Positions 1-64,000 of a DNA stretch of 64,000 bases are shown piece after piece (position 1 is the first letter of the stretch; every line of letters begins with the position of its first letter). The position numbers and the translations under genes are program-made. The stretch is from Methanotorris igneus Kol 5 (GTDB lineage: Archaea; AGJL01; Methanococci; Methanococcales; Methanococcaceae), in NCBI RefSeq assembly GCF_000214415.1, contig NC_015562.1:124001-188000 (forward strand). Reading direction: 5' to 3'. Under the pieces are notes generated by a model. It saw only the letters and a program-made list of their open reading frames with translations, was not told the DNA's origin and made no database searches.

Positions 1-2
1 AA

Positions 3-161
3 GAAGGAGATATATTAGAGGTGGATTTAGACAAAGGTATAATAAAGAACTTAACTACTGGAGAGGAGTTAAAAGCACAAAAACTCCCAGAATTCATGAT
101 GGAAATCTTGAACGATGGGGGATTAATGCCACACTTGAAGAAAAAATTAGGATTGGCATAA
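3..161 (+). CDS. hacB: Homoaconitase / 3-isopropylmalate dehydratase small subunit (3' end only)
   Basis: The window opens inside this gene; only the last 52 codons are present, ending at TAA 159-161. The visible residues (EGDILEVDLDKG, NLTTGEELKAQKLPEF, ending LKKKLGLA) match the C-terminal swivel domain of archaeal LeuD/HacB small subunits, which pair with a 4Fe-4S large subunit. The family acts in leucine synthesis (isopropylmalate isomerase) or in the 2-oxoacid elongation leading to coenzyme B (homoaconitase). From memory it resembles the M. jannaschii HacB more than its LeuD paralogue, but the fragment cannot settle the substrate. Confidence 0.75.
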   Translation, partial: EGDILEVDLDKGIIKNLTTGEELKAQKLPEFMMEILNDGGLMPHLKKKLGLA

Positions 162-264
162 ATAATAATTTTTTAAGATTTATCAATTTTTATTCTTTTT
201 ATCTTTTTGAGTATAAGTTTTTTTGATTTTTATTTATACATTTAAATGTTTAGATTTTTGATTA

Positions 265-390
265 ATGCTCATCCGCAAACATCATTACTTATAGCAAACA
301 AGTTTTACCATTGATAATTTTTATATGCTACCTGCAAAACCACAATAACAACACATCATTTATATGAGTAATCTTGAATGAACATGAGTG
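265..390. repeat. GCTCAT-type MITE-like repeat, copy B1
   Basis: About 125 bp beginning TGCTCATCCGCAAACATCA and ending TGAACATGAGTG, nearly identical and in the same orientation as 4590-4714. The ends are imperfect inverted repeats (GCTCAT at the left, ATGAG at the right). Two TATA-like stretches lie inside. It ends at the base next to the kinase stop codon (391-393). TTAA occurs on both outer flanks, a possible target duplication. Confidence 0.7.
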
Positions 391-2394
391 TTAAGATTTA
401 AAGCCCAATCTAATCTTATGGATTATGACTTCTGCTTTTTTTACTATTTCATAAGGTATTGGGATGTTGTTTTCCACCCTGTATTTTACCGCTTCTTTTA
501 GTTTTAGTAGTTCCTCTTTAACCTCTCCTTTTGCATAGTGGATTAAATCTCCAATGTATTTGTATGCTTCCACTCCGTTGTTGATTTTTAGGTTTAATAG
601 TATTAAGTCCCCGCAGTAATAGGCACTTCTTGAAAAGTCCTTTGTAGTTATGGATTTAGACAACTCCTCTTTAAATGTGATTTGTAAATATTTCGCTAAA
701 TCTTTTTGTAATTCTAATACAGATTGGTATCTATCCTCTGGTTTTTTATTCAGGCATTTAAGGATTATTTTATTCAGTGTGTCATCTATCTCTGGGTTTA
801 TTTCCTTTGGCGGTGTTGGTTTCTTTGTTAAAATGTTCATATCAATTTCCCTTAAATTATCTCCTTTAAACGGTAGTTGATTAGTTGTTAATTGATAAAA
901 GATAACTCCCAACTGCCAAATATCCGTTCTTTCGTCTTCTATTTCCTTACGTATTTGCTCCGGTGCTGCGTAGTAAGGAGTAAAGCCGCCTCTTGTTGTT
1001 GAAGTAGATTGAGATATAACCTTTGAAAGCCCCCAATCGGAGATTTTAGGTATTCCATCTTTTAGAAGGATATTGTGTGGTTTTAGGTCTCTATGAATTA
1101 TGCCCTTAGAGTGTACATACTTTAAACCCTCTGCGATGTTGAATATTAGGAAAGATATTTCTCTTAGGGATAATTTTTTAGTTTTCATATATTCATTTAA
1201 GTCCGCATCGCAGAGTTCCATTTCAATATAAGGGATTGGGAAAACGTTGTAATCATAAACCTTGACAATATTTGGGTGGTCTAAACTACTCCAAATCTTT
1301 AGTTCGTTTATAAACGATTTTCCTGTCTGTGGGTCTAAGGATATAGGTATTTTTATTGCTACGGGTAGGTTGTCTTTTATCCTAACTGCTTTGAAAACTC
1401 TCGCAAAGCCCCCCTGCCCAATAAGTTCAACATCTTTATAGTTCTGTGCGAGTTCATAAGGTAGTGAAGACGCTGGGTAGGGTTTAGGCGTAAATTGCTC
1501 AGGTGTTTTTGGAGTGTATTGGATATTTTCTAAGTTTATCTCTTCAATGTCAATTAGTTCAACAGTTTTTTCAGGTTTTTCTTCTGATAGTAGTATGTCA
1601 TTTAACCGCCTTATGTTTTCGTTGATTAGGTTTTTTAGGTTGTTTAGTTTATTTCTAAATCTAACTATTTTTAGTTTTACAGCGTAGTCCTCAATGTCAT
1701 TTAACTCTTTTAATGCGTTTTTATACACCTCTCTACTTTTAAAGTATTCTTTCTTTTTATAAAGTAGATTTGCCTTTGCTATTGTATTTTTCTCTAAGTT
1801 GTTTATTTTTAGTTCTATAATCCTATCTGCTATTAATCTTTGCAACTCTCTCAGATTATCCTTATAATGTTTTATTTCCTTTTCAATTTTATATGATTCG
1901 TTTAGTAGGTTCTCTAACCTTGTTATGTTATTGTTGTTCTTTTCATACTCCTCTTTTAGGTATTTTATTTTTAAAGAGTCAGTGTTTCTTTCTGTTTTGT
2001 CTATTAGGGTGTTTATGTGTTTTATTAGTTCGGAGTGTTTTAGTTCTTCTGCTTTTTTATGCAGTTCTTTTAGTTCTTGAAGGTTGTTTTCTAAGTTTTT
2101 ATAGCCATCTTTGGGATTTTTTAAGTTTAAGTTGGTTTTTATATTATTTTGGATAATGTAAAACTCTGAGTTTAAAATAAGTTTTTTTAAGGTTGTTATG
2201 TTATTAACTGCTTTATTGAATAGTTCTTTATTGTTTTTATTGAGTGATATTGATTTTACTTTTTCATATTCCTCTATTGATTTGTTAAATAATTCAATTG
2301 CTTCTGAATAGAACTTTTTGTTGTATTTTTCCTTTCCTTCTTCAGAGTATTTCTTGGCGTTGTTTAGTAGGTAGTCAACGTTCTGGCGAAGCAT
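391..2394 (-). CDS. Ser/Thr protein kinase with long N-terminal helical region
   Basis: 667 residues. The Hanks-type kinase domain spans about 320-572: Gly-rich loop GQGGFARV (326-333), VAIK lysine (K348), catalytic loop HRDLKPHN (434-441), DWG in place of DFG (453-455), APE (477-479) and DIWQLGV. All catalytic residues are present, so it should be active. Residues 1-300 are charged and helical, with a TPR-like first segment (YNKKFYSEAIELFNKSIEEY) and coiled-coil character. No signal peptide or membrane segment, so cytoplasmic. Its ATG overlaps the end of the upstream TPR/propeller gene by 20 bp, indicating a two-gene operon and probably a shared function. The substrate is unknown. The pair is bracketed by direct repeats. 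Confidence 0.9.
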   Translation of the reverse strand: MLRQNVDYLLNNAKKYSEEGKEKYNKKFYSEAIELFNKSIEEYEKVKSISLNKNNKELFNKAVNNITTLKKLILNSEFYIIQNNIKTNLNLKNPKDGYKNLENNLQELKELHKKAEELKHSELIKHINTLIDKTERNTDSLKIKYLKEEYEKNNNNITRLENLLNESYKIEKEIKHYKDNLRELQRLIADRIIELKINNLEKNTIAKANLLYKKKEYFKSREVYKNALKELNDIEDYAVKLKIVRFRNKLNNLKNLINENIRRLNDILLSEEKPEKTVELIDIEEINLENIQYTPKTPEQFTPKPYPASSLPYELAQNYKDVELIGQGGFARVFKAVRIKDNLPVAIKIPISLDPQTGKSFINELKIWSSLDHPNIVKVYDYNVFPIPYIEMELCDADLNEYMKTKKLSLREISFLIFNIAEGLKYVHSKGIIHRDLKPHNILLKDGIPKISDWGLSKVISQSTSTTRGGFTPYYAAPEQIRKEIEDERTDIWQLGVIFYQLTTNQLPFKGDNLREIDMNILTKKPTPPKEINPEIDDTLNKIILKCLNKKPEDRYQSVLELQKDLAKYLQITFKEELSKSITTKDFSRSAYYCGDLILLNLKINNGVEAYKYIGDLIHYAKGEVKEELLKLKEAVKYRVENNIPIPYEIVKKAEVIIHKIRLGFKS

Positions 2395-4402
2395 TGACTT
2401 CTGCCAATTTTACATATTCGTAGGCTTTTTTGATGTTATATTTGTTTAACTCTTCTTTTGCTAATTTCAAATATATCATTGCATCATATATCATTGCTTT
2501 TTCTGGGTTTGAGTATGATAGTTTTTTGTTTATTAGTTTTTCTACTTGGTTTATTAAGTTGTTTAGGGTTGTTTTGGATAGGTGTAGCAATTCCCAAATC
2601 ACCCCACCAGTTTTTAAATCCAAGGCGTAGGTGTATCCATCACCACATCCCAATACAACAATATCGTCCTTTATGGATATTGCCAATACACTCCCAGCAG
2701 CCTTAAATTCCCAAATCTTATTACCAGTTCTTAAATCCAAGGCGTAGGTGTATCCTCCCAAACATCCCAATACAACAATATCGTCTTTTATGGATATTCC
2801 CCTTACATCCTCATCAGCCTTAAATTCCCAAATCTTCTTACCAGTTTTTAAATTCAAAGCGTAGATATTTTTTATCTCCTTCTTCAAAAGCTCACCACAT
2901 CCCAATACAACAATATCGTCTTTTATGGATATTTCCTCTACACTCTCAGCAGCCTTAAATTCCCAAATCTCCTTACCAGTTTTTAAATCCAAGGCATAGG
3001 TGTATCCTTTATAACATCCCAATATAACAATATTGTCTTTTATGGATATTTCCCATACACTATCAGCGGCTCTAAATTCCCAAATCTTTCTACCAGTTTC
3101 TAAATTCAAGGCATAGGTGTATCTCCACTTACATCCCAATACAACAATATCGTCTTTTATAGATATTTCTTTTACACTCTCAGCAGCCTCAAATTCCCAA
3201 ATCACCCAACCAGTTTTTAAATCCAAGGCGCAGATATTTTTTATATCCAAAAAGCCACATCCCAATACAACAATATCGTCTTTTATGGATATTGCCAATA
3301 CATCCTTAAATTCCCAAATCACCCCACCAGTTTTTAAATCCAAGGCGTAGGTGTATCCCCAATTACATCTCAATACAACAATATCGTCTTTTATGAATAT
3401 TTCTTCTACATCATTGGCAGCCTTAAACCCCCATAACACTCCCAAACGCTCTGATTTAAAAATATCAGACATTATAAATTCAATTATATCCATTGCTAAT
3501 TTATATTCCCCCTTATTATTCAACTCTTTTATCATTTCTTTTAGTTTATTGAGATAATGCTCTAACAAGTCATCACGTTTGTTAAAAATATCTTTGTTTT
3601 TATGATACACATCTTTATAAGTTGTAATGTTCATATTGTCAATATTGTTGATAAGTTTGATTTCAATAAGTTTTTTGTTAATTTTCTCAACATATTCTTT
3701 AACTTCTTTATCATTCGGGTTTAATTTTAGAACCTCATTAAACTTACTTAACGCATCTGAATATTTACATTCATTGGACAATCTTTTTCCTTCGTTTTTA
3801 AGTGTATTAATCCTATTAATTCTGTCAACATATTCCTTAGCCTCTACATCATTTAAGTTTAATTTTAAAACATCTTTAAATCTACTTAACGCATCTGAAT
3901 ATTTACATTTATTGAATAATCCCCTACCTTCGTTTTTAAGGGAGTTAATTGTATTAATTCTCTCAACATATTCCATAATTTCTTTATCATTCGGGTTTAA
4001 TTTTAGAACCTCATTAAACTTACTTAATGCATCTGAATATTTACATTCACCAAATAACTTTATACCTTCGTTTTTAAGAGAAGTGATTTTCTCAATTCTC
4101 TCAACATATTTCTTAGCTCCTTTATCATTCGGGTTTAATTTTAAAATCCTATTAAACTTATCCAACGCTTCTGAATATTTACATTCATTGAATAATTTTT
4201 TTCCTGCTTTTTTTAAAAACACAATTTTTTCAATCTTTTCAATCCCATTTTTAGCATCAACATTATTTGGATTAATATTTAGTGCTTCTTTATATTTCTC
4301 CAAAGCATTTATATACTCGCACTTACTAAATAGTTCATCGCCTTCACTAACTAACTTTTTATCCACTCCAGATAATTTTTTAATGAATTTGAAAACCATC
4401 AT
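2375..4402 (-). CDS. TPR plus PQQ-type beta-propeller repeat protein
   Basis: 675 residues with two repeat regions. Residues about 10-245 hold five or six TPR-like units of the form ECKYSDALSKFNEVLKLNP. Residues about 320-600 hold roughly seven beta-propeller blades of the form ISIKDDIVVLGCGDGYTYAL followed by DLKTGKEIWEF, the PQQ/WD-like pattern of BamB-type propellers. The C-terminus is helical. No signal peptide is visible, so the propeller is probably cytoplasmic. The blades are unusually alike, suggesting recent internal amplification. First gene of a two-gene operon with the kinase (20-bp overlap); GGGGAG precedes the ATGATG start. A sensor or scaffold role for the kinase is inference from the operon only. 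Confidence 0.85.
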   Translation of the reverse strand: MMVFKFIKKLSGVDKKLVSEGDELFSKCEYINALEKYKEALNINPNNVDAKNGIEKIEKIVFLKKAGKKLFNECKYSEALDKFNRILKLNPNDKGAKKYVERIEKITSLKNEGIKLFGECKYSDALSKFNEVLKLNPNDKEIMEYVERINTINSLKNEGRGLFNKCKYSDALSRFKDVLKLNLNDVEAKEYVDRINRINTLKNEGKRLSNECKYSDALSKFNEVLKLNPNDKEVKEYVEKINKKLIEIKLINNIDNMNITTYKDVYHKNKDIFNKRDDLLEHYLNKLKEMIKELNNKGEYKLAMDIIEFIMSDIFKSERLGVLWGFKAANDVEEIFIKDDIVVLRCNWGYTYALDLKTGGVIWEFKDVLAISIKDDIVVLGCGFLDIKNICALDLKTGWVIWEFEAAESVKEISIKDDIVVLGCKWRYTYALNLETGRKIWEFRAADSVWEISIKDNIVILGCYKGYTYALDLKTGKEIWEFKAAESVEEISIKDDIVVLGCGELLKKEIKNIYALNLKTGKKIWEFKADEDVRGISIKDDIVVLGCLGGYTYALDLRTGNKIWEFKAAGSVLAISIKDDIVVLGCGDGYTYALDLKTGGVIWELLHLSKTTLNNLINQVEKLINKKLSYSNPEKAMIYDAMIYLKLAKEELNKYNIKKAYEYVKLAEVNASPER

Positions 4403-4589
4403 TTCTCCCCTTAAATTTTATTTTAAAAAATAAAAAATTATTTTCTCCCCCCTTAATCTCTTAAATAATTGTTCATCTCCCCCTAACCTGCCTCTATACT
4501 TTTACCCAACCCCTCAACAGTTTGGTCAAACCCCCTGACCCATTAAATTATATTCTTTTAATTTTAACTCTAAGGGTTTATAATGGTTA

Positions 4590-4714
4590 TGCTCATCCGC
4601 AAACATCATTACTTATAGCAAACAAGTTTTACCATTGATAATTTTTATATGCTGCCTGCAAAACCACAATAACAGCACACTATTTATATGGGTAATCCCA
4701 AATGAACATGAGCG
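4590..4714. repeat. GCTCAT-type MITE-like repeat, copy B2
   Basis: Direct repeat of 265-390 with only a few substitutions (for example GCTGCCTGC for GCTACCTGC); it ends CATGAGCG. With B1 it brackets the kinase/propeller operon. The rest of the 4403-4730 gap holds C/T-rich sequence upstream of the propeller gene, likely its promoter region, but no unambiguous TATA box could be assigned. Confidence 0.7.
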
Positions 4715-4730
4715 TTTAATCTAATGCACA

Positions 4731-5441
4731 TCACAATGCCTTTTTTCCAAGATATAACTCTCCAATCTCTTTGTGGTTTAGGATATCTGAAGCTTTCCCC
4801 TCATAAACAACAACACCACCTGCAAAAACATATCCCCTATCTGAAATCTCGAGTGCTTTTTTTGCATTTTGCTCAACCAGCAATATTCCAACACCCATAT
4901 CTGTAATTTCCCTGATTTTTTTCAAAACTGTGGATACCATCTTTGGAGATAAACCAGCAGTAGGTTCATCCAACAACAGGAGTTTTGGTTTTGCCATTAA
5001 CGCTCTCGCCATTGCAAGCATCTGCCTCTCTCCACCACTCAAAGAACCTGCAAGAACATCCTTTTTTTCCCTCAAAACTTCAAAGAAATCATAAACTTCC
5101 TCCATACGCTCTTTGAGTTGTGATTTTGGGAGTATATAACCACCCATCTCCAAATTCTCCTCAACTGTTAAGTTTGGAAAAACATTGTCCAACTGTGGAA
5201 CATAGCCAATGCCTTCTCTTGCTATTAAGTCAGGCCTCATATTTGTGATGTTTTTGTTGTTGAATATTATCTCCCCATCCATGATAGTTGTTAATCCAAA
5301 TATCGACTTTAAAAATGTTGATTTTCCACAGCCGTTGGGACCTATAATAGTGACAATTTCTTCTTCATTAACATGTAAAGAAATTCCATGCACAATCTCC
5401 AATTTCCCATAACCTGCATGTAATTTATTGACTTTTAGCAT
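4731..5441 (-). CDS. livF: Branched-chain amino-acid ABC transporter ATP-binding protein LivF
   Basis: 236 residues, usual length for LivF. Walker A GPNGCGKST, signature LSGGERQML, Walker B LLLLDEPTAGLSP and the H-loop region VEQNAKKALEIS are all visible. It would energise uptake of Leu/Ile/Val from the cytoplasmic face with LivG and the LivH/LivM permeases. Start ATG 5441 is preceded by GGTGAT. Downstream of livG on the same strand. No permease or binding-protein gene is adjacent, and livG is frameshifted, so the transporter may be non-functional or rely on other subunits. Confidence 0.88.
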   Translation of the reverse strand: MLKVNKLHAGYGKLEIVHGISLHVNEEEIVTIIGPNGCGKSTFLKSIFGLTTIMDGEIIFNNKNITNMRPDLIAREGIGYVPQLDNVFPNLTVEENLEMGGYILPKSQLKERMEEVYDFFEVLREKKDVLAGSLSGGERQMLAMARALMAKPKLLLLDEPTAGLSPKMVSTVLKKIREITDMGVGILLVEQNAKKALEISDRGYVFAGGVVVYEGKASDILNHKEIGELYLGKKAL

Positions 5442-5527
5442 GGTATCACCAAGAAACTTTAAGAAAGTTTTGCCAAAAAAGTATCTTAAATGGCTTGTAA
5501 ATTAAAATGATATTTTATTAAGATGCT

Positions 5528-6287
5528 TTATTCTCCAAGATATGCCTCCAAAACTTTTGGATTATTTAAAACATCATCTGGCTTCCCTTTTGCAATTATT
5601 TCCCCACGGTGCATAACAAAAACATAATCACTATAGTCCATAATGACATCCATGTTGTGCTCTATAATAAGAAACGTTATTCCTTTATCGTCCTTTATTT
5701 TTTGAATTGCCTCAAATATCTTCCTTGCAAGTGTTGGATTAACCCCTGCAACAGGTTCATCAAGCAATAGTATCTGAGGTTCTGCCATCAATGCCCTTCC
5801 AAGTTCCAACAACTTCATCTGTCCTCCAGATAAGTTTCCAGCACATTCATCCCTTAAATGCCAAAGGTGTAAAAATTCTAGCCACTCTTTTGCTTTCTTT
5901 ATGTATTCCATATCTTGATTAATAACGTCTTTTGATTTAAAATACACATTCGTTATTTTTTTCTCCAAGCTGGTTCTTTGGAGCTACAAGCATATTTTCC
6001 AATACTGTCATTTTTTTATAAATCCTTGCAGTTTGGAATGTCCTTATAAGTCCCTTCTGAGCAATTATATGGGGTTTTCTTTTTGTTATATCTTCACCTT
6101 TAAAGTAAACTTTACCTTTATCTGGCTCTATAAAACCAGAGATAACATTAAATAATGTGGATTTACCACTACCATTTGGTCCTATAAGTGCAGTTATTGT
6201 TTTTTCTTCCACGTCCAAATTTACGCCATTTAAAGCGTGAATTCCTCCAAAAGATTTATGTATATTTTCTACCTTCAATATTGCCAT
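5528..6287 (-). pseudogene. livG: Branched-chain amino-acid ABC transporter ATPase LivG, frameshifted
   Basis: The N-terminal part (start ATG 6287 after GGTGG) contains Walker A GPNGSGKST and the Q-loop FQTARIY. It runs out of frame in a run of seven A (coding strand, near 5954-5960). The C-terminal part in another frame carries signature LSGGQMKLLE, Walker B LLLLDEPVAG and H-loop IIEHNMD. Six A instead of seven gives one 252-residue LivG with continuous alignment through GEKITNVYF, so this is a single one-base insertion in a homopolymer. It could be a true mutation, a phase-variable tract, or a sequencing error. Confidence 0.85.
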
Positions 6288-6374
6288 AAAACCACCAACA
6301 ACATTAAAATTATACAAAATATAAAAATAATAATTGCAATAATGATATTTAAATTATTTTGTAGGATGGAAACC

Positions 6375-6854
6375 ATGATTAGGATCAGAAAATTTAAGTT
6401 GGAAGATTTAGATAGGATTGAAGAGATAGAAAAACAATCATTTAAAAAAACTTATCCACGTTTTTTGTTAACACATTTATACACAAACTTCCCAGATGGA
6501 TTTATCATTGCTGAAATTAATAATAAAATTGTTGGTTACGCCATAGGCACAATTGAATGGGGAAATGGGCACATTGTTTCAATTGCAGTAGATAGGGAAT
6601 TTAGAAACAGAGGAATAGGGACAGCATTAATTGAACATTTGGAAAGATACTTTTTTGAAAGATGCAATGTCAAATACATCGTTTTGGAAGTTAGGGTTAG
6701 CAATAAAACAGCGAGGATGTTTTATTATAAAAGAGGTTATGTTGATAAAAGATTTCTCCCAAACTACTATGATGATGGAGAAGACGCAATTTTAATGATA
6801 AAGAAAAGAAAAAATTTGGAAACAAACTACCCGATAATCGTAAGTATGTGGTGA
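6375..6854 (+). CDS. GNAT-family N-acetyltransferase (RimI-like)
   Basis: About 159 residues from ATG 6375 ([19 protein letters not shown]); an in-frame ATG at 6366 is an alternative start. The acetyl-CoA loop motif appears as [17 protein letters not shown], followed by [17 protein letters not shown], typical of RimI/ArdA-like enzymes that acetylate protein N-termini. Substrate not determinable. Divergent from livG and 4 bp upstream of hisA, probably co-transcribed with it. Confidence 0.85.
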
Positions 6855-6858
6855 AAAA

Positions 6859-7581
6859 ATGATAGTAATTCCAGCAGTGGATATAAAAGACCAAAAATGT
6901 GTCCAGCTTATACAGGGAGACCCAAGTAAAAAACATGTTGAGTTAGATAATCCTGTAGAAGTTGCAAAAAGATGGGAAGAAGAAGGAGCAAAGATGCTAC
7001 ATTTGGTAGATTTAGATGGGGCCTTTGAAGGTAGAAGAAAAAACAAAGAAATTCTAAAAAAAATTATAGATGAGGTAAATATTCCAGTGGAAATTGGTGG
7101 AGGGATTAGAACTATTGAGGATGCAATGGAATTGATAGATATTGGTGCTGAGAGGATAATCATTGGAACTGTTGCTGTTCAGAACCCAAACTTTGTTGAG
7201 GAACTTTCAAAAAAAGTGGATAGCAAGAGGATTATGGTAGCATTGGATGCTAAAGATGGATATGTTGTTATAAAGGGATGGAAGGAAAAAACAAAATACA
7301 CTCCAGTAGAGATGGGAAAAATTTTGCAAGAGAAAGGTGCTGGAAGTATTTTATTTACAAATGTGAATGTTGAGGGGCTTTTGAAGGGAATTGATGTAAA
7401 TCCAATAAAAGAATTGGTAGACTCCTTAGATATTCCAATTGTTGCTTCTGGTGGAGTTTCATCTATTGATGATTTAATGAAATTGAAAGAATGTGGGGTT
7501 GAAGGAGTAGTGGTTGGCTCTGCATTGTATAAAGGGTTGATAGATTTAAAAGAGGCTATAAAGGTTGTTGAGGGTAGATAA
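6859..7581 (+). CDS. hisA: HisA, ProFAR isomerase
   Basis: 240 residues, full length. HisA (EC 5.3.1.16) isomerises the phosphoribosylformimino aminoimidazole carboxamide ribotide in histidine synthesis. The (beta-alpha)8 barrel shows the N-terminal [14 protein letters not shown], the paired phosphate sites EIGGGIRT and VASGGVSS, and D8 as the likely catalytic acid. GGTGA precedes ATG 6859. No other his gene is nearby, as is usual in Methanococcales where his genes are scattered. Confidence 0.95.
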
Positions 7582-7694
7582 TCATTTTTATTTTATTTTT
7601 AAATATTTAACTTTATTATTGTCCTTTCGAAAATCCTAAATAAGATATGGCAATAAAAAATAGGACTTAACAAACATATCTTTGTGGTGGTTGT

Positions 7695-8630
7695 ATGGAT
7701 GAGGATAATTTTAACTCCAAGAAAAATAAGATAATATCCGTTGGGCATATAGCATTAGATTACATATTTAATGTTGAAAAGTTCCCAGAGCCAAACACGT
7801 CCATCCAAATCCCATCTGCAAGAAAATACTATGGTGGAGCAGCGTGTAACGTTGCCGTTGGTGTAGCAAAACTTGGGTTACTTTCTGGTATTGTATCATG
7901 TGTTGGCTATGATTTCAAAAATTCTGGATATGAGAGATACTTAAAGAACCTTGGTGTTGATATATCCCACATCTACCACTCAGAGGAGGAAGAAACCCCA
8001 AAAGCATGGATATTTACTGACAAAGATAACAACCAAATAACATTTTTCCTGTGGGGAGCGGCAAAACATTATAAAGAACTAAATCCGCCTTTATTTGAAG
8101 CAGAAATTGTCCATTTAGCCACTGGAGATCCTGAATTTAATGCGAAATGTGCTGAAAAAGCAAAGAAAAACAATATATTGGTGTCTTTTGATCCTGGACA
8201 AGATTTGCCATTATATGATAAAGACACTATGGAAAGGATCATCAAAAACTCCAATTTTTTATTTATGAATAAGCATGAGTTTGAGAGAACTTTAAAGTTG
8301 CTAAATACTGATTTGGAAAGTTTGAGAAATAGGGTTGATGTTTTGGTTGTAACTTATGGTAAGGATGGGAGTGTAATATATACAAAAGATGAGGAGATAA
8401 AGATTCCAAGTATTAAAGCAGAGAAAGTTGTTGACCCAACAGGCGCTGGAGATAGTTACAGAGTAGGATTTTTAGCAGGTTATGTTAAAGGATATGACTT
8501 AGAGCAGTGTGGATTAATTGGTTCTTGTGTGGCATCCTTTGTTATTGAGAAGAAGGGTTGTCAGACGAACTTACCTTCATGGAATGATGTCATTGAACGA
8601 TTAAAAAAAGAAGGATATGTATTAGAGTAG
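7695..8630 (+). CDS. PfkB-family nucleoside kinase
   Basis: 311 residues. Ribokinase-fold features: N-terminal VGHIALDYIFNVEKFPEPN, substrate motif YYGGAACNVAVGVAKLG, and C-terminal signature DPTGAGDSYRVGFLAGY with catalytic Asp in GAGD. It closely resembles the M. jannaschii protein characterised as a broad-specificity nucleoside kinase (recalled as MJ0406), which phosphorylates inosine, guanosine and cytidine. Upstream of nadA in the same direction, separated by a repeat element. ATG at 7695 follows GTGGTGGTTG. Confidence 0.85.
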   Translation: MDEDNFNSKKNKIISVGHIALDYIFNVEKFPEPNTSIQIPSARKYYGGAACNVAVGVAKLGLLSGIVSCVGYDFKNSGYERYLKNLGVDISHIYHSEEEETPKAWIFTDKDNNQITFFLWGAAKHYKELNPPLFEAEIVHLATGDPEFNAKCAEKAKKNNILVSFDPGQDLPLYDKDTMERIIKNSNFLFMNKHEFERTLKLLNTDLESLRNRVDVLVVTYGKDGSVIYTKDEEIKIPSIKAEKVVDPTGAGDSYRVGFLAGYVKGYDLEQCGLIGSCVASFVIEKKGCQTNLPSWNDVIERLKKEGYVLE

Positions 8631-8790
8631 AATTAAAAATAAATTTTTTGTTATTATTTGTTATAATCAGCCAATTATTGCAATCTAAAAAATTGTGATT
8701 TCTAAAAATTTTATTGTTATATTGTTTTATATTATTCATTTATAATTTGGGTATTGGTAAATTTATGAATAAAGTTCTCTGTTGTGGAAC

Positions 8791-8942
8791 TATAGTTGTT
8801 CGCGAAATTATACGGCAAAACTTTGTTTTGCCATTTATTTTTTAAAATGACAATAAATCAACCACAAAATTCCAAATAGGGGTTAAATTAATCTTAAATT
8901 TCATTGACGCTTTCGATCAATTTTATAACGCGAACAACTATA
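8791..8942. repeat. TATAGTYGT MITE-like element A1
   Basis: 152 bp with perfect 14-bp terminal inverted repeats TATAGTTGTTCGCG / CGCGAACAACTATA. An internal hairpin GGCAAAAC-TTT-GTTTTGCC lies at 8814-8832. No coding capacity. It occupies most of the 8631-9065 gap between the nucleoside kinase and nadA; the rest is AT-rich and should contain the nadA promoter. Confidence 0.8.
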
Positions 8943-9065
8943 ATTGCCATAATCTTTGCTATAATCTTAAGTACTCTAAATATTTTAAGTAATATAATTT
9001 AAAATCTAAACTTAATAACTTACTTTTTGATAATTTAAATAACGCAGTAATATGGAGGAGTAACT

Positions 9066-9992
9066 ATGAGTGACATAGTTCAGAGGATTAATCAGTTAAA
9101 GGAAGAGAAGAATGCTGTTATCTTAGCTCATAACTACCAACGAGAGGAAATTCAGAGGATTGCGGATTTTGTTGGGGATTCTTTGGAGCTTTGTATAAAG
9201 GCGAAGGAGACGGATGCTGATATTATTGTCTTTTGTGGAGTAGATTTTATGGCGGAAACTGCTAAAATTTTGAATAGTGACAAAAAAGTCCTCATACCAG
9301 AAATAAAAGATATCGAGTGTCCTATGGCTCATCAGTTGCCGGCTGAGGTTGTAAGGAGGGCGAAGGAGGAGCATCCTGATGCGATGGTTGTTGTTTATGT
9401 TAATACGCTTGCTGAGACAAAGGCTCTTGCGGATGCAACATGTACTTCAGCGAATGCGGATAGGGTAGTTAACTCTCTCGATTGTGATAAAGTTTTATTC
9501 GGTCCGGATAGAAATCTCGCATACTTTGTCTCAAAAAGAACTAACAAAGAGATTATTCCAATTCCTGAGGATGGGCATTGTTATGTGCATAAGAAGTTCA
9601 CTGTCGAGGATGTTAAGAGGGTTAGGAGAGAGTATCCGAATGCGGAACTTCTTGTGCATCCTGAGTGTGATCCAGAAGTTCAGGATTTGGCAGATTATGT
9701 TCTTAGCACTGGTGGAATGATAAGGCATGTTTTGAATTCTGATAAGAAGGAGTTTATTATCGGTACTGAGTGTGAGTTGATTACGAGGATAAAACTCGAA
9801 CTCGAAAAAACTGGAGAAGAGAAGGTATTAATTCCATTAAGGAAGGATGCTATTTGTGATCCAATGAAGAGAATAACGTTAGAAAAAGTTGAGAGATGCT
9901 TAAGAGAGGAAAAATACGAGATAACACTCGATGAGGAAATAATCAAAAAAGCAAGAATTGCAATAGAGAGGATGTTAAGTGTAAAAATTTAA
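9066..9992 (+). CDS. nadA: Quinolinate synthase NadA
   Basis: 308 residues. NadA condenses iminoaspartate with dihydroxyacetone phosphate to quinolinate in de novo NAD synthesis, using a 4Fe-4S cluster. The cluster-ligand regions are visible: FCGVDFMAETAK, the CTSANA/HPECDP region, and KDAICDPMKRITLEK. Also HNYQREEIQ near the N-terminus. ATG 9066 follows TGGAGGAG. It uses more GCG/CTC/CGA-type codons than its neighbours, possibly reflecting expression level. No nadB/nadX or nadC is adjacent. Confidence 0.95.
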   Translation: MSDIVQRINQLKEEKNAVILAHNYQREEIQRIADFVGDSLELCIKAKETDADIIVFCGVDFMAETAKILNSDKKVLIPEIKDIECPMAHQLPAEVVRRAKEEHPDAMVVVYVNTLAETKALADATCTSANADRVVNSLDCDKVLFGPDRNLAYFVSKRTNKEIIPIPEDGHCYVHKKFTVEDVKRVRREYPNAELLVHPECDPEVQDLADYVLSTGGMIRHVLNSDKKEFIIGTECELITRIKLELEKTGEEKVLIPLRKDAICDPMKRITLEKVERCLREEKYEITLDEEIIKKARIAIERMLSVKI

Positions 9993-10019
9993 CTTTACTG
10001 TATAAGAATAAGTGAGAGC

Positions 10020-10784
10020 ATGGAGGAAATTATAAAGGAAATAAGGTTAAAGGCATCAATGAAAGCATTGGAACGATTAAAAGAAGAAAATTTGATAGAT
10101 TTAGATGCATATAACAATTTGATGAATTTGTTGGATAGGAGAATCAAAGGTAAAAAATACTTTTATAAATTTGATGTAGAGCACAAACCTACAGCCGTTG
10201 TGGCATTTAGTGGTGGAGTCGATAGCTCTACTTCAGCATTGATCTCAAAGAATATTTTTGACGTTGTTGGAGTTACCGTATATTCAAACCATATTATGCA
10301 TGAGGAAGTTAAAAACCACGTAAAAAATCTTTCAAAAAAATTGGGCATAAAGCATGAATTTATAGACATTGATATGGACAAAATTGCCAAAGATATTGAA
10401 AAAGGTAAATATCATCCATGTGGAAGATGCCATAAAGCAGTTGAAGAGGCAGTTATAAATTATGCAAAAAATAATGGTATTAAATTTGTGGTTTTTGGGG
10501 ATTTGTTGTCTGTTGGGTATTTGTCAATTATTCCAATGGATGATGGATTAATAAGGATAAATATGCCTGCCTTCTTATCATTAACAAAAAATGAAAACAG
10601 AGAAATTTTAAGGCAAAATAATATAGAGATAAATCTTCCATATGGTTGCCCATTGGTAAAAAAAGCGCATGAGCATAAACACATGAGAAAATTTACAATC
10701 CAAAGAATTTTAAGGGAGGTTAGGGCACAAGTTGTAGACAAAGATGAAGGATTAAAAAACATTTTGGATATGCTTAATTTATGA
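10020..10784 (+). CDS. PP-loop (AANH-fold) ATPase
   Basis: 254 residues. The PP-loop motif SGGVDSS (about residues 64-70) marks an N-type ATP pyrophosphatase of the LarE/TilS/QueC/ThiI fold that adenylates a substrate. A CGRCH motif at about 138 and a later PYGCPLVKKAHEHKH may bind metal or act in sulfur transfer. An N-terminal helical extension of ~50 residues precedes the domain. It matches uncharacterised archaeal PP-loop proteins; whether it thiolates tRNA, acts on a cofactor or does something else cannot be told. It starts 27 bp after nadA and may be co-transcribed. Confidence 0.8.
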   Translation: MEEIIKEIRLKASMKALERLKEENLIDLDAYNNLMNLLDRRIKGKKYFYKFDVEHKPTAVVAFSGGVDSSTSALISKNIFDVVGVTVYSNHIMHEEVKNHVKNLSKKLGIKHEFIDIDMDKIAKDIEKGKYHPCGRCHKAVEEAVINYAKNNGIKFVVFGDLLSVGYLSIIPMDDGLIRINMPAFLSLTKNENREILRQNNIEINLPYGCPLVKKAHEHKHMRKFTIQRILREVRAQVVDKDEGLKNILDMLNL

Positions 10785-10845
10785 TTTTTTGACTTTTTTA
10801 CAATTTAAAAATTAATTTATCATGTAATAGTATAAATTTTATCGT

Positions 10846-11253
10846 TTATTTGTGTTTTAAACGTGGATCTAATTCATAAGCTTTCTCAAAGCATTTCCTC
10901 GCTTCTTGATATTTACCTATAGCTTTGAGTGCTAAACCTTTATTATACCATGCAACAGCAAAGTTGGGGTCTATTTCTAATGCCTTATCATAACATTTTA
11001 TAGCCTCTGAATATCTACCTAACTCATAAAGAGCTAATCCCTTGTTGTTCCATGCTTCAACAAAATCTGGCTCTATTTCCAATGCCTTATCGTAGCATTC
11101 TATTGCTTCTAAGTATTTACCAGAATCTTGAAGATCCCAACCTTTGTTATACCATTCAACAGCTTTAGGATCGTATCCAAAATTCAAACACATGCTCATA
11201 GATACAAATATTGAAATAACCCCCAATACCAACGCAGTTTTTGTGATTCTCAT
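10846..11253 (-). CDS. Secreted/membrane-anchored TPR protein
   Basis: 135 residues. An N-terminal hydrophobic segment (TKTALVLGVISIFVSMSMC) after a basic start looks like a signal peptide or anchor. Three TPR units follow (residues ~32-130) of the form AWNNKGLALYELGRYSEAI. Typical of small extracytoplasmic TPR proteins of Methanocaldococcus, presumably mediating protein contacts. Convergent with the PP-loop gene. Role unknown. Confidence 0.85.
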   Translation of the reverse strand: MRITKTALVLGVISIFVSMSMCLNFGYDPKAVEWYNKGWDLQDSGKYLEAIECYDKALEIEPDFVEAWNNKGLALYELGRYSEAIKCYDKALEIDPNFAVAWYNKGLALKAIGKYQEARKCFEKAYELDPRLKHK

Positions 11254-11465
11254 GAACCCACCTTTTTTGTAAAGTTTATAACTTTACAGATATCTTGCAC
11301 ATATTTCATTTATGCGTTGGATTTATTTAATTATTTATTCATTAACTATTGTTATTTTGTTATTGTTTTTCATATTTACATAAGATTTTATAAGTTGATT
11401 TTCATCATAATTTATAATAGATTTTGCACTAAGATTCTATTAAATAAATTGCTTTGGTGTTTAAA

Positions 11466-13811
11466 ATGGATGCGTTAGTTGATTTAACATACAAAACTGA
11501 AAATAATAGAGCAATTATTTACCTGTATTTAATTCAAAAAATATTGAAGGATGAAAATTTCAAACCATATTTTTACGTTGAATTGAAGGAAATGTCCAAC
11601 AACAGCATTGAAAAAATTAAGGGGTTTTTAAAGAAGAATGGACTTTTTCACTATGTTGAAGATATAGAGGTAGTTAAAAAACAAATACACAACAAAGAAA
11701 AGGAAATTTTGAAGATAATTACAAAACATCCAAAATATGTTCCTAAGTTGAGGATTTTAAAGGATCTTGATGAAGTTTTGGATATCTATGAGCATGATAT
11801 CCCATTTGCAAAGAGATATTTGATAGATAACGAACTAATCCCCATGACATATTGGGATTTTGAAAAAAATAAAATAAAAAGAAAGGATATTCCAAAATTA
11901 AAGGCGATAGCGTTTGACATGGAAGTTTATAATAGAAATGCTGAGCCAGACCCACAAAAAGACCCAATATTAATGGCAAGTTTCTATGCAGAGGATTTTA
12001 AGAAGGTAATTACCTACAAACCATTTAGCCATGAGTATGTTGAGGTTGTTAAAGATGAGAAAGAACTTATTGAGAGAATTATTGAAATTCTAAAAAATTA
12101 TGACATAATTTATACTTACAACGGGGACAATTTTGATTTTCCTTATTTAAAGAAAAGAGCAGAGGTTTATGGGATAAAGTTAAATTTGGGAAGGGATGGG
12201 GAAGAAATAAAAATTTCAAAAGGGGGTATGCATTTAAGAAGTTACATTCCTGGGAGGGTACATATTGATTTATACTCAATAGCGAGGAGATTGCTCCATT
12301 TAACAAAGTATAAGTTAGAGGATGTTGCATTGGAACTTTTTGGAGTTAAAAAATTAGAAGTTGGACATCAAAATATAGGCAAACTTTGGGAAGAAAATGA
12401 TGAAAAACTTATTGAATATTCCTTCCAAGATGCACTTTACACATTTAAGATTGGTGAGTATTTTTTACCTTTGGAGGTAATGTTTTCAAGGATTGTTAAT
12501 CAGACACTCTTTGAGATAACAAGGATGAGTAGCAGTCAGATGGTAGAATATCTCTTATTAAAAAATGCATTTAAAAACAACACAATTGCCCCAAATAAAC
12601 CTTCAAATGAAGAATACCAAAGAAGGTTAAAGGAGAGTTATGAGGGAGGCTATGTTAAAGAACCAATAAGAGGAATGCATGAAAGTATTGTTTCCTTCGA
12701 TTTCAAAGCTCTTTACCCTTCAATTATAATAAGCCACAACATAAGCCCAGATACCATTGATTGTGAGTGTTGTAAGGACGAATCAGAAAAGATTTTAGAG
12801 CATTGGTTCTGTAAAAAGAAAGAAGGATTAATACCAAAAACATTGAGAAATTTGGTTGAGAGGAGAATGGAGATTAAGAAAAAAATGAAAGAAAAAGCAA
12901 AAAAAGGAGAAATTGATGAAGAATATAAACTCTTTGATTATGAACAAAAGTCATTGAAGATTTTGGCAAATAGTCACTATGGTTATTTAGCTTTCCCAAG
13001 GGCAAGGTGGTATTCAAAAGAATGTGCAGAGGTTGTTACATACTTGGGGAGAAAATATATTCAACAAACCATCAAAGAGGCGGAGAAATTTGGGTTTAGG
13101 GTTATTTACAGCGATACTGACGGTTTTTATGCAATTTGGAAGGAAAAAATCAGCAAAGATGAACTAATCAAAAAAGTTCATGAATTTTTAGACATGATAA
13201 ACTCTAGACTCCCAGGAAACATGGAGTTGGAGTTTGAGGGCTTTTATAAGAGGGGAATTTTTGTAACAAAGAAAAGGTATGCACTAATAGATGAAAACAA
13301 TAAAATAACCATTAAGGGTCTGGAGTTCGTGAGGAGGGACTGGGCGAACATTGCAAAGAAAACACAAAAGGCAGTTTTAGAGACGCTTTTAATTGAGGGG
13401 GATGTAGAAAAGGCAACAAAAATCATTCAAGATGTAGTAGATGATTTAAAGAAGGGGAAAGTAAACAAGGAGGACTTAATAATATATACTCAACTAACAA
13501 AAGACCCCAAGGAATATAAAACAACCGCCCCGCATGTTGAAGTTGCAAAGAGAATATTGAAGAAAGGTGGAAGGTTAAGGATAGGGGATGTTATTGGCTA
13601 CATTATAACGAGTGGTGAAAAATCAATAAGTGAGAGGGCAAAACTTCCAGAAGAAGCTGAGGATTATGATGTCGAATATTACATAGAGAACCAAATCCTT
13701 CCACCAGTTTTGAGGATTATGGAGGCATTGGGAGTTTCAAAGGAGGAACTTAAAAATTTTGGTAAGCAGGTTACATTAGATGATTTCTTTAAAATAAACA
13801 AAAAAGAATAA
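11466..13811 (+). CDS. polB: B-family replicative DNA polymerase (PolB), intein-free
   Basis: About 781 residues from ATG 11466, preceded by TTGGTG. 3'-5' exonuclease motifs: FDMEVY (Exo I), YNGDNFDFPYLKKRA (Exo II) and YSFQDALYTFKIG (Exo III). Polymerase motifs: SFDFKALYPSIIISHN (A), LKILANSHYGYLAF (B) and VIYSDTDGFYAIWK (C). The C-terminal QVTLDDFFK resembles a PIP box for the sliding clamp. The M. jannaschii orthologue is known to carry inteins in such conserved motifs; here all the motifs are uninterrupted. Flanked by its own 200-bp upstream region. Confidence 0.95.
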   Translation: MDALVDLTYKTENNRAIIYLYLIQKILKDENFKPYFYVELKEMSNNSIEKIKGFLKKNGLFHYVEDIEVVKKQIHNKEKEILKIITKHPKYVPKLRILKDLDEVLDIYEHDIPFAKRYLIDNELIPMTYWDFEKNKIKRKDIPKLKAIAFDMEVYNRNAEPDPQKDPILMASFYAEDFKKVITYKPFSHEYVEVVKDEKELIERIIEILKNYDIIYTYNGDNFDFPYLKKRAEVYGIKLNLGRDGEEIKISKGGMHLRSYIPGRVHIDLYSIARRLLHLTKYKLEDVALELFGVKKLEVGHQNIGKLWEENDEKLIEYSFQDALYTFKIGEYFLPLEVMFSRIVNQTLFEITRMSSSQMVEYLLLKNAFKNNTIAPNKPSNEEYQRRLKESYEGGYVKEPIRGMHESIVSFDFKALYPSIIISHNISPDTIDCECCKDESEKILEHWFCKKKEGLIPKTLRNLVERRMEIKKKMKEKAKKGEIDEEYKLFDYEQKSLKILANSHYGYLAFPRARWYSKECAEVVTYLGRKYIQQTIKEAEKFGFRVIYSDTDGFYAIWKEKISKDELIKKVHEFLDMINSRLPGNMELEFEGFYKRGIFVTKKRYALIDENNKITIKGLEFVRRDWANIAKKTQKAVLETLLIEGDVEKATKIIQDVVDDLKKGKVNKEDLIIYTQLTKDPKEYKTTAPHVEVAKRILKKGGRLRIGDVIGYIITSGEKSISERAKLPEEAEDYDVEYYIENQILPPVLRIMEALGVSKEELKNFGKQVTLDDFFKINKKE

Positions 13812-13829
13812 CAATCATTAAAGTTTTAG

Positions 13830-15488
13830 TTAAACAAACAAATCAACAATTTTCATATCTTTTACGAGTCCTTTGTCAGTTATTTTCAATTCTGGAATTA
13901 CTGGGAGAGATAGGAAGGACATAGATAAGAATATATCTTCAAATCTACTCCAATTTTTTACTTTATCTTCCATAGATAGAGTTTTTTCCAAAACATAATC
14001 TCCATCATCACCCATAATCCCCCCAATATATAACTTTAAGTAATCCACAACTTCTCCATCCTTAACAGCAACAAAACCCCCACCAATGTCCTTTAAGAAA
14101 TTAACTGCCAATGCTATATCTTCCTCATCATTTCCAACAACAATAACGTTGTGCGAATCATGAGCATAGGAAGACGCCACAACACCTTCTTTTAAAAAAT
14201 CAAAAATTAATCCCTTCCCAATATTGTTTGTATTTTTATGCCTCTCCAAAACAAATATTTTGTTTATTTTGTTTTTGTCTTTTAATTTTATTGCCTCTTC
14301 AACATCCATAATAATCTCATTTGTTATTAGAGAGTGTTCAATAGGCTCAATAACTCTAACGCTTCTATCTTTAATATTGTAGTCAATCCCCTCAATTAAA
14401 AAGTCTTCTTTCTTTTTATAGTTGTAGTTTATGGTGGATTTTTGTTTAACTGTTTTGATGCCGTTATTTTTGCTTTTGCTTTTTTCCTTTATTATCTCAT
14501 CCAAAAATTTTCCCTTAACAACAATATCCCACACATCAAAATTATTCAAATCATTAAAAATAATTAAACTTGCTTCATTTCCTGGTTTTATTCCTACATC
14601 AAACCCAAAATAGTTTGCTGGGTTTATGGTTACCATTTGGATTGCCTCAACAGGAGAAACGTATTTTGTTGCTTTTCTTAGGATGTTGAGCATATATTTG
14701 TTGCTTAAATCTTTAATAGATACATCATCACTAACCAACATTATATTTCTTTTATCTTTAATTTTTTTGGTCATAGAGAGAAGGTTTATATTTTTTGATG
14801 CCGTTCCTTCCCTAACCATTAACTTTAAGCCCAACCTTAGTTTTTCCAATGCTTCCTCTTCCTCAGTGCACTCATGATCCGACATGATACCATGGGAGAT
14901 ATATTTGCATAAATCTAATCCTTTTAGTTGGGGACAGTGCCCATCTATTAATTTCCCTGCTCTTTTTACAACTTCTATTTTTCTTATGACTTCCTCATCC
15001 TCATTTATAACCCCAACATAATTCATAACTTCTCCTAAACCTAAAACATTTGGTAGAGTTATGAGTTCTTCAATATCCTCAACACCAATAACCGCCCCAT
15101 TGGTTTCCAATTCTGTTGCTGGAACACATGAAGGAATCATAACATAAACATCCAAAATCTCCGCATCATTCATCATGAACAAAATCCCTTCCCTGCCAAG
15201 GACATTTGCAATCTCATGAGGATCTATAACAACCTTTGTAACTCCACTCTTTAATGCAAATTTCTCAAATTCAGAGGGGATAATGTGGGAAGATTCTATG
15301 TGAATGTGGGCATCTATAAAAGTGGGGGATATGTATCTCCCATTTAAATCGATTATTTTGGCGTCGGGAATTTCAATATTGCCATCAAAATCCACAAAGA
15401 TTATTCTATCTCCTTCTATCCCTACATTTCCTTTAATTATTTCCCCACTATAGACATCAATAATTTTCCCATTTTTAAAGACAATCAT
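13830..15488 (-). CDS. ade: Adenine deaminase
   Basis: 552 residues, the normal length for AdeC/Ade (EC 3.5.4.2), which converts adenine to hypoxanthine in purine salvage. Amidohydrolase features: [17 protein letters not shown] with HxH metal ligands, [27 protein letters not shown] with the metal Asp/His, and [15 protein letters not shown] in the C-terminal half. Start ATG 15488 follows GGTAGGGAT. Convergent with polB. With the deaminase at 45882-47165 it would channel adenine compounds from SAM by-products toward hypoxanthine. Confidence 0.93.
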
Positions 15489-15542
15489 AATATCCCTACC
15501 AAATTAAAACTTTAAATTTACCATTAGTTGTCGCTAAGAAAG

Positions 15543-15562
15543 CACCGCCCTTTAGGGCGGTG
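15543..15562. repeat. IS200/IS605-like end hairpin
   Basis: CACCGCCC-TTTA-GGGCGGTG, a perfect 8-bp G+C stem with TTTA loop, preceded by AGAAAG. This form is typical of the right-end hairpins of IS200/IS605 (TnpB) elements. No tnpA or tnpB is nearby, so it would be a solo end. A second hairpin, ACAAAAACC-TAC-GGTTTTTGT, follows at 15573-15593, and element A2 starts at the next base. Confidence 0.45.
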
Positions 15563-15593
15563 ATGAATTCAGACAAAAACCTACGGTTTTTGT

Positions 15594-15746
15594 TATAGTT
15601 GTTTGCCAAATTTTACGGCAAAACTTTGTTTTGCCATTATTTTTTAAAAGGATGATAAATCAATTCAATTATAAAATTCCAAATAAAGATTAATTATCCC
15701 TTAAATTTAATGAAGTTTTTATTCATTTGTAAGGCAAACAACTATA
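15594..15746. repeat. TATAGTYGT MITE-like element A2
   Basis: 153 bp with perfect 14-bp terminal inverted repeats TATAGTTGTTTGCC / GGCAAACAACTATA. Internal hairpin GGCAAAAC-TTT-GTTTTGCC at 15617-15635. Its right end is followed by a G+C-rich stretch with TCTCC/GGAGA pairing (15748-15769) that recurs in altered form beside another right end at 22063. Confidence 0.8.
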
Positions 15747-15804
15747 CTCTCCTCGCTTGCGCTCGGAGATAGGGGAGGCGAGTGAGACAAGTATTAAGTT
15801 TATA

Positions 15805-15991
15805 TATAGTCAGTGACAAAAAGTATTAAAATTAATGAAGGTAAAAACGACTGTCTCCTATTGGGAGGTAGTCATCTTTGCTTTTATAACAAAAATATTT
15901 AGAATATTAACATTAATTAAATTTTCTAAAAATTCATCAACCACGACAAAAATTTAACTTTGAATATATATCACTTCTGCACACGACTATA
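15805..15991. repeat. TATAGTYGT MITE-like element A5
   Basis: About 187 bp from TATAGTCAGTG to CTGCACACGACTATA. The left end is diverged; the right end is canonical. Inside, around 15849-15873, GACTGTCTCC...GGGAGGTAGTC can fold. With A2 it fills most of the 680-bp gap 15489-16170; the remainder is AT-rich leader of the GTPase gene, with nothing else recognised. Confidence 0.55.
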
Positions 15992-16170
15992 ATTTAACTT
16001 TATTTGAAATTTTACAGTTAGTTTATTGTTCTTTTGAAACAAATAAGTGCAAGAAAATTCATAAACAACTTTTTTATTCCCTAAAATATGAATTTAAAAA
16101 CAAACACGAATTTAAACATAAATTTAAAATCAACAAATTTTAAAAAACTTTGCTATTTGTAGGTGGGAAC

Positions 16171-17268
16171 ATGAGATATAAAAAAGTTCCAGTTAAAAAG
16201 ATTGTCAATAAAATTATTAATGAGTGTGATGTTATTTTGTTAGTTTTAGATGCCAGAGACCCAGAGACAACAAGAAATAAAGAGTTAGAGGAGAAAATAA
16301 AGAAAATGAATAAAGAGTTGATTTATGTTTTAAATAAGGCAGATTTGGTCCCAAAGGAAGTTTTGGAAAAGTGGAAGGAAAAATTGGGCAATGCAGTATT
16401 TATGAGTGCAAAATATAGGATGGGAACAAAAATACTTAGAGATAAAATAAAAGAATACCTAAAAAAGAACAACATAAAAGAAGGAAAGGTTGGAGTTGTT
16501 GGTTATCCAAACGTTGGAAAATCCTCCATAATAAATGCATTAACTGGGAGAAGGAGTGCGTTAACTGGTTCTTTGGCAGGATTAACAAAAGGAGAGCAGT
16601 GGATTAGATTAACAAAAAATATAAAGTTGTTAGACACTCCGGGAGTTTTAGAGATGAAGGATGAGGATGAATTAATAATTTCTGGAGCATTGAGACTTGA
16701 AAAGGCAGAAAACCTAATCTCCCCAGCATTAAAGATATTGAAGAGGTTGCATGATTTTGACAAAACAATAATCCCAAACTACTATGGGGTTGAGGTTGAT
16801 GAGATAAACGAGGAACTCCTTAAAAAAATTGGAAAAAAACTGAAATATTTAAAAAAGGGTAATGAGGTTGATTTGGATAGAACGGCAAAGAGTATAATAA
16901 AGGATTTCCAAGATGGGAAATTAAACTACTACAATGTAGAGATAAAAAAATATGGACAAGAACGGCAAAGAAACATAGAATTTATAACAAGATATCTAAA
17001 AGATTTTCCATTTATTGACGATGCAAAGATGATAATTAATCATTTGAGTGATTTCGATGACTTGAAGAGATTAAAAATAAAACCTGTTTTGGGAGAAGAG
17101 ACTATTAATGGAACTACTCTTGTTATTTCCTTTGGAGAAAAAACTGTTGATGCTGGAAGAAAAAAGGTTGAGGAATATGCAAAAGAACATAACATAGAGT
17201 TGTATTCAAAATTTGGTGATAAGATAGGGAGAAATAGAGTGTTTGTTGGTGTTGGGACAAAACTTTAA
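16171..17268 (+). CDS. Circularly permuted GTPase (YlqF/MJ1464 type)
   Basis: About 365 residues from ATG 16171 (AGGTGGGAAC precedes it). The G motifs are permuted: G4 NKADL comes first, then G1 GYPNVGKSS, and G3 DTPG. The N-terminal LDARDPETTRNKELE is typical of the YlqF/YawG family, GTPases involved in ribosome assembly. The C-terminal ~130 residues are specific to archaeal members. Monocistronic or transcribed with the following AIM24-like gene. Confidence 0.9.
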   Translation: MRYKKVPVKKIVNKIINECDVILLVLDARDPETTRNKELEEKIKKMNKELIYVLNKADLVPKEVLEKWKEKLGNAVFMSAKYRMGTKILRDKIKEYLKKNNIKEGKVGVVGYPNVGKSSIINALTGRRSALTGSLAGLTKGEQWIRLTKNIKLLDTPGVLEMKDEDELIISGALRLEKAENLISPALKILKRLHDFDKTIIPNYYGVEVDEINEELLKKIGKKLKYLKKGNEVDLDRTAKSIIKDFQDGKLNYYNVEIKKYGQERQRNIEFITRYLKDFPFIDDAKMIINHLSDFDDLKRLKIKPVLGEETINGTTLVISFGEKTVDAGRKKVEEYAKEHNIELYSKFGDKIGRNRVFVGVGTKL

Positions 17269-17363
17269 AGTTAAGATAGATACAAAATTATTTAAAGTAT
17301 AATAGAGTAAAATAATAGTAAAGTAATTTTGAATTATAATGTACAACAAGAAGATGTGGTATC

Positions 17364-18032
17364 ATGAGAGGAAAAGATTATGAATTTGAAATAAAATATA
17401 CTCCCAGTTATTCGTTGCTTGAAGTTAAGTTAGACAACCAAGAAATTAATGCTGAGACGGGAGCAATGGTCTATATGGATACTTCAATAAAAGTAAATAC
17501 AAACCTAAAAGGTGGACTTCTTGGAGCATTAAAAAGGGCAATTGTTGGAGAAAGTGTTTTTATAAATACATTTAGTGGAAGTGGAAGAATAGGATTTGCC
17601 CCATCAGCACCTGGAGATATAGTACATCATGTTTTAGATGGGACTTTATATGCCCAAAGTGGTTCTTACTTAGCATCATCCCCAAATATAGAAATAGACA
17701 CAAAATTTGGAGGAGCTAAGACATTTTTTGGAGGAAAAGGATTATTTTTAATTAAATTAGAAGGAGAGGGGGATATATTTTTATCAAGTTTTGGGGCTAT
17801 TGAAGAGATAGAGTTGAATGATGAAAGTATTATTGTTGATAACGGGCATCTTGTGGCATTTACCGAAGGTTTAGATTATAAACTTACTAAATTAGGTAGT
17901 TTGAAATCCGCAATACTTGGAGGAGAAGGTAAAGTTTATGAGTTTAGCGGAACAGGGAAGATATATATCCAATCAAGAAGTTTTGAGGCATTTGTTGGAA
18001 CGATTATGCCGTATATAGAACCAAAAAAATAA
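17364..18032 (+). CDS. AIM24-family (TIGR00266-like) protein
   Basis: 222 residues, rich in glycine and beta strands: NAETGAMVYMDTSIKV, TFSGSGRIGFAPSAPGDIVHH, FGGKGLFLIKLEGEGDIFLSSFG, GTIMPYIEPKK. This is the conserved AIM24/TIGR00266 fold found in bacteria, archaea and mitochondria. Biochemical function is not established. No signal peptide. It lies 95 bp after the GTPase and is convergent with the aminotransferase. Confidence 0.85.
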   Translation: MRGKDYEFEIKYTPSYSLLEVKLDNQEINAETGAMVYMDTSIKVNTNLKGGLLGALKRAIVGESVFINTFSGSGRIGFAPSAPGDIVHHVLDGTLYAQSGSYLASSPNIEIDTKFGGAKTFFGGKGLFLIKLEGEGDIFLSSFGAIEEIELNDESIIVDNGHLVAFTEGLDYKLTKLGSLKSAILGGEGKVYEFSGTGKIYIQSRSFEAFVGTIMPYIEPKK

Positions 18033-18042
18033 GAAATATGGC

Positions 18043-19155
18043 TTAAAAATTGTTTTCTATAAATTCTTCTATCCTCTCCATCCCTTCTTTTATTTTTTCG
18101 TAGGAATTTGCGTAGGAGATTCTTATATGGTTTTTCCCAGCACTTCCAAATGCTATGCCAGGAACAGTGGCGACCTTTTTCTCCTCAAGTAATTTGGTTG
18201 AGAACTCCCTCCCATCCATGCCTATATTTGGGAATACATAATAAGCACCGATGGGGTTGTTAACTTCCCAACCGAAGGATTTAACATACTTTAAAACCAA
18301 TCTTCTCCTCCTATCAAATTCTTTAATCATCTCATCTCTTGCTTTTTTAACGTCCTCATCAAAAACCTTTAATGCCCCATATTGAACAAATGTTGTTGGA
18401 GCAATGAACAAATTCTGTTGTAGTTTTAAAATGGCATTTATAATCTCCTTGTTTGATATAACATAACCTATCCTCCACCCAGTCATAGCGTAGAGTTTTG
18501 AGAATCCATTGACTACTATGGTTTTTTCTAAATTTTCATCAAATTCTATTGCAGATATGTGTTTTCCTTCATAAATAAGGCCCGAGTAGATTTCATCAGA
18601 TATCACATAGGGGATGTTTTCATAAATCTCCTCAAAAATCTCCCTTGAAATAACTTCTCCCAATGGATTTGATGGGGAATTTATTATAACTGCTTTAGTT
18701 CTCTTGCTTATGTAACTTTCAATATCCTCAAAATTGCAATAAACTGGAACTCCTCCACAAAACTTGATTATGTTCCTATAGCATGGGTAGGAAGGATTTT
18801 GTATTAAGACCTTATCTCCCTTATCTATTATTGATGAGATTGCAAAGAACAAACCTAAACTTGAACCTCCAGTTATTATTATATTATTTGGAGAAACATC
18901 TACACCATACTCCCCCTTATATTCCTCAGAAATTTTTTCCCTCAAATCATAAATCCCCAAACTGTCTGTATAGTGGGTTTTGCCGTCCTTTAAAGCATTT
19001 AGGCATGCATCAACTATAGGTTTTGGTGTATCAAAATCTGGCTCACCAATCTCTAAATGAATGACATCTTCCCCTCTTCTCTCCATCTCTTCACATTTTG
19101 CCAAAATATCCATAACTTCAAAAGATTCAAAGTTTATAACCCTCTCTGAAAGCAT
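18043..19155 (-). CDS. Class I/II aminotransferase, probable aspartate aminotransferase
   Basis: 370 residues. PLP fold type I signatures: GEPDFDTPKPIVDAC, TGGSSLGLFFAISS, NSPSNPLG, SDEIYSGL, the Schiff-base lysine in NGFSKLYAMTGWRIGYV, and substrate-carboxylate arginine in HIRISYANSYE. It is very like the M. jannaschii protein annotated as aspartate aminotransferase (MJ0001, recalled). Substrate range is untested. Own upstream region with repeat element A3. Confidence 0.88.
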   Translation of the reverse strand: MLSERVINFESFEVMDILAKCEEMERRGEDVIHLEIGEPDFDTPKPIVDACLNALKDGKTHYTDSLGIYDLREKISEEYKGEYGVDVSPNNIIITGGSSLGLFFAISSIIDKGDKVLIQNPSYPCYRNIIKFCGGVPVYCNFEDIESYISKRTKAVIINSPSNPLGEVISREIFEEIYENIPYVISDEIYSGLIYEGKHISAIEFDENLEKTIVVNGFSKLYAMTGWRIGYVISNKEIINAILKLQQNLFIAPTTFVQYGALKVFDEDVKKARDEMIKEFDRRRRLVLKYVKSFGWEVNNPIGAYYVFPNIGMDGREFSTKLLEEKKVATVPGIAFGSAGKNHIRISYANSYEKIKEGMERIEEFIENNF

Positions 19156-19255
19156 ATTCTCACTATTTGTTTTTTAGTTAGATTTATTAATTTGAAATTA
19201 ACATAGATTACAACATAAAACTTAAACAATTAAATTTAAATAATCTTATACCATT

Positions 19256-19405
19256 TATAGTTGTTTGCGAATTCTTTATAATCAAGTCCTAATAATTTTA
19301 AGCTGGCAAAGATTTTTCTTTTAAATTTTGAATAGACTGTATAATAAATAAATTTAAGATAAATTTAAGTGTGTCTTTGTCCATATTCTAACGCAAACAA
19401 CCAAC
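19256..19405. repeat. TATAGTYGT MITE-like element A3 (degenerate right end)
   Basis: It starts TATAGTTGTTTGCG and ends near ACGCAAACAACCAACT, where the final CTATA is lost. About 150 bp. Lies between the divergent aminotransferase and MAT genes, so it may contribute promoter sequence to either. Confidence 0.6.
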
Positions 19406-19448
19406 TCTATGCTAATTTATTAAAAATTACTTTAATAAAGGTGATGAA

Positions 19449-20669
19449 ATGAGGAATATAATCGTGAAAAAATTGGATTTGCCTTCAATAGAAGAAAGAC
19501 CAGTAGAGATCGTAGAGAGGAAAGGATTAGGACATCCAGACAGCATTTGTGATGGTATAGCAGAGAGTGTTAGTAGAGCATTGTGCAAAATGTATAAAGA
19601 GAAATTTGGAACTGTTTTACACCACAACACAGACCAAGTTGAACTTGTAGGGGGGCATGCCTACCCTAAGTTTGGTGGCGGAGAAATGGTAGGCCCAATA
19701 TACATCTTATTGTCTGGAAGAGCTACAATGGAAATCCATGACAAGGAGAAAAACGAAGTTATAAAGCTTCCAGTAAGCACTGTTGCTGTAAAGGCAGCAA
19801 AAGAATACTTAAAAAAGGTTTTAAGAAATGCAGATATTGACAAAGATGTCATTGTGGACTGCAGAATTGGGCAAGGTTCCGTGGATTTAGTTGATGTCTT
19901 TGAAAGGCAGAAAAATGAAGTGCCTCTTGCAAATGATACATCCTTCGGGGTTGGCTACGCTCCATTGTCAACAACAGAAAAACTTGTTTTGGAAATAGAG
20001 AAATACTTAAACAGTGAAGAATTAAAGAAAGAGCTTCCAGCAGTTGGGGAAGATATAAAGGTTATGGGATTGAGAGAGGGCAAAAAAATAACATTAACCA
20101 TTGCAATGGCAGTTGTGGATAAATATGTGAAGAATGTTGAAGAATATAAGAAAGTTATTGAGGAAGTTAGGAAGAGAGTTGAAAAGATTGCAAAAGAAAT
20201 TGCAAAAGATTATGAAGTTGAGGTTTGTATTAACACCGCTGATGATTATGAGAGGGAGAGTGTTTTCTTAACAGTTATTGGAACATCAGCAGAGATGGGA
20301 GATGACGGTTCAGTAGGAAGAGGAAACAGAGTTAATGGTTTAATAACCCCATTCAGACCTATGAGTATGGAAGCAGCAAGTGGTAAAAACCCAATAAACC
20401 ACGTAGGGAAGATTTACAACATATTAGCTAACTTAATAGCAAATGACATTGCAAAATTGGATGGAGTTAAGGAATGCTACGTAAGAATATTAAGCCAAAT
20501 TGGTAAACCAATTGACCAACCAAAGGCATTGGACATTGAGATTATTACTGAAGAAGGATACAAATTAGAGGATATTGAACCTAAGGCAAAAGAGATAGCA
20601 AATAAATGGCTTGATAACATCATGGAAGTTACAGAAATGATTATAGAAGGAAAAGTAACTACATTCTAA
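19449..20669 (+). CDS. mat: Archaeal S-adenosylmethionine synthetase (MAT)
   Basis: 406 residues, full length for the archaeal-type MAT, which is only remotely similar to the bacterial enzyme. Recognised motifs: [53 protein letters not shown] and [16 protein letters not shown]. Makes SAM from methionine and ATP in the cytoplasm, feeding methylations and radical-SAM reactions. AAGGTGATGAA precedes ATG 19449. Metabolically linked to metE (60548-61477) and the SAM by-product deaminase (45882-47165). Confidence 0.95.
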
Positions 20670-20733
20670 ATTTATCGCATTAATTCTTTTGCATTAATTC
20701 TTTATTTTATGGTGTGAAATGAAAGGATTTATT

Positions 20734-20932
20734 TATAGTCGTGTGCGGAAATGATATACGGCAAAACCTTCGGTTTTGCCATTAATCCATACGGCAAAAC
20801 CTTTGGTTTTGCCATTAATTATGCATTAATGAATTTTTAAATGGTCTTTAGCCCTCTTAAAATTTGAAATAAGGCATAAATCTTTAAAAATTTACAATAG
20901 TATATTTCCAATTTCTAACGCACACGACTATA
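20734..20932. repeat. TATAGTYGT MITE-like element A4 with tandem internal hairpins
   Basis: 199 bp with termini TATAGTCGTGTGCG / CGCACACGACTATA. The internal hairpin occurs twice in tandem, at 20760-20780 (TTC loop) and 20793-20813 (TTT loop), each followed by ATTAAT; the extra copy accounts for the length beyond ~150 bp. This duplication shows the hairpin is itself a mobile or amplifying module. Confidence 0.8.
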
Positions 20933-21096
20933 TTCAACTTCCCTGCAACCGAAAGTTGCAGTGGATTTTTAAACTTAATTTATAATCAATAAAATTTTAA
21001 ATAAATCCTTATCCTCCTTTGAATTTTGAAATTAAGTATTTGATATTTCACAAATTTTATTGAAGTTATGTCCAAATTCTAACACACACGACTATA
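20933..21096. repeat. Second A-type unit sharing an end with A4
   Basis: The sequence after A4 ends in another canonical right terminus, ACACACGACTATA (21084-21096), but has no left terminus of its own. It contains a hairpin CTGCAAC-CGAAA-GTTGCAG at 20944-20962. Together with A4 it fills the MAT to ABC-ATPase gap (20670-21145). Confidence 0.5.
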
Positions 21097-21145
21097 TTTT
21101 TCTTTTTTCCTTAATTTTTTGGAAATGTTTATAATGGGGAGAATA

Positions 21146-21970
21146 ATGAAAAAGGTAAAAGTAAGAAACTTAGTTAAATATTTTGGGGATAAAAAAGCAA
21201 TTGACAACATTTCTTTTGAAGTTTATGAGGGGGAAATATTTGGACTTTTGGGGCATAATGGAGCAGGGAAAACAACAACACTAAGGATTATAGCAGGCAT
21301 TATTAACGATTATGAAGGAGAAGTTGAAGTGAATGGGAAAATTGGTTATCTTCCAGAAGAGAGGGGACTTTATAAGGATGAGAGGGTGGGGGAGGTTTTA
21401 ACGTTTTTTGGGGAATTGGCAGGGATGGAAAAGGAGGAAATCAAAAATCAAATTGACTATTGGCTGAAAAAACTGAATATCTACAAATACAAAAATCAAA
21501 AAGTAAAAACTCTCTCAAAGGGAAATCAACAAAAAGTTCAATTTATAATATCTGTTTTGCACAATCCCGATATAATTATATTGGATGAGCCGTTTTCTGG
21601 ACTTGATATTTTTAATCTCAACCTTTTGAAGGAAATTCTCTTTGAATTAAAAGAGATGGGGAAGAGTATCATCTTATCCACACACCAACTTGAAAAGATA
21701 GAGAGGTTTTGTGATAGAGTTTTGGTATTAAAAAATGGTAAAGTTATTCACTATGGAAGGATAGATGAGATATGCCACAAAAAAGTTGCATATGTGGAGT
21801 ATATTAAAGATGGAAAATTAATAAAGCAGAATTTGCCACATGAAGAGGCAATATTATTGATAAAAAATGAAGAAATTTTAAGAAATCTTATTAAGTTTGA
21901 AGTTAGGAGTTCCTTAGAGGATTTATTTCTAAAAGAAACTTTTAAAAAGTTGAACGAAAACCAAAGGTAA
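21146..21970 (+). CDS. ABC transporter ATP-binding protein (NatA-like)
   Basis: About 274 residues from ATG 21146, chosen because GGGGAG lies just before it; ATG 21134 and 21125 are in frame upstream. Walker A GHNGAGKTTT, signature LSKGNQQKVQ, Walker B IIILDEPFSGLD and switch His in STHQLEK. The C-terminal ~80 residues resemble the DRA-type regulatory tail of multidrug/Na+ exporters. Works with the ABC-2 permease encoded 127 bp downstream; substrate unknown. Confidence 0.9.
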   Translation: MKKVKVRNLVKYFGDKKAIDNISFEVYEGEIFGLLGHNGAGKTTTLRIIAGIINDYEGEVEVNGKIGYLPEERGLYKDERVGEVLTFFGELAGMEKEEIKNQIDYWLKKLNIYKYKNQKVKTLSKGNQQKVQFIISVLHNPDIIILDEPFSGLDIFNLNLLKEILFELKEMGKSIILSTHQLEKIERFCDRVLVLKNGKVIHYGRIDEICHKKVAYVEYIKDGKLIKQNLPHEEAILLIKNEEILRNLIKFEVRSSLEDLFLKETFKKLNENQR

Positions 21971-22045
21971 TCATTATCTTAAATTTCAATTAGAAGTAGT
22001 TTAACAACATTTAATTAAAATTATGTTAGGACAACTGACATTTAA

Positions 22046-22091
22046 TTGCAGAACGACTATACCTCACTACGTTCGGAGGCATAGGGGGAGG
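22046..22091 (+). promoter_or_regulatory. A-type right terminus plus G+C-rich tail carrying the permease RBS
   Basis: TTGCAGAACGACTATA is a right end of the A family without a matching left end nearby. It is followed by CCTCACTACGTTCGGAGG, then ATAGGGGGAGG. The GGGGGAGG at 22084-22091 sits at ribosome-binding distance from ATG 22098. A similar tail follows the right end of A2 (15747-15780), so the tail may be part of some copies. Confidence 0.5.
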
Positions 22092-22097
22092 AAAGAA

Positions 22098-23303
22098 ATG
22101 AAAATAAACTCATCTAAAATAAAAACCATTGCTAAGCATGAGATATTGTCCACAATAAAAAGGAAACAATTTATCATTGGAACTGTTGGTGTTCCGTTAG
22201 TTATGATAATAATCGCTATTATTGGACTCTATTTTTCTTCCGATATAGGGAATTTAAAGATTGGGTATATTGATTATTTTGGAGTTAATATACCAGACAA
22301 AATTGTAAAATACAATTCAATCCAACAGAAAAATATAACGCTGTATTTTATTGAGTATCATAACATTGAGGAAGGAAAAAATGACGTCTTAAATGGAACA
22401 ATAGACATCTTAGCAATAATTCCAAAGGATTATTTGGATACTGGAAAAATTATAATATACTCCACAACAAAATCTATAAATCCAACAATAGCAGAAACAC
22501 TTAGGGACTTATTACTTGAAACACTTTTAAAAGATAAAGTGGATAATAAAACCTACAACCGTGTAAAATCCCCATTAAACCTTGAAATATACAGTATAAG
22601 TGAAAAGGGTGAAGAAAAGGAAAGCATCTTTTCCCAAATATTGCCTATAGGGTTTGTCATGATTTTATACATTGCCATAACGACAGTCTCTGGGTTGATT
22701 GTAGGTAATACAATTGAGGAAAAAGAACATCGTATAATGGAAGTCCTCCTCTCATTTACAAATGCAGAAAACATTATGATTGGAAAGATTTTGGGGATTT
22801 CTGTTGTTGGGTTAATCCAAATATCAATATGGCTTATGTTTGCATTGCCAGTGGTTATTGTATATGCCATTAAAGTATCTACATTTTTGGTGGCTATGGC
22901 AGTTGTATTCTTTATATTGGCTTATTTGTTCTACACTTCTCTCCTTTGTGGAGTAGCCTCACTCTACACAAATCTAAAGGACGCCAGTCAGATAATTGCA
23001 CCAATAGTAATTATTCAAACAATCCCATTTATGATGTTAAATCTCATCCTCACGAATCCAAACCACTATGTTGTAAAAATCCTCTCCTATCTCCCATTTA
23101 CAGCACCACAAGTAATGTTGATGAGATTGTCAATAACTAACGTGGAAATTTGGGAGTTAGTTCTCTCTTTGGCAATTATGGTTTTATCAACAATTGCATC
23201 ATTCATCATTTCAATAAAACTCTTCAAAATAGGAACTCTTATTTATGAGGAGAACATGTCATTAAAAAAGGTTCTTAAAATTTTGAGAGGAAACAGATCT
23301 TAA
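22098..23303 (+). CDS. ABC-2 type permease (NatB-like)
   Basis: About 401 residues from ATG 22098. Topology typical of ABC-2 exporters with a large outer domain: one TM segment near residues 27-48 (FIIGTVGVPLVMIIIAIIGL), a ~150-residue extracytoplasmic region, then five or six TM segments in the C-terminal half. The conserved NTIEEKEHRIMEVLLSFTN lies between TM segments. Partner of the preceding ATPase. Substrate could be Na+, a drug or a lipid and cannot be inferred. Confidence 0.88.
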   Translation: MKINSSKIKTIAKHEILSTIKRKQFIIGTVGVPLVMIIIAIIGLYFSSDIGNLKIGYIDYFGVNIPDKIVKYNSIQQKNITLYFIEYHNIEEGKNDVLNGTIDILAIIPKDYLDTGKIIIYSTTKSINPTIAETLRDLLLETLLKDKVDNKTYNRVKSPLNLEIYSISEKGEEKESIFSQILPIGFVMILYIAITTVSGLIVGNTIEEKEHRIMEVLLSFTNAENIMIGKILGISVVGLIQISIWLMFALPVVIVYAIKVSTFLVAMAVVFFILAYLFYTSLLCGVASLYTNLKDASQIIAPIVIIQTIPFMMLNLILTNPNHYVVKILSYLPFTAPQVMLMRLSITNVEIWELVLSLAIMVLSTIASFIISIKLFKIGTLIYEENMSLKKVLKILRGNRS

Positions 23304-23381
23304 TACTCTTTTAAACTTACTTAAACTTAAATATAAAATGGGACTATAATATGACTAAAACTTCATTGTAATGGTGAAATC

Positions 23382-24923
23382 ATGAGGTTTGAACTTGACG
23401 GAAGGATAATGTTTAGCAAAGAACTAACCGAGGAGGCAATAAAAAGCGCAGAAGAGGTTATAAAAAACAGCAGAGAGATATTTTTAAAAGGTGTACCAAA
23501 GGGAAAGGAAGATGAGGCCTCAAAAATAATAGATTATAAATTTGAAGGAAATCAATTAAAATTAAAAATTGTTTCAGGAACCTATACAAGAGCACATGAA
23601 GGATTAATAAGGTTGAGGAAGCCACTTGCTCAAAAACTTGGTAGGGAGCATAGGATAGGTGTTAGGGATATAATCATAGACCACTACGTTATAACAATTC
23701 CATCAGAAAAGGCAGAGAAGTTAAAAGGCAAAAAGGTTCCAGAGTGTGAAGTAGAGATTGACAATAATGAGATAAAATTAATATTTGAAAATGTTGGAGA
23801 TAGTGAATTGAAAAGAAACATTATCGATAGAGCAATAAAATTTGTAAAAAATGAATTGGAAAAAGAAGAGAGGGATTTAACCTTTGAGGTCTGCAAAATC
23901 CCACCAGGAACAATAGTTAGAGAATACAAGGCAAAGAGAAAAATTACCTTTGACAAAGACCCAACAGATGTTGCAGAGGAATTGGGATGGGTTAAGAAGT
24001 TCCCAGGAAGAGGGCAGTGGTTCTATGCTCCTCCAATGGCAGCATTGTTTAGAGCTATGGAAGAGTTGATTGTTGAGGAGGTTGTTAAAAAACTTGGCTT
24101 TGAGGAATGCTTATTTCCAAAGTTAATTCCATTGGAAATTATGTATAAGATGAGATATTTGGAAGGGTTGCCAGAGGGAATGTATTACGTTTGTCCACCA
24201 AAAAGAGAGCCAGAATTATTTGAGGAATTTGTTAGCGAGATGATGATTAAAAAAGAAATTCCTATTGAAAAATTAAAGAACTTGTTGAGAGATCCAGGTT
24301 ATGTTTTAGCTCCGGCACAATGCGAGCCGTTTTACCAATTCTTTGACCATGAGATGATTGATGTTGATAAACCAATAAAATTCTTTGATAGGAGTGGATG
24401 GACATACAGATGGGAAGGTGGAGGAGCAAGAGGATTGGATAGAGTTAATGAATTCTTGAGGGTTGAATGTGTTTGGATTGGTTCCCCAGAATTTGTTGAA
24501 AAAACAAGAGATGAGACCTTAAAATATGCTGAAAAATTGGCGGAGAAATTGGACTTAGAATATTGGGTTGAGGTTGGGGATGATCCATTCTACTTGGAGG
24601 GAAGGAAAAAAGAAGATAGGGGCATAGAGTTCCCAGATGTTCCAAAGTATGAGATGAGATTACTTTTACCCCATATAAAAGATGAAAGAAAAGGTGTTGC
24701 CGTAACATCAGCAAATGTGCATGGAACACATTTCGTCGAGGGCTTTGGAATTAAGGATTATAAAGGAAGAAGAGTTTGGACAGGATGCACTGGGTATGGA
24801 ATAACAAGATGGGTTGTTGGGTTCTTAGCCCAGTATGGATTTGAATTTGATGACTGGCCAGAGTTGATAAAGAAAAAGATCAAAAAACTACCCGAAGTTC
24901 CAAAATTAATAACTTGGCCATAA
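23382..24923 (+). CDS. serS: Type-2 (methanogen-type) seryl-tRNA synthetase
   Basis: 513 residues. The rare archaeal SerRS, not homologous in its N-terminal domain to bacterial SerRS. Class II core motifs: [11 protein letters not shown] region, FRVECVWIG-type motif 2 environment, and [14 protein letters not shown] as motif 3. The zinc ligands of this family are apparent as Cys in LAPAQCEPF, Glu in LRVECVWIG and Cys in WTGCTGYG. It charges tRNA-Ser and tRNA-Sec with serine; the latter is the substrate of PSTK, encoded at 45078-45893. ATG 23382 follows GGTGAAATC. Confidence 0.93.
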
Positions 24924-24981
24924 AATTTTTACACACATTTTTAAATGGCTAAAGTTGGAGCTAAATTTTCAAAATAAAGTA

Positions 24982-25158
24982 TATAGTCGTTCTGCGAATG
25001 GTGTCATAAAATTATTATCTTAAATTTCAATTTTGGGAGTTTGTTTAATAAATTTAAATTTGAATTTGTAGGGATCATTTAATTGCAAACGACTTAGCCC
25101 TTCATTTAATTTAATTAAGTTTTAAGTTTTTAAACCATTTATAATGCAAACAACTATA
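24982..25158. repeat. TATAGTYGT MITE-like element A7 with extra right end
   Basis: Starts TATAGTCGTTCTGCG. A first right terminus lies at 25081-25096 (TTGCAAACGACTTA, altered last bases) and a second at 25145-25158 (TGCAAACAACTATA), as though a partial second unit was added. The interior around 25017 (TTATCTTAAATTTCAATT) matches the region upstream of 22046, which identifies that site as a partial copy. Fills the serS to cbiD gap (24924-25193). Confidence 0.6.
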
Positions 25159-25193
25159 AAACTAAACATTTAAATATTAAGTTGAGGGGCAGT

Positions 25194-26279
25194 ATGATTT
25201 ACGATTTTAGAAAAAAGGGGAAGTTAGGTTATACAACTGGCTCGTGTGCAGCCGCTGGGGCTTATGCGGGGCTGTATTTTTTGAAAAATAATGTTAGACT
25301 AAACTATGTTAAGATTGAGAATCCAAACGGAGACATATTAATTATTCCAATAGAAAAAATAGAGAGAATAAGAAAAAATACAGCAAAAACAACAGTAGTA
25401 AAATATGCTGGGGAAGATATCGATATAACAAATGGGATAGAGATAATTGTTGAAGTAGAATTGATAAAAAGAAGAGAAATTAAAATCATTGGTGGGGAAG
25501 GAATTGGTATTGTTACAAAAGACGGCTTGCAAATAAAGAAGGGAGATTATGCTATAAATCCAAAGCCAAGGGAGATGATTAAAAATAACTTATTAAAGTT
25601 ACTTGATGAAGATGAAGGAGTTATTGTAAAAATCTCTGCCCCTAAAGGAAAAGAACTTGCAGAAAAAACCTTAAATCCAAAATTGGGTATTGTTGGAGGA
25701 ATTTCAATACTCGGAACTACTGGAATTGTTCGACCAATGTCAAATGAGGCATATAGGGAATCTCTCGTTCCTCAAATTGATGTAGCGCTTGCAAATGGGT
25801 ATGAGACGTTAATATTCACGCCTGGAAATATCGGGACAAAGTTCGCTAAAAAACTTTTAAATGCAGAAGATGACCAAATAGTTGAGGTCTCAAATTTTTG
25901 GGGATATATGCTTGATAAGGCAGAGGAGAAGGGCGTTAAGAGCATTTTAGTATTTGGTCATGCCGGAAAGATAATAAAACTTGCCGCAGGAATTTTTGAT
26001 ACTCATTCAAAGGTTGCAGATGCGAGGAATGAAATTTTAACTGCCTATGCTTCTTTATTTATTGATGATAAAAATACCTTAAAAAAGATACTCTATGCAA
26101 ATACGACAGAAGAAATTATGGAGATTTTAAAAGAAAAAAATGTTTTACATGGAGTTTTTAATGTAATAACGAAGAGAGTTGTTGATAGGTTGTCAAATAG
26201 GTGGAAAATAAACTTTAGTTGCATAATAATAGATATGAAAGGCAATATTCTTGGAAAATATCCCGAAAATTTAATTTAA
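25194..26279 (+). CDS. cbiD: Cobalt-precorrin-5B C1-methyltransferase CbiD
   Basis: About 361 residues from ATG 25194, preceded by GAGGGG. CbiD methylates C1 of the corrin ring using SAM in the anaerobic cobalamin pathway. Family motifs: KLGYTTGSCAAAGAYAGL at the N-terminus, GTTGIVRPMSNEAYRESL in the middle, and LVFGHAGKIIKLAAGIFDTH in the C-terminal half. Cobamides are essential for methanogenic methyl transfer. No other cob/cbi gene is adjacent, as is common in Methanococcales. It may be transcribed with trmO (18-bp gap). Confidence 0.93.
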   Translation: MIYDFRKKGKLGYTTGSCAAAGAYAGLYFLKNNVRLNYVKIENPNGDILIIPIEKIERIRKNTAKTTVVKYAGEDIDITNGIEIIVEVELIKRREIKIIGGEGIGIVTKDGLQIKKGDYAINPKPREMIKNNLLKLLDEDEGVIVKISAPKGKELAEKTLNPKLGIVGGISILGTTGIVRPMSNEAYRESLVPQIDVALANGYETLIFTPGNIGTKFAKKLLNAEDDQIVEVSNFWGYMLDKAEEKGVKSILVFGHAGKIIKLAAGIFDTHSKVADARNEILTAYASLFIDDKNTLKKILYANTTEEIMEILKEKNVLHGVFNVITKRVVDRLSNRWKINFSCIIIDMKGNILGKYPENLI

Positions 26280-26297
26280 TGTAATTTGGTGTTTTTT

Positions 26298-26681
26298 ATG
26301 GAGTTTAGGGTATTTCCCATTGGAAAAATTAAACAAAGAACTAACAACACAATTTTGGAAATATTTAATGAGTTTAAAGATGGTTTAGATGACCTCAATG
26401 AAGGAAATAGAATTTTAGTCTTTGTGTGGTTTGATAAAAGCGACACTCCTAACAAAAGGAAAATACTAAAGGTTCACCCAAAAGGTAACATAAACAATCC
26501 AATAAGAGGAGTCTTTTCAACAAGATCCCCAATTAGGCCAAATCCAATTGGCATTTACAACGTTAAAATTTTAAAAATGGAAAATAATAGGTTATATGTA
26601 GAAAAGATTGATGCATTTGATGAAACTCCAATAATAGATATCAAGATTTTTTCTAAGGAGTTAGATTGCCCAGAAAAATAA
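26298..26681 (+). CDS. trmO: TrmO-type tRNA t6A37 N6-methyltransferase (UPF0066)
   Basis: About 127 residues from ATG 26298 (GGTG upstream). The TrmO/VirR signature RSPIRPNPIGIYNVKIL is complete, with the preceding VHPKG and the later IDAFDETPIIDIKIF. TrmO methylates N6-threonylcarbamoyladenosine at tRNA position 37 with SAM. Slightly shorter than bacterial TrmO, as usual for archaeal members. Starts 18 bp after cbiD. Confidence 0.88.
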   Translation: MEFRVFPIGKIKQRTNNTILEIFNEFKDGLDDLNEGNRILVFVWFDKSDTPNKRKILKVHPKGNINNPIRGVFSTRSPIRPNPIGIYNVKILKMENNRLYVEKIDAFDETPIIDIKIFSKELDCPEK

Positions 26682-26755
26682 CCATAAAAATTATATTGGG
26701 TTATAACCATAAAATTGTATATGTAGATTTTATGCAATATATATAGGTGAGGAAT

Positions 26756-27598
26756 ATGCTTAAAAAAATAATCTTTTTGGTAGGAACTTTATTGTTATTT
26801 AGTGTGGTTTATGGGGAAATTTGGAGTGATACAAAATATCCTAACGATAATTACACCGAAAATGATATTAATGAGATATTTAATTTTCCATATGATTTTG
26901 AAAAAATAGATAAAATAGAAATTAAAATTATTGCGTTTGATGTTGATGCCTCAGGAAAAGATTATGTTTATGCCAACAATAAGAAAATAGGGTATTTGAA
27001 TTATGGAGATGGTATAACTACATTTAACATCAATTCTTCATATATTGATTCCAATGGTAACATTAAAATGAAAGTTGATAAAAACGACAAAATGCAAATT
27101 AACAAATCTATAATGTATGTGCATTACTACAATAAAACATCAGACAAAAATGAAATTTATAGCCAAATAGTTAAGATTGAGGATAAAGCAACAAAAACTG
27201 ATAAATCTTGGACATTTAATTTCCCATACTACAATGACATCAACATAATTATAAACAACATAGTTATTGAAATTGAAGCGTTTGGGGTTAATATGGGTGA
27301 AGACCTTGTTTATGCCGATAATGAAGAATTAGGAAGACTATTAGACAATAATGGATTTTCAACAACAACATTTACAATTAACTACCCCAAAGCAGAAGAT
27401 ATTTTGAGTGATGGCTCAATTACTATAAAGGTTGATAAAAGTAAAGGTGATAATATTACAGTTAATTCTATTACCTTAACTGTATATTATACACCAAAAT
27501 CATCTACATCAACAGCAAAAGCACCAATACCACTTGGAGTTATTGCTCTTTCTTTAATTGGCATATCATTTTTATTGGTGAGATATTATGGAAAGTAA
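26756..27598 (+). CDS. Secreted protein with two repeated beta-sandwich-like domains and C-terminal anchor
   Basis: About 280 residues from ATG 26756 (GGTGAGG upstream). N-terminal signal peptide (KKIIFLVGTLLLFSVVYG) and a C-terminal hydrophobic segment after a Ser/Thr-rich linker (APIPLGVIALSLIGISFLLV), so surface anchored. The body holds two related ~105-residue units: the first has IIAFDVDASGKDYVYANN and MKVDKNDKMQINKSIMYVHY, the second IEAFGVNMGEDLVYADNE and IKVDKSKGDNITVNSITLTVYY. No catalytic motif recognised. It overlaps the start of the nuclease gene by 11 bp, implying co-expression. Confidence 0.8.
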   Translation: MLKKIIFLVGTLLLFSVVYGEIWSDTKYPNDNYTENDINEIFNFPYDFEKIDKIEIKIIAFDVDASGKDYVYANNKKIGYLNYGDGITTFNINSSYIDSNGNIKMKVDKNDKMQINKSIMYVHYYNKTSDKNEIYSQIVKIEDKATKTDKSWTFNFPYYNDINIIINNIVIEIEAFGVNMGEDLVYADNEELGRLLDNNGFSTTTFTINYPKAEDILSDGSITIKVDKSKGDNITVNSITLTVYYTPKSSTSTAKAPIPLGVIALSLIGISFLLVRYYGK

Positions 27599-28199
27599 AA
27601 TATCTCTAACAATATTGTTATTTTTTATTTTTTTATCTGGGTGCATAGAGTTTAATAATCACAATAGCAATGGTTTTAATGATAACTTTGATTTTATACA
27701 GACCCATGAGCATTTCTATGGAAAAGTTGTTAAAGTTGTTGATGGGGATACGGTTTATGTTGTTGCAGAGAATGGGACAAAATACAAAATAAGGTTGTTG
27801 GGAGTTGATACTCCAGAAACTCACATAAAGAACAATCCCTATGAATATTATATTGATAAAAACACTCCAATAACAGATGTTAATTATCTAAAAAAATGGG
27901 GGTACAAAGCAACAGAATTTGCAAAGAATAAACTTGAAAATAAAACTGTAATAGTGGTTTTTGATAACAAAGCACCTAAAAAAGATAAGTATGGGAGGTA
28001 TTTAGCTTATATATTTGTAAGTAATACTACCTACGGGATTCGAAAACCGGAGGTTTTCGTAAACTTTAATGAAGAACTGCTTAAATATGGATATGCAAGA
28101 GTTTATATCAGCAATTTTGAGTTAAAAGATGAATTTATAAAAATTGAAAAAGAGGCAAAAATGCGTAGGATAGGTTTGTGGAATTGGAGCAATAACTAA
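27588..28199 (+). CDS. Lipoprotein thermonuclease (SNase-like) with hairpin-encoded insert
   Basis: 203 residues. Lipobox LSGC at residues ~16-19 suggests lipid attachment outside the membrane. SNase-fold motifs: VVDGDTVYV, RLLGVDTPETH, and DKYGRYLAYIF followed by a late helical region ending GLWNW. It would cut DNA/RNA outside the cell. A perfect hairpin CGAAAACC-GGA-GGTTTTCG (28041-28059) lies inside the gene in frame, encoding RKPEVFV between beta-barrel and helix elements, where a loop insertion should be tolerated. The hairpin belongs to the dispersed family found in intergenic regions. Confidence 0.88.
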   Translation: MESKISLTILLFFIFLSGCIEFNNHNSNGFNDNFDFIQTHEHFYGKVVKVVDGDTVYVVAENGTKYKIRLLGVDTPETHIKNNPYEYYIDKNTPITDVNYLKKWGYKATEFAKNKLENKTVIVVFDNKAPKKDKYGRYLAYIFVSNTTYGIRKPEVFVNFNEELLKYGYARVYISNFELKDEFIKIEKEAKMRRIGLWNWSNN

Positions 28200-28336
28200 T
28201 GGTTTTTATGTAATTTAAATTCAAATTTGATTGTGTACTTTTAGATATTTTTAATTTTTTTAGGGAATCAATTTCTATTAATTTTGCACATATCCCATTT
28301 AAATTTTTTATCTCAACAGTAAAAAACGGTGAAATT

Positions 28337-29344
28337 GTGAAATTCTTCAACAGAGAAAAAGAACTAAATTATTTAAAAACCTATTGCCAATTAGAACCAA
28401 ACTCTATACTCTTTGTTTATGGTCCTAAATCATCAGGAAAGACTACAGTAATGCTTAGAGTTATTGAAGAATTATCTGAGAGGGGGGATTTAGTATTTTT
28501 CTATTATGATTTAAGAAAATATGCAACTCCAACAAAGGAAGAGTTCTTAGAAATATTTTTCGAAAAAGGTGATAAAAAATACTTATTAAACAAGTTAGAA
28601 ATTAACCTAAAAATATTCAAGTTGGGAGTTGAAGAGAATTTTGATTTTAATAACCTATCTCTAAATGATATCTTTGCTAAGATAAACGAAAGTATAAATG
28701 CAGTTGTTAAGGATAGAAAGAAACCAGTTTTAATAATAGACGAACTACAAAAATTAAAAAATATCTATTTTAATGGAGGGAAATCATTATTAAATGAGTT
28801 GTTTAATCTTTTTGTGCATTTGACTAAGGTTAGACATTTATGTCATGTTGTATGCTTAACTTCAGATACTCTATTTATAGAGGAGATTTATCAAAATTCC
28901 ACATTGGAAAACACTTCAAAATACTATTTAATTGACTGGTTAAAAAAAGAAGATATTAAAAAAATTCTAAAAGAAGAAGGATTTAATGATAAAGAGATTA
29001 ATTATTGCTTAAATTATCTATCTTTACCTTATGAAATAGTTGATTTAATTGAAAATAAAAAACTTGGTTTGTCTGTTGAAGAGACAATAAGACAGTGGAT
29101 AAATATTGAGAAAGATAGGTTAGTTTATCTACTAAAATCAAATAAAGAAAGAAAAGAGAATCTGTTAAAAGTTTTAAGTAAATTTAAGGAAAAAATTAAA
29201 GTAAATATTGATGATTTTGAAGATGAAATCTTTGAAGATGTTAAATTCCTAATAAAAAATGAAATTTTGTTTTATGATGTTGTTAATGGTATTATAAAAC
29301 CAACGTCGATAAAAAAATGGTATGCTATAAAAGAAGTCATCTAA
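28337..29344 (+). CDS. Archaeal ATPase (MJ-type STAND/ATPase_2 family), paralogue 1
   Basis: 335 residues, GTG start at 28337 after GGTGAAATT. AAA+-like P-loop ATPase with the archaeal N-terminal FNREKELNYLK, Walker A VYGPKSSGKTTVML, Walker B PVLIIDELQKLK, sensor-like CLTSDTLFIEE, and C-terminal winged-helix tail (LFYDVVNGIIKPTSIKKWYA). These proteins are abundant in Methanocaldococcus; function unproven. Residues ~14-262 are identical to paralogue 2 (38556-39578), while the C-terminal 75 residues differ, indicating gene conversion. Followed by repeat B3. Confidence 0.9.
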   Translation: MKFFNREKELNYLKTYCQLEPNSILFVYGPKSSGKTTVMLRVIEELSERGDLVFFYYDLRKYATPTKEEFLEIFFEKGDKKYLLNKLEINLKIFKLGVEENFDFNNLSLNDIFAKINESINAVVKDRKKPVLIIDELQKLKNIYFNGGKSLLNELFNLFVHLTKVRHLCHVVCLTSDTLFIEEIYQNSTLENTSKYYLIDWLKKEDIKKILKEEGFNDKEINYCLNYLSLPYEIVDLIENKKLGLSVEETIRQWINIEKDRLVYLLKSNKERKENLLKVLSKFKEKIKVNIDDFEDEIFEDVKFLIKNEILFYDVVNGIIKPTSIKKWYAIKEVI

Positions 29345-29353
29345 AAATGGGGA

Positions 29354-29495
29354 CGCTCATGTTCATTCAAGATTACCTAATGTATAAGGGGTATATTTAT
29401 TTATAGTTGCAGGGTTGAGATATATAAATGGGTCTATAAATAAACCCTCTCCAAACAAAAACCAAACATCAGGTAATCACAATTGAGGATGAGCG
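29354..29495. repeat. GCTCAT-type MITE-like repeat, copy B3
   Basis: 142 bp with imperfect inverted ends: left CGCTCATGTTCATTCAAGAT then TACCT, right AGGTAATC...GAGGATGAGCG. The left end matches the complement of the right end of B1/B2, which defines the family's two termini. Internal TATA-like runs. Inserted between the ATPase and an orphan gene whose reading frame is open right up to the element. Confidence 0.7.
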
Positions 29496-29556
29496 AATTG
29501 AAAATATTTATAACGCAATCAAATATTTAGAAGGTATAAATTACAATATTTCAAAA

Positions 29557-29871
29557 ATGCACTTTAAAGATGTTGATAGATTTTTAGATGAATTTAATCA
29601 AATAAAATCCAAATACGAAAAAATGAAAAAAGATATTGAACATTACCAAAAAATCTTAGATAGACAGGAAAGTATCCCAGATAATTATTATGAAATAGAA
29701 GAAAAACTTAAAACTTACAAAAAAGAACTTCAAGAAAAAATAGGAACTGATTTTGAGGAAATAATTAAATTTTTAAAAGGAGAATTAAATGATTTTAATG
29801 TAAATGAAAAAACATTAAAAAATTTCGTTATTTACCTGAAACCACTCATAAAGGAGGTTTTAAATTTATGA
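29557..29871 (+). CDS. Small coiled-coil protein of unknown function, probably 5'-truncated
   Basis: 104 residues from the first in-frame ATG. Strongly helical and charged (IKSKYEKMKKDIEHYQKILD), suggesting a coiled coil. No recognised family. The frame is open upstream (ERIENIYNAIKYLEGINYN) to the right end of repeat B3 at 29495, without an ATG and with plausible protein sequence, so the original N-terminus was probably lost when B3 inserted. No clear ribosome site precedes ATG 29557. Overlaps the next gene by ATGA. Confidence 0.6.
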   Translation: MHFKDVDRFLDEFNQIKSKYEKMKKDIEHYQKILDRQESIPDNYYEIEEKLKTYKKELQEKIGTDFEEIIKFLKGELNDFNVNEKTLKNFVIYLKPLIKEVLNL

Positions 29872-30245
29872 TTTCTGAAGATGAATTTTATGAAAAGTTA
29901 CTGGAAAAAAAGAAGAATGAAGAAATTAAAGTTGAGGTCAAAGACATTGATATTTTTCAAAACTACAGACAAATAGATTCCCCTGATATTGTTCTAATTT
30001 TAAAATTAAAATTAAACATTTTCTCAAGAGATTTTGACATTGAGATACCAATACCTATTGAAGTAGAAAAAGTTGGGCTTAACTCTGCATTAGAAGATTT
30101 AGAAAAATTCATTAAAAGAGAACATTTTAAGTTGTCATTACCAATGTTAGTTATCTCAGAAAAGGGGTTTAAAACCGATAAAAAAGAGTATCCTTTAAAA
30201 ACAGAATTTAAGATAAAACAAATTCCCTATTATTTGATAAAATAA
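29868..30245 (+). CDS. Hypothetical protein, partner of the preceding gene
   Basis: 125 residues, starting in an ATGA overlap with the preceding gene and preceded by GGAGG, so translation is coupled. An acidic/basic helical N-terminus is followed by alternating hydrophobic strands (DIVLILKLKLNIFSRDFDIE). No motif, signal peptide or membrane segment recognised. Function unknown; the pair likely forms one module. Confidence 0.6.
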   Translation: MISEDEFYEKLLEKKKNEEIKVEVKDIDIFQNYRQIDSPDIVLILKLKLNIFSRDFDIEIPIPIEVEKVGLNSALEDLEKFIKREHFKLSLPMLVISEKGFKTDKKEYPLKTEFKIKQIPYYLIK

Positions 30246-30408
30246 TTAAAAATAAAAACACATTATTTAGAACATAGAAATGTATTAAACTTTTGAAAAA
30301 TGCCATACTTAAAATTTTAAATGATGGTTGGATAGAAATAAAACCAAATTTGAATTAAGTAAATTTTGGAGATTTTGGAAAACTACTCATACAAAAATGG
30401 TGATTATT

Positions 30409-30858
30409 ATGGGCAAGTGTAGGCATAATGGGGAAGTTAGTATTTTTGGAGTAAGACCTGCAAGTTTTCCTTATTTTCCATTTCATTTAAAAGATAAAAT
30501 TGGGGGGTTTGTAATATTGGATGAGTTATGGTTGATGAGGTGGTGTGAAATTATTGAATATCCGATGAGAATTCCAACCTTATATGTGCCAATTGAGGAT
30601 TATGGCATTCCAACTGTTGAGGATATGGATTTGATTGTTGATTTTATAAAATATCATGTTTCTAAGGAGAGGGAAGTTGTTGTTTCTTGTATTGGTGGGC
30701 ATGGAAGAACTGGAACTGTTTTAGCAGTTTGGACTGGGTTAAATGGGGTTGAAAATCCAATAGAGTATGTTAGAGAGCGTTATTGTGAGTGTGCTGTTGA
30801 AACACAGGAACAAGAAGAGTTTGTAGAGTATTATTTAAGTATAAGGAATATTAGTTAA
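30409..30858 (+). CDS. Dual-specificity/tyrosine phosphatase-like protein
   Basis: About 149 residues from ATG 30409, with GGTGAT just upstream; a longer in-frame reading begins at 30328. The P-loop SCIGGHGRTGTVLAVW fits Cx5R(S/T) (C, five residues, R, T), the catalytic signature of cysteine phosphatases, with a possible general acid in PIEDYGIPT. C-terminal helix VRERYCECAVETQEQEEF. Small archaeal DSPs remove phosphate from proteins or nucleotides; substrate unknown. It could in principle reverse kinase action, but nothing links it to the kinase at 391-2394. Confidence 0.82.
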   Translation: MGKCRHNGEVSIFGVRPASFPYFPFHLKDKIGGFVILDELWLMRWCEIIEYPMRIPTLYVPIEDYGIPTVEDMDLIVDFIKYHVSKEREVVVSCIGGHGRTGTVLAVWTGLNGVENPIEYVRERYCECAVETQEQEEFVEYYLSIRNIS

Positions 30859-30922
30859 TTTTTGAAAAAGATTAGAATTTTTAAAATCTAATGAAAATAG
30901 AAATAAATTTTTAGGTGAGATA

Positions 30923-31357
30923 ATGACATACTGGCTCTGCATAACAAATGAAGACAACTGGAAAATTATAAAAGATAAAAAGATTTGGGGAGTTGCTGAA
31001 AGGCATAAAAACACAATAAATAAGGTTAAAGTGGGAGATAAACTAATTATTTATGAAATTCAGAGGAGTGGGAAGGATTACAAACCGCCATATATAAGAG
31101 GAGTTTATGAAGTTGTTTCAGAGGTGTATAAAGATTCTACAAAAGTTTTCAAGCCAACTCCAAGAAATCCAAATGAAAAATTCCCTTGGAGGGTTAAATT
31201 AAAAGAAGTTAAAGTTTTTGAACCACCAGTTAATTTTAAAGATTTGATTCCAAAACTTAAATTTATCACCAACAAAAAGAAGTGGAGTGGTCATATAATG
31301 GGAAAGGCAATGAGAGAAATACCAGAGGAAGACTATAGGTTAATTGTTGAGATATAA
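30923..31357 (+). CDS. EVE-domain protein
   Basis: 144 residues, essentially one EVE domain (PUA-like fold): [15 protein letters not shown] at the N-terminus, [28 protein letters not shown], and a C-terminal [21 protein letters not shown] domains bind modified bases (5mC, hm5C, modified RNA) and occur in modification-dependent restriction enzymes and in stand-alone proteins. Here it is stand-alone, within an accessory region; ATG 30923 follows AGGTGAGATA. Confidence 0.82.
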
Positions 31358-31358
31358 A

Positions 31359-32012
31359 TTAACCGTCAAGACCCACTAAATATTTAACCCCCTTAAGCTC
31401 AACTTTTAAAACTAAATTGTCTCCTTGCTTTATTATATTAATATCTTTTATTTTTGAAAAATTACTAACCAACTCATTAGATAGATGTAGTTTGAAAAAT
31501 CTTATAAGAGATTCTTTAATAAGTTGATCTTCAATATTGTATATTTTGCCCCAATTTTCTAACTTAAAAGAAACTGTTTTTTTATTTTCTTTCATTGCTT
31601 TACTAATTACTTCAACCAATTCTGGTATTATATTCTTTAATTTAAATTTAATATTTGAACTCTTATCTTTTTTTCTTTTTATTTCTCCCACTTTCTCAAC
31701 AAAAAATTCTCCATTTCTTTCCATTAAAATTAGTTTTGTTGCTTCTTTTATGTTCTGCTTAATTAACCAAGCTTGTTCATCCAATATAGGTAGTTTTTGA
31801 TCAAGAATGTATGTTTTTCCATTTATTTCTATTCCTGTTGCTACATGTCCAAGATATCCAAAAAATTCGAAAAAGTAAATTTTATTTTCTGGATAAAGAT
31901 TTAGTAAGAGAGCTGCTGTTAGTTTTGCATAATCTCTACAGACTGACAATCTATAATTTAAAATGTCAGACATAGTTATATTTAACTGTTGTATCCCAAA
32001 ATTATTTCGCAT
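31359..32012 (-). CDS. Transglutaminase-like cysteine protease-fold protein, probably N-terminally truncated
   Basis: 217 residues. Transglutaminase-like triad visible: Cys in SVCRDYAKLTAALL, His in GYLGHVATGIEI, Asp in YILDQKLP. Only ~25 residues precede the Cys, whereas such domains usually have 40 or more and often a leader. The start (ATG 32012) is about 40 bp from the transposase gene, so the 5' part was probably lost on IS insertion. The C-terminal half is helical and unassigned. Confidence 0.6.
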   Translation of the reverse strand: MRNNFGIQQLNITMSDILNYRLSVCRDYAKLTAALLLNLYPENKIYFFEFFGYLGHVATGIEINGKTYILDQKLPILDEQAWLIKQNIKEATKLILMERNGEFFVEKVGEIKRKKDKSSNIKFKLKNIIPELVEVISKAMKENKKTVSFKLENWGKIYNIEDQLIKESLIRFFKLHLSNELVSNFSKIKDINIIKQGDNLVLKVELKGVKYLVGLDG

Positions 32013-32422
32013 CAGTAGGTAATAAAAAGAGGAATGTTAATAATAAGAATAATATGAAGGGGGCAAAACTTAACGATAAAATGATTAGGAAAATCATTAG
32101 ATGGAAAGAAAAGGGCTTTGAAACCAGCCGTATAGCTAAGAAAGTTGGAGTAACTCCCCGTAGAGTTCAGCAAATATGGAAAGAATATAGAGAGACCGGA
32201 GAAATTCCAAAGATAAAGCGTAGGGGTAGAAAGCCAAAGAAAATATCGAAGGAAGAGATTGATTTAGTTCTTAAAGCAGTTGAGGAGTATAAAGGAACCA
32301 GTGCAGTGCATTTAGAGAAATACATAGAGAGTAAGCACAATATACATATTCCTCATAATCGTATATATACTATACTGAAGGAGTTCGACCTTATCCAGAA
32401 GGGAAAGAAGAAAAGAAAGAAT

Positions 32423-32466
32423 TAGACGAAAACCTTCGGTTTTCGTTGCTCGCTTGCTACGCAAGC
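32423..32466. mobile_element. 44-bp double-hairpin insert, copy 1
   Basis: Two back-to-back hairpins: ACGAAAACC-TTC-GGTTTTCGT (32426-32446) and TCGCTTGC-TAC-GCAAGCGA (32450-32468; its last two bases may belong to the host gene). Inserted after AAT and before GA. Identical to copy 2. Its first hairpin belongs to the dispersed GGTTTT hairpin family. Confidence 0.8.
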
Positions 32467-32859
32467 GAAAAGCCAAAGCGATTCAGCGCTTCAAAACCTA
32501 ACGAAATGTGGCAGATGGATTCTAAAATCGTAGATGTGGATGGAGTTAGATATAATCTCCTGTTAATAATTGATGATCACAGTAGATTCATCCTACACGC
32601 TGGAATTTACGAAGAAGCTACAACCGACGTTGTTATCTCGGCTTTAGAAGAATGCTTTGAAAAGCATGGAACGCCGAAAAAGATATTAACTGACAATGGA
32701 ACCCAATTCGTCCCTGCAAGGGGTGGAATCTCGAGATTTCAGAAGTTTCTAATGGAAAGGGAAATTTTGCATATAAAAACCTCAATCAGACACCCTCAAA
32801 CGATAGGAAAAGTTGAAAGAATAAATAGGGAAGTTGAATATCGACTGGACAAGTTCAAT

Positions 32860-32903
32860 TAGACGAAAACCTTCGGTTTTCGTTGCTCGCTTGCTACGCA
32901 AGC
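32860..32903. mobile_element. 44-bp double-hairpin insert, copy 2
   Basis: Identical to copy 1: hairpins at 32863-32883 and 32887-32905. Also inserted after AAT and before GA, at a non-homologous site of the same gene and in the same orientation. It introduces TAG and a +2 shift. Confidence 0.8.
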
Positions 32904-33062
32904 GACAACCTGAAAGAATTCGTTGAATGGCACAACCAAATAAAACCACACCGCTCATTAAGTTTTAAAACCCCATACGAAGTATACTTCGAAAATACCA
33001 AGTGTAATAAAGGGGTGATAACATGAACATGAACAACGAAATAATTTCAGGATACAACAAAG

Positions 33063-33892
33063 TTATTGAGAAATGGCTTTTTTACTAATAACCAAGATAG
33101 TAGAAGTTTGATTATAATGCCCTATAGCCCCACCTCTTGTAGATCCTTGCTCACCATAAGTATTAAACCCTATAACAGGAACATCACCAACAACTTCTTT
33201 AATAATATCTACATCATTTATTTTTAATTTTTCTTTTAAAAAGTGTCTTAAAATGCAGTTAAATATAACAATAGCCCCCACATCCTCTTTTTCTATATTT
33301 GCATCATTAATAGCCATCATTATTGCTTTCTTAAAACTTTCTATAGCTGTCTCTCTATCAGTTTCCATTATAGATAAATAGCTACCTTCATAAATTTCTG
33401 AGTATAAGCTAATACTTCCATCGGGATTTTCACGCATAGCACTTTTTATAATATAATCCCCATAAATATCAGAACTTCTTAAACCAAAAGGGTTTTCAGA
33501 TAGAATTTCAGGGGTTAGTGAATCAACATCTAAAAGTTCTTTTAATACTTCAGCAGCAGGTCTATTATTTAACTCATAAATTGTTCTATCTTTTGCTTTA
33601 GTAACAACAGCTCCTTTATCAGTTGGTTTATATGGATGACCCATTCCTGTGCCCATCTTTAAACCAGCTACTATTGTGTTAATGACAGCATTATTGTAAA
33701 CTCCATCAGCATATTGATATGTCATATTAAATTTTAAATCATCTCCTGTTGAACCTCCAACTATCCTAATATTTCTCCCTAAAACAGACAGTATTCCTCT
33801 CATAGCAGGTTCTTCTAATCCAGACAATCCATCAATTAATGTTATAGAAACAAAGGGGTTTATATTCAGATTTTTTATTTCTTTAGATCTGA
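33063..33892 (-). pseudogene. FIST-domain sensor protein, C-terminal fragment
   Basis: The 254 residues from Met at 33827 cover the C-terminal FIST half: GLEEPAMRGILSVLG, RIVGGSTGDDLKF, GMGHPYKPTDKGAVVTKA and a C-terminal VPVIGFNTYGEQGSTRGG. The frame continues upstream without an ATG (NINPFVSITLIDGLSG) to the inverted repeat of the IS remnant at 33893, then meets a stop inside it. The FIST N-terminal domain is therefore missing. FIST proteins sense small ligands such as amino acids. The downstream end lies 36 bp from the transposase gene. Confidence 0.8.
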
Positions 33893-34346
33893 GGGTGGTG
33901 CATAATTAAAAAATTTAAATATGGTGAGTCAAAAATAGAATACAAAAAGTGATAAAAATCGAATGGTGAATACCCATGGACGCCGTTAAGATAGTTATAA
34001 CTTTGATAGATAAATATCTTACTGATAAAATCGAACAACCAAAACGTAGGGGACCTAAGGGTTATGATTTAGTATTGAAGTTGAGATTATTAGCTTATGG
34101 GGTTTTAAAAGGATTATATTATACGAGGGAATTAGTGAGATATTTAAAGAAGTATTATAAAAAACCAGATTATGAATAGATTCTGGACAAATGTAAAAGG
34201 TTTTAAGAAAAAATACGTTTTCTGTATGTTATCGGTTATAACCGCACAAATATTAGCAATTTACAACTTAAAAACTCTAAATTATCCCCTAATAAGGATT
34301 AAAGACGTTAGAATATAAATTTAGATGTATCAATTATGCACCACCC
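33893..34346 (+). mobile_element. Internally deleted insertion sequence with 15-bp inverted repeats
   Basis: 454 bp bounded by perfect inverted repeats GGGTGGTGCATAATT (33893-33907) and AATTATGCACCACCC (34332-34346). Inside, 33976-34179 encodes a transposase N-terminus (MDAVKIVITLIDKYL, RRGPKGYDLVLKLRLLAYGV), and a second reading at about 34173-34318 encodes a transposase C-terminus (FWTNVKGFKKKYVFCMLSV); the catalytic middle is gone. It could move only with help in trans. No clear target duplication. Confidence 0.82.
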
Positions 34347-34356
34347 CAATTAATGT

Positions 34357-35034
34357 TTATTTAATATGTTTATATGCTTTAAATCCTCCAATCAATCTCT
34401 TAACTCTAAATCCTAAAAGTTTTAATATTAAGGCGATGGATTGGCTTCTCATTCCACCCCTTGCACAAAATACAACAATTGTTTTATTTCTATCTAATTT
34501 GGTTACTTCTCTCATAATTCTCCTAATACCTTCCTCAATAATCTTTGCTGCAACCTCCATTGCTTTGTCTTTTCCTTCATGTTTGTAAATTTTTCCAATG
34601 AGTTCATGCTCCTCATCTAAGAATAGAGGAATATTTATGGCATTTGGTATTGTTCTTTCTTTATATTCCCTTGGAGACCTCACATCAACAATAATAACTT
34701 CATCTTTCTTCATTAATTCCTCTAAATCACTTACTGTTATTAAATCATCAGTTAATTCCTTCCCAACTGAATTCAGATAGTTTTTGATGTCTATTGGCTC
34801 AAAGTAAATTTTATAATTATTAAATTCAACGACTTCTATTTTTTTGTTTTCAAGGACTTCTTTTGATTTGTTTAAAATAAAAGATGCCAACTCCCCACTA
34901 ACTTTCCCAGCAAGGATTTTTTTACCATCCGTTATCATCTTCCTACCATCATTTAAAATAATAGATAGAACAACATCATCTTTAAAAGTTAATAACCTTG
35001 CCAAGATTTCCTCATCCACGTTCTCACCTATCAA
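34357..35034 (-). CDS. tRNA 2-selenouridine synthase, rhodanese subunit (split SelU)
   Basis: 225 residues. The rhodanese domain occupies about residues 95-225: [20 protein letters not shown], and the catalytic loop [15 protein letters not shown], whose CARGGMRS is the SelU/MnmH signature. About 95 N-terminal residues form an extra region not in bacterial SelU. In Methanococcales SelU is known to be split into separate rhodanese and P-loop proteins; the P-loop partner is encoded directly upstream, overlapping by 11 bp. Together they exchange sulfur for selenium in wobble 2-thiouridine of tRNA, using selenophosphate. Confidence 0.87.
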
Positions 35035-35677
35035 CGTGTTTTAATTTTGATTTTATAAATTCATCAACAATTTTGACAGATTTGTCTAAATCTTCATTAT
35101 AAACAATCAAATCTGGCTGTATTTTTTTTATTACCCTCATGTAGTGTTCTCTGTAAAGTTTTTCCTCTATTAAAAGGGCAGCGTTGTAATATTCATCCTT
35201 TTCAATTAGTTCAATGATTTTATCAATAGTTCTTAAAATTTCTTCCCTTTTTAATGAATTTCTCAACAATTCAAACTTAGAAATTAAAATTCTCTTTTCA
35301 TGTTCATTTTTTGGAAGATATTGGTTTAATAATCTGTTTATTTGACATTCATAAGGACAATCTACCAATATTTTGTAGGTGTAATTGTTCAAATTGGCGA
35401 ACAACTCTGGAATTTTTAATTTTTTTACACCTCCTATCTTTCTACCTTCATATTCAACAACGCAGTATCCTTTCTCCTCCGCTTTTTTTATTTGCTTATA
35501 CAACTCTTTTTCAAATTCTTCCTGACTTCTTTGCTTTAGGTGGTATAAATCACCCAATATGCTTCCTCGCGTGTTTGCACACTCCTCAATGTCAACAACA
35601 GGATGGTGTTTTTTTAATTCCCTTAAAATCTCAGTTTTTCCACAACCTGTTTTACCAAATAGTCCAAAAATTATCAT
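35024..35677 (-). CDS. tRNA 2-selenouridine synthase, P-loop subunit (split SelU)
   Basis: About 217 residues from ATG 35677, chosen because GGTGAT lies 5 bp upstream; an in-frame ATG at 35689 is the alternative. Walker [16 protein letters not shown] and SelU motifs [13 protein letters not shown] and [14 protein letters not shown] correspond to the C-terminal P-loop half of bacterial SelU. First gene of the two-gene selU operon. Upstream, TTAATAA...TTATTAA (35709-35731) is an inverted repeat that could be a control site. Confidence 0.87.
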
Positions 35678-35818
35678 CAAAATCACCATGCGTATACAAA
35701 GGCAGTTTTTAATAATACTAATTGTTATTAAAAAAGTTAATGGATAATGTTCTAAATATTCAAATTAATTGATAAATATTAACGAGTTTTTAACATCATA
35801 TTCATGGTAGTTTCAATA

Positions 35819-37762
35819 CTAAAATCCAAGTAATTTTCCAAGTTGGTAAACAATAATTCCTATTGTTGTTGCAAGGATTAAGTTGTAGGATGTCCCAAAT
35901 AGCGTCCATTTTATGCTCTTAGTTTCTGTATAAATGGCTGCAATTGTTGCCAAACATGGGATGTAGATAACCGAAACTAAGCATAGAACAAACGCCTGCA
36001 GTGGAGTTATATATTTTGTTACATCTCCATATACAATGCTCAATGTAGAAACCACCAACTCTTTTGCAAATATTCCAAACACTAATGCTATTGCTCCTCT
36101 CCAGTCTAATCCCATTAGTAGAGTTATATGCTCAAGGATTTTCCCAACAACCATTGCATAACTATCTTCTATGGTTGGATAGTTGAAGATATAGTAGAAT
36201 ATTAAAGAACCAAGTGCAATTATGGTCCCTGCTTTTATTAAGAATTCTTTACTCCTCTCCCATGTCATTTTTAAAACATTCCTCCAATCTGGTGTTCTAT
36301 ATGGGGGGAGTTCAAATATAAACGGCTCAGTTTCTCTTTTAAACAGTATTCTTCCAAGCAAAGAAGATACCAAAAGCATCAAGCCCATTGTTGTTAATAT
36401 TATTAATAGAGTAAATAATGCCTTGTATGACGCAAAAAATGCCCCCGCTAAGAATCCAATAACTACAAATCTCGCTGAACATGGCACCAATGGAGCCACC
36501 AATACAGTCAATAATCTATCCCTTGGACTCTCGATTATTCTTGTTGCCATTATGCCAGGGACATTACATCCAAAACTTAAAATTATTGGGATAAACGATT
36601 TCCCACTCAAACCAAATTTTGACATTATCGAATGCATCAACGCTGCAACTCTTGCTAAATATCCACAATCTTCTAAAATTGATAGGGAAAACATGATTAA
36701 GACAATTTGAGGGTAAAATTCCAAAACACTCCCAACTCCCGCCAACAAACCATCAACAATAAACCCCTTATATAATGGGGGTAGGATATTTGATAAAACT
36801 CCCCCAATAAACCCAAAAAACTCCGCTATTATCTCAGAAAAAACCCCTCCAACACTAAAAACAAAATTATACATTAGATACATAATACATGCAAATATTA
36901 TTGTTCCATAAATTGGATGAACTACAATAACATCAATATCATCATGAATCTCAGTGGAAATGATTATATCCTTCAATAACTCATCACAAACCCTATATCT
37001 TTCCTCAACAATATAACTTTCAATATCATGTTTTATTTTACTCTCAATTTTTTCCTTTAATTTTGCCACATAATTCATAAATTCCTCGTTATCCTTAAAT
37101 GCTTCTAAAACCTCTGGGTCTCCTTCGAGCAATGATATAGCTATCCATCTTTTTGGAAGTTTGGCAAATTTATCTGATTCTGGAAGATTATCCAATTTTT
37201 CAATAATTTTTTCTATGCATTCTTCTAATATTGGAGAATATTTTATTACATTTGGTTTTCTTGGCTTGTAGTTGTATATTGCCTCCTTTAACTCCTTTAT
37301 ACCTATTTTATGCCTTCCAGATGTTTTTATAACGGGCAAGTTTAATTTTTTGCTTAGTTTTTCCTCATCAACAAAAACTCCAAATCTTTCAGCCTCATCA
37401 ATTAAATTTAGACATAAAATTGGACTTTTTCCCATCTCAATTAACTGCAAAGTTAGATATAAATTTCTATTTATGTTTGGAGTGTCAATTATGTTTAAAA
37501 TAATTGCATCCTCATTCTCTATCAAAAAGTCCCTTGCTATTTTTTGGTCTATTGAATTCGACATTAATGAATAAATGCCCGGTAGGTCAACTACAACATA
37601 TTCTTTATCCTTATATTTTAAAATTCCTTCCTTTTTTTCAACAGTAACTCCTGGCCAATTTCCTATAGATTGATTGCTTCCAGTTAATTCATTAAATATG
37701 GTGCTTTTTCCAACGTTCGGTTGTCCAACTAACGCTACGATTTTTTTATGATTGTTTGACAT
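35819..37762 (-). CDS. feoB: Ferrous iron transporter FeoB
   Basis: 647 residues. N-terminal G domain: GQPNVGKST (G1), DLPGIYS (G3), NLIDEAE (G4), then the helical GDI-like region to about residue 270. The membrane domain has two Gate motifs, including PLVPCSARFVVIGF and YIPCLATIAA, each with the conserved Cys, and about 9-11 TM segments. Imports Fe(II), important for the many Fe-S proteins of methanogens. Divergent from the DtxR-type regulator with palindromes between. No feoA is seen between or beside the two genes. Confidence 0.94.
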   Translation of the reverse strand: MSNNHKKIVALVGQPNVGKSTIFNELTGSNQSIGNWPGVTVEKKEGILKYKDKEYVVVDLPGIYSLMSNSIDQKIARDFLIENEDAIILNIIDTPNINRNLYLTLQLIEMGKSPILCLNLIDEAERFGVFVDEEKLSKKLNLPVIKTSGRHKIGIKELKEAIYNYKPRKPNVIKYSPILEECIEKIIEKLDNLPESDKFAKLPKRWIAISLLEGDPEVLEAFKDNEEFMNYVAKLKEKIESKIKHDIESYIVEERYRVCDELLKDIIISTEIHDDIDVIVVHPIYGTIIFACIMYLMYNFVFSVGGVFSEIIAEFFGFIGGVLSNILPPLYKGFIVDGLLAGVGSVLEFYPQIVLIMFSLSILEDCGYLARVAALMHSIMSKFGLSGKSFIPIILSFGCNVPGIMATRIIESPRDRLLTVLVAPLVPCSARFVVIGFLAGAFFASYKALFTLLIILTTMGLMLLVSSLLGRILFKRETEPFIFELPPYRTPDWRNVLKMTWERSKEFLIKAGTIIALGSLIFYYIFNYPTIEDSYAMVVGKILEHITLLMGLDWRGAIALVFGIFAKELVVSTLSIVYGDVTKYITPLQAFVLCLVSVIYIPCLATIAAIYTETKSIKWTLFGTSYNLILATTIGIIVYQLGKLLGF

Positions 37763-37895
37763 TATTTCCCCTCTTAATCATGGAGCATTTATGTTTATTA
37801 TAGCAACCTAAGCACATAAACTTACGTAAAAAGTTTATAAGGAAGATTTTGATTGAATTTAATTTCATGTTGTCCCATCCATCTATATTAATATT

Positions 37896-37993
37896 ACTTA
37901 AATAATTTAAGTGAACTTAAATATTTTTTAAAAAATATAACACTGTTAAATTTTTACATATTAGAAACCCTTAAATAATTTAAGCTCACTTAA
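37896..37993. promoter_or_regulatory. Candidate DtxR-type operators between feoB and dtxR
   Basis: Repeated palindromes: ACTTAAATAATTTAAGT (37896-37912, perfect), TTAAGTGAACTTAA (37907-37920, perfect apart from its two central bases), CTTAAATAATTTAAG (37970-37984) and TTAAGCTCACTTAA (37980-37993). Two copies of the same overlapping pair, ~73 bp apart, one nearer each divergent gene. This arrangement suggests metal-dependent binding of the encoded regulator at both promoters. Confidence 0.65.
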
Positions 37994-38033
37994 ATTAAGT
38001 TGGGTTTTGATATATATAATTTTTGGTGATATA

Positions 38034-38432
38034 ATGCCATCTGCAAACATGGAAGATTACTTGGAGAAGATTTATTTATTTACAAAGAATAAAAATAGAC
38101 CAATAAAAACAACAGAACTTGCGAAACTGCTGAATGTTAAGCCCTCAGCCATAACGGACATGGCAAAAAAGATGAGTAAAGAGGGTTATATTATTTATGA
38201 GCCATATGTTGGCATTAGTTTAAGTGAAGAAGGTGAAAAAATAGCAAAAAAAACATTAAGAAAACATAGAATAATAGAGACCTTCCTAACGAACTTTTTG
38301 GGGATGGATTTGGACAAAGCTTATGAAGAGGCATGCAAAATTGAACATGTCGTATCAGATGAGACTGTTGAAAGGCTCTATTCGTTCATGAACAAACCAA
38401 AAACCTGTCCGCATGGGGAGAATATTGAATAA
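38034..38432 (+). CDS. DtxR/MntR-family metal-dependent repressor
   Basis: About 132 residues from ATG 38034 (GGTGAT upstream). An N-terminal winged helix-turn-helix (MEDYLEKIYLFTKNKNRPIK, LAKLLNVKPSAITDMAKKM) is followed by the metal-binding dimerisation domain: HRIIETFLTNFLGMD, EEACKIEHVVSDETVERLY. Metal ligand candidates are the E/H residues of these helices and the terminal CPHGE. No SH3-like third domain, as in MntR/IdeR short forms. Probably represses feoB and itself when iron is sufficient, via the palindromes upstream. Confidence 0.9.
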   Translation: MPSANMEDYLEKIYLFTKNKNRPIKTTELAKLLNVKPSAITDMAKKMSKEGYIIYEPYVGISLSEEGEKIAKKTLRKHRIIETFLTNFLGMDLDKAYEEACKIEHVVSDETVERLYSFMNKPKTCPHGENIE

Positions 38433-38455
38433 ACTTACATATTCGTTTGCAGAAT

Positions 38456-38478
38456 TTTTGTCATTTGTTATGACAAAA
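38456..38478. repeat. Perfect 9-bp hairpin downstream of dtxR
   Basis: TTTTGTCAT-TTGTT-ATGACAAAA. It lies between the convergent dtxR and ATPase genes, where it could act as a terminator or processing site. Related in style, but not in sequence, to the GGTTTT hairpin family. Confidence 0.45.
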
Positions 38479-38555
38479 CTTTTTAAAATATGAGATAAAC
38501 CTTAATAATTTACTTAACATTTTTATCACTCTAATGTTACGTTACGTGGGTGACC

Positions 38556-39578
38556 TCATGATTTTAGTAGCTCTCTTATAGAGTGCCATGTTTTTATTGA
38601 AGTTGGTTTTATTATGCCGTTGATTACATCATAGAATAGTATCTCATTATTAACTAAAAATTTAAACTCATTTATAAACTCTTTTTTAATAATTTCTTCA
38701 TTTTTAACTTTAATATTATTTTTAAATTTACCTAAAATTTCATTTATTTTATTTTCATTTAGTTCATCCGGAATATTTGCGATTAAATATAAAATTTTAT
38801 CCTTTTCAATATTTATCCACTGTCTTATTGTCTCTTCAACAGACAAACCAAGTTTTTTATTTTCAATTAAATCAACTATTTCATAAGGTAAAGATAGATA
38901 ATTTAAGCAATAATTAATCTCTTTATCATTAAATCCTTCTTCTTTTAGAATTTTTTTAATATCTTCTTTTTTTAACCAGTCAATTAAATAGTATTTTGAA
39001 GTGTTTTCCAATGTGGAATTTTGATAAATCTCCTCTATAAATAGAGTATCTGAAGTTAAGCATACAACATGACATAAATGTCTAACCTTAGTCAAATGCA
39101 CAAAAAGATTAAACAACTCATTTAATAATGATTTCCCTCCATTAAAATAGATATTTTTTAATTTTTGTAGTTCGTCTATTATTAAAACTGGTTTCTTTCT
39201 ATCCTTAACAACTGCATTTATACTTTCGTTTATCTTAGCAAAGATATCATTTAGAGATAGGTTATTAAAATCAAAATTCTCTTCAACTCCCAACTTGAAT
39301 ATTTTTAGGTTAATTTCTAACTTGTTTAATAAGTATTTTTTATCACCTTTTTCGAAAAATATTTCTAAGAACTCTTCCTTTGTTGGAGTTGCATATTTTC
39401 TTAAATCATAATAGAAAAATACTAAATCCCCCCTCTCAGATAATTCTTCAATAACTCTAAGCATTACTGTAGTCTTTCCTGATGATTTAGGACCATAAAC
39501 AAAGAGTATAGAGTTTGGTTCTAATTGGCAATAGGTTTTTAGATATTGCAACTCTTTCTCTCTATTGTAGAATTTCAT
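38556..39578 (-). CDS. Archaeal ATPase (MJ-type), paralogue 2
   Basis: 340 residues, ATG 39578 after GGTGATAAA. Same architecture as paralogue 1: FYNREKELQYLK, Walker A VYGPKSSGKTTVML, Walker B PVLIIDELQKLK. Protein identity to 28337-29344 is complete from about residue 14 to 262. At both ends of the block the DNA was checked and is also identical, with similarity dropping sharply just after ATAAATATTGA. The C-terminal tail (YLIANIPDELNENKINEILG) is different. Followed upstream by paralogue 3 in the same direction. Confidence 0.9.
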   Translation of the reverse strand: MKFYNREKELQYLKTYCQLEPNSILFVYGPKSSGKTTVMLRVIEELSERGDLVFFYYDLRKYATPTKEEFLEIFFEKGDKKYLLNKLEINLKIFKLGVEENFDFNNLSLNDIFAKINESINAVVKDRKKPVLIIDELQKLKNIYFNGGKSLLNELFNLFVHLTKVRHLCHVVCLTSDTLFIEEIYQNSTLENTSKYYLIDWLKKEDIKKILKEEGFNDKEINYCLNYLSLPYEIVDLIENKKLGLSVEETIRQWINIEKDKILYLIANIPDELNENKINEILGKFKNNIKVKNEEIIKKEFINEFKFLVNNEILFYDVINGIIKPTSIKTWHSIRELLKS

Positions 39579-39612
39579 TTTATCACCTATGGAATAAAAT
39601 TGGCGTAGCCCC

Positions 39613-40629
39613 CTATGGTTTCAAAACCTCCTTTATAGCATACCACTTCTTTACCGATGTAGGCTTTATTACACCATTTATCACATCATAAAACAATATT
39701 TCATTCTCAATTAATATTTTTAGCGTTTCAAATAACTCATCCTCAATATCCTCATTTTTTATTTTAATATTATCTCTAAACTTGGATAAAACTTTTAAAA
39801 TTTCATCTTTTTTATTTAGGTTTTCTCTTATTATGTATCTTATTTTATCCTTCTCAATATTTATCCACTGCTTTATACTTTCTTCAACAGATAAGCCTAA
39901 TTTTTTATTGTTTATTAGTTGGGAAACCTCATAAGGTAAAGAAAGATAATTTATGGCATAATTTATCTCCTCTTCATTAAATCCTTCTTCCTCTAATATA
40001 TTCTTAATACAATCTTTATTTAGCCAATCTATTAAGTAGTATTCAGAAGTATTTTCTAAAGTAGAGTTTCGATATATCTCTTCTATAAACAAAGTATCAG
40101 AAGTTAAGCAAATAACATGGCATAAGTGTTCCATTTTAGTTAATGAGACAAAGAGATTGAATAACTCGTTCAGTAAGGACTTATCCCCATTTCCATTAAA
40201 ATAAATACTTTTTAATTTCTGCAATTCGTCAATTATTAAAACTGGTTTCTTTCCTTCTTTGATTACTGTATTAATATTTTCTTTAATCTTCCTAAACACA
40301 TCATTTAATTTTATATCATCAACATTCCACCCCTCTTCTACTCCAAACTTACATACCTTAATGTCAATGATTAGATTGTTTTTAATGTATTTTTTGCCCC
40401 CCTTTTCAAAGAAAATATTTAAAAACTCATCCTTTGTTGGCGTGGCATGTTCTCTTAGGTTATAGTAGAAAAATATTAAATCACTATCCTCTAACTCTTT
40501 AATAACCCTCCTCATTACTGCTGATTTCCCTGATGATTTAGGCCCATAAACAAACAATATAGAGTTCGGCTCTAACTGACAGTAAGTTTTTAAATAATTT
40601 AGTTCTCTCTCCCTATTATAAAATTTCAT
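39613..40629 (-). CDS. Archaeal ATPase (MJ-type), paralogue 3
   Basis: 338 residues from ATG 40629, chosen for GGTGATAAG immediately upstream; the frame stays open another 34 codons without a signal. FYNRERELNYLK, Walker A VYGPKSSGKSAVMR, Walker B PVLIIDELQKLK, CLTSDTLFIEE and the C-terminal LFYDVINGVIKPTSVKKWYA. Clearly paralogous to but diverged from copies 1 and 2, so it was not part of their recent conversion. A GGCAAAACCC hairpin lies just upstream (40646-40668). Confidence 0.9.
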   Translation of the reverse strand: MKFYNRERELNYLKTYCQLEPNSILFVYGPKSSGKSAVMRRVIKELEDSDLIFFYYNLREHATPTKDEFLNIFFEKGGKKYIKNNLIIDIKVCKFGVEEGWNVDDIKLNDVFRKIKENINTVIKEGKKPVLIIDELQKLKSIYFNGNGDKSLLNELFNLFVSLTKMEHLCHVICLTSDTLFIEEIYRNSTLENTSEYYLIDWLNKDCIKNILEEEGFNEEEINYAINYLSLPYEVSQLINNKKLGLSVEESIKQWINIEKDKIRYIIRENLNKKDEILKVLSKFRDNIKIKNEDIEDELFETLKILIENEILFYDVINGVIKPTSVKKWYAIKEVLKP

Positions 40630-40645
40630 CTTATCACCATTATAC

Positions 40646-40668
40646 GGCAAAACCCTTTGGGTTTTGCC
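40646..40668. repeat. Dispersed hairpin, GGCAAAACCC-TTT-GGGTTTTGCC
   Basis: Perfect 10-bp stem with TTT loop, 17 bp upstream of the start of paralogue 3 and outside any A-type element. In the transcript it would form a stable 5'-leader hairpin just before the ribosome site. Confidence 0.7.
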
Positions 40669-40746
40669 AAATAGGATCATAAGTGCAGAAAAGTTGATTA
40701 TTTGGTTAAAACAATTTATTGAAAACTTCATAAATAAAAAAGTTAA

Positions 40747-41814
40747 TTAAGCAACAGGATATGCACTTTCTGGTTTTTCATCAACCAATCTTACATTTTC
40801 TGCCTCTTTTGGTAATGAGATTACTTTTGTTCTTGTAACTACTGTTTCTGGGATTTTTATTGATATTCCATTCCTTTCTATTGTTCTTGAGCCGATTCTT
40901 GTTTTGTAAGTAATTTTAACCCCCCAAACTTTTCTTCCAAATCTATTAACAAATTCCCCTGGCCCCTCTATTTTTATATCAAATGCATCCCCTGGGAAAT
41001 AGACTCTTTTTGAATATTCTCTTTTCTTTAATGGGTGATAGTAGGTAATCCACTTTGTAATCCCTTTACCATATTTTGCCTCTGATGGGATGTATTTGTC
41101 TGCCTTCTCTTCCTCCTCAAGCAATCTCTGCAAATACTCCTCAACCATCTCCTCAAGTGCAATCTCTTCTCCACTCCATACCTCATACTCAATATCCCAA
41201 CCATTTACAACAGATACAATATTTGCAAGTTTTACCGTTCTTTCATTTTCTTTCTCCATCATATCATATATCTTATCCAAATAATCCTTGAATCTCTCCT
41301 TAAAGTCCTCTGTTCTTACTAATGTACAAAAGAAGTCTGTTGCCTCTTTTAATTTTGTTAGTTCATCAATACTCTTAACAAACACCATCGCCTTCCTAAC
41401 TTGGCAGTACATCTTTCTAATTTGCTCAAGGATTTCTGGAGAGAGTTTAAGCTTAGCTCCCTCACTAACCTCTTTAATAACCTCTTCTGGAAGGCCTTTA
41501 AGTTCCCTCTCTAACTCCTCCCCCTCTCCCCATGGATTGTAGATTTTATCCCAATCATAATATCTTGCTATATAATTTGCTGTTCTTGTTGTTGCAACAT
41601 TCTCCTCCATAGCAATTTTTCTCAAATCCTCAGTTAAAAATCCAAATTTCTTCTTCCAGAATGGAGAGTATGTTAAAGTGCATAAATAATCACTCCTCTT
41701 TTTTAATTCAGTTAATTGCTCAACACTCTCAATAGAAAGCATTTCATCTCTAATTATGCAATTAATTCTTCTTATGTCTCCTGGCCCCTCCACCCTTCCG
41801 TAAATTCTTCCCAT
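40747..41814 (-). CDS. Uncharacterised protein with internal duplication
   Basis: 355 residues, no family recognised. Two related ~85-residue helical units: the first (about 15-100) has IESVEQLTELKKRSDYLCTL and TANYIARYYDWDKIY; the second (about 135-220) has VKSIDELTKLKEATDFFCTL and LANIVSVVNGWDIEY. The C-terminal third is beta-rich and basic (GRKVWGVKITYKTRIGSRTI). Begins MGRIYGRVEGPGDIRRI, and GPGEFVNRFGRKVWG in the C-terminal domain echoes that start. No membrane segment. Not linked by operon to neighbours. Confidence 0.75.
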   Translation of the reverse strand: MGRIYGRVEGPGDIRRINCIIRDEMLSIESVEQLTELKKRSDYLCTLTYSPFWKKKFGFLTEDLRKIAMEENVATTRTANYIARYYDWDKIYNPWGEGEELERELKGLPEEVIKEVSEGAKLKLSPEILEQIRKMYCQVRKAMVFVKSIDELTKLKEATDFFCTLVRTEDFKERFKDYLDKIYDMMEKENERTVKLANIVSVVNGWDIEYEVWSGEEIALEEMVEEYLQRLLEEEEKADKYIPSEAKYGKGITKWITYYHPLKKREYSKRVYFPGDAFDIKIEGPGEFVNRFGRKVWGVKITYKTRIGSRTIERNGISIKIPETVVTRTKVISLPKEAENVRLVDEKPESAYPVA

Positions 41815-41998
41815 AATATCACCAAACGATTATTTTATTATTTAATTAATTTTTTCTATATTTTATTTTATATTTTTCACATTATATATAGATTTTTGAT
41901 TATAGGTGGGGAAGCTGTCAAGATAAATGTCTTTTAACTTGTGATAATAAGTTCTAACAGACTCACAACTTACTGATTGAAATGCGTACATAATATAC

Positions 41999-42194
41999 GG
42001 CAAAACCTTGTTTTGCCATAAAAATTTTGGATATTAAGTTATTAAATTTTTTAAGAGTTTATTTACAGCCGTGTGCGGAATATATACGGCAAAACCCTTT
42101 GGGTTTTGCCATTAATTTTTAAACTCATTTATAATCAATAATTTTCAAATAAGGTTTAGAATGGGATAATAATATAAATAAAGCAAACATTATA
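41999..42194. repeat. Dispersed hairpin and A-type element A8
   Basis: A lone hairpin GGCAAAAC-CTT-GTTTTGCC (41999-42017) is followed by a degenerate A element from TTACAGCCGTGTGCGG (42063) to GCAAACATTATA (42194), with internal hairpin GGCAAAACCC-TTT-GGGTTTTGCC at 42088-42110. A further left-type terminus TATAGTCGTGTG begins at 42191. These fill the 41815-42356 gap; the rest is AT-rich with no feature recognised. Confidence 0.6.
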
Positions 42195-42356
42195 GTCGTG
42201 TGTTATAAATAGTCATGTATTCCAATAAAATTAATGCCTAAAATTAGGTATTATTTAAAAATTTTAACTAAAATTTTGACTTCTTTCAAATTCTATATGT
42301 TAAAAATAAGTGTAAAAATTCCAAAAACGGGTATATTGATGTTGTTAAGTGATACT

Positions 42357-43835
42357 ATGAAATTTACAGATGCAATATTAGACTTTTTTAAAGATAAGAG
42401 TATAAAAACTGTCTTCTCTTATCCAGGAGAGCAAATCTACCCATTATACAAAGCGTTAAATGAAAATGACGATATAAAAAATGTAATGGTTAGGCATGAG
42501 CAGGCAGCAGCACATGCAGCAGATGGATATGCTCGAATAACCAATTATGTTGGCGTTTGCTTGGCAACTGCTGGACCTGGGGCGACAAATTTAACTACTG
42601 GTATTGCAACAGCATATAAAGACAGTTCTTCAGTTTTGTGTATAACTGGGAGATGCCAAAAAAAATATATAGGAAAAAATTACTTCCAAGAAATACCTAT
42701 GGAATTTTTGAATTTTTTTAGAGGATATTTTGTTGAAACTTCCGACATAGGTTACTTTGAGAGGGCATTTAATGAAACCTTAAATAGTAGAAAACCCATT
42801 CACATAAATATTCCAAGAGATGTTTTTGGTGATACAGCAAAAAATACAAAAATAGAAAACAAGAACCAAAATCATTTTAAATGCAATATAAAAATAAAAA
42901 ATGTTGAAAAACCACTATTATTAATAGGACAGGGCATATACGGAAAGCTGGGTTATAAAGAAATAATAAAGATAGGGAAAATTTTAAAGGAGTTAAACAT
43001 TCCAATTGTAACAACCTTCCCAGCAAGAGGAGTTATTGATGAGAATGATGATATATGCTTAGGTTTAGTTGGTAGAAGAGGAAGTGAAATAGCAAACAAG
43101 GCTCTATTAGATGCAGATTTGATATTTTCAATTGGCTCCTCTTTATCTTATAACACAATCGTTGAAAGTGTTAGAGAAGAAGTTTTAAATAAAATCATTC
43201 CTATAAATCCAAATCCAAATAACATTGGAGAACTAAAAGAAATTCTTCTTAATTTGGAAATAAACGATAAACCTTGGATTGAAAATGTAACAAAAAAATC
43301 CCTATTGGATAAACTGGGCGATTATTCATCAAAAATTAAAGAGATAATAGACCATTTACCAAATGATGCTATAATAACAACCGATGCTGGAAACCATACG
43401 GTCTTTACCTGCATGTTAAAAAAATGTTCTCTACCAAAAACTATTATCTCCTCCCATTCTATGGGAACTATGGGATTTGGGTTGCCTGCATCTATTGGAG
43501 TTAAATTTGGATGCTTAGATTATGGTATAGATAGAGAGGTTGTATTAATTAGTGGAGATGGCGGATTTCAGATGAATATCCAAGAGCTGGGTGTTGTAGC
43601 AGAGAATAACTTAAAAATCTTAATGGTTGTTATGAAAAATAACAAACTCAATGTATTTGGGGACATAAGAAACCCAGATTTCAATAAAATAGCAGATGCC
43701 TATGGAATAGATAATGTATATATTGAGAGTATTGATGAAATTGAAGAAAATGTAAAGTCCTATCTAAAAAACAAAAAACCTTACTTAATGGTTGTTGAAT
43801 GTAAGGATGAGAATTTACCAATGCCATTTAAATAA
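42357..43835 (+). CDS. Thiamine-diphosphate enzyme, acetolactate-synthase large-subunit-like
   Basis: About 492 residues from ATG 42357; the longer open frame from 42234 lacks a ribosome site. ThDP-fold features: FSYPGEQIYPLYKAL, catalytic Glu in VMVRHEQAAAHAADGYAR, GPGATNLTTGIATAYKDSS, and the ThDP/Mg motif GDGGFQMNIQELGVVAENNLKILMVV in the C-terminal domain. The central FAD-like domain is shortened. It matches the ALS-like protein of M. jannaschii (recalled as MJ0663), a paralogue of IlvB with unproven substrate. No small subunit adjacent. Confidence 0.85.
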   Translation: MKFTDAILDFFKDKSIKTVFSYPGEQIYPLYKALNENDDIKNVMVRHEQAAAHAADGYARITNYVGVCLATAGPGATNLTTGIATAYKDSSSVLCITGRCQKKYIGKNYFQEIPMEFLNFFRGYFVETSDIGYFERAFNETLNSRKPIHINIPRDVFGDTAKNTKIENKNQNHFKCNIKIKNVEKPLLLIGQGIYGKLGYKEIIKIGKILKELNIPIVTTFPARGVIDENDDICLGLVGRRGSEIANKALLDADLIFSIGSSLSYNTIVESVREEVLNKIIPINPNPNNIGELKEILLNLEINDKPWIENVTKKSLLDKLGDYSSKIKEIIDHLPNDAIITTDAGNHTVFTCMLKKCSLPKTIISSHSMGTMGFGLPASIGVKFGCLDYGIDREVVLISGDGGFQMNIQELGVVAENNLKILMVVMKNNKLNVFGDIRNPDFNKIADAYGIDNVYIESIDEIEENVKSYLKNKKPYLMVVECKDENLPMPFK

Positions 43836-44082
43836 GAAATTTAGGTTATTGCCAAGTTAGGTGACAATGCCACTTTTGAGGAAAAACAGAAAAGTTATGA
43901 AAAGTTTCGTTAGGAATTGCCTAAAATAAATCTTATCCTTTGGAAAAAAATCTAACAAGTATAGTGAGTTTGAGTAATAAAAACTCAAAGTTTTTAATTT
44001 TTTTAATTCAATTTTGAAGTTTCATGTGGGATAAGGAAAAATAAGGAATTAGTTTTATAAAACAAATTTGGGAGGTAGGGCT
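43836..44082. other. Intergenic stretch, nothing recognised
   Basis: AT-rich. No repeat terminus, hairpin of the families seen elsewhere, or convincing short gene was found. GGAGGTAGGG at its end is the ribosome site of the next gene. Confidence 0.5.
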
Positions 44083-44961
44083 ATGCTGGATGAACTATTT
44101 TCGATTATGACAAAGAACATACATTTTAATGCAACACAACTAAGTGAAAAAACATGGAACCAAAATTGGAAAGTTCCAGAAGGGCTTATATCAATCATTG
44201 GTATTAAAAATGGAAAAAAACCTGTTTTTTATTACGGAGTAACAAATGCATATAAAAAGGAATACGAATTAAAAAAAGGGATTTCCCCAAGCGGAAGCAG
44301 ATTCATAAATGCAAGGGTTTATTACAAATTTGACAGACATGATATCATTGAAAAGGAAAAATACGTTGCTGCCAACGCATTTAATGGCTTACTCTTATGT
44401 ATTAAAGTAGATAAAGATGAATTCGTCAATATCACTAAAAGAATGTTGTTAGATGGTTACAAGAGTGGGGATGAACATATTATAGAGGTTTTAGAAACTA
44501 CAAGAGATAGGAATATGTTTGATACCATTGAAGAAAGTGCATTATTTATTGCAAATAGGGATTACAACTGGTTGATTGGTAAAATAAAAAATGCAACAAG
44601 ATTATTAAGGTTTTCTGGGCAAGGTTATTGGCTATTGCCATTAAAAACAAAGTTAGAAATAACATCAGGGTTTATTATTAAAGGAAATGAGTTGATAGTG
44701 AATTTAGAGAACGTAGAGTTGTTTAAAAATTATTTGGTTTATGTAGATACAAAGGAAAATGTTGTTAGATATAATCCAAATAGGTTGTGTAATAGAGGAG
44801 TTTTCCTCGTAGATGAGGTTAGAAAGATGATTAATGAAAACGTCTGTCCTTGGTGTGGAAGCAAGTTGAGAGTAGTTAGAACTAAAAAAGGAGAGTTCTT
44901 AGGTTGCACAAGTTATCCAAACTGCTTATATAGAAGATTCCCAAATAAAAATACACAATAA
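44083..44961 (+). CDS. Uncharacterised protein with C-terminal topoisomerase-type zinc finger
   Basis: About 292 residues from ATG 44083 (GGAGGT upstream). The C-terminal ~35 residues form a topoisomerase I-type C4 zinc finger (CPWCGSKL...FLGCTSYPNC), a single-stranded nucleic-acid binding module. The N-terminal ~250 residues have no recognised family: LISIIGIKNGKKPVFYYGV, KNATRLLRFSGQGYWLLPLK. The combination suggests a nucleic-acid-associated function. Monocistronic. Confidence 0.75.
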   Translation: MLDELFSIMTKNIHFNATQLSEKTWNQNWKVPEGLISIIGIKNGKKPVFYYGVTNAYKKEYELKKGISPSGSRFINARVYYKFDRHDIIEKEKYVAANAFNGLLLCIKVDKDEFVNITKRMLLDGYKSGDEHIIEVLETTRDRNMFDTIEESALFIANRDYNWLIGKIKNATRLLRFSGQGYWLLPLKTKLEITSGFIIKGNELIVNLENVELFKNYLVYVDTKENVVRYNPNRLCNRGVFLVDEVRKMINENVCPWCGSKLRVVRTKKGEFLGCTSYPNCLYRRFPNKNTQ

Positions 44962-45044
44962 TATGCAAAATGAGAAATCACACAAATATGTTGTTTTATT
45001 ATTATGTTTTATTATTATTTTTTGTTAATTTTGGATTTATTTGA

Positions 45045-47165
<2,121 letters not shown>

Positions 47166-47321
47166 ATTCTCACCTTTATTTTTTAGTTTTTCTATATAAA
47201 AAATTTAAAAAGGGGCATTAATAATAATTTTTTTGGGCTGTTTCATAGATAGCAACAAGCGCAAAGTTTGTGTATTTTCGAGTAGAGTAATTTTTATATA
47301 TCATGAAATATTAATTATTTA

Positions 47322-47489
47322 TGACAGTACAGTCTCCGATATGTGGGGTCTTAAGCCCGAATGGAGACTGTTGAGAGCCTTGAAGATGTGGGGAGTTTCC
47401 GTTCCCCCCGAAAGCCACTCAATGAAGATGGGAGGGTGGAAGGTTATCCGCTACCACAGTTTCGTATGTTTCAAAAGTAGCGGATAACC
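47322..47489 (+). ncRNA. G+C-rich structured RNA candidate, possibly a TnpB-type omega RNA remnant
   Basis: A G+C-rich island in AT-rich DNA with a TATA-like TTTTTATATAT (47291-47301) ~25 bp upstream of the inferred start. Stems: CAGTCTCC/GGAGACTG (47330-47337 with 47363-47370), GGGGA/TCCCC (47390-47394 with 47403-47407) and a perfect 13-bp GGTTATCCGCTAC/GTAGCGGATAACC (47442-47454 with 47477-47489). One frame reads KPEWRLLRALKMWGVSVPPE, reminiscent of the divergent C-termini of archaeal TnpB proteins, whose genes end in the guide-RNA scaffold. It abuts a truncated V4R gene. No RNase P, SRP or tRNA signature seen. Confidence 0.5.
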
Positions 47490-47829
47490 AGAACGGATCA
47501 CTGGAAATTCAAAACTCTATTCTGCAGGAAAATATTTTGGAGAGCATTCAGGCATAGAATCATTTGAGGAATTGATAGAGTTTTTTGAAGTATATAAACT
47601 TGGGATTTTGGAGATTATTGAAGGAATACCTCTAAGGTTGAGGATTTATGAATGTGCAAATTGTGCTGGATTACCAAATATTGGAAAAAAGATTTGCTGT
47701 TTTGAAGCAGGATTCTTTGCAGGAGTTCTAAAGAATATTCTTGATAAAGATGTTCGTGTTGTAGAGGTTAAATGTTACGCATCAGGTGACGATTGTTGTG
47801 AATTTGAAGTTAGGATTTTAGATAAATAA
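47488..47829 (+). pseudogene. V4R-domain protein, C-terminal fragment
   Basis: The frame opens directly after the last stem of the RNA candidate (in-frame TAA at 47485-47487) and runs to 47829. V4R features: LYSAGKYFGEHSG, then IYECANCAGLPNIGKKICCFEAGFFAGVL and VKCYASGDDCCEFEV, with the conserved C/H residues thought to bind metal. No ATG lies at the beginning; a TTG at 47572 is the first plausible start and would skip the LYSAGK region. The N-terminal part of the domain is missing, as if replaced by the inserted G+C-rich sequence. Confidence 0.7.
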
Positions 47830-47852
47830 TTAAAAAAACATTATTTTTAATT

Positions 47853-48713
47853 TTATTCGATTATTATGGATGCATAACCAACAACAGATGAGTAATCTTT
47901 TGTTATGTCTCCTGATGTTGCATAAGCAAGTAATTTTGCCTCTTTTCCTCCGAGTAGTTTTATTGCTTTAATCATTGCCATAACCGGGCCGCAACCACAC
48001 ATGCTGATATTATAATTTACCACGTCGCTATAAAGCCCTTCTTCATCCATGTTTAATATATTCTTTATTGCTATTGCATCTTTTTTTGCTGCAACTTCTT
48101 GGGGCTCATAGTGTGTAAAGTCAGTGGATGCTATTATTACAACTCTCCTATTCAACTCCTTTGCAATCTTTGCTATGAAATATCCAATATCAGCAGCAGT
48201 TTCATAATCTTGAAGTAGCATAGATATTGGCACGAATTTAAACTTTGCAATATTAAGCATGCTTAAATGTTGCAAAAATGGAAGTTGAACCTCTATTGAA
48301 TGCTCATGTAAATGGGACGTTTCATCTAAGTCCATTATATCGCATTCCTTCCATAATCTATCTGCAAATTCATCATCTATCTCTAAATCCCCAAGGGGTG
48401 TTTTCCAAATACCCTTCATTGTTGCTACTCCAGTACCTAATCCAGTGTGGTTAGGACCCAATATTATGGCGGTTATCTCCTCTTCAACATCTACCCTCTT
48501 AGATAACGCATTGTATGAATGTGCTGCTATTGGACCAGAATAGATGTACCCCGCATGTGGGCAGACCAAACCTATAGGTTTTTCAAAAATTCCTCCTTCT
48601 GATGGCAATTCTTTAGGCCCCAAATTGTGCAAATAACAATATTCAATTGTTTCTATTAATTCGTTAGGATCTGCAGGGTAAAAAGCCCCCGCAACTGCAG
48701 GATGTCTTATCAT
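47853..48713 (-). CDS. MEMO1-family protein
   Basis: 286 residues, full length. Conserved residues of the MEMO/AMMECR1-associated dioxygenase-like fold: [69 protein letters not shown] and [17 protein letters not shown]. The His residues sit where metal ligands lie in extradiol dioxygenases; archaeal function is unproven. Divergent from the DUF5320 gene. Confidence 0.92.
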
Positions 48714-48766
48714 AGTTTCCCTCCATGGGATTTTTATTGATGTTAATTATAATTTAAGGCATTTAT

Positions 48767-48792
48767 GAACGCCTTCCTTTAGGAAGGTGTTC
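48767..48792. repeat. Hairpin GAACGCCTTCC-TTTA-GGAAGGTGTTC
   Basis: An 11-bp stem (one G-T type mismatch) with TTTA loop, the same loop and CC-TTTA-GG centre as the hairpin at 15543-15562. It resembles an IS200/IS605 end. It lies between divergent genes, so a terminator role is unlikely. Confidence 0.45.
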
Positions 48793-48929
48793 AAATTTTC
48801 CATATTGATTTTAATAACCTTTGCAAAAAACTATATATTTTTCCTCAAATTTATGTTTTTGCAATTAATTCTTATCATGTTACATTATGTTGTGTTGTTT
48901 ATTGCCACAGATATAAACAAAACAGAAAG

Positions 48930-48956
48930 TTTTATATAATATTACACATATGTGAT
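48930..48956 (+). promoter_or_regulatory. TATA box with overlapping palindromic operator
   Basis: TTTTATATAAT at about 48930-48940 is followed at once by CACATATGTG (48945-48954), a perfect palindrome placed between TATA box and the expected start site of the DUF5320 gene. A repressor bound there would block transcription. Confidence 0.5.
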
Positions 48957-48982
48957 ATATTAGAAAAAAATGAGGTGAGAGT

Positions 48983-49294
48983 ATGTTTGGAAGAGGATGG
49001 TTTGGAAGAGGTAGAGGATTTTGGAGGCACTACATTCCAAGCACTGTTGGGGGAAGATATAGATACATAGGCCCATGCAGATGTGGAATGGGACCTCATG
49101 CATATTATGAGGATGAGAGTGGAAGAATAGTTCATGCATGGGATTTGTATAGGGTACCAATTGCAACTTCAACAACAGACAGAACTTATTTAGTAGATAG
49201 ATTAAAAGAATTAGAAGAAGAAAAAGCAATTATCGAAGATGAAATTGCAGAAATAAAAAAGAGATTGAATGAGATAGAAAAACAAAATAAATAA
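48983..49294 (+). CDS. DUF5320-type small Gly/Arg-rich protein
   Basis: 103 residues. The N-terminus is Gly/Arg/Trp-rich (FGRGWFGRGRGFWRHY) with CRCGMGPHAYY, and the C-terminus is a coiled coil (LKELEEEKAIIEDEIAEIKK). This is the DUF5320 pattern, small proteins often encoded beside Mrp/NifX-type Fe-S genes. GAGGTGAGAGT precedes ATG 48983. Probably co-transcribed with the zinc-ribbon gene 17 bp downstream. Confidence 0.8.
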   Translation: MFGRGWFGRGRGFWRHYIPSTVGGRYRYIGPCRCGMGPHAYYEDESGRIVHAWDLYRVPIATSTTDRTYLVDRLKELEEEKAIIEDEIAEIKKRLNEIEKQNK

Positions 49295-49311
49295 TTTGAG
49301 GTAGGATAGAA

Positions 49312-49503
49312 ATGAAAAGATTCTTATGTTCAAAATGTAAAAATGTCATTGAAGTTCCTTATGGCGTTCCAAAACCAGATATTTGTCCATATTGCAATGC
49401 TGATGGAATTTTTATTCATAGAATAGACACTGGTGGAAGAGGACTGGGAAGAGGCAGAGGAAGGAGGTGTGGACTTAGGTTTCTTGAAAAACTTAAACCT
49501 TAA
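49312..49503 (+). CDS. Small zinc-ribbon protein
   Basis: 63 residues. Two CxxC knuckles, CSKCKNVIEVPYGVPKPDIC and CPYC (residues ~7-10 and ~27-30), form a zinc ribbon. The Gly/Arg tail GRGLGRGRGRRCG echoes the N-terminus of the preceding protein, suggesting a shared partner or a common composition. AGGTAGGA precedes the ATG. Function unknown. Confidence 0.8.
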   Translation: MKRFLCSKCKNVIEVPYGVPKPDICPYCNADGIFIHRIDTGGRGLGRGRGRRCGLRFLEKLKP

Positions 49504-49634
49504 TTTTTATTTTTTATAATTATTTATAATTATTAGATTCATATATTTAAATCTGTTTTTCATAACTGATAGTTTTATATCCTACCTTGTATTTTATTAT
49601 TTCTTTGGATTAAAACATGGGGTGGGTGATTTTT

Positions 49635-50504
49635 ATGTCTGAATGTGATGGAAAATGCGACACATGCTCACTAAAAAACTCATGTCCAGATACCAAAAAA
49701 ATAATAGAGCAACAAAATGCAAGAATAAGAGAAAACATGGGTAAAATAAAGCATAAAATAGTTATTCTAAGCGGTAAAGGTGGAGTAGGAAAGTCAACAG
49801 TAACTGTAAACTTAGCAGCTGCTTTGAACATGATGGGTAAAAAAGTTGGGGTTTTGGATGCTGACATCCACGGCCCAAATATTCCAAAGATGTTTGGAGT
49901 TGAAGGGTTACAACCAATGGCAAGTCCTGCAGGAATATTCCCAATAACCACACCACAAGGTATTAAGACAATATCTATCGAATATTTCCTACCAAGTGAA
50001 AGTACTCCTGTTGTTTGGAGAGGACCAAAAGTTAGTGGTGCAGTTAGGCAGTTTTTAAGTGATGTAGTTTGGGGAGAATTAGATTACTTACTTATTGATA
50101 CCCCACCAGGAAGTGGTGATGTGCAATTAACTATTCTCCAGTCAATACCAGATATTGATGGTGCTATAATTGTAACAACTCCAGAAGATGTGGCAGTTTT
50201 GGATGCAAAAAAATCCATTACAATGGCTAAAATGTTAAATGTTCCAATTTTGGGAATAATTGAAAACATGAGTGGATTTGTCTGTCCACACTGTAACAAA
50301 GTTGTTGATGTGTTTGGAAAAGGTGGTGGGGAAAAGGCGGCAAAAGAGTTTGGCGCTGAGTTTTTAGGGAGAATTCCGTTAGATGTTAAAGCGAGGGAAG
50401 CATCTGATAAAGGGATCCCAATGGTTTTATTGGATTGCAAGGCAAGCGAAGAATTTAAAAAAATAGTTAATAGGATTACTGAAAAGATTGAGGGTAAAAA
50501 ATAA
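49635..50504 (+). CDS. Mrp/NBP35-family Fe-S cluster carrier ATPase
   Basis: About 289 residues from ATG 49635 (GGTGAT upstream). An N-terminal Cys cluster (CDGKCDTCSLKNSC) as in NBP35-type proteins precedes the deviant Walker A SGKGGVGKSTVTVNLA, VLDADIHGPNIPKMFG, LIDTPPGSGD and the CPHC bridge-cluster motif (VCPHCNKVVDVFG). Carries and transfers Fe-S clusters in an ATP-dependent way. It sits after the two small metal-associated proteins, which may be partners, but 130 bp of AT-rich DNA separates them. Confidence 0.93.
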   Translation: MSECDGKCDTCSLKNSCPDTKKIIEQQNARIRENMGKIKHKIVILSGKGGVGKSTVTVNLAAALNMMGKKVGVLDADIHGPNIPKMFGVEGLQPMASPAGIFPITTPQGIKTISIEYFLPSESTPVVWRGPKVSGAVRQFLSDVVWGELDYLLIDTPPGSGDVQLTILQSIPDIDGAIIVTTPEDVAVLDAKKSITMAKMLNVPILGIIENMSGFVCPHCNKVVDVFGKGGGEKAAKEFGAEFLGRIPLDVKAREASDKGIPMVLLDCKASEEFKKIVNRITEKIEGKK

Positions 50505-50624
50505 ATAACATTTAAAAGTTATTTTAAATTGCTGAATAAAAAATAATTCCAAATTATTAAGTTATTTCTATTATGGTATTTATAACATTATTTTTTGAGT
50601 TCACAGTTTTTATGGTGATTCATA

Positions 50625-50927
50625 ATGAAAACCAGATGTGAGGTCATAGCATCAAAAGTTATCCCTATGATTAGAGGGGAGATTGCGAGAGAACTCGTAA
50701 ACAGAGGATACGCTAAAAAAGAAGTGGCAGAGCTTCTTGGTGTTACAATAGCAGCAGTTTCGCAGTATACAAGTGAAAAAAGAGGAGCTACAACTTCGAA
50801 GAGATTGAAAGAACTTGTAAAAGAAATTGTTGATGACATTGAAAAGGGAAAGATTTCAAAAGAAGATTTAGATGATAGATTCTGTATGATATGCTCCATT
50901 ATAAGAAAAGAAAATATTGATATTTAA
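50625..50927 (+). CDS. Small HTH transcriptional regulator with C-terminal CxxC
   Basis: 100 residues. Cro/CI-like helix-turn-helix: YAKKEVAELLGVTIAAVSQY, followed by a basic TSEKRGATTSKRLKEL and a C-terminal helix with FCMICSII. The two cysteines could bind a metal or cluster. Target unknown; proximity to mrp hints at an Fe-S link, not shown. GGTGATTC precedes ATG 50625. Confidence 0.82.
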   Translation: MKTRCEVIASKVIPMIRGEIARELVNRGYAKKEVAELLGVTIAAVSQYTSEKRGATTSKRLKELVKEIVDDIEKGKISKEDLDDRFCMICSIIRKENIDI

Positions 50928-51022
50928 TTTATTTTTTTATAATAATAGCTAAATTGAAATATCAACTAAATATTAGCGTTTAATTTGTTGGTAACTTGTT
51001 CTTTATAATGTTTATTTATTGA

Positions 51023-51697
51023 TCATTTTATGCAATCTACACAATCTGGAAAATATTTTTTAATGTAATCCCTGTCACGATCCACATAGATATGGGCAGA
51101 GTTTGCAATATGTACATATTTTTTTAACTCTGTTCCTGTTTCCTCTGCTATTATTTCACCAAGTGTTATAAGACCTATTGCATTTGCTACAAAGGCACAT
51201 AAGATATCATTACTCCTAAATAAAACCGTCATGTAGATATGGTCTCCCCTCCTAATTATCTGTAAATGATTTAAGCAGGGTACTGATCCCCTCTCCTGCA
51301 TACTTACTTTAACGTCAATAAATGGGTTCCATGTTACAGCGACGCACCTTCTTGAACTCGGCTGTTCTTTTAACTTGTCAATTATGTACTGAATCTGATT
51401 TATTCTTTTTGTATTGTCTTCGTTAGGATAATCAAAAAGTCGGCTGTGGTAATCATAAGAGAACTCATTTTTAGCGCCATATAATAATTGTTGAGTGTAA
51501 TTTTCAACGGCTCTTTCACCTAATGGATATTTTGGAGAGATGCTTTTATCTTTTGGGTTAGTTATTTCAATCATCACGTTCATTATCTCCTTGCATCTCT
51601 GTCCATCTTCTGTTGTCATTTCAAGGCCTTCTTTTAAAATCTTAGGAACCAATGTTTCATAGGCATTTTTTACACTCCTTTGTTTTAAGCAAAGCAT
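51023..51697 (-). CDS. thyA: Archaeal thymidylate synthase
   Basis: 224 residues, the short archaeal ThyA form. Catalytic Cys in GSVPCLNHLQII, phosphate-binding arginines in SSRRCVAVTWNP, folate/dUMP residues in VLFRSNDILCAFVANAIGL, and HIYVDRDRDYIKKYFP near the C-terminus. Makes dTMP from dUMP using a C1-carrying pterin, which in methanogens would be tetrahydromethanopterin-linked. Monocistronic. Confidence 0.9.
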   Translation of the reverse strand: MLCLKQRSVKNAYETLVPKILKEGLEMTTEDGQRCKEIMNVMIEITNPKDKSISPKYPLGERAVENYTQQLLYGAKNEFSYDYHSRLFDYPNEDNTKRINQIQYIIDKLKEQPSSRRCVAVTWNPFIDVKVSMQERGSVPCLNHLQIIRRGDHIYMTVLFRSNDILCAFVANAIGLITLGEIIAEETGTELKKYVHIANSAHIYVDRDRDYIKKYFPDCVDCIK

Positions 51698-51858
51698 TAT
51701 TTCACCAAATTAAATATTAAGTTAATAAATGGTTATATATTTAGAGAGTCATTAATATTATTGTGTTATATATATTTTCTAAATTCTGTTGTAATTGTTG
51801 TTATAAAATATAAAATAATGTTTATTTTTTGTTTGTCATGTTATTGGACGGTGGGATC

Positions 51859-52410
51859 ATGTGGAAAAAACTTGGTGATTTGAAAAGTAAACTATACATA
51901 AAAACCCGTAAAAAGGGTTCGAACAAAATAGCACTTCTCATTGATGGGCCAAATATGCTAAGAAAGGAGTTTAATATTGATTTGGATAAAATTAGAGAAG
52001 CATTGGAAGAGTTTGGGACTATTGTTATTGGGAGGGTTTATTTAAACCAGTATGCATCAGATAAGTTGATAGAGGCTATTGTTAATCAAGGTTTTGAACC
52101 AAGAATCTCTGCTGGAGATGTCGATGTTGAGATGGCTGTTGATGGAACAGAGTTAATTTTTAATGATAATATTGATACCATTGCATATATGACGCGAGAT
52201 GCTGATTTTTTGCCTGCAATTAGAAAGGCAAAGGAGAGAGGTAAGAAGATTATTGTTATAGGGGCTGAGCCAGGATTTTCAACCGCACTGCAAAATATAG
52301 CAGATCATGTAATAAGGATTGAAGAAAACTTTGCACTTGATAGGGAAAAATTGGAGAAAAAGAAAAAAGAGAGGGAATTGATTAATAAAGAAAGAGAAGA
52401 TGAAGAATAA
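51859..52410 (+). CDS. NYN-domain (PIN-like) protein, TIGR00288 family
   Basis: About 183 residues from ATG 51859 (GGTGGGATC upstream). NYN/LabA-type nuclease fold: [17 protein letters not shown] with the first Asp, [34 protein letters not shown] and [18 protein letters not shown]. The acidic residues match the metal site of PIN/NYN ribonucleases. The C-terminus is a charged helix ([20 protein letters not shown]). RNase activity in RNA turnover is plausible, not shown. Confidence 0.85.
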
Positions 52411-52449
52411 ATTTTTTAATAAACCATCATATTTTTTTCTCATTTTAAT

Positions 52450-54414
52450 TTAATTTTGTGCTTTTTTTAGAACTATTTCACTTTCATTTAATTTAAATTC
52501 ATTTAATTTAATTAGTTTAGCTGATTTTACCAATTCTTTATATGTTTCATTTTGGCTTAATAGTTCTTTACACCCAACAATTACAAGTTTTCTTTTTGCT
52601 CTTGTGATAGCGACATTTAACCTTCTCAAATCCTCCAAAAATCCAAATTTCTCAGTTCTTACAAAGGAAATTATAATAACTTCGTTCTCTTTTCCCTGGA
52701 AACCATCTACTGTACTAACCTCTATGTCTTCACATAAATTTGATATTAATTTTACTTGGGCATCGTATGGAGTTATTACGCTAACTGGGATATTGTATTT
52801 TTTGAATGTCTCTACCAGTTTTGCAACAACTTTAGCCTCCTCCTCATTGTAGTATGAAGTTGAGTCCTTATCCCTCTTTTCTTTTCCTTTAACATCAATA
52901 AATACAACCGGTTCTTCATTTATGATGTATTTATCTTCCTCATCAATTTCAACACCCTTTATTAAATCAAGTATTGTTTGTGATTTTACAGAATCATGGG
53001 CTTTCAATTTGTTATCATAGAATGCCTTATTTGGAAATTCCATGATCTTTTCATTCATTCTATATTGAATTTTCAAAATACTTGAGAACTTTGGATATGT
53101 TTTTATTAATCTTTCAAATAGCGTCTTTTTCAACTCCTCATCCTCACTTAAAACTGTTGGCGGTAATTGTTTGTGATCTCCCGCCATTATAAGTTTTTTT
53201 GACTTTACAATTGGAATTAAGGCAGAGGGTTCCATTGACTGACTTCCTTCATCTATAACGCACACATCAAACTCAAAACCCTCTAAAAAATCACATCCAG
53301 CCATGGAATTTGTGGCAATGACAACATCTGCCTTTCTTATAATTTCTTTTATTATTTCTTCCTCTATTTTCTTCATCTTCTCTCTTAATTTCTTTATTTT
53401 TTCATTTGTTTTTATCCATTTTGCCATGCTTTTAAGGACATCTCTTGGAACTCCTCTAACATCCTTATTTAATTTTGAGAATATGACTATCTCTTCATCA
53501 CTCATTCCCCTTCTCCACTTTGGAATGGGTTTTTTGTATTTATCTCTCTCGTCCATTAATTTGCTCATTTCTTCTTTAATTTTTTTAATAGCTTTGTATT
53601 TTTCATGTTTTTCCACTTTATAGAATAGGGAATGCTCTATCAACTCTTTTGAAATTCTCGTAGGATGACCAATCCTTACAATGTTTATATATTTGGTGTA
53701 TTTTGATAGGTTGCTCAATATGTTGTCTGCTGCTATGTTTGAATCTGCTGTTGCCAAAACTTTATTCTTCCTCATGCATTCTTGTATTATAACCTCTGTT
53801 ATTGTCCTCGTTTTCCCTGTTCCTGGAGGGCCGTGGATGAGATATAGGTCTTTTGCTCTCAATGCATTTATTACGGCATTTTTTTGTGATTCATTTAAGT
53901 TTTTGTCAAAAAACTTTACTTTAACTTCTTTTCCCATTCTTGGTTCATCAATACCCAAGATAATCCCGACTAATTTGTTGTTAATATTCCTAAATTTGTT
54001 GAGTGCTTTTTTCATTCTTTTAAAGGTTATGTCATTCACATACAAATCAATTCTAACGTCTTTATATGCCCATTTTGGTGGGGCTTCATCAAACGCTATA
54101 TCTATAAAATTCTTCCCAATCTCCACAACATTCCCAAATAAGTCACTATGTAATGGATTTCCTTTACTTATTAAGACCACATCCCCAACTGATATTTCCA
54201 ACCTTTTGAATGGCTTTTTTCTTCCATATCTAACAATGATGCTTCCAAGTTCTTCTCTAAGTTTTCTACCTTTTAGATGCAAGATAGCTCTTCCAACTTC
54301 TTCCCTTTTATCTCCAAGTCTTTTAATTTCTTCTCTATGAAAGTCCATTTCATACTTTCTTTCTTTCTCTATTAACTTCATGAATTTATTAACATAATGC
54401 TCCTTTATGTTCAT
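52450..54414 (-). CDS. SF1B helicase (IGHMBP2/UPF1-like)
   Basis: About 654 residues from ATG 54414 (GAGGTGAT upstream). Helicase motifs in order: Q/I GPPGTGKTRTITEVI, Ia ATADSNIAADNILSNL, II DEGSQSMEPSALIP, III GDHKQLPPTVLS, IV LKIQYRMNEKIMEFPN, V VDGFQGKENEVIIISFVR and VI RLNVAITRAKRKLVIVG. An N-terminal beta-barrel-like domain (VGDVVLISKGNPLHSD) as in IGHMBP2. Unwinds DNA or RNA 5' to 3' in this family; exact role in archaea unclear. Confidence 0.92.
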   Translation of the reverse strand: MNIKEHYVNKFMKLIEKERKYEMDFHREEIKRLGDKREEVGRAILHLKGRKLREELGSIIVRYGRKKPFKRLEISVGDVVLISKGNPLHSDLFGNVVEIGKNFIDIAFDEAPPKWAYKDVRIDLYVNDITFKRMKKALNKFRNINNKLVGIILGIDEPRMGKEVKVKFFDKNLNESQKNAVINALRAKDLYLIHGPPGTGKTRTITEVIIQECMRKNKVLATADSNIAADNILSNLSKYTKYINIVRIGHPTRISKELIEHSLFYKVEKHEKYKAIKKIKEEMSKLMDERDKYKKPIPKWRRGMSDEEIVIFSKLNKDVRGVPRDVLKSMAKWIKTNEKIKKLREKMKKIEEEIIKEIIRKADVVIATNSMAGCDFLEGFEFDVCVIDEGSQSMEPSALIPIVKSKKLIMAGDHKQLPPTVLSEDEELKKTLFERLIKTYPKFSSILKIQYRMNEKIMEFPNKAFYDNKLKAHDSVKSQTILDLIKGVEIDEEDKYIINEEPVVFIDVKGKEKRDKDSTSYYNEEEAKVVAKLVETFKKYNIPVSVITPYDAQVKLISNLCEDIEVSTVDGFQGKENEVIIISFVRTEKFGFLEDLRRLNVAITRAKRKLVIVGCKELLSQNETYKELVKSAKLIKLNEFKLNESEIVLKKAQN

Positions 54415-54586
54415 GATTATCACCTCAAAAATGATTTTGAAAATAAAAAAGGATAAAAATTAAAATAACTAAAAATATCTGTTAAAAATAACACATAACC
54501 GTAGTAGTTTAGATATGCTATCCAATTCTATAAATATTTAACCTTATTTAAGTTATAGAATAATAAATAAATGTGTGGTGATTACA

Positions 54587-55465
54587 GTGAAGGGTATAAT
54601 CTTAGCAGGAGGCTCAGGAACAAGGTTGTATCCTATAACCTATGCTGGAAACAAACATCTAATGCCAATATATAACAAACCAATGGTTTATTATCCATTG
54701 TCAATTTTAATGCTCGCCAAAATTAGAGAAATTTTAATTATCTCAACTCCTGAAGATCTGCCAAGATTTAAAAAACTTTTAGGTACTGGGGAGAAATTTG
54801 GAATAGAGCTATATTATAAAGAACAAAAAGAACCTAAGGGGTTGGCAGAGGCGTTTATTATTGGAGAAGAGTTTATTGGTGATGATAATGTATGTCTGGT
54901 ATTGGGGGATAATATTTTATATGGTAGTGGATTAACTGGATTTTTACTTGAAGCAAAAGAAGAGTTAGAAAAGAAAGGAGGAGGAATTATATTTGGACAG
55001 TATGTTAAGGACCCTGAAAGATATGGAGTTATTGAGTTTGATGAGAATGGAAATGTAAAATCAATCATAGAAAAACCAAAAAATCCGCCATCAAATTATG
55101 CGGTGATTGGACTTTACTTCTATGATAATGAAGTAATAGAGATTGCAAAGCAAGTAAAACCATCTTGGAGGGGAGAATTAGAGATAACTGATGTAAATAA
55201 TGAATACTTAAAGAAAAGAAAGCTAAAAGTTAAGCTTTTACCAAGAGGGATTGCATGGTTTGATGCTGGAACACATGAAAGTTTTTTAGAGGCAACAAAC
55301 TTCGTTGCTGCAATTGAGAGAAGGCAAGGGTTAATGATTGGCTGCTTGGAAGAAATTGCCTATAGAAATGGATGGATAAGTAAGGAGCAATTATTAGAGC
55401 TTGCCAAACCATTAATGAAAACTGATTATGGAAAGTATTTAGAAAGATTAGCTAATGAGGGATAA
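54587..55465 (+). CDS. rfbA: Glucose-1-phosphate thymidylyltransferase RfbA/RmlA
   Basis: About 292 residues; GTG 54587 is chosen because GGTGAT sits 5 bp before it. Nucleotidyltransferase signature [30 protein letters not shown], the sugar-binding [20 protein letters not shown] and [16 protein letters not shown]. Makes dTDP-glucose from glucose-1-phosphate, the first step to dTDP-rhamnose for surface glycans. Two bp upstream of rfbB, so an operon. Confidence 0.93.
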
Positions 55466-55467
55466 AA

Positions 55468-57552
55468 ATGAAAATTTTAGTTACTGGAGGGGCTGGTTTT
55501 ATAGGAAGCAATTTTATAAGATACATTTTGGATAAGCATAAAGATTGGGAGGTTATAAATTTAGATAAACTTGGATATGGTTCAAATTTGGAAAATTTGA
55601 AAGGTGTTGATGATTCGAAGTATACATTTGTTAAAGGAGATATAACAGATTTTGAGTTAGTTTCTAAGTTGGTTAAAGAAGTGGACGCTATTGTAAATTT
55701 TGCAGCAGAAAGCGTTGCAGAAGATGAATTTGTAGCAATTCATAGGCACGGTAGAATAAATCTTGTAACATTTGGTGAATTATTTGATCAACTGAGCAAA
55801 ACTAATAAGGTAATAAAAGACGGGAAACATGAAATAATTGATGTTTCAGGAAAAAATATAAAAGTATTGTCATTTTATAACGGCTATGGGGCATGGTTTC
55901 CGTTGAAAAAGGTTATCCGACATTATTATAAAGGAAAACTCTTATGTTTGCGTCAAAAATGGGGAGAAATCTATGTAACTCCAAATCACTCTGTATATGA
56001 TGTTTTTGGAAATCTTGTTAGTGCAGATTCAAATCCGGAGCTTTTGGTAATTAGGAGGGTAAATTATTATCCCCATGAACACAAATTTAAAAATACTACT
56101 AAGATTCGTGCTGAAGGGAATGGTCATTTAAGAGTAACTCTTGATAAGACCTATACTGGGGAGAAATTAGAAGCACTCTTAAGATTATTCGCAGCATACA
56201 TTTCAGAGGGAAATGCCACATATAACAAAGCAAATGGCTCATACGCTGTAGTTATATCCAACAGTAATGAGAATTGGTTAAAAAGCTTAGCTGAGGATTA
56301 TAAACTAATTTCGAATGGCTCATATTCAATTACAAAACGAAATGATGGTGTTTATCAGCTGGAGTTGAAAAGCAAAGAATTTTATCAAATGTGTATAAAT
56401 CTATGTGGTAAAAATGCTCCGGAGAAAAAACTTCCAGATTTTATATATGGGCTGGATAAAAAATACCAGACATTATTTTGGGAGACACTCATAAAAGGGG
56501 ATGGGACGTACAGGCAATGGAAAAGAGACAAGGTCGCTGAATACACCACAGTTTCAAGAAAACTGGCAGCGGGACTGGGTCTACTTCTGGCATTGTTGGG
56601 TGTTGATTATACATACTATATAAACAAACCAAGAGATGGGAACTATACTTCATATACTATTAGGACAAGACTGTTTTATAATGTTTCCACTGGCAAAAGA
56701 GAGATAATTGAAATTGAGTATGAAGGATATGTCTATGATTTGGAAGTAGAAAGGTCTCACAATTTCGTAGCTGGTGTTGGAAATGTAGTGGCTCATAACA
56801 CCCATGTTGATAGAAGCATTTCCAATCCCTATTCATTTATAGAAAGCAATATAATTGGTGTCTATACTATATTAGAAGCAATTAGGAAGTATAATCCAGA
56901 AGTTAATTTTGTTCATGTTAGTACTGATGAGGTTTATGGGGATATTAAGGAGGGTTCATTTAGTGAGAAAGATAGGTTAATGCCCTCCTCCCCATACTCT
57001 GCAAGTAAAGCAGGGGGAGATATGCTTGTTTTAGGGTGGGCAAGAACATACAATTTAAATGCAAAGATAACGAGATGTTCAAACAATTACGGCCCTTATC
57101 AATTTCCTGAAAAGTTGATTCCAAAAACGATAATTAGGGCAAGTATGGATTTAAAGGTTCCAATATATGGAAAGGGAAATAACGTTAGGGATTGGTTATA
57201 TGTATTAGATCATTGTAGTGGAATAGAGTTAGTTTTAGAACGGGGAGAGAGAAGAGAGATTTATAACATTGCTTCAAATCAAGAAAAGAAAAATATAGAA
57301 GTTGTTAAGATGATTTTAGAATTGATGAGAAAACCTTATGATTTAATTGAGTTTGTTGAAGATAGACCAGGGCATGATGTTAGATATAGTATTGATTCAT
57401 CAAAAATAAAAGAACTTGGATGGAGACCTAAGTACAATTTTGAAGAGGGTTTAAAGGAAACTGTCAATTGGTATTTAAATAATAAGTGGTGGTGGAAGCC
57501 ATTGATTAATGAGAAGGTTTTACATCCTACGCCTTGGAAGTTAAAGTGGTGA
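55468..57552 (+). CDS. rfbB: dTDP-glucose 4,6-dehydratase RfbB/RmlB with in-frame intein
   Basis: 694 residues as encoded; 331 after removal of a 363-residue intein (residues 82-444). Extein: NAD motif TGGAGFIGSNFIRYIL, FAAE at the junction rejoining to THVDRSISNP (FAAETHVDRS is a usual RmlB sequence), STDEVYGD, catalytic YSASKAGGDML, SNNYGPYQFPEKLIP and RPGHDVRYSID. Converts dTDP-glucose to dTDP-4-keto-6-deoxyglucose. The insertion lies in the conserved strand near the active site, so splicing is needed for activity. rfbD follows 4 bp downstream. Confidence 0.95.
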   Translation: MKILVTGGAGFIGSNFIRYILDKHKDWEVINLDKLGYGSNLENLKGVDDSKYTFVKGDITDFELVSKLVKEVDAIVNFAAESVAEDEFVAIHRHGRINLVTFGELFDQLSKTNKVIKDGKHEIIDVSGKNIKVLSFYNGYGAWFPLKKVIRHYYKGKLLCLRQKWGEIYVTPNHSVYDVFGNLVSADSNPELLVIRRVNYYPHEHKFKNTTKIRAEGNGHLRVTLDKTYTGEKLEALLRLFAAYISEGNATYNKANGSYAVVISNSNENWLKSLAEDYKLISNGSYSITKRNDGVYQLELKSKEFYQMCINLCGKNAPEKKLPDFIYGLDKKYQTLFWETLIKGDGTYRQWKRDKVAEYTTVSRKLAAGLGLLLALLGVDYTYYINKPRDGNYTSYTIRTRLFYNVSTGKREIIEIEYEGYVYDLEVERSHNFVAGVGNVVAHNTHVDRSISNPYSFIESNIIGVYTILEAIRKYNPEVNFVHVSTDEVYGDIKEGSFSEKDRLMPSSPYSASKAGGDMLVLGWARTYNLNAKITRCSNNYGPYQFPEKLIPKTIIRASMDLKVPIYGKGNNVRDWLYVLDHCSGIELVLERGERREIYNIASNQEKKNIEVVKMILELMRKPYDLIEFVEDRPGHDVRYSIDSSKIKELGWRPKYNFEEGLKETVNWYLNNKWWWKPLINEKVLHPTPWKLKW
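55711..56799 (+). mobile_element. LAGLIDADG intein in RfbB
   Basis: 363 codons. First residue Ser (SVAEDEFVAI, block A), TPNHSVYDVFG (block B), LLRLFAAYISEGNATY and LFWETLIKGDGTYRQW (two LAGLIDADG-like motifs), VYDLEVERSHNFVAGVGNVV (block F), ending AHN before Thr+1 (block G). All splicing residues (Ser1, block B TxxH, penultimate His, terminal Asn, Thr+1) are present. The second motif keeps GDG. CGT/CGA arginine codons are frequent inside the intein, whereas the extein uses AGA/AGG, a sign of horizontal acquisition. Confidence 0.95.
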
Positions 57553-57556
57553 TTTT

Positions 57557-58447
57557 ATGGAGAAAGTTGCTGTTATTGGCTTGGGAATGATTGGTTATGA
57601 GTTGGTTAAAAAATATTTAGAATTGGATGATTATGAGGTTTGTATTATAACGAGGAGTGATAGGGGATTTTTTAGGGATGTTGAAAAATATTTTGTGGAT
57701 ATTACTAACGAAAATAAAATTAAAGAAACTATTAAAAAGATAAATCCTGATTTTGTTGTAAATACTGCTGCAATGACTAATGTTGATTTGTGTGAAACAG
57801 AAAAGGACTTGGCGTATAAAATAAATGCGTTGGGTGTAAAATATATTGGGGAAATTTGTAAGGAAATTACGTGTTCTCTATGCCATATATCAACTGATTA
57901 TGTTTTTGATGGGGAAAAAGGGAACTATGTTGAGGAGGATGAGATAAATCCAATAAATTATTATGGCTACACAAAGGCAGAGGGAGAGAGGTTGTTGCGT
58001 GAGTTGGATTATGACTTAATTTCTATTGTTAGAATCTCTGTACCTTATTGTATAAGCCCAGTTAAAACTAACTTCTTTATGTGGGTTTTAGAAAAATTGA
58101 GAAATAACGAAGTTGTAAATGCGGTTATTGATCAATGGAATACTCCAACCTATGTTAATGAGTTAGTTGAGGGGATCGTTAAAATTTATGAGAACGATTT
58201 TAACGGCTTACTACACTTTGGTGGAGGAGAAAAAGTAAGTAGATATGAATTTGCTTTAAAAGTTGCTGAAATCTTTGGATTTGACAAAAGTTTAATTAAA
58301 CCAACTAAAAGTTCTAAATTAGGATGGAAAGCAAAAAGACCAAAAGATACATCTTTGAACAGTAAAAAAGTTGAGAAGTTATTGAAGATTGAGTTAAAGG
58401 ATATTGGAAGTGCTCTAAAGGAGTTAAAAAACTTAAAAATGAGATAA
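57557..58447 (+). CDS. rfbD: dTDP-4-dehydrorhamnose reductase RfbD/RmlD
   Basis: 296 residues. SDR fold: VAVIGLGMIGYELVKKY (cofactor loop, GxGxxG), VNTAAMTNVDLCETEKDLAY, STDYVFDGEKGNYVEED and catalytic YYGYTKAEGERL. Reduces dTDP-4-keto-rhamnose to dTDP-rhamnose. ATG 57557 follows GGTGATTTT that overlaps the rfbB stop, giving translational coupling. Third gene of the rfb operon. Confidence 0.9.
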   Translation: MEKVAVIGLGMIGYELVKKYLELDDYEVCIITRSDRGFFRDVEKYFVDITNENKIKETIKKINPDFVVNTAAMTNVDLCETEKDLAYKINALGVKYIGEICKEITCSLCHISTDYVFDGEKGNYVEEDEINPINYYGYTKAEGERLLRELDYDLISIVRISVPYCISPVKTNFFMWVLEKLRNNEVVNAVIDQWNTPTYVNELVEGIVKIYENDFNGLLHFGGGEKVSRYEFALKVAEIFGFDKSLIKPTKSSKLGWKAKRPKDTSLNSKKVEKLLKIELKDIGSALKELKNLKMR

Positions 58448-58493
58448 TATGGAAAAAATAAAATTTTACATTTTTACAATAGAGAGAAAAAAT

Positions 58494-58646
58494 TATAGTC
58501 ATGTGCAGAAGACATCTGGCAAAACCAAAGGTTTTGCCGTTAAATTTTGAATAGCAATAGTTAGAGTTTAAAATTTTGATATGGGGGATATAACATCTTA
58601 AAAATTTATTGCAGTTTTAGTTTAAATTATAATGCACTTGACTATA
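58494..58646. repeat. TATAGTYGT MITE-like element A9
   Basis: 153 bp from TATAGTCATGTGCAG to TGCACTTGACTATA, imperfect inverted ends. Internal hairpin GGCAAAACC-AAA-GGTTTTGCC at 58518-58538. Lies between rfbD and rfbC, directly followed by element B4. Confidence 0.75.
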
Positions 58647-58651
58647 AATTG

Positions 58652-58729
58652 CGCTCATGTTCATTCAAGATTACCTATATAAAGGCTTTGCGGGTTGGTG
58701 CAATGTAAGAATTATGTTTTGATTAAGCG
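58652..58729. repeat. GCTCAT-type MITE-like repeat, copy B4 (short)
   Basis: Left end CGCTCATGTTCATTCAAGAT then TACCTATATAAAG, identical to the B3 left end. The right end is degenerate (ATGTTTTGATTAAGCG). At 78 bp it is an internally deleted copy. With A9 it separates rfbC from the rest of the rfb operon (gap 58448-58780). Confidence 0.6.
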
Positions 58730-58780
58730 TAAAAAGATTTATGCAATTATGGAGATTATAAAATCTTAAAGGTGATATCT

Positions 58781-59338
58781 ATGCCATTTGAGTTTATAAA
58801 AACTAAGATACCTGATGTAATCTTAATAAAGCCTAAGGTATTTGGGGATGAGAGAGGCTTTTTCATGGAAACTTATAAAAAGGAAGATTTTGAAAAGGTG
58901 GGGATTAAAGGTGAGTTTATTCAAGATAACCATTCCAAATCAAGATATGGGGTTTTGAGGGGGTTACATTTTCAGAGGAAACCTTATGCTCAAGCAAAGA
59001 TTGTTAGGTGCATTAGAGGAGTCATATTTGATGTTGCTGTTGATTTGAGGAGGAATTCTCCGACATTTGGAAAGTGGGTTGGAGTTATTTTATCAGAGTA
59101 TAACAAGTATCAATTGTATATTCCGAGGGGTTTTGCACATGGATTTTGTGTTTTAAGTGATGTTGCTGAAGTGATTTATAAAGTGGATAATGTTTATGCT
59201 CCTGACTATGAGGAAGGAGTTATTTGGAATGATAGAGATATTGGCATCGAATGGCCTATTGATGAGCCAATCTTATCTGAGAAGGATAAAAAATGGCCTA
59301 CATTGAAGGAGTTAGTTGAGAGGGGAGGGGTATTTTAA
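58781..59338 (+). CDS. rfbC: dTDP-4-dehydrorhamnose 3,5-epimerase RfbC/RmlC
   Basis: About 185 residues from ATG 58781 (GGTGATATCT upstream). Cupin-fold epimerase: KVFGDERGFFMETYKKEDF, QDNHSKSRYGVLRGLHFQ with the catalytic His, KIVRCIRGVIFDVAVDLRR, YIPRGFAHGFCVLSD and VIYKVDNVYAPDYEEGV. Completes the four enzymes for dTDP-L-rhamnose. Separated from rfbD by two repeat elements; may have its own promoter. Confidence 0.94.
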   Translation: MPFEFIKTKIPDVILIKPKVFGDERGFFMETYKKEDFEKVGIKGEFIQDNHSKSRYGVLRGLHFQRKPYAQAKIVRCIRGVIFDVAVDLRRNSPTFGKWVGVILSEYNKYQLYIPRGFAHGFCVLSDVAEVIYKVDNVYAPDYEEGVIWNDRDIGIEWPIDEPILSEKDKKWPTLKELVERGGVF

Positions 59339-59418
59339 AAAGAATTCATAATTGAGAGATGTATTAATCACCTTGCTACACTCGATGATGCCCCTTTAAA
59401 TAATAATTTGGTGATAAA

Positions 59419-60504
59419 ATGAAATTTTTTAATAGAGAGAAAGAAATCAATGAAATCTTACACATTTTGAGTAAAGAGTCGGATGATATTTATTTTATTT
59501 ATGGCCCATTAAATAGTGGAAAGACCGCTTTAATAAATCACATAATAAACAATGAATTAAAAAAATTCAATAAAAAATATGCTGTCTTTTATGTTAATTT
59601 TAGAGAATATGATATATTTTCAATGGATAATTTTGTCGAAGCGCTGTTTGAAATTGATGAAAACTCAGAAGAAAAGACAATGAAATCATATATAGAGAGC
59701 TTTACAAAAAGTGTGAACGATATTATAAATCTTTATTATGGAATAAAAGTCCCAGAACCAATATTGAATAAATTATTTGGAGAAAAAGAAAAAGGAAGAT
59801 TGGTTTTTAAGTTTATTAGGGACTTATTTATAAGTTTGAATAAGAAGGGAGTTCAACCAGTATTCATTTTAGATGAGTTGCAGATGATTAAAGATATTGT
59901 TATGAACGGTGAAAAACCATTATTAAAAAGTTTATTTCAATTTTTAGTCTCTTTAACAAAAGAGAGACATATAGCCTATTGTCTTTGCCTAAGTTCTGAT
60001 AGTTTGTTTATTGAGTATGTTTATAACATTGGAGAGTTAGAAGGAAGGGCTAAATATCTTTTAGTGGATGATTTTGATAAAGAAACTACTCTAAAATTTA
60101 TTGACTTTTTAACCAAAGAAAAATTAAATAAAACTCTATCTGATGGGGATAGAGAGTTAATTTACTCTTATGTAGGAGGCAAGCCAAAGGATATAAAGTA
60201 TGTTGTTGAAGAAAGCAAGTTTAAAGATTTGAGAGAAATCTTAGAGCATATGCTTAGAGATGAAATTCAAAAGTTAAAGTATTTCTTAGAAGATGTTAAA
60301 GAAGAAGATGAGGAGTTTTATAAAAAAATCGTTGATGTATTGAGAATATTTAAAGAAAATTATGAAGTTGAAGATACAATAATAAATAAAAAAATTAGAG
60401 AGTTTTTGATTAAAAGGAATATTTTATTCTTAAATCCACAAAAAGGAACTTTAAAACCGCAGAGTTATTTAGTTTGGAATGCAATAAAGAGGGTGATAAA
60501 ATGA
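59419..60504 (+). CDS. Archaeal ATPase (MJ-type), paralogue 4
   Basis: 361 residues, ATG 59419 after [24 protein letters not shown], Walker [16 protein letters not shown], Walker [28 protein letters not shown] and C-terminal [20 protein letters not shown]. More distant from paralogues 1-3, including a different N-terminal half. Its TGA overlaps the ATG of a truncated further paralogue (ATGA), so two such genes were once in tandem. Confidence 0.9.
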
Positions 60505-60551
60505 AATTCTATAACAGAGAAAAAGAACTTGACTATCTAAAAAATTTTTAA
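60501..60551 (+). pseudogene. Stub of a fifth archaeal ATPase paralogue
   Basis: ATG 60501 opens [16 protein letters not shown] then TAA at 60549-60551. These 16 codons are the N-terminus of the ATPase family (compare [14 protein letters not shown]), preceded by GGTGATAAA. The rest is gone; the stub runs straight into the convergent metE gene, so a deletion joined the two. Confidence 0.8.
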
Positions 60552-61477
60552 CCGATTAATTTACTCGCAGCAACCATATTTTTTAATTTATTGTATGCGA
60601 TGTCTATTGGCAACAGCCTCATACCACAATCTGGGTCTATGAGCATAAATTCCTTAACATCCTTATTTTTTAAGTTGTCGTTATTCTTTAAAATTTCTAT
60701 ACCTTCCTCTATTAACGCTTTGATTTCATTAACATCTTCAACTTTTTTTGATTTTGTATTTACACAACCAAACCCCACTTTTTTCTCAATAATTTCAAGA
60801 ACTTCAAGATTTTTTCTATTTGAGGCAAATTCATGGTCAAGAATATCAACATTAAATTCATTTAAGTCCTCAAATATATCCACAACATCCCCACAAACAT
60901 GCAGTGCAACAGGAACCTTGATATCCTTTGTTATTAAGTTTATTGCCTTTCTTGCAACATCCAAATCATAGAGTTTTGTGGATAATATTGGTTCATCAAT
61001 TTGAATCATCTTTACATAATCTTGGATTGCCATGACCTCCTTTTTCAAAGCCACTGCTATATCGTATATCAATTTCTCATCTTTGTTATCTGAATAATAA
61101 CCTTCAACCCTAACAGAAGAGGCAATTGTGCACGGCCCTGTTATAATGCCTTTTACACCCTTACCGTTGCCATGTTTTGAGAGTATTTTTAAGGTATATT
61201 TTATGTCATTCAGTATTATTGGCTTTGTATATTCAATTTTTCCAATGACTCTTTTCCCCTCAAATCCATACATATTATTCACAAATATTTCAACCATATC
61301 TCCCCTAACTTGCCCATCACTAACGATATCAATCCCAGCAGATAATTGGTCTATAACTGCCTTTTCTATGGCATATTTATATTCATCAAACATTCCCAAA
61401 AAATTCTTGATCTTCTCAACAATTGTCTCTGGCTTTTTTGTTATGACAGGATAACTTCCTACTACTGTTGTAATCAT
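60548..61477 (-). CDS. Methionine synthase, MetE catalytic-core type
   Basis: About 309 residues from ATG 61477; an upstream in-frame ATG at 61483 and TTG at 61486 are alternatives. Corresponds to the C-terminal half of cobalamin-independent MetE: TTVVGSYPVI, DIVSDGQVRGDM, GPCTIASSVRVEGYY, QIDEPILST, the zinc ligands His/Cys in ALHVCGDVVDI and Cys in IDPDCGMRLL, and GFGCVNTKS. Archaeal short MetE uses a methyl donor such as methylcobalamin or a corrinoid protein rather than methyl-folate. Supplies methionine to mat. Confidence 0.9.
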   Translation of the reverse strand: MITTVVGSYPVITKKPETIVEKIKNFLGMFDEYKYAIEKAVIDQLSAGIDIVSDGQVRGDMVEIFVNNMYGFEGKRVIGKIEYTKPIILNDIKYTLKILSKHGNGKGVKGIITGPCTIASSVRVEGYYSDNKDEKLIYDIAVALKKEVMAIQDYVKMIQIDEPILSTKLYDLDVARKAINLITKDIKVPVALHVCGDVVDIFEDLNEFNVDILDHEFASNRKNLEVLEIIEKKVGFGCVNTKSKKVEDVNEIKALIEEGIEILKNNDNLKNKDVKEFMLIDPDCGMRLLPIDIAYNKLKNMVAASKLIG

Positions 61478-61534
61478 AGTCATCAACCTAAAAAACGTTA
61501 TGATATTTTATAGTTTTTATGCGAATGAGTGTTA

Positions 61535-61762
61535 TATAGTCGTTCTACAATTAGATGACAGTTAGCATAACTCTAATTTAAATTAAAATTTTGTTAAATT
61601 ACCTAAAATTTAAAATTTGAGATTATAGTCAGTGCTGTAATTTGTAGAACGGCTATATAAATAACTAACTAAACTTAAATTTTCAATTTGGTACTACTTA
61701 ACAAACATCTAATTTAAATTTTAAGTTGGTGATGGCTATCATTTAATGCAGAACAATTATAT
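61535..61762. repeat. TATAGTYGT MITE-like element A10 plus partial unit
   Basis: A full unit runs from TATAGTCGTTCTACA (61535) to TGTAGAACGGCTATA (61643-61657). After about 100 bp another right terminus GCAGAACAATTATA follows, like that upstream of 22062. An internal left-type TATAGTCAGTG lies at 61624. They occupy most of the 61478-61928 gap. Near 61880 (CATAAAAAATATATATGAG) is the likely TATA region of the HTH gene. Confidence 0.6.
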
Positions 61763-61928
61763 CTTTGCTTAACTTTAATTATCGCAATTTTAGTTTCAAT
61801 TTTCAGATTTTTTCATATTATTTTGTTGTTGTTTTATTGAAATAAAAATGCAATAAAGTTTATATACCCAATAACCATAAAAAATATATATGAGATAGAT
61901 TAGTGTGAGACGGGAGGTGATCACTGTG

Positions 61929-62909
61929 ATGAGAGAAATATTATTAGCCGAATGCATCAACTTATTAAGAAGTCATAATTTTAATGTCTCACAACCTTTA
62001 GGAAGAGCATGCTTTGATATCATCGCTAACAGAGGATATGTAAGATTGTTGATAAAAATATTAAAAAATATTGACAGTTTAAGTGAAGAACAGTCAAAAG
62101 AACTCTTGAAAATAGCAAACATCTTATCCGCAGTTCCAATAATAATTGGAATAAGAACGAGAAATGCTATGATGGAGCATGGTGTAGTGTACGATAGATA
62201 CAACATAAAAGCAGTTACATTTGAGACCTTTGAGGAATACCTGAAAGGTAGCCCACCCGTAGTGTATGCGCATAGGGGTGGATTCTTCGTAAAAATTGAT
62301 GGCGAGGCATTAAAAAGAGCAAGAGAGAGGTTAAATGTATCTGTTGGAGAGTTGGCTGAGGCATCAGGGGTCTCAAGAAAAACCATATACAAATATGAGC
62401 AAAATAAGGCAAATCCATCAGTAGAAGTTGCTATGAGAATTGAAGAATATTTAGATGTCCCATTGGCAAAAGGTATAGATTTATTTGAACCAGTAAATGT
62501 CCAAAAAGATAACGAAAGTCAGAAAAGAGGACCTCCATTTCCTCCAGACGAAGAAATCAACATTGAGGAATATAAAAAACAGGCACTAAATATATTGAAT
62601 GAATTGGGTTTCAACTTAATACCAACTTTAAGAGCTCCTTTTGATGCTGTTGCAGAAAAACATGAAGAAAAACACAACATTCTATTAACAAACATTGGAG
62701 AGCAGGAAAATGAAGACATAAGAAGAAGAGCAATATTGGTCAGAGAAATATCAAAACTCTTAGATGGATATTCACTATTAATTTTGGAGAAAAAAGAAAG
62801 ACACTACAAAAATTTGGCAGTAATTAGCATGAAAGAACTTGAAAAAATGGATGATGCATTAGATTTAATTGAATTTATAAAGGATATGTTAAAGTCAGAC
62901 AAATGGTAA
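61929..62909 (+). CDS. HTH-type transcriptional regulator (COG1395-like)
   Basis: About 326 residues from ATG 61929, preceded by a strong ribosome site GGAGGTGATCAC. N-terminal ~120 residues are a restriction-endonuclease-like or ligand domain (GRACFDIIANRGYVRLLIK), followed by a Cro/CI HTH (VGELAEASGVSRKTIYKYEQ, residues ~147-166), then a C-terminal repeat of the first domain (LRAPFDAVAEKHEEKHNILL). The conserved archaeal family has unknown targets. Adjacent and convergent to the UPF0173 gene, as recalled for M. jannaschii MJ1164/MJ1163. Confidence 0.87.
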   Translation: MREILLAECINLLRSHNFNVSQPLGRACFDIIANRGYVRLLIKILKNIDSLSEEQSKELLKIANILSAVPIIIGIRTRNAMMEHGVVYDRYNIKAVTFETFEEYLKGSPPVVYAHRGGFFVKIDGEALKRARERLNVSVGELAEASGVSRKTIYKYEQNKANPSVEVAMRIEEYLDVPLAKGIDLFEPVNVQKDNESQKRGPPFPPDEEINIEEYKKQALNILNELGFNLIPTLRAPFDAVAEKHEEKHNILLTNIGEQENEDIRRRAILVREISKLLDGYSLLILEKKERHYKNLAVISMKELEKMDDALDLIEFIKDMLKSDKW

Positions 62910-62920
62910 GGAACCAAACT

Positions 62921-63574
62921 TTAGAGATCTATCGGCTCTCCTATTTTTGGAATTATAACTTCAACTCCCAAGCCCTCTGCTAATTTTTTGAATTCGTTAG
63001 GGTCTGCTTTTATTAATGGGAATGTATTGTAGTGCATTGGAATAACAACTTCAGGATAGAGTAACTCAATAGCTATTAAAGCCTCTTTTATATCCATCGT
63101 GTATCTTCCACCAATTGGTAATAGTGCAATACTTGGTGAATAAATTTCCCCAATCAACTCCATATCACTAAACACTCCAGTGTCTCCCGCATGGTAAACC
63201 CTATCATTTACAATAAATCCTCCTGCAACTCCTCCACTGATGTTGGGGGCAATATCTGAAGAATGTTCCGCTTTAACCATGGTCAATTTTGCATTGTTTA
63301 TAACAATAGTCCCCCCAATATTCATGCCTTCTGCACAAACCCCCAATTCTTGTAAATAAACGCTAATCTCATGATTTGCCACAACAGGAACATTGTATTC
63401 TTTTGAAAGTTTCTCTGCATTACCTAAATGATCTCCATGCCCATGAGTTACCGCTATTACATCTACACCTTCCATAATCTCATCAAATGGAATATCACAG
63501 AGAGGATTTGGAACAAATGGATCTATAAGGACATTATCAACTTTAAAGCATGCATGTCCATACCACGTTATCAT
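62921..63574 (-). CDS. UPF0173 metallo-beta-lactamase-fold hydrolase
   Basis: 217 residues. MBL fold metal motif THGHGDHLGN, VNDRVYHAGDTGVFSDM, ligand His in VIPMHYNTFP and N-terminal ITWYGHACFKV. The family (UPF0173, UlaG/YtnP-like) is a metal-dependent hydrolase with unknown substrate. ATG 63574 follows GGGTGGTTAT. Monocistronic. Confidence 0.92.
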   Translation of the reverse strand: MITWYGHACFKVDNVLIDPFVPNPLCDIPFDEIMEGVDVIAVTHGHGDHLGNAEKLSKEYNVPVVANHEISVYLQELGVCAEGMNIGGTIVINNAKLTMVKAEHSSDIAPNISGGVAGGFIVNDRVYHAGDTGVFSDMELIGEIYSPSIALLPIGGRYTMDIKEALIAIELLYPEVVIPMHYNTFPLIKADPNEFKKLAEGLGVEVIIPKIGEPIDL

Positions 63575-63830
63575 ATAACCACCCCAAATGAATCTTAAAT
63601 TTTCTTTTTCTTTTATTTTTAATTTTTAGTTTTTTTAATTTATCTTATATCTCTATTAGTATATAAAAATGTATGCCGTTCATTTATTTATAGACTTAAA
63701 AATTTCAATATAATTATTAGCAGTCTTACCAACATATCCACTTCTTCAAAATTGTATAAGTTCTTTTTAAATTCAATGCACACTATATTTATAAATCTAC
63801 GGGTAAAAGGGATTTTCTACCACTTTGCAC

Positions 63831-63943
63831 GTTTCCATCCTTGTTTTAATGGATGAGTAATTCAAACAGTTTGAATTGGTTTTTACTCTATAACCTTAGC
63901 ACTATTGTTTCCATCCTTGTTTTAATGGATGAGGTATTCAAAC
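63831..63943 (-). CRISPR. Two-repeat CRISPR locus
   Basis: Two 37-bp repeats (63831-63867 and 63907-63943) sharing GTTTCCATCCTTGTTTTAAT and ending TTCAAAC, separated by a 39-bp spacer. They differ only near GAGTAATTC versus GAGGTATTC. On the minus strand the repeat ends GGATGGAAAC, like type I-B repeats, so the leader should lie to the right, where AAATTTATATAGG (minus strand) could be the promoter. The first copy would then be the terminal, slightly degenerate repeat. No cas gene in the window. The remaining 63575-63830 is AT-rich with nothing else recognised. Confidence 0.85.
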
Positions 63944-64000
63944 CCTATAACTTCATCCTTATTTTATGCCCAAACTCCTATATAAATTTTTTTTCAACCC

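Follow-up and report, generated by a model that had tools for sequence, protein, structure and literature searches.

A probable miniature IS607-type element carrying a TnpB guide-RNA scaffold in Methanotorris igneus Kol 5

IS607 elements are characterised by GG at their termini, a (G/C)GG target and an exchange at GG (PMC6188088). In one of them, ISXfa1, a pseudoknot at the element border is required in the TnpB guide RNA (reRNA), and the scaffold includes a fixed nucleotide of the flank (PMC10711439). The target motif of IS607 TnpB is GGG for ISXfa1 (PMC10711439) and AGGAG or GAGGG for the RAGATH-18 type (PMC11061315), the reRNA of which lies outside the tnpB coding sequence (PMC11061315). 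Among the PATEs of Haloquadratum walsbyi, one includes the C-terminal part of tnpB (PMC3119063). No guide-RNA-bearing IS607 mini-element was reported in the open papers searched.

The window considered here is the whole stretch of 64,000 nucleotides of M. igneus that was analysed. It contains, at 47235-47496, what is very probably a miniature non-autonomous IS607 element carrying a TnpB guide-RNA scaffold. This degree of confidence applies to the identity of the element and does not include guide activity.

Copies, ends and origin of the element

The element and its ends were delineated as follows.

47235 to 47496, + strand: whole non-autonomous IS607-type element of 261 bp, with the outer crossover within GGG...AACGG placed to 1-3 nt
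47235 to 47279, + strand: left end (GGGCTGTTTCATAGATAGCAACAAGCG...), with homology to that of IS607 elements which carry tnpA
47371 to 47496, + strand: 3' end of tnpB and right end, corresponding to the core guide-RNA scaffold, 90% identity to the tnpB 3' end of locus L116
47492 to 47496, + strand: right terminus AACGG, also the 3' strand of the pseudoknot, holding the GG expected at IS607 termini
C1:860023-860283, 1641167-1641428, 1354030-1354290 and 107474-107736, all - strand: the other four copies of the element

Five copies with 95-98% identity are present in the genome of 1,854,197 bp, and only the window copy is on the + strand. They have a common start (GGGCTGTTTCATAGATAGCAAC) and a common end (GGATAACCAGAACGG), beyond which the flanks are unrelated. 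All five display the termini GGGCTG...AACGG, with GG and without terminal inverted repeats or target duplication, as is typical of IS607. The initial annotation had proposed an RNA candidate at 47293-47829 in a G+C-rich segment. The high G+C content was confirmed (about 0.53 in the element region against a background of 0.3), and the five copies together with covariation across species place the segment far beyond chance. The RNA candidate was retained with other bounds, as the unit starts further left and ends before the V4R gene. The annotation had also regarded the locus as a mere degraded leftover; this does not agree with the presence of both transposon ends, nor with five copies sharing their ends, two of which interrupt other ORFs. 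No serine-recombinase tnpA ORF was found within the 261 bp. Therefore, the element was only classified as a non-autonomous IS607 derivative.

Further traces were observed in the same genome. The copy at 1641167-1641428 (L019) directly follows the left end of a further IS607-like relic (GGGCTATTTCATAGATAGCAACAAACGAAATATTT...) and comes right after a 745-aa ORF resembling purL. A solitary left-end-like stretch occurs at C1:889945-889984 (L130), with no right end seen nearby. Two more diverged matches to the RNA model were detected at C1:1133058-1133173 and 938635-938694.

A search of relatives revealed a match to the right part of the element in a congener (G001), at the 3' end of a tnpB (L041) which is intact and encodes 404 aa. 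A protein search with this TnpB gave relatives in Thermococcus and other archaea, the best of which lie directly behind an IS607-type serine recombinase (NF033518, 3e-71); the partner protein is an RNA-guided TnpB (NF040570, 7e-55). Three parts of the element have counterparts in such tnpA+tnpB elements, in the same order: one in the left end ahead of tnpA, one in the tnpB codons for the Zn finger, and one in the 3' end of tnpB together with the right end. For the left end, the identity is 77-93% with the sequence upstream of IS607 tnpA in L114-L118 and the corresponding stretch in L122 and L124; for the 3' end it reaches 90% (L116, an intact Thermococcus tnpB). Since the three pieces occur in the same order, the element is, as judged from its sequence, an internal-deletion derivative of an IS607 element, from which tnpA and most of tnpB were removed. 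What remained is the left end, a promoter-like region and the guide-RNA region with all its structures (hairpins P1-P4 and the putative pseudoknot), including the right end.

Several claims of the initial annotation are in line with this origin. The frame which it had compared to a TnpB C-terminus, ending in MWGVSVPPESHSMKMGGWKVIRYHSFVCFKSSG and a stop, indeed matches the C-terminus of intact TnpB, and the alignment with tnpB 3' ends that it had suggested identified those of L041 in the congener and of L116 in Thermococcus (90%). Its assignment to IS605 had to be abandoned: the serine recombinase of the cognate elements is of the IS607 type, and the left end matches that of these elements. The corresponding alternative, an IS605- or PATE-type element moved as single strands by a Y1 transposase, could draw on the near-terminal palindrome at the right end and on the Haloquadratum PATE with a tnpB C-terminal part (PMC3119063). 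It is considered very improbable, because no Y1 transposase (Y1_Tnp) was found in the own genome and the partner elements combine an IS607 TnpA with the same left end.

No tRNA was found in the region. Rfam returned nothing, neither at the gathering threshold nor at E<=5, with no match to RAGATH-18, so that the Rfam search proposed initially yielded no matching family; the archaeal IS607 scaffold is missing from the Rfam copy searched. The 3' ends of the resident tnpB genes, considered as possible parents, did not match the scaffold.

Structure and conservation of the guide-RNA scaffold

The following features were defined upstream of and within the scaffold.

47293 to 47300, + strand: TATA-like box TTTATATA, predicted transcript start at about 47322-47326
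47330 to 47370, + strand: P1 hairpin, CAGTCTCC (47330-47337) with GGAGACTG (47363-47370), inner stem GGG/CCC
47390 to 47409, + strand: P2 hairpin, GGGG (47390-47393) with CCCC (47406-47409), 99.0% of cells paired
47399 to 47403, + strand: pseudoknot strand CCGTT in the P2 loop, complementary to AACGG at 47492-47496
47415 to 47439, + strand: P3 hairpin, CCACTC/GGGTGG, three pairs changed on both sides
47442 to 47489, + strand: P4, a perfect 13-bp terminal hairpin, GGTTATCCGCTAC (47442-47454) with GTAGCGGATAACC (47477-47489), nine pairs changed on both sides

The fold energy amounts to -64.9 kcal/mol (z = -2.9), a value equalled by one of 200 shuffles, and the window scaffold scores 133 bits with the covariance model. 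Across 26 sequences, 96.7% of the cells of the core structure are paired and 13 pairs are changed on both sides. The core reached a covariation of 0.309, a value not attained in any of 500 shuffles (0.128), while slid versions gave about 0.08 or less. A compensatory C-G / G-C difference in P3 was found even between the five own copies. Complementarity of the pseudoknot strands is kept in 98.5% of cells, with so little variation that covariation says little about it; it is intact in the five own copies. Because AACGG can pair with the P2 loop, the scaffold extends 7 nt past 47489. The initial annotation had listed three strong stems: the perfect 13-bp stem was confirmed, and the count was raised to four stems plus a putative pseudoknot CCGTT/AACGG, which had been overlooked.

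Hairpin P1 is the remnant of the Zn-finger codons of tnpB (P-I-C-G-V-L-S-P-N-G) and also forms inside intact tnpB genes. Among 17 stand-alone copies, seven of its eight pairs are changed on both sides, and its covariation of 0.542 (0.180 in shuffles) may partly reflect descent from different tnpB parents. In the own copies and those of the f2 family, the first cysteine codon was changed from TGCCC to TCTCC or GTCCC, with matching letters in the opposite strand. This indicates that pairing of P1 outlived coding.

A TATA box of its own, as claimed initially, was recovered in form of the TATA-like box given above. A single match of this type is weak evidence, since single sequences in AT-rich DNA reach 8/8 in 4-12% of shuffles; in 12 stand-alone own and order-f2 copies, the best match was 8/8 at 27-41 nt before P1.

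The scaffold is homologous to the 3' end of intact tnpB, displays conserved stems and ends at the element border, as expected for a TnpB guide RNA. The sequence comparison thus supports the initial proposal of a stand-alone TnpB-type guide-RNA (omega/reRNA) locus derived from the 3' end of tnpB, with homology to the intact genes L041 and L116. In the archaeal IS607 clade to which these belong (L041, L114-L121), the scaffold was seen to overlap the tnpB coding sequence almost to its end.

The V4R gene remnant and other insertion sites

The sequences on both sides of the element were compared with the congener, which shows the same gene order.

47186 to 47235, + strand: left flank between amidohydrolase gene and element, for which the congener has about 250 bp more
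47497 to 47829, + strand: V4R-domain gene remnant lacking its N-terminal part (Pfam V4R, 2e-21)
47497 to 47516, + strand: would-be guide ATCACTGGAAATTCAAAACT (V4R coding sequence), positioned by analogy with IS607 reRNAs (PMC10711439)

The congener carries an intact V4R gene with a 182-aa open frame and 82% identity. In the window, the V4R frame begins with ITGNSK exactly at the element border. The lack of its N-terminus was thus correctly annotated at first, and its opening right after the last stem was corrected, as it opens at 47497. The initial annotation had named an intact V4R homologue starting within the G+C-rich segment as the contrary case; the orthologue of the congener has its own 5' part. 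The about 250 bp which hold this part in the congener are absent between the element and the amidohydrolase gene. The earlier picture of a beheaded V4R gene abutting the element was therefore kept, with the addition that the loss requires, besides the insertion, that about 250 bp were deleted. The missing 5' part, for which a search elsewhere had been suggested, was looked for in the genome and only a paralogue and weak hits were obtained, indicating that it was deleted and not moved. The last bases of the left flank, AATTTTTTTGGG, resemble the codons N-F-L-G preceding ITG in the orthologue. This suggests that the element inserted cleanly and that the upstream deletion came afterwards. The insertion together with this later or concurrent deletion would have destroyed the V4R 5' part.

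As the V4R frame comes immediately after the scaffold, the RNA could be considered as a cis-regulatory leader of the V4R gene or a fusion with it. The same element is found in five unrelated contexts, though, and the orthologue has a 5' part of its own. Just upstream, the frame entering V4R contains a stop (TAA), so that no full-length product would be expected; translation from the first usual start codon, TTG at 47572, would give 85 aa. Such a role in V4R expression is the least credible of the readings discussed here.

Two other copies each split an ORF, a SpoIIM-like one at 860023 and a Csx1-like one at 1354030; both Pfam matches are below the curated cut-offs, and no duplication was seen. 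Both ORFs regain their frame when 258 or 261 bp are taken out, and in the SpoIIM-like ORF removal of 258 bp also restores a glycine found in homologues. At the V4R junction, a unit of 259 bp fits, or one of 258 bp if a slip in a T-run is assumed. Strict GG exchange (PMC6188088) predicts 259 or 260 bp, compared to the 258 or 261 bp fitted at the two ORF insertions. One search of relatives for empty sites of the other four copies produced SpoIIM-like homologues and no exact empty site. The split Csx1-like CRISPR accessory ORF (L020, 1354030-1354290) adjoins a large ORF which, by eye, resembles Cas10. CRISPR repeats (Rfam CRISPR-DR7) are present at the end of the window (63831-63943, - strand).

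Proposed function and comparison with known systems

With the scaffold ending at 47496, the first base of a guide would be 47497 and belong to the V4R gene. The initial idea that the sequence behind the RNA, i.e. V4R, serves as guide was retained for a would-be guide, with the boundary moved from 47489 to 47496/47497. The G-rich left border fits the target motifs of IS607 TnpB by analogy, and its GGG may belong to the left end itself. For its mobilisation, the mini-element would depend on an IS607 serine recombinase acting in trans through GG exchange. From its own TATA box, the predicted RNA would start just before P1 and read across the right end into the flank, giving each copy a different guide. 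With a cognate TnpB in the cell, the ribonucleoprotein would be expected, from TnpB biology, to cut the matching empty site beside a G-rich motif, which would favour retention or spread of the element. The left ends of the four resident IS607 tnpA genes look different and their products share 47-49% identity with the partner TnpA; both were counted against present mobility.

The best TnpB of the own genome has 33% identity to the cognate one. In the absence of a close cognate, the RNA is probably an orphan. With the covariance model, 65 matches at E<=1e-4, the weakest of which may be due to chance, were obtained in 14 of 36 Methanococci genomes, and a close or recognisable cognate tnpB was found in only three of these: G001 and G029 have a close TnpB (85-100% identity) and G028 a broken one (41%). 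A tnpB reading frame was present at three of the 29 match sites inspected. All stems and the pseudoknot are kept in the five own copies and several others, with single mispairs at most. Other stand-alone copies have lost P2 or the pseudoknot and kept the terminal hairpin P4. The same damage to P2 (TTTCTTTTAAA) is seen in four of them (L048, L059, L061 and L172, from two genomes of the f2 family), as if the pseudoknot-free version had itself spread.

These data bear on whether the scaffold survives only by overlap with the right end on which TnpA depends, stand-alone copies giving a functionless RNA. This possibility, to which we give nearly even chances, is compatible with the identity of the element and competes only with the guide-RNA step. 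It is favoured by the lack of a close cognate TnpB in this genome and by the many stand-alone copies of other Methanococci without P2 and pseudoknot in which P4 and the terminus are kept; the latter indicate that the RNA is not under uniform constraint. It does not account well for P1, which is far from the terminus and, through compensatory changes, stayed paired when it no longer coded, nor for a pseudoknot preserved in all five own copies. In addition, IS607 exchanges double-stranded DNA, so that hairpins are not obviously needed in transposition.

The opposite case, an orphan RNA loaded by a resident TnpB (about 27-33% identical to the cognate) and active in trans in cutting or repressing targets, appears unlikely. 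The genome does have twelve OrfB_IS605 matches, and by eye the Zn-finger codons of resident tnpB genes look able to form a similar P1 hairpin. On the other hand, the mismatch between resident tnpB 3' ends and the scaffold argues against such loading, and no second target of ATCACTGGAAATTCAAAACT with fewer than three mismatches was found in the own genome, the best other site having three. For the window copy, the most likely state in this genome is that of an orphan, retained as right end.

For methanogens at large, it may be speculated, with some reserve, that IS607 mini-elements persist as selfish guide-RNA cassettes, which parasitise the TnpB of other elements in trans to cut empty sites. 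If so, their own promoter and full scaffold would make them guide-RNA parasites of nuclease-bearing transposons. A guide RNA of a TnpB system occurs in methanogens as a separate multicopy element, in most genomes without a close nuclease partner. This suggests that guide RNAs can spread alone, in the absence of the nuclease, and offers a natural test of trans action of such RNAs.

The closest relatives are the IS607 elements of Thermococcales with tnpA and tnpB (L114-L118), with which the mini-element shares the left end, the Zn-finger hairpin and the 3' scaffold with right end in the same order, as well as GG termini. It differs in lacking tnpA and most of tnpB, in being multicopy and stand-alone, and in having no close TnpB partner in the genome. 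Similarly to the IS607 reRNA of ISXfa1 (PMC10711439) and the RAGATH-18-derived reRNA of ISFba1 (PMC11061315), it combines stem-loops, a putative pseudoknot at the element border, a predicted guide from flanking DNA and a G-rich motif at the left border. In contrast to the RAGATH-18 reRNA, it has no Rfam match, the scaffold of its parents overlaps the tnpB coding sequence, and the mini-element is devoid of any tnpB. The omega RNA of the IS200/IS605 TnpB of ISDra2 also has a 3'-derived scaffold, a pseudoknot and a flanking guide, whereas transposase family, target motif and scaffold sequence are all different. PATEs of H. walsbyi such as HqIRS71 (PMC3119063) are likewise transposase-free mobile repeats related to a TnpB element; they are of IS605 type, while the mini-element described here is of IS607 type and carries a complete, covarying guide-RNA scaffold.
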